From contig NZ_CAMLDX010000082.1 in the NCBI RefSeq assembly GCF_946478885.1, forward strand, positions 1-15,188: a DNA stretch of 15,188 bases, given 5' to 3'. Below the pieces are notes generated by a model that was given only the letters and a program-made list of their open reading frames with translations, was not told the DNA's origin and searched no databases. Below, piece after piece: positions 1 through 15,188 of the stretch. This DNA is from an uncultured Bacillus sp. GTDB lineage: Bacteria > Bacillota > Bacilli > Bacillales_B > DSM-18226. The number at the start of each line of letters is the position of its first letter. Positions within the stretch are counted from its first letter, which is position 1. The translations under genes were made by a program, and so were the position numbers.

Positions 1-68
1 CGCTATATTTAGCCATAAATAAACACCCCAAAAGTCAGATTTCACTCTAACTTTTAGGGTGCAGTACA
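1..68. mobile_element. Right end of an IS3-family-like insertion sequence (partial, cut by window start)
   Basis: Positions 46-68 read inward from the right as TGTACTGCACCCTAAAAG followed by TTAGA. From memory this resembles the terminal repeat of IS3-family (IS150-like) elements of Bacilli. Just inside it, 24-39 (CACCCCAAAAGTCAGA) pairs with 46-61 around a 6-nt loop, with two mismatches that become G-U pairs in minus-strand RNA. The transposase would lie upstream and is outside the window; only a few codons at positions 1-12 could belong to it. The other end and any target duplication cannot be seen. It could instead be only a terminator-like hairpin downstream of yvyE. Confidence 0.5.
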
Positions 69-158
69 TTATCGCCTATCGAGACAGACCTTTTTTGATT
101 TGTAGGAGAGCAAAAATAGATAATGATAAAGATCGCCTTAGAAGGAGGCTGAAGGATT

Positions 159-797
159 CTACTTATCCACCAGTTCCTCCATATAAAGCACCTCACCCTC
201 CGTGATCACTGCCTGTCCGTTCGTCAGCTCGACCATCCAATCGATAAAAGTGTCGATATCTCCTTCTTCCACAAACGTATCAATCACCACATTATCAAGA
301 TAATGGATGTCTTTAATCGTATAGACGGAAGAACGCAGTTCATTTTCAATCTTGCCAAGCCAAGTGTAATCTATTTTCGTTGATACAACCTTCATTAACT
401 TGCGTAGCACGACACCGGTTGCCTCAATCCCCTCAGAAGTCGCTTTTCCGTATGCGCGAATAAGCCCCCCGGCACCTAGCTTAATTCCGCCGAAATAGCG
501 CGTAACGACAACGACAGTATCCTTCAGCCCCTTTTTCTTTAATACTTCCAAAATAGGAACCCCGGCTGTACCGCTTGGTTCCCCATCGTCATTTGCCTTT
601 TGGATTTGGTCATGCTCGCCGATTAAATAGGCTGAGCAATTATGGGTGGCATTCCAGTGCTGCTTCTTCATTTCCTGGATAAAACTTTGTGCGGCTTCCT
701 CTGTTTCAACCCGTGCAACATGGGCAATAAAACGGGATTTTTGTATAACAATTTCGTATTCGCCCTTTAGATTAACAGTATAATAACGGGATAACAT
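159..797 (-). CDS. yvyE: YigZ/IMPACT family protein YvyE
   Basis: This 212-residue protein has the normal length and layout of the YigZ (UPF0029/IMPACT) family. The N-terminal IMPACT fold contains DDGEPSGTAG at residues 70-79 and the family signature TRYFGGIKLGAGGLIRAYGK at about 99-118. The C-terminal part (about 135-205) fits the small DUF1949-type domain. The E. coli and yeast relatives are linked to translation or nutrient-stress control, but the biochemical role in Bacillus is unsettled. The ATG at 797 is preceded on the minus strand by GAAAGGAT at good spacing. It is divergent from degS, as in B. subtilis, with a wide intergenic region between them. No clear terminator follows its stop at 159-161, apart from the IS-end hairpin at 24-61. 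The family assignment is firm; the function is not. Confidence 0.93.
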   Translation of the reverse strand: MLSRYYTVNLKGEYEIVIQKSRFIAHVARVETEEAAQSFIQEMKKQHWNATHNCSAYLIGEHDQIQKANDDGEPSGTAGVPILEVLKKKGLKDTVVVVTRYFGGIKLGAGGLIRAYGKATSEGIEATGVVLRKLMKVVSTKIDYTWLGKIENELRSSVYTIKDIHYLDNVVIDTFVEEGDIDTFIDWMVELTNGQAVITEGEVLYMEELVDK

Positions 798-1132
798 TTG
801 ACCGATCCTTTCTTTATTTACAAAAATGTATATTAATACGATGGCTGACTTGTTTTTATCAGACTATCGTCACCTAAAAATAAATAATTCTCATATTTTC
901 TATTATAAAGGAAATAACTATGATCAGGAAAGTTCAGTCATAAGAAACGAAGAGATTTACAGATATTTGCAGATGTAAAGTAGTTTAGTCGATATATGAT
1001 CGTTCTCTTTAAAGAACGAATGCTGCTCGCTCTTTTTGAAAACATAGATGATTTACAGATTTAACAACATGTGGGACTGTTAAATTATTGAGAACATTGT
1101 AATGAAACTTTAATATCATTTTCTAATTTGAA

Positions 1133-1141
1133 TGGTATAAT
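1133..1141 (+). promoter_or_regulatory. Candidate extended -10 promoter for degS (distal)
   Basis: TGG followed by TATAAT (1136-1141) is a perfect extended -10 of the sigma-A type. No good -35 hexamer sits 16-18 bp upstream. Transcription would start near 1148 and give a leader of about 215 nt before degS. Confidence 0.45.
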
Positions 1142-1214
1142 GATACGTAATTATAGATGAAATATTAAATAGGATAAAAGAACCGTACTGTGCAACGGTT
1201 AAGGAATTCGAAAT

Positions 1215-1242
1215 AGGACATGTAACCTATTAATGCTATAAT
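1215..1242 (+). promoter_or_regulatory. Candidate sigma-A promoter for degS (proximal)
   Basis: TGC followed by TATAAT (1237-1242) is an extended -10. It is preceded, after a 16-bp spacer, by AGGACA (1215-1220), a 4/6 match to TTGACA. It lies about 120 bp upstream of the degS start, a sensible distance for an autonomous degS promoter. Confidence 0.45.
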
Positions 1243-1364
1243 AATCTTGAGCCTATTTAACGATTTTTTTGTTCTTTTTCGTTATTTTCATACATAACTC
1301 CCCTTTTCAAGATACAATAAATGAGGGATAACTAAGGCTCATTTGTCTTTTGGGGGAAATGGAT

Positions 1365-2507
1365 ATGAAAGTGAAAAAATTTGATACAAAAACTCTCGAT
1401 GCCATACTGGAAAAGATGATAGAGACGGTCGATCACAGTAAATCAGAAATTTACGAAATTGGGGAGACATGCCGAAGTGACCATGAAACTTTGGCAACAG
1501 AACTCAAAGAGTTGAAGCTGACTGTTCTAAAAATCATTGAAGAAGGGGATAAGCTAGATAAGCTTGCCAGGGCTTCAAGGAAAAAGCTTTCAGAAGTAAG
1601 CAGTCGCTTTAATGAATTTTCCGAAGATGAAGTACGAAAAGTTTATGAAAGGGCGAATGAAATTCAAACTGCCTTGACGATGAACAGGCAAGAGGAAAAA
1701 CAACTGCGGATACGGCGGGATGAACTTGAGAGAAGGCTGGTCGGACTGGCTGAAACGATTGAACGCGCCGATCACTTAATTTCGCAAATTACCGTCGTCA
1801 TGAACTATCTGCAAAGTGACTTACAGAAAATTGGCGAAGTGCTGGAAGATGCCAATATGAAGCAGCATTTTGGTATCAAAATTATTGAAGCACAAGAGGA
1901 AGAACGAAGAAGGCTATCACGGGAAATTCACGATGGACCGGCACAGATGATGGCGAATGTAATGCTGCGTTCTGACTTAATTGAGAAAATCTTCCTCGAG
2001 CGCGGGGCAGATGAAGCCATGATTGAAATCCACAATCTAAAGAAAATGGTTCGCGATGCTCTTTATGAGGTTCGTCATATTATTTATGACCTCCGTCCAA
2101 TGGCGCTCGATGATCTGGGTCTTATTCCGGCTCTGAGAAAGTATTTGCAAACAACGGAGGATTACTTCAATAGCACACGAATTCAGCTTGTTTGTCTTGG
2201 AGAGGATAGACGATTACCGGCAAAATACGAAGTCTCACTCTTTCGTTTAATTCAGGAATCTGTGCAGAATGCCATGAAGCATGCTGAGGCGAAAGATGTC
2301 CTTGTCAAGCTGGAGATCTTAAAGGACAAAATCACCATTATCGTTCAAGATGATGGGAAAGGCTTCGACAAAGAAATGCAGAAGGAGTCTTCTTTTGGAT
2401 TAATTGGCATGAGAGAAAGGGTTGACCTGTTAGACGGAGAATTAACCATTGATACTGAAATTGGCAAAGGAACCACAGTTACCATTCAAGTTTCCATAAT
2501 GGATTAA
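1365..2507 (+). CDS. degS: Sensor histidine kinase DegS
   Basis: DegS is the soluble histidine kinase/phosphatase of the DegS-DegU two-component system. It controls exoenzymes, motility, biofilm formation and competence through DegU phosphorylation. From the ATG at 1365 the protein has 380 residues and no membrane segment. The N-terminal half (about 1-165) is a long helical/coiled-coil sensor region rich in E, K and R. The HisKA_3 motif SREIHDGPAQ puts the phospho-acceptor at His189, the same number as in B. subtilis DegS. An HPK7-type ATPase domain follows, with the N box QESVQNAMKHA (about 298-308), the G1 box DDGKGFD and the FGLIGMRERV segment. The frame opens upstream at a TTG (1350), but the GGGGGA at 1352-1357 sits 7 nt before ATG 1365 and so selects that start. 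degU follows after an unusually long gap. Confidence 0.96.
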   Translation: MKVKKFDTKTLDAILEKMIETVDHSKSEIYEIGETCRSDHETLATELKELKLTVLKIIEEGDKLDKLARASRKKLSEVSSRFNEFSEDEVRKVYERANEIQTALTMNRQEEKQLRIRRDELERRLVGLAETIERADHLISQITVVMNYLQSDLQKIGEVLEDANMKQHFGIKIIEAQEEERRRLSREIHDGPAQMMANVMLRSDLIEKIFLERGADEAMIEIHNLKKMVRDALYEVRHIIYDLRPMALDDLGLIPALRKYLQTTEDYFNSTRIQLVCLGEDRRLPAKYEVSLFRLIQESVQNAMKHAEAKDVLVKLEILKDKITIIVQDDGKGFDKEMQKESSFGLIGMRERVDLLDGELTIDTEIGKGTTVTIQVSIMD

Positions 2508-3009
2508 ACAAGTACCAGATCATAGATAAAGTAATGAAACATTATGCTGCGGATCCCTGATGAAAGGGACGTTTACACCACGGACGAAAGAAGTCTTACG
2601 AAGGTTTACAGCATGACTGAATTCCAAAGGAAAAATCCGGTTTGACTGGCAGAATTCTCAATATTCACGATTGTGTTTATGTTAAATTCCGAATTGATAG
2701 TCTTTTGGTGGGAATAGTACGCTGTATTGATAATAAGAACTTATTCATATCAAACTTTGGCAATAGAGCGCAGCAATTGTGTGGTTGAAAGGAAGCAAGA
2801 CAGGGCAAATACAATGCATCATTCTATTCAAATATTTATATGACTTAATGCCATACTAGGTTTATAGCATGTGTTAGAGCTTTTGACATGAAACAATTAA
2901 AATTTTTAGCAATTGTCAGAATGATGTCATGGATTTACATAAAGTAAGTGGTAAAATAGAAACAGATGTAAAAATTAGTAAAATGGAACGGACATGGGAG
3001 GCGGAGTCA
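2508..3009. other. Long degS-degU intergenic region (502 bp)
   Basis: No gene is recognisable. The stretch begins with a possible structured segment: TTATGCTG (2542-2549) can pair with CAGCATGA (2609-2616, one G-U pair), enclosing a TCCCT/AGGGA hairpin (2554-2569). Further on are a candidate promoter (2785-2815) and an inverted repeat, TGACAT-n4-CAATT against AATTG-n8-ATGTCA, at 2884-2929. An in-frame extension of degU back to 2929 is open but carries no family similarity. In B. subtilis, as I recall, the two genes are much closer together. Confidence 0.6.
2785..2815 (+). promoter_or_regulatory. Candidate sigma-A promoter for degU
   Basis: TTGAAA (2785-2790, 5/6 match) and TACAAT (2810-2815, 5/6 match) are separated by 19 bp, a rather long spacer. 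The position fits a degU-proximal promoter; B. subtilis degU has its own promoter within the operon. A perfect TTGACA at 2883-2888 has no acceptable -10 downstream. Confidence 0.35.
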
Positions 3010-3693
3010 TTGAGTACTAGAATCGTCATAATTGATGATCATCAACTATTTAGAGAAGGGGTTAAACGAATACTGGAGTTCGAGAAGTCCTTCGAGGTCG
3101 TGGCTGAGGGTAATGATGGAACAGAAGCAATGGAATTAGTAGAAAAATATCACCCTGATGTTGTGCTGATGGATATCAATATGCCTAATGTGAACGGAAT
3201 TGAAGCAACTCAGCAATTAATCGATAATTTTCCTGATTCAAAGGTCATTATTCTTTCTATTCATGATGATGAGAACTATGTAACACATGCGTTAAAGACA
3301 GGTGCCAGCGGCTATATGCTGAAGGAAATGGATGCCGACGCACTGATCGAAGCTATCAAAGTGGTTGCAGATGGAGGATCTTATTTACATCCGAAGGTGA
3401 CACATAACTTAGTAAAAGAGTACCGCCGTCTGGCATCTGAAGAAGGTTCAGGTAATCAATTCCTGCGTCAAATGGAAATCCGCCGGCCACTTCACCTGCT
3501 AACACGACGTGAATGTGAGGTTCTCCAGCTGTTAGCAGATGGAAAAAGCAATCGCGCTATCGGTGATGCATTATTTATCAGTGAAAAAACGGTTAAAAAC
3601 CACGTAAGCAACATTTTGCAAAAAATGAATGTAAACGACCGGACACAGGCAGTAGTTGTAGCCATTAAAAAGGGCTGGGTCGAAGTAAGATAA
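3010..3693 (+). CDS. degU: Response regulator DegU
   Basis: DegU is the NarL/LuxR-type response regulator phosphorylated by DegS; both phosphorylated and unphosphorylated forms act as transcription regulators. From a TTG start at 3010 it has 227 residues. The receiver domain (about 3-120) shows the acidic pair D9-D10, the phospho-acceptor D55 in LMDINMPN, S83 and K105. The C-terminal LuxR-type helix-turn-helix spans about 163-222 ([20 protein letters not shown] through [20 protein letters not shown]). The TTG is chosen because GGGAGG at 2996-3001 lies 8 nt upstream and the product then begins [14 protein letters not shown], aligned with B. subtilis DegU. The 27 extra codons back to ATG 2929 have no family counterpart. 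A terminator follows at 3819-3845. Confidence 0.96.
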
Positions 3694-3697
3694 TCTC

Positions 3698-3800
3698 AAG
3701 ACCGTCTGAAAAAGTAAGGGCTGTCACAATTAGGAAAACGGACTTTCGGGAATTCCGGCAATGCTTTCTAACGTGATATCAATTTTTTTCTGACGGTCTT
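3698..3800. repeat. Imperfect palindromic element of 103 bp downstream of degU
   Basis: The outer arms AAGACCGTC (3698-3706) and GACGGTCTT (3792-3800) are perfectly complementary. After one mismatch the pairing continues as GAAAAA (3708-3713) against TTTTTC (3785-3790). Further inward, TGTCAC, TTAG and GAAA pair imperfectly with the right half. The centre is the perfect palindrome GGAATTCC (3749-3756). It could be a small MITE-like element or a long hairpin at the end of degU mRNA. No target duplication is evident. Confidence 0.6.
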
Positions 3801-3818
3801 TTGCTGTCATTCTATATG

Positions 3819-3845
3819 AACACCCTCCCACATGAAGGGTGTTTT
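3819..3845 (+). terminator. Intrinsic terminator of degU
   Basis: AACACCCT (3819-3826) and AGGGTGTT (3836-3843) form an 8-bp stem with a 9-nt loop, followed by a short T run ending at 3845. It is the first good terminator downstream of degU and separates the degSU unit from degV. Confidence 0.7.
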
Positions 3846-3941
3846 GCACATTTACCTTTTTATCGGTTAAATTCGCAATCTTTTAAGTATCCTTTGAAAA
3901 AAACTGCAATATTTTCTCCAAAGAAAAGAGACATGCAACAC

Positions 3942-4124
3942 TTATCAACATACGATTGTGAAAAAAGCAACTCCACTTTCGGTTTAGTTTGTTGATAACT
4001 CACTTTGAATTGTGGATAACTTTATAAAAAATGTGGGTAATCTATCCGTAAATATGGATAACCCTCCTGATTTTTGTTAATAACCGAAAAAACCCAGTGG
4101 ATAACTATCGACTTCTGTGGGTAA
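3942..4124. promoter_or_regulatory. DnaA-box array A, helically phased, upstream of degV
   Basis: The consensus box is TTATCCACA (reverse complement TGTGGATAA). One plus-oriented box, TTATCAACA, lies at 3942-3950. Seven minus-oriented boxes follow: TGTTGATAA 3990, TGTGGATAA 4011 (perfect), TGTGGGTAA 4032, TATGGATAA 4053, TGTTAATAA 4075 (two mismatches), AGTGGATAA 4096 and TGTGGGTAA 4116. The intervals are 21, 21, 21, 22, 21 and 20 bp, two helical turns, so all would lie on one face of the DNA. The 11-13 bp spacers are not conserved, but the base after the box is C in six of seven cases. DnaA is the obvious ligand; binding itself is inferred. Confidence 0.8.
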
Positions 4125-4294
4125 CTGATTTGTATGGCATTAATGAAAGCTACATAGCAAGACTAATCGTGTCCCCATTCACAAAAGATACAATTTATCC
4201 CCCATCTTTCGGGTACTCTTGAAACACGGGTGCATTTTCAATCGTTTTCCTATAAAATATGAAATAGAAATAATATCAAGGAAGGTATTGCTAT

Positions 4295-5140
4295 ATGAAA
4301 ACAGCAGTTGTAACGGATAGTACGGCCTATCTTCCGAAAGAAATAGCCGACAAGTATAACATACATATCATTCCTCTAAACGTGATTTTCGGTGAAGAGT
4401 CATATAAAGAGGAAATCGAGCTTACAGCCGAACACTTGTATCAGATGGTCAAAGAGAAGGAACTGCCGAAAACCTCTCAGCCGGCAATTGGTGATTTTGT
4501 GCAGCTTTTTGAAGAACTGTCGGAGGAATATGATGCCGTCATCTGCATCCATCTTTCAAGCGGCATCAGCGGAACATTCCAGGGAGCGATTGCTGCGGGA
4601 AATATGATGGAAAAAATTAAGGTCTATGCCTTTGACTCGGAAAGCAGCTGTATGGTTCAGGGCTTTTACGCGATTGAGGCTGCTAAAAGGGCATTTGCCA
4701 AGGAAAGTCCGGAGACGATTATGACGCATCTTGAGGTCATGAAGGGAACTGCAAGAGCCTACTTTATGGTCGATGATTTAGCCCATTTACAGCGTGGCGG
4801 ACGCCTCTCAAGTGCACAAGTGCTTATTGGAAGCTTGCTCCAGGTCAAACCCCTGCTTCATTTTGATGACAAGATCATTGTCCCCTTTGAAAAAGTTCGT
4901 ACCCGGAAAAAGGCGATGAAACGCATTGTTGAACTTCTCCATGAAGATACCAAAAACGGCGGTCAATACCAGGCTGTGATCATTCATGCAAACCGTGAAC
5001 AGGAAGCGATTGCCTGGCAGAATGAAATCCAAGCCAACCTGCCAAATGTAGAATTCTGCATTTCCTATTTCGGTGCCGTCATCGGTACCCATCTCGGTGA
5101 AGGCTCGATGGGTCTTGGCTGGACAAAAAAATATGAATAA
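4295..5140 (+). CDS. degV: DegV family fatty-acid-binding protein (FakB-like)
   Basis: This 281-residue soluble protein is a full-length DegV-family member, equal in size to B. subtilis DegV (YviA). Proteins of this family bind one fatty acid; the FakB members present it to the kinase FakA for phosphorylation and phospholipid synthesis. The conserved segments are all present: TDSTAYLPKE (7-16), TSQPAIG (60-66), the HLSSGISGTF signature (86-95), DLAHLQRGGRLSSA (161-174) and GTHLGEGSMG (264-273). The ATG at 4295 follows AAGGAAGG (4278-4285) at good spacing. The gene stands alone between a terminator upstream and a hairpin downstream. It is bracketed on both sides by DnaA-box clusters, which is unusual and could tie its transcription to DnaA. 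The family is certain; the specific lipid ligand is not. Confidence 0.94.
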   Translation: MKTAVVTDSTAYLPKEIADKYNIHIIPLNVIFGEESYKEEIELTAEHLYQMVKEKELPKTSQPAIGDFVQLFEELSEEYDAVICIHLSSGISGTFQGAIAAGNMMEKIKVYAFDSESSCMVQGFYAIEAAKRAFAKESPETIMTHLEVMKGTARAYFMVDDLAHLQRGGRLSSAQVLIGSLLQVKPLLHFDDKIIVPFEKVRTRKKAMKRIVELLHEDTKNGGQYQAVIIHANREQEAIAWQNEIQANLPNVEFCISYFGAVIGTHLGEGSMGLGWTKKYE

Positions 5141-5144
5141 GCCA

Positions 5145-5177
5145 ATTTGCCTTCCAAGGAAATTCAGGAAGGCAAAT
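5145..5177 (+). terminator. Stem-loop downstream of degV, possible terminator
   Basis: ATTTGCCTTCC (5145-5155) and GGAAGGCAAAT (5167-5177) form a perfect 11-bp stem with an 11-nt loop, directly after the degV stop. It is followed by CCTTCTG rather than a T run, so it may act as an mRNA 3' stabiliser or an inefficient terminator. Confidence 0.5.
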
Positions 5178-5194
5178 CCTTCTGAAAAATCGCC

Positions 5195-5497
5195 TTATCC
5201 GCATCCCCAATTATTCTCCAGCTTATCCACAAAGTGTTGAAATTGATGCGGCACTTTATCCTCTTATTTTACCATTGCTGTTACCAATGGTATTACGTCC
5301 ATTACTCTTTCATAAGCATTTTATCCACAGACGATTCAAAAAACAAAGTGCTTTCTTATGTATTTATCCACATTTTCTTTGAAAATCATGTGTTTTTCAG
5401 AAAAATGAAGCGTATATCCACTATTTATCCACAAAATTATGAATGTTTTATCCACTACCTTAGAATAACCTTAACGGAATAGGATTAATTATCCACA
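5195..5497. promoter_or_regulatory. DnaA-box cluster B between degV and comFA
   Basis: Perfect plus-oriented TTATCCACA occurs five times, at 5223-5231, 5321-5329, 5364-5372, 5425-5433 and 5489-5497. One-mismatch boxes are TTATCCGCA at 5195-5203 and TTATCCACT at 5448-5456. Two-mismatch matches lie at 5256-5264 and 5414-5422. All point the same way and opposite to the main array upstream of degV. Distances from the last box (41, 64, 125, 168 and 294 bp) are close to whole multiples of 10.5 bp, except for the 5223 box. The last box ends 11 bp before the comFA Shine-Dalgarno, so DnaA binding could affect comFA expression. Occupancy is inferred. Confidence 0.83.
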
Positions 5498-5518
5498 TCA
5501 TGATAATGAGGTGATCTC

Positions 5519-7417
5519 GTGCGTTTTGCTATTGTAAAAAATAGGCTGATTCCGCAAATCCTGCTATCAGCTGCTGAAAATACTGTACCTATCTCCCAAA
5601 TGGATATCCCTCCCCAACCGGCAAGAAATACGGAATTTCCATTCAATGAAGGGCTGCAGCAGCAACTTGCCGGAAAACAGCTTCTGTTGGAAGAACTGCC
5701 ATTTGATTTACAAGATATACAAACACATTATGAAAATGGATATCTTGTCTATCGGAAGGGAATTGAATTTGAGAATCAAAAAGCAAAATGTGTCCGTTGC
5801 GGGAATAGGGAGCCCCATCTTTTTGCTAGTTTTCCATGTGCCCGCTGCGGCGAAGTCTGTCTTTATTGTCGGAAATGCATCATGATGGGAAGGGTGAGTG
5901 CTTGTAGTCCGCTGATTAGCTGGATTGGACCGGAACCTAAAGCGGTAGAAAAGTTACCAGTAAAAGAATGCCTGCAACCGCCTGCGCAGGCAGGATGGAC
6001 ACAACAGCCTGAAATGGAGCAAATACTATCTACTATCAGCAGGTCGATGAATAGAAATAAACAAGGATTCTGTAACTCTAACAACGGGGAAGAAATGAAG
6101 CTAGATGGAGAAGGGGCGTCATATACACCTTTTACATCTATTGATCTTTTTTATAATCAAGAAGAAGGGCTTGATGAACCGTTAGAAAACGAGGAGCTTC
6201 ATGAGGGACACCGGCTGCTTGACGGACATCAGCATCCCTTAAAGGGCCAGGATGATGCATCTCATTTTCTTTCAGAGAGTCATATCAAGCTAGATTCATA
6301 TCCCGCAATGAACCCCTCATCACATCCGTGCCATTCAGCTATCCCTACACAACGAGTTTCATTGCTACAGTGGAACGGCAAGCTTTCTCCAGGCCAAAGG
6401 CAGGCATCAGACCGGGTCGCTGAAGCCATCAGTCAATCACAATCATTACTAGTGTGGGCAGTGTGTGGAGCGGGCAAGACTGAGGTGCTATTTCAAGGGA
6501 TGAACAGAGCCTTGATGGAAGGAAAGCGTGTCTGCATCGCAACACCTAGAACCGATGTTGTACTGGAGCTCGCTCCCCGCCTGCAAAAAGTATTTCCCGC
6601 CATCCGCTCAGCCGTGTTATATGGGGGCAGCGAGGACCGCCATTTAAATGCGCCGCTTACCATTGCCACGACGCACCAGCTTCTTCGATTCTACCAAGCC
6701 TTTGACACAATGATTGTCGATGAAGTCGATGCTTTTCCATTTTCCGCTGAAGAAACCTTGCAATATGCAGTAGAGCAGGCCAGAAAGCCGACATCCTCGG
6801 TGATTTTCTTAACTGCCACCCCGACAGAATCTCTACAAAAGGAATGTCGTAAGGGGACAAGAAGCTTTGTCACAATCCCGGCTCGCTTTCATCGTTATGC
6901 CCTGCCTGTCCCGCGATTTGTCTGGTGCGGCCATTGGAGAAAGCTATTGAAAAAAGGGATGCTGCCTCCGAATGTTCTCCAATGGCTGAAGCAGCTTATT
7001 GCTACAGAAAAGCAGGCACTGCTCTTTTTCCCACGGATTGAACTAATGGAACAACTCCTTCCTATATTAAAAAAACTGCACCCTAACATTGAGTCTGTCC
7101 ATGCTGAAGACCCGCAGCGCAAGGAAAAGGTTCAGGCGATGCGACAAAGAGAAATTCCGATTTTATTAACGACTACAATATTAGAACGGGGCGTTACCTT
7201 TCCTAATCTCGATGTCGCTGTCCTAGGAGCGGAGGATAATATCTTCACCGAAAGTGCCCTTGTCCAAATCGCCGGTCGCGTCGGCCGCAGCCCATATTAT
7301 CCGACAGGGGACATCGCTTTCTTCCACTACGGAAAAACAGAAGCCATGGTCAAGGCCCGTAAGCAAATCATTAACATGAACAAAGAGGCAGAAAGAAAGG
7401 GAATGATTGATCATTAA
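5519..7417 (+). CDS. comFA: Late competence DNA helicase/translocase ComFA
   Basis: ComFA is the cytosolic ATP-dependent helicase-like motor needed for import of transforming single-stranded DNA. Cysteine pairs C91/C94, C107/C110 and C114/C117 plus C120 form the N-terminal zinc-binding region. The helicase core has Walker A CGAGKT (316-321), DEVD (401-404), LTATPT (431-436) and motif VI QIAGRVGR (583-590). At 632 residues it is far longer than B. subtilis ComFA (about 460). Roughly residues 138-280, between the zinc region and the QWNGKLSPGQ segment, are a hydrophilic Q/E/N/H/S-rich insertion I do not recognise. The extra CARC pair is also absent from my recollection of B. subtilis ComFA. The GTG start at 5519 follows GAGGTGATC (5508-5516), a long anti-SD match at short spacing. 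DnaA boxes crowd the upstream region. comFC follows without comFB. Confidence 0.95.
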   Translation: MRFAIVKNRLIPQILLSAAENTVPISQMDIPPQPARNTEFPFNEGLQQQLAGKQLLLEELPFDLQDIQTHYENGYLVYRKGIEFENQKAKCVRCGNREPHLFASFPCARCGEVCLYCRKCIMMGRVSACSPLISWIGPEPKAVEKLPVKECLQPPAQAGWTQQPEMEQILSTISRSMNRNKQGFCNSNNGEEMKLDGEGASYTPFTSIDLFYNQEEGLDEPLENEELHEGHRLLDGHQHPLKGQDDASHFLSESHIKLDSYPAMNPSSHPCHSAIPTQRVSLLQWNGKLSPGQRQASDRVAEAISQSQSLLVWAVCGAGKTEVLFQGMNRALMEGKRVCIATPRTDVVLELAPRLQKVFPAIRSAVLYGGSEDRHLNAPLTIATTHQLLRFYQAFDTMIVDEVDAFPFSAEETLQYAVEQARKPTSSVIFLTATPTESLQKECRKGTRSFVTIPARFHRYALPVPRFVWCGHWRKLLKKGMLPPNVLQWLKQLIATEKQALLFFPRIELMEQLLPILKKLHPNIESVHAEDPQRKEKVQAMRQREIPILLTTTILERGVTFPNLDVAVLGAEDNIFTESALVQIAGRVGRSPYYPTGDIAFFHYGKTEAMVKARKQIINMNKEAERKGMIDH

Positions 7418-7496
7418 ATTGTGTCAAACATGGTGAATAGTCTATGTTATTGCATAAACCAATGACCCAAATCAAAAATGGAAAGGAAGATCCCAA

Positions 7497-8204
7497 ATGC
7501 CTGAATACTGTATAATCTGCCTAGGTGAAATCAGCCCAAAAACAGGCTGGACGGCCCTTATCGATGAAGAAAAACCACAAACAGTTTGCTCGTTATGCCA
7601 GACAAAGTTACAGAAAGTCGAAGGAGAGATCTGCGCCCTCTGCAGTCGACCGCTTAATCAGTTGGAGCCCCGCTTCATCCAAAACGGCATCTGTTATGAC
7701 TGTGTCCGCTGGGAAAGGGACCATGAGTGGCAGGGCTGCTTGCAGCAAAACCACTCCCTATTCCTTTACAATGATTTTCTCCAGGAGGTCATTGCCCGCT
7801 TTAAATTCCGCGGTGATTATATTATTGCCTCTGTTTTCAGCGAATGGATTCAACAGAAACTTCAAAACCAGCCCGCCGATTTCCACGTTCCAATCCCGTT
7901 AAGTCCAGAAAGACTGCATGAGCGTGGATTCAATCAGGCGGAGGCTCTTATTCACAAGGCAGGACTTAAGCCAGCGAATATCCTCACGAGAATCCACACG
8001 GAAAAGCAATCAAAAAAATCCCGCACAGAGCGAATTCACCTGCAGCAAGTTTTCCAACTGCAGTCCAACCACGCTTTGACAGGTAAACGAATTATACTTT
8101 TTGATGATATTTATACGACAGGTTCGACTCTTCATCACGCCGCCAAATTAATAAAGGAGGCAGGAGCGGAGTTAGTATCATCCATTACTATTGGTCGGGG
8201 TTGA
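7497..8204 (+). CDS. comFC: Competence protein ComFC (phosphoribosyltransferase-like)
   Basis: ComFC is a PRPP-binding-fold protein required for transformation; it is thought to act with ComFA in the cytosol on incoming DNA. This copy has 235 residues. The N-terminal zinc-ribbon region carries CxxC pairs at C5/C8, C31/C34, C46/C49 and C66/C69. The type I phosphoribosyltransferase part contains RFKFRGDY (101-108), the VPIPLS..R..ERGFNQAE segment (about 131-149), and the PRPP loop IILFDDIYTTGST (199-211). ATG 7497 follows a GGAAAGGAAG sequence about 8 nt upstream. The 79-bp gap from comFA has no room for comFB and no terminator, so the two are probably cotranscribed. Downstream there is only an AT-only palindrome (8208-8228), which is not a convincing terminator, so readthrough into yvyF is possible. 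Confidence 0.94.
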   Translation: MPEYCIICLGEISPKTGWTALIDEEKPQTVCSLCQTKLQKVEGEICALCSRPLNQLEPRFIQNGICYDCVRWERDHEWQGCLQQNHSLFLYNDFLQEVIARFKFRGDYIIASVFSEWIQQKLQNQPADFHVPIPLSPERLHERGFNQAEALIHKAGLKPANILTRIHTEKQSKKSRTERIHLQQVFQLQSNHALTGKRIILFDDIYTTGSTLHHAAKLIKEAGAELVSSITIGRG

Positions 8205-8314
8205 CTGATTTTTTTATCATAAAAAAATGACTGTGAATGAGGGTATTGATGATAAAATAACGAAATAAAGACTATAGACATACGAAAATATACCCGCAAA
8301 TTGGAAATATCCAT

Positions 8315-8320
8315 TATAAT
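8315..8320 (+). promoter_or_regulatory. Candidate -10 element upstream of yvyF
   Basis: A perfect TATAAT lies 45 bp before the yvyF start, at the head of an ATA trinucleotide run. No good -35 is found 16-18 bp upstream, so this is a weak candidate. yvyF may instead be read from the comF transcript. Confidence 0.3.
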
Positions 8321-8364
8321 AATAATAATCATGCAAAAAGAAAATGGAAAAGGGGATCATAGAG

Positions 8365-8772
8365 ATGTTGGATCTAGTCAATTGTCCAAATTGTGATGCG
8401 ATTTATGTGCGAAATAAATTTCGTGACGTGTGTGATGCCTGTTATAAAGAGGAAGAAAGACAGTTTGATATCGTGTATCAATTTTTACGGCAACGGGAGA
8501 ATCGGGCGGCTACGATCCCTCAAGTCATTGAAGAAACACAGGTAGACGAGGAATTGCTGCTCAAATTTATTAAAACGGGCCGGCTAAAGCTCGCGTCCTT
8601 TCCAAACCTTGGTTATGCATGCGAGAAATGTGGAACAGTGATCAGGAGTGGCAAGCTTTGTGCTGATTGTGCCGAAGAACTGCGTGGAGAACTCGAAAGT
8701 GTAAAAAAAGAAGAAAAGAGGAAAAAAGAACTGCGTGACAGGGATAAACGCAGTACATATTACTTTAAATAA
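8365..8772 (+). CDS. yvyF: Flagellar operon protein YvyF (zinc-ribbon, TIGR03826-like)
   Basis: This 135-residue protein matches YvyF, a small conserved protein located before flgM in Bacillus; its biochemical role is not established. Four CxxC pairs are visible: C7/C10 and C23/C26 at the N-terminus, and C86/C89 and C99/C102 in the C-terminal third, giving two probable zinc-binding knuckles. Between them, about residues 38-80 (QFLRQRENRAATIPQVIEET and onward) look like a helix-turn-helix-type fold. The last 30 residues are a strongly charged K/E/R tail. The frame opens at ATG 8344, but AAGGGGAT at 8350-8357 is placed 7 nt before ATG 8365 and the family begins near there. A strong terminator follows, so it is separated from flgM by both that terminator and a sigma-D promoter. 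Confidence 0.88.
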   Translation: MLDLVNCPNCDAIYVRNKFRDVCDACYKEEERQFDIVYQFLRQRENRAATIPQVIEETQVDEELLLKFIKTGRLKLASFPNLGYACEKCGTVIRSGKLCADCAEELRGELESVKKEEKRKKELRDRDKRSTYYFK

Positions 8773-8821
8773 AAGGAAAAAATCTCGAATCACTTAAAAT
8801 AAGTAAAAAATACCTAATACT

Positions 8822-8862
8822 AAAGAAACCTGATTTACACTAAATCGGGTTTCTTTCTTTTT
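8822..8862 (+). terminator. Strong intrinsic terminator after yvyF
   Basis: AAAGAAACCTGATTTA (8822-8837) pairs with TAAATCGGGTTTCTTT (8841-8856) over 16 bp, with one G-U pair and a 3-nt loop. It is followed by CTTTTT. This is the best terminator in the window and insulates the flgM unit from comF/yvyF transcription. Confidence 0.9.
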
Positions 8863-8881
8863 CATAGGAAAAATAATCATT

Positions 8882-8907
8882 TAAAAAAATAATGCCCTTG
8901 CCGATAA
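8882..8907 (+). promoter_or_regulatory. Sigma-D promoter of flgM
   Basis: TAAA (8882-8885), a 14-bp spacer and GCCGATAA (8900-8907) match the sigma-D (SigD/FliA-type) consensus TAAA-N14-16-GCCGATAT at 11 of 12 positions. It lies about 100 bp before flgM, as expected for the autoregulated late-class promoter of the anti-sigma factor. The predicted leader includes a perfect 7-bp hairpin (8955-8972). Confidence 0.85.
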
Positions 8908-9009
8908 TAAAAATAGAAACCTGAATGTCTACTATGATTGGGACACGAAAGGACACTTCAATTTTTTGAAGTAAAACATAGATACCTTAAAGGAAGGGAG
9001 TGATGGACC

Positions 9010-9276
9010 GTGAAGATTAACCATTTTGGCTCATCTGGAGTGAATCCGTATAAACGGCAGATGAATAGTCTGGAGAATACCAATATACAGGCAAAGGCCA
9101 ATGCTGATAAAGTCGAAATTTCAACGACAGCGAAGGAGATGCATCAGTTGTCGCAATTCTCGGTGTCACGCCAAGAAAGATTGGAGCAAATCAAGCTGCA
9201 GGTGCAAAACGGAACGTATCGGGCGGATTCGCAGGAAACAGCGCAAAGCATTATTGATTATTATTTGAATGATTAA
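9010..9276 (+). CDS. flgM: Anti-sigma-D factor FlgM
   Basis: FlgM binds sigma-D and holds late flagellar transcription off until hook-basal-body completion. The protein has 88 residues, the same length as B. subtilis FlgM, and starts with the typical MKINHFG..VNPYKRQ. The middle carries DKVEISTTAKEM (about 34-45), and the C-terminal sigma-binding helices include RQERLEQIKLQVQNGTYRAD followed by an AQSIIDYYL helix. The start is a GTG at 9010, preceded by GGAAGGGAG about 9 nt upstream. Its own sigma-D promoter at 8882-8907 creates the usual feedback loop. It heads the flgM-flgN-flgK-flgL unit, whose genes are separated by 18-31 bp. Confidence 0.94.
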   Translation: MKINHFGSSGVNPYKRQMNSLENTNIQAKANADKVEISTTAKEMHQLSQFSVSRQERLEQIKLQVQNGTYRADSQETAQSIIDYYLND

Positions 9277-9307
9277 CATATGAAGAAACCTCACGGGGAG
9301 GGAACCT

Positions 9308-9787
9308 ATGTCAACGACTCTTTTAATCGATGCCATTGAAAAACTGTATCAGCTTCACAACAGTCTGTATGAAATAGCCGTGAAGAAGACAAAGATCATT
9401 AAAGATGGGGACATGGATTCCCTTAATGAGCTGATGAAGGAAGAGCACACGCATATTGCAGCGATTCACAAGCTGGAGGAGGTGCGGCAGCAGGCCGTGA
9501 GACAAATTTGCCCGGAAAAGGAAGAACCGTCCGTATCAGACTGTTTGGCACTGATGGAGGACCATGAACAGGCAACACTTCAGGCAGCCGCTTACAGACT
9601 GTCCTCCTTGCTTGCTGAGCTGAAGGAGCAAAACCATTTGAATCAGCAGCTTCTCTACCAATCACTGCAGTTTGTCAACTTTTCTCTTAACCTTATGCGG
9701 CCGCAACCAGCATCGCTTAACTATGCTCCGCCAACGAAGAAAATTCAAAACAGTACATCACTCGGTTTATTTAATTCAAAAGCATAA
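9308..9787 (+). CDS. flgN: Flagellar export chaperone FlgN (YvyG)
   Basis: FlgN-type chaperones bind the hook-filament junction proteins FlgK and FlgL and deliver them to the flagellar type III export apparatus. The 159-residue protein is almost wholly helical and charged, as expected: an N-terminal helix pair (about 1-65, IDAIEKLYQLHNSLYEIAVK and onward) and a second pair around 75-130 ending in NQQLLYQSLQFVNFSLNLM. The C-terminus LFNSKA closely resembles the end of B. subtilis YvyG. ATG 9308 follows a GGGGAGGGA ribosome binding site. The position directly before flgK and flgL supports the role. Sequence conservation in this family is low, so length, helicity and context weigh as much as the motifs. 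Confidence 0.9.
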   Translation: MSTTLLIDAIEKLYQLHNSLYEIAVKKTKIIKDGDMDSLNELMKEEHTHIAAIHKLEEVRQQAVRQICPEKEEPSVSDCLALMEDHEQATLQAAAYRLSSLLAELKEQNHLNQQLLYQSLQFVNFSLNLMRPQPASLNYAPPTKKIQNSTSLGLFNSKA

Positions 9788-9805
9788 CCGAACGGAGGAA
9801 AAAAA

Positions 9806-11359
9806 ATGCGTTCAACCTTTATGGGGTTAGAAACGGCCCGTCGCGGCTTGTTCACCCAGCAAAGTGCACTATATACAACGGGACACAATGTAGCCAATGC
9901 CAACACACCGGGCTATTCAAGGCAGCGGGTGAATTTTCAGCAGACAAAAGCCTTCCCGTCCATCGGTCTGGATAGTCCATATCTTCCGGGACAGATGGGA
10001 ACCGGGGTTGAAGGAGGAACAGTGCAGCGGATTCGCGAAAGTTTCCTGGATGTCCAATACCGCGGCGAAAACAACAAGGTCGGCTATTACGGTGCTCTAA
10101 GCGAATCGCTGGAGAAAATGGAAGGCATTATGAATGAACCGACAACCAGCGGTCTGCAAAATACTCTGGATCTATTTTGGAAGTCATTGCAGGATCTGAC
10201 AACGCAGACTGAAAACTCTGGAGCCCGTGATGTTGTGGCTTCAAGGGGACAAATGGTCGCAGAAACGATTAATTACTACTATAATACCCTAACCCAGGTT
10301 CAGGGCGATATCGGATCCCAAGTCGAAACGAAAGTAAAGGAAGTTAATGCCTTGCTTGAAAAAATCGATGCACTCAACCAAAGAATCGCCGATGTGGAGC
10401 CGCACGGGTACCTGCCCAATGACCTGTACGATGAGCGTGACTCGCTGGTCGATGAACTGTCCGGTCTCGTTAATATCCGGGTATCATCGGTCATTCCGAA
10501 TGAATATGGACAGGCTTCTCCGCTTGCTGAGGGATTATATAATATTGAAATCGTCCAGCAAGGCGGAAACTCCTATGTTCCAGCAATAAGCCTGTTGTCT
10601 GTTACAAAAACCTCTGGCATCGTTGGGATGAATCAGCTTAATCTGCAGACAGATCCCGCAAACGGACTTGTTACTGGTGTACAGATTGGTAACCACACCA
10701 TAACAGATGTTAGCTTTTCTGGAGAATTGGCTGGGTTAATCAAAAGCTATGGCTATATAGAAACAGACGGATCGCAAACAGGGATCTACCCCGAGATGCT
10801 TGAGCAACTAAACAAAATTGCTGAAGTCTTCGCCAATGAATTTAACGAGATTCACAAAAATGGCTATGCCCTTGGCTCCGATACGCCATCGGGATTGAAC
10901 TTCTTTGAATTTACGGCAGGAAATGCAGCTCAAACGATCACCGTCAATGAAGACATTTTGAATAATTCCAGCTTGATTGCTGCAGCAGAGGAAGCAGGAG
11001 GCTCATCAGGCGATAATAATAATGCAAAAAAACTGGCAGATATCATGAAAAAGGATTTTGCCAATTATATAACCACTGTGCCGGCAGGCTTAAATGGCAG
11101 TCTCGTATCCTATTATTCCGGGATTATCGGCAGTCTCGGGGTTCAATCGCAAAGTGCACAAAAGGATTTAACGAACTCGATTACCCTAGCCACATCAGTT
11201 GAAATAAACCGCCAGTCGGTTAGCTCCGTTTCACTTGATGAGGAGATGACCAACATGATTAAATATCAACAGGCCTATAACTCATCTGCACGAATGATTA
11301 CGGTTATAGATGAAACGCTTGACAAAATCGTTAACGGCCTCGGCATAGGCGGCAGATAA
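9806..11359 (+). CDS. flgK: Flagellar hook-associated protein 1, FlgK
   Basis: FlgK is the first hook-filament junction protein, assembled outside the cell after export through the flagellar channel. The 517-residue protein is close to the B. subtilis length (about 507). The N-terminal axial-protein motif is clear in MGLETARRGLFTQQSALYTT and the HNVANANTPGYSRQRVNF segment (about 28-45). The C-terminal helix carries SLDEEMTNMIKYQQAYNSSA followed by RMITVIDETLDKIVNGLG, the canonical D0 helix. The middle (about 200-430) is the variable exposed region. ATG 9806 follows CGGAGGAAAAAA. It lies 18 bp after flgN and 18 bp before flgL. Confidence 0.97.
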   Translation: MRSTFMGLETARRGLFTQQSALYTTGHNVANANTPGYSRQRVNFQQTKAFPSIGLDSPYLPGQMGTGVEGGTVQRIRESFLDVQYRGENNKVGYYGALSESLEKMEGIMNEPTTSGLQNTLDLFWKSLQDLTTQTENSGARDVVASRGQMVAETINYYYNTLTQVQGDIGSQVETKVKEVNALLEKIDALNQRIADVEPHGYLPNDLYDERDSLVDELSGLVNIRVSSVIPNEYGQASPLAEGLYNIEIVQQGGNSYVPAISLLSVTKTSGIVGMNQLNLQTDPANGLVTGVQIGNHTITDVSFSGELAGLIKSYGYIETDGSQTGIYPEMLEQLNKIAEVFANEFNEIHKNGYALGSDTPSGLNFFEFTAGNAAQTITVNEDILNNSSLIAAAEEAGGSSGDNNNAKKLADIMKKDFANYITTVPAGLNGSLVSYYSGIIGSLGVQSQSAQKDLTNSITLATSVEINRQSVSSVSLDEEMTNMIKYQQAYNSSARMITVIDETLDKIVNGLGIGGR

Positions 11360-11377
11360 GACAGGGGGGGAACAATC

Positions 11378-12229
11378 ATGCGCGTAACACAATCAATGTT
11401 ATCGAATAATATGCTGAAAAATCTGAGCAACAGCTACAATCGGCTGGCCAAGCTCCAGGACCAAATCTCAACGCAGAGGAAATTTACCAAGCCGTCTGAT
11501 GACCCTGTTGCTGCCATGATGGGGATGAACTATCGCAGCGATGTGAATAGTATTGAACAATACCAGCGTAATATCGGTGAAGTGACGAACTGGGTAGATA
11601 GTACGGATGACGCCTTGAACAATGCGGTACTTGCCCTGCAGCGGATTCGCGAGCTGACTGTTCAAGCGAGCAACGGCACCTATGAAGGCGATCAGCGGCA
11701 GGCCATTGCGAAAGAAATCGAGCAGTTGAAGGAGCAGCTGGTCGATATCGGAGATACGCAGGTAGGAGGTAAATATATTTTCAATGGCAAGGACACCAAT
11801 CTTCGCCCTTCTGAAAATGGTTTTTCTACCGGAGAGGTGAAATTTGAAGTGTTTCACGGCATTTCGCTACAGGCGAATATTGAAGGGGGAGCGCTGTTTG
11901 AAGCTGCGGGTAGTACGGTTCAAGACTTATATGACAGTCTGATGAACGATGACAGTCATATTGGTGATCATCTAGAAACGATCGATGATACGATCGATCA
12001 ATTTCTCGCTGCCCGTTCGGTAATTGGAGCGAAGCAAAACCGGGTGGAAATGATGGATGAACGCCTTTCCTCGCAGGAGGTATTTGCACAGCAAATCCTA
12101 TCCAAAAATGAGGATATTGATATTGAAAAGGCGATCACGGAACTGATCACTCAGGAAAGCGTCCATTCTGCGGCGCTAAGCATTGGAACGAAGATCATCC
12201 AGCCAACGCTTGTTGACTTTTTGAGATAA
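11378..12229 (+). CDS. flgL: Flagellar hook-associated protein 3, FlgL
   Basis: FlgL is the second junction protein, placed between FlgK and the flagellin filament. The 283-residue protein is slightly shorter than B. subtilis FlgL (about 298). The flagellin-like N-terminal D0/D1 helices are conserved: MRVTQSMLSNNMLKNLSNSY, then RKFTKPSDDPVAAM (about 34-47) and VLALQRIRELTVQASNGTY (about 84-102), followed by GGKYIFNGKDT (about 129-139). The C-terminal helix contains EKAITELITQESVHSAALSI and ends TLVDFLR, matching the flagellin-type terminus. The ATG at 11378 follows a seven-G run in its ribosome binding site. A good terminator 35 bp downstream ends the flgM-flgL unit. Confidence 0.96.
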   Translation: MRVTQSMLSNNMLKNLSNSYNRLAKLQDQISTQRKFTKPSDDPVAAMMGMNYRSDVNSIEQYQRNIGEVTNWVDSTDDALNNAVLALQRIRELTVQASNGTYEGDQRQAIAKEIEQLKEQLVDIGDTQVGGKYIFNGKDTNLRPSENGFSTGEVKFEVFHGISLQANIEGGALFEAAGSTVQDLYDSLMNDDSHIGDHLETIDDTIDQFLAARSVIGAKQNRVEMMDERLSSQEVFAQQILSKNEDIDIEKAITELITQESVHSAALSIGTKIIQPTLVDFLR

Positions 12230-12264
12230 TAGGGAAATTTGTCCATTTGATCTAGATGCAATAT

Positions 12265-12287
12265 AGCTATCATTGTGATAGCTTTTT
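12265..12287 (+). terminator. Intrinsic terminator after flgL
   Basis: AGCTATCA (12265-12272) and TGATAGCT (12276-12283) form a perfect 8-bp stem with a 3-nt loop, followed by a TTTTT tract and CTTTT. It separates flgL from yviE, so yviE-fliW-csrA should have its own promoter or depend on readthrough. Confidence 0.85.
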
Positions 12288-12314
12288 CTTTTAAGGTCTT
12301 TGTAGAACCTGCTA

Positions 12315-12342
12315 TTGATTTCTGCTGACATAATAGTAGAAT
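12315..12342 (+). promoter_or_regulatory. Candidate sigma-A promoter for yviE-fliW-csrA
   Basis: TTGATT (12315-12320, 4/6) and TAGAAT (12337-12342, 5/6) are separated by 16 bp and lie about 107 bp before yviE, just after the flgL terminator. No sigma-D match is seen in this gap. A short hairpin GGCTT/AAGCC at 12381-12394 would fall in the leader. Confidence 0.35.
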
Positions 12343-12448
12343 ATCGAGCGCCCTGATGAATGTGCCTATCGTGTACAAAAGGCTTGTTCAAGCCGGGTTT
12401 TATGCATTCTATGTTGGCAGATGATTGTTAGAAATGAGGTGAACAGCA

Positions 12449-13039
12449 ATGGATCTTCCGCAAATAAGACTTCGGACAACCTTTATCAAAACAGGGCTGA
12501 CGATTGATAAGCCTATTCAGGAAATTAGGCAACCAAAAGCGGTGCAGCATATTGAACAGCCGGCGGCGATTCTGGAAATCGAAACTACTCCCGGACAACT
12601 ACATATCGATTCATCACAGGCACGGGCGGAAGTCGGCTCAAAAACCGACCGCCAACGGGTAAAGGAATTTGCCGAGGAAGGCTACCAGGATTGGCTGAAA
12701 GGATTAGCACGAAGAGCCCAGCAGGGAAGGGAATTGATGCAAATTTATAAAAAGGGCAATCCGATTGCTGCTCATGCGAGGGAAAACAGCCAGCTGCCGC
12801 AGAGACAGCTTAATATTGGCTGGATACCCTCCCATTTCAGTGTGAAGTTGCAGTATGATCCGGCCCAAGTTCATATCCGCTTTAAGCCCCAGCAGCCGAT
12901 TACCGAAGCCGAAATTCAAAAACCAATCCACCAATACACTCCAGGAAAAGTAAGAGTGGATGTATTGATCAAAAATACGCTCGAAATTGATTTCGCAAAT
13001 GTGTTTCCAAACGACATAGACAATGAAGGTGTAAATTAA
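12449..13039 (+). CDS. yviE: YviE family protein of the flagellar late region
   Basis: This 196-residue protein corresponds in position, length and N-terminal pattern (MDLPQIRLRTTFIKTGL) to B. subtilis YviE, a DUF6470-type protein of unknown function conserved upstream of fliW. The N-terminal part (about 25-60) is repetitive in I/Q/P-rich short strands such as IRQPKAVQHIEQPAAILEIE and onward. A helical part around 70-100 contains the LARRAQQGRELMQIYKKGNP segment, and the C-terminus is beta-rich. There is no signal peptide or membrane segment. ATG 12449 follows GAGGTGAA at 12436-12443. Its TAA overlaps the fliW ATG by one base (TAATG), suggesting translational coupling. Context suggests a flagellar or regulatory role, but none can be stated. 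Confidence 0.87.
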   Translation: MDLPQIRLRTTFIKTGLTIDKPIQEIRQPKAVQHIEQPAAILEIETTPGQLHIDSSQARAEVGSKTDRQRVKEFAEEGYQDWLKGLARRAQQGRELMQIYKKGNPIAAHARENSQLPQRQLNIGWIPSHFSVKLQYDPAQVHIRFKPQQPITEAEIQKPIHQYTPGKVRVDVLIKNTLEIDFANVFPNDIDNEGVN

Positions 13040-13482
13040 TGATAATAGAAACAAAATTCCATGGCAGACAGACCGTTGCTGACAATGAGGTCATTCATTT
13101 TGATTCCGGAATCCCGGGATTTCCGGATGAAAAGAAATTCGGCATCCTTACGTTGGAGCATACGCCTTTTCTTGTATTGCAATCAGTGCAAACTACCGAT
13201 ATCGCCTTTATCATCATGGATCCCTTTTTGACTTTTCCGGACTATGAATTCGACCTTCCTGATGAAGTACTGAAGGGATTACAAGTAAAAGAGAACAAGG
13301 AAATTGCTGTATTCGTGATCTTAACCATCCAAGAGCCATTCGAGCAAACAACCGCCAACCTGCAGGCGCCGATTATTTTGAATCAAGGCAATCATAAAGC
13401 AAAGCAATACATCCTCAATCGAAGTCCCTATACAACGAAGCATCTCATCATCCAGCCTTCAGTAGAAAAGGGGGAGAAATAA
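13039..13482 (+). CDS. fliW: Flagellar assembly factor FliW
   Basis: FliW is a small cytosolic protein that binds either CsrA or flagellin. When flagellin is exported, free FliW captures CsrA and so relieves repression of hag translation. The 147-residue protein is normal in length and shows the family's [15 protein letters not shown] (about 20-34), the [17 protein letters not shown] segment (about 55-71) and the C-terminal [20 protein letters not shown] (about 111-130). GAAGGTG at 13025-13031, inside the end of yviE, serves as ribosome binding site. It overlaps both neighbours by a single base in TAATG junctions. Together with csrA and hag it forms the complete three-part switch within 2 kb. 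Confidence 0.96.
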
Positions 13483-13718
13483 TGCTCGTTTTGACAAGGA
13501 AACTCAATCAGTCGATTATGATTGACGATACGATCGAACTCACGATACTGGCCGTTGAAGGGGAACAGATCAAGCTGGGCATCAACGCCCCAAGAAGCGT
13601 CGAGATTTACCGCAAAGAGATTTACCTGGCGATCCAAAACGAAAATAATGAGGCTGTCAGCACAGCAGAAACAAACCTATTGCAGAATATTAGCACCTAT
13701 TTCCAGAGCAAAAACTAA
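13482..13718 (+). CDS. csrA: Translational regulator CsrA
   Basis: CsrA is a small dimeric RNA-binding protein that represses hag translation by binding GGA motifs in the leader. The 78-residue product has the canonical N-terminus [14 protein letters not shown] with L4 and R6, and R44 in [13 protein letters not shown], all positions used in RNA contact in the family. The [12 protein letters not shown] turn is intact. The C-terminal tail (about 53-78, acidic then [10 protein letters not shown]) is longer than in enterobacterial CsrA, as in Bacillus. The ATG overlaps the fliW stop (TAATG) and is preceded by GGGGGAGA. The hag leader 150 bp downstream contains two good CsrA sites. Confidence 0.96.
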
Positions 13719-13737
13719 AAAAGTTTCAATTTCCTCT

Positions 13738-13764
13738 TAAAAACATATCCATCTAGGTCGATAT
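13738..13764 (+). promoter_or_regulatory. Sigma-D promoter of hag
   Basis: TAAA (13738-13741), a 15-bp spacer and GTCGATAT (13757-13764) match the sigma-D consensus with a single mismatch in the -10. The expected start near 13771 gives a leader of about 100 nt before hag. Confidence 0.88.
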
Positions 13765-13779
13765 ACTTATTGTAAAGCT

Positions 13780-13815
13780 AAGCAAGCAAAAGGGCGGCCG
13801 ACTTTTTGCTTGCTT
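13780..13815 (+). promoter_or_regulatory. Long stem-loop at the 5' end of the hag leader
   Basis: AAGCAAGCAAAA (13780-13791) and TTTTGCTTGCTT (13804-13815) form a perfect 12-bp stem around a 12-nt GC-rich loop. It begins about 10 nt after the predicted start site. No T run follows, so it is more likely an mRNA-stabilising 5' hairpin than a csrA terminator, though either is possible. Confidence 0.6.
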
Positions 13816-13828
13816 AATCAACTATTCG

Positions 13829-13861
13829 CCACATGGACGTGGGGAGAAAAATCAGGGAGGA
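13829..13861 (+). promoter_or_regulatory. CsrA-binding sites and ribosome binding site in the hag leader
   Basis: The upstream site is a 4-bp hairpin, CCAC (13829-13832) with GTGG (13839-13842), whose loop holds ATGGAC. It closely matches the CsrA consensus of GGA in a hairpin loop flanked by ACA and a GU-type stem. The second site is CAGGGAGGA (13853-13861), which is also the Shine-Dalgarno of hag, 8 nt before ATG 13870. This two-site arrangement mirrors the B. subtilis hag leader, where CsrA blocks ribosome access. Confidence 0.78.
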
Positions 13862-13869
13862 AAAGGAAA

Positions 13870-15057
13870 ATGAGAATTAATCATAATATCGCAGCATTGA
13901 ACACGTATCGTCAGTTGAATAGTGCTACAAATGCTCAATCAAGTTCAATGGAGAAATTATCTTCAGGTCTTCGTATTAACAAAGCTGGGGATGATGCAGC
14001 GGGTCTTGCAATCTCTGAAAAAATGCGTGGGCAAATTCGTGGGTTGGATATGGCTTCGAAGAACGCACAAGATGCAACATCGCTTATCCAAACGGCAGAG
14101 GGGGCTTTAAATGAAACAGAAAGCATTCTTCAACGTATGCGGGAATTAGCCGTACAAGCTGGAAATGGTACAAATACTACTTCTGACCGTGAAGAAATTC
14201 AAAAAGAAATTAACCAAATGACCTCTGAAATCAACCGTATTGGTAATACAACTGAGTTTAATACGCAAAAATTATTAAATGGTTCAAAGGATTCTGCCAC
14301 TACTGGTAGTAAAGCAAAGATTGAATTTGATTTATCAGGCATGACTGGTGGAGCCGTTTCTGCATTAGGAATAAGTGAAGCTTGGGATACAGACATAGCT
14401 ACAACTATAAGTAATCTTAAAACTTCTATTGAAGCTGATGCAGATTTAAATGCAAAATATACTGTAACTGTTGCAACAAATAAGGTAACAATTGAAGCAA
14501 AAGCAAATGGAGAAGATAATGCTTTAAAAGCAGATCTATCGGGTGCAACAGCTGTTACGTCTTCGGCTGTAACAACTACAGAAGGAAAAGCTGATGGTGC
14601 GGCACTCAACTTCCAAATCGGCGCTAATGAAAATCAAAGTCTTACTTTAAATATAGGTGATATGAGAGCTGTTAACCTAGGTATTTCGACTGTAGGAACA
14701 GCTAGTGACAAATTAGCTGTAACAGATGGTACTAGTAATGTAACAACTGAACAAGCACTTAGTGTTCTTACACATGATGATGCGGCAGCTACTATAACAA
14801 CTATTCAGGCAGCAATCGACAAAGTATCTGCAGAACGTTCTAAACTTGGTGCAAACCAAAACCGCTTAGACCATACAATTAATAACCTAAGTACATCTTC
14901 TGAAAACCTAACTGCTGCAGAATCTCGTATCCGTGATGTAGATATGGCGAAAGAAATGATGAACCAAACTAAGAACTCTATTCTTTCTCAAGCTGCTCAA
15001 GCGATGTTAGCTCAAGCTAACCAACAGCCACAAGGAGTTTTACAACTTCTTCGCTAA
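13870..15057 (+). CDS. hag: Flagellin Hag
   Basis: Hag is the filament protein, exported through the flagellar channel. From ATG 13870 it has 395 residues, about 90 more than B. subtilis Hag. The conserved N-terminal D0/D1 region (1-138) includes MRINHNIAALNTYRQLN, SSGLRINKAGDDAAGLAISE (31-50) and LQRMRELAVQAGNGT (87-101). The C-terminal D1/D0 region (about 313-395) ends in NSILSQAAQAMLAQANQQPQ then GVLQLLR. The extra length is an Ala/Thr/Lys-rich segment at about 139-242, the variable surface domain, with AT-rich codons unlike the flanks. The frame opens 20 codons earlier (13810), but that portion lies in the untranslated leader. AGGGAGGA at 13854-13861 fixes the start. It has its own sigma-D promoter and CsrA control. 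Confidence 0.97.
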   Translation: MRINHNIAALNTYRQLNSATNAQSSSMEKLSSGLRINKAGDDAAGLAISEKMRGQIRGLDMASKNAQDATSLIQTAEGALNETESILQRMRELAVQAGNGTNTTSDREEIQKEINQMTSEINRIGNTTEFNTQKLLNGSKDSATTGSKAKIEFDLSGMTGGAVSALGISEAWDTDIATTISNLKTSIEADADLNAKYTVTVATNKVTIEAKANGEDNALKADLSGATAVTSSAVTTTEGKADGAALNFQIGANENQSLTLNIGDMRAVNLGISTVGTASDKLAVTDGTSNVTTEQALSVLTHDDAAATITTIQAAIDKVSAERSKLGANQNRLDHTINNLSTSSENLTAAESRIRDVDMAKEMMNQTKNSILSQAAQAMLAQANQQPQGVLQLLR

Positions 15058-15086
15058 TTTTTAGACGCATAAAGAGGTTGACTTAT

Positions 15087-15164
15087 AAGGTGTCAGACGT
15101 CTACAATTTATCTATTTCTAGCACATTTGTGTTAGAGATACTGTGTTGTGGTGCCTGACACCTT
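15087..15164. repeat. Imperfect palindromic repeat element of 78 bp after hag
   Basis: Perfect 10-bp terminal inverted repeats AAGGTGTCAG (15087-15096) and CTGACACCTT (15155-15164) enclose a second hairpin, TCTAGCACA (15117-15125) with TGTGTTAGA (15128-15136). The right half contains GGTGCCTGACACC. Ends of this type resemble short intergenic palindromes I recall as common in Bacillus genomes; a REP-like or MITE origin is inference. It may also serve as the hag transcription end, since CTTTACTTTT follows and no better terminator is visible between 15058 and the window end. Confidence 0.6.
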
Positions 15165-15188
15165 TACTTTTCAGTATCCGTGATGTCT

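Follow-up and report, generated by a model that had tools for sequence, protein, structure and literature searches.

A helically phased, single-orientation array of DnaA-box-like 9-mers in the degU-degV gap of an uncultured Bacillus sp., together with a second cluster between degV and comFA, is best read as a DnaA-box cluster outside oriC (extra-oriC DBC), a known kind of element that occurs here at a site absent from the B. subtilis high-affinity list and with an unusual architecture. Judged from the sequence, and with a probability of roughly 0.52, DnaA would bind this DBC cooperatively on a single DNA face, and its main job would be DnaA sequestration. The window is the whole stretch of DNA analysed, with a length of 15,188 nt, and coordinates refer to it unless another locus is named.

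The gap is bordered on its left by the gene for the response regulator DegU (3010..3693, plus strand), whose start is taken as the TTG at 3010 from the ORF and from an alignment with the relatives' DegU, and it is followed by degV (4295..5140, plus strand), an ORF for a DegV family protein whose homologues carry Pfam PF02645. Between them, 7 co-oriented boxes occupy 135 bp (3990-4124) of the minus strand, on which mismatches are scored against the consensus TTATCCACA. Only the box at 4011..4019 is a perfect TTATCCACA with 0 mismatches. The boxes at 3990..3998 (TTATCAACA, with A at position 6 and taken as a weak type), 4032..4040 (TTACCCACA), 4053..4061 (TTATCCATA), 4096..4104 (TTATCCACT) and 4116..4124 (TTACCCACA) have 1 mismatch each, and the box at 4075..4083 (TTATTAACA), also taken as a weak type, has 2 mismatches. 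A further 9-mer with 1 mismatch (TTATCAACA, 3942..3950) lies on the plus strand, opposite to the array. All eight 9-mers are present where an earlier sequence-only reading had placed them, seven on the minus strand and the one at 3942 on the plus strand, and its step of 20-22 bp is reproduced when the steps are remeasured (21, 21, 21, 22, 21 and 20 bp), with a phasing at 10.5 bp of R = 0.96 (p ~5e-5 against uniform placement).

The same reading had called the site an array and not a simple tandem duplication, and this distinction is upheld by the spacers, whose likeness stays at the level set by base composition. Spacers share a mean pairwise identity of 0.29, where base composition would give 0.28, and boxes share 0.80, which rules out simple tandem duplication as the origin of the array. 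Local chance is excluded as well: with up to 2 mismatches allowed, the longest run of boxes at 20-22 bp is 7, while a run longer than 2 occurs in 0/5000 dinucleotide-shuffled versions of the 601-bp gap between degU and degV and a run longer than 3 occurs in 0/1000 shuffles of the whole window. Across the window, 17 boxes with at most 1 mismatch are observed and 4.26 are expected. The array therefore belongs among phased single-orientation arrays, defined by at least three co-oriented boxes, whole-turn spacing and unrelated spacers.

A second cluster, missing from the sequence-only reading, lies past degV on the plus strand (5195..5497). All seven of its boxes with at most 1 mismatch are on that single strand, and five are perfect: TTATCCGCA is found at 5195, TTATCCACA at 5223, 5321, 5364, 5425 and 5489, and TTATCCACT at 5448, with additional 2-mismatch words at 5256 and 5414. 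The cluster is weakly phased (R = 0.71 at 10.5 bp, p ~0.02), and a period of 14 bp suits it no less than one of 10.5 bp, the best-fitting value being 14.0. On its right, 21 bp past the last box, begins an ORF with a GTG start at 5519 (5519..7417, plus strand) that encodes a protein with DEAD and Helicase_C domains, which we take from gene order to be the competence helicase gene comFA. The gene order is accordingly degU, array, degV, second cluster and comFA, and the boxes read away from degV on either side, being minus-oriented upstream (except at 3942) and plus-oriented downstream. With 7 boxes in 135 bp and another 7 in 303 bp, the two sites qualify by sequence as an extra-oriC DBC. No Rfam family matches the window, and scans of the window for promoters and terminators remain near the shuffle level. 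Further upstream, the gap between degS and degU, which are usually adjacent genes, spans about 506 bp (2508-3009), whereas across 73 relatives its median is 57 bp and it never exceeds 190 bp.

A tree built by a quick method from the window and the 75 loci giving all three proteins joins the window with Niallia endozanthoxylica (SH-aLRT 99), its nearest named relative, at 76% identity over 855 columns. DegV proteins with 80-83% identity to that of the window exist in a protein search (P0002-P0007, encoded on metagenome contigs), and the best DegV identity among the matches listed from 193 Mesobacillus-family genomes is 73%. In the degU-degV gap of N. endozanthoxylica (L078), minus-oriented boxes with at most 1 mismatch are found at 5063, 5083, 5159 and 5180, with two more at 2 mismatches; they lie about -940 to -820 upstream of degV, and their phasing (R = 0.81 over four or six boxes) comes from too few boxes for a firm test. 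The expectation that close relatives would keep the boxes is therefore borne out in part: within the genus of N. endozanthoxylica, where 3/5 genomes have a degV match at the threshold and the other two have none, one of the three carries this partial same-orientation array and the other two have no box in the fetched degU-degV stretch. Since only one of these three carries a partial array, conservation of the window's own degU-degV array is thin, and parallel gain could account for the resemblance. Separately, a small Sda-family (PF08970) gene is located between degU and degV in many Bacillaceae, at L078:5442-5612 in N. endozanthoxylica; this degU-linked gene is apparently separate from the sda beside yqeG and is possibly a second sporulation checkpoint gene.

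Conservation is more extensive on the other side of degV. When 80 degV loci from named genomes are scanned over 700 bp upstream and 600 bp downstream, 8/80 have at least 5 boxes in the degV-comFA gap, and those 8 loci group together in a single clade (SH-aLRT 99), with Mesobacillus selenatarsenatis and M. subterraneus among its members; two other species, M. harenae and M. foraminis, fall outside the clade and have no box in the 700 bp upstream or 600 bp downstream. Within the M. selenatarsenatis genus as grouped by the search tool, here called the Mesobacillus group, 21 genomes were searched, and a phased degV-comFA array is present in all 20 that have a degV orthologue. The R(10.5) of these arrays ranges from 0.64 to 0.96, and the least significant phasing is that of L112 (p 0.048) and L106 (p 0.007). 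When the arrays are aligned, box positions match the reference at 93% and spacers at 61%, and the boxes exceed the spacers for 20/20 choices of the reference; a more circular variant, in which the box columns are taken from the same alignment, yields 92% versus 64%. Spacer 4-5 is 41-42 bp long in most arrays, 51-52 bp in L099, L101 and L110, and 31 bp in L112, so that its variants are about one turn longer or shorter. In L097, L103 and L111, an insertion of about 140-190 bp with related sequence lies between degV and an intact array.

The order of box types is also retained across the 20 degV-comFA arrays. The perfect word TTATCCACA occupies position 1 in 15/20, position 4 in 14/20 and position 7 in 19/20 genomes, while position 2 is TTATCAACA in 18/20, position 5 is TTACCAACA or TTATCAACA in 19/20, and position 6 is mixed. 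Boxes 2, 3 and 5 nearly always have A at position 6 and boxes 1, 4 and 7 are mostly TTATCCACA; strong and weak boxes keep their places, which suggests that weak boxes are being kept weak. The boxes extend through the gap almost as far as the start of comFA, with the last box close to it. Because the tree separates the window from the Mesobacillus clade that bears the array, the window's second cluster and the Mesobacillus array could have arisen by independent gain, or the history could include loss.

Phased triplets, searched as three TTAYYMACA words separated by 11-13 bp gaps (two-turn spacing), occur well beyond these loci. They are found in 31/397 genomes of the order, including the look-alike G172, with 5/397 in a reversed-pattern control, and in 47/193 genomes of the family, or 46 after removal of the repeat in G411, with 1/193 in the control. 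As for such arrays being frequent by chance, triplets are uncommon in the family, yet they are recurrent, and the window array is not unique but part of a wider class. A three-turn triplet (22-24 bp gaps) is found in 33/193 family genomes, a count taken before any filter for coding repeats, and a triplet offset by a half turn (16-18 bp gaps, 25-27 bp steps) is found in 0/193. Because triplets exist at two and three turns and none exists at the half-turn offset, co-oriented boxes in the family keep to the same DNA face, two or three turns apart. A very similar three-turn cluster is common to many family genomes (G442-G445, G452-G463, G323 and others); many of the three-turn matches resemble one another and probably descend from one ancestral cluster, so that each match cannot be counted as a separate event. 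In the order, six genomes (L141-L146) share a phased triplet by a gene that resembles, by eye, an RlmCD/TrmA-type methyltransferase gene, at a site that is not among the eight high-affinity DnaA regions of B. subtilis.

Repeats of 21 bp that are exact or coding and have DnaA-box-like words can mimic phased arrays, and scans of this type need a filter. For example, the look-alike L128 (G172, from the order set) is an exact 21-bp tandem repeat at 1501-1635, L165/L203 (G411, prfB-yitT) has spacers that are 83% alike within a 148-aa ORF, and L167, one of two G476 matches, falls within a repetitive Gly-Tyr-Pro-rich 124-aa ORF. The G411 match and this G476 match were dropped from the arrays as repeat or coding sequence.

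The genes that surround the arrays vary. Among the 46 triplet genomes, 18 belong to the Mesobacillus genus and have every match in the degV-comFA gap. In 19 of the 28 others, the array is near a lipoprotein gene, and the lipoprotein at L191 carries Cu-oxidase domains by Pfam; the remaining sites are secA-prfB (2), uvrB (1, in G476), gcp-ydiF (1) and other or unrecognised neighbours (5), with neighbour genes named by eye except for those run through Pfam. The array and degV share one contig in 18 of these 28 genomes, at distances of 7.6-93 kb, and lie on different contigs in 9/28, while G476 has no degV match. The two secA-prfB arrays, placed relative to degV alone, are 7.6 and 12.1 kb from it.

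The chromosomal zone of the arrays that could be placed, in contrast to their neighbours, is shared. A dnaA gene was sought in 17 genomes, and with G023 (which has no strict triplet), G411 and the one G476 match excluded from the placement set, the 15 two-turn arrays of 15 chromosome-scale genomes are all found on the left arm, 9.4-18.0% of the contig from dnaA. Five of them are degV-comFA arrays, 8 are lipoprotein-linked, 1 is at uvrB and 1 (G530) has no recognised site, and the 15 amount to only about four independent placements. The 33 three-turn matches and the G475 gcp-ydiF match are outside the placed set and may lie elsewhere. From its gene order, the window itself would be expected in the same left-arm zone. 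A shared zone with changing neighbours favours DnaA sequestration and a role in dosage or timing over the control of one gene.

According to the sequestration reading, several DnaA molecules would bind the same DNA face in one common direction, with two helical turns from each to the next. Co-oriented DnaA would bind cooperatively, perhaps as a head-to-tail oligomer, in which the strong boxes would nucleate binding and the weak boxes, those with A at position 6, would be occupied only at high DnaA levels. In relatives the array site is on the left arm, separated from oriC by about a tenth to a sixth of the chromosome, and it would be copied fairly early after initiation; the dosage of the array would double on copying, so that free DnaA would fall and re-initiation would be delayed. 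In B. subtilis, deleting six DBCs leads to early initiation, according to the available portions of PMC5295017 and PMC13220808; those of PMC5295017 also state that, unlike E. coli, B. subtilis has no identified clusters that play a significant role.

A different function for bound DnaA, to which we give a clearly smaller but still sizeable chance, is that of a transcription factor for degV, comFA or an Sda-like checkpoint gene, which would couple competence or sporulation to the replication state. The closeness of the Mesobacillus-group boxes to the comFA start is consistent with this function, as is the Sda-family gene (PF08970, E 2.2e-6) that follows the array in N. endozanthoxylica, and sda is a DnaA-activated gene in B. 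subtilis in the part of PMC4447404 at hand. Further, Sda-like ORFs are found upstream of degV in 24/80 relatives, counting an ORF that lies in the degU-degV gap or, at loci with no degU match, one within 2 kb; the search profile was itself built from 11 of the 24 positive loci, and Pfam was run on two of the 24. However, the same profile search finds no Sda-like ORF in the window gap, the neighbours change among degV-comFA, secA-prfB, uvrB and a lipoprotein with Cu-oxidase domains while the placed arrays share a zone, and one genome group has its array downstream, not upstream, of the lipoprotein gene. Control of degV, which the sequence-only reading had offered as one function, gains no special support because most arrays in relatives adjoin other genes.

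The array could instead alter DnaA activity as a Bacillaceae counterpart of datA/DARS, with a same-face oligomer that promotes ATP hydrolysis or nucleotide release, although we regard this as unlikely. Its single orientation, its helical phasing and its strong/weak order, conserved in 20 genomes, would suit such an activity, and the placed arrays keep to a zone relative to dnaA, as E. coli datA/DARS do in the portion of PMC4585315 available. Against it, datA depends on IHF, which B. subtilis lacks according to the accessible parts of PMC5295017 and PMC13220808; the latter describes as unknown whether B. subtilis has regulators of ATP/ADP-DnaA. A broader proposal, to which we also give a low probability, joins sequestration with this activity: the phased, single-orientation, strong/weak-ordered array of Bacillaceae would be a dosage timer that acts through a same-face DnaA oligomer, may alter the nucleotide state of DnaA and would be the missing datA/DARS counterpart, rebuilt at different intergenic sites in different lineages but within one left-arm zone about a tenth to a sixth from oriC. 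If true, Bacillaceae would time replication by arrays in which selection acts on the zone and on the geometry, with boxes on the same face, in one direction and of conserved weak and strong types, and not on the gene context. Because the array is compact and its geometry is known, it offers a direct test of cooperativity, phase dependence and dosage.

The identity of the ligand is suggested by the words themselves, which match the DnaA consensus, as the sequence-only reading had proposed. Exact TTATCCACA is the commonest word in the phased-array class. Further, phased triplets are also present at the gcp/tsaD-ydiF and ywlB-ywlC sites of other genomes (L123, L126, L140, L147 and L166; genes assigned by eye, two confirmed by Pfam), and the corresponding gcp-ydiF and ywlB-ywlC regions are bound with high affinity by B. 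subtilis DnaA in vitro, as listed in Table 1 of the PMC4447404 text available. The box repertoire is nevertheless distinct: in the 20 degV-comFA arrays, which hold at least 129 words, TTATCAACA accounts for 31, and it accounts for 2/7 words with at most 1 mismatch in the window's upstream gap (one being the plus-oriented 3942), as compared to 1/64 in nine canonical DBC stretches from three genomes and 0/12 at oriC in one genome. Because the array repertoire differs from those of DBCs and oriC, the affinity of DnaA for some boxes may be low. This difference, together with the A at position 6 conserved at fixed places, would also fit a DNA-binding protein other than DnaA with a preference for TTAYYMACA-like words spaced by whole turns, but we consider its occupancy of the array very improbable, since no word is commoner than the perfect DnaA consensus and phased triplets recur at DBCs that DnaA binds in B. 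subtilis.

Several canonical DBCs can be recognised by eye from their genes in G001, G003 and G005 of the Mesobacillus group, and those checked are mostly of mixed orientation and mostly unphased. In this set, one strand of the gcp-ydiF DBC shows phasing (R 0.86, p 0.006), as does one strand of rpmH-dnaA weakly (R 0.81, p 0.025); ywlB-ywlC and yydA show no phasing, and yydA has its boxes on a single strand. The degV-comFA array is therefore the clearest, though not the sole, phased cluster. As for the arrays having arisen by chance or from a repeat, whether coding or a decayed tandem one, look-alikes do exist (L128; L165/L203 of G411; L167 of G476), but the shuffles and unrelated spacers contradict it for the window, conservation in relatives and the half-turn control contradict it for the class, and it is scarcely credible.

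The site had been said, as far as was known, not to be a described Bacillus locus, and the available sources are in line with this. The degU-degV and degV-comFA gaps are absent from the eight high-affinity B. subtilis DnaA regions in Table 1 of PMC4447404 as available, and the main text of that paper does not mention degU, yviA or comFA. Among open-licence papers, nothing was found that joins "DnaA box" with degV, and the sole match for "DnaA box" with comFA is, from its visible part, a Streptococcus genome paper. For DnaA boxes with helical turns or the same face, the DnaA papers among the matches listed deal, as far as their visible text goes, with replication origins and initiation.

Among known systems, the B. 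subtilis DBCs (gcp-ydiF, ywlB-ywlC, yqeG-sda, yydA, jag-trmE and ywcI-vpr) resemble the window in having dense intergenic DnaA boxes outside oriC, although the window site is not one of their locations. The promoter region of B. subtilis sda is similar to the N. endozanthoxylica locus, where a DnaA-box array is near an Sda-family gene, but the window, with no Sda-like ORF, does not classify as an sda-type promoter. The left half of E. coli oriC shares with the array its same-orientation boxes, which there support head-to-tail DnaA oligomers (PMC10316083, part seen); unlike it, the window array has two-turn spacing, and no dnaA or dnaN is recognised by eye among the window ORFs. E. coli DnaA also prefers pairs of boxes 2-3 bp apart, a spacing unlike that of the array, according to the accessible section of PMC11317965. 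Finally, although the order of boxes in the array differs from that of datA, DARS1 and DARS2, and B. subtilis has no IHF (PMC13220808, available portion), these three E. coli loci are, like the placed arrays, stretches of DnaA boxes in non-coding DNA whose relative distance from oriC is conserved, and in the available text of PMC4585315 a role in dosage or timing is proposed from the conservation of that distance.
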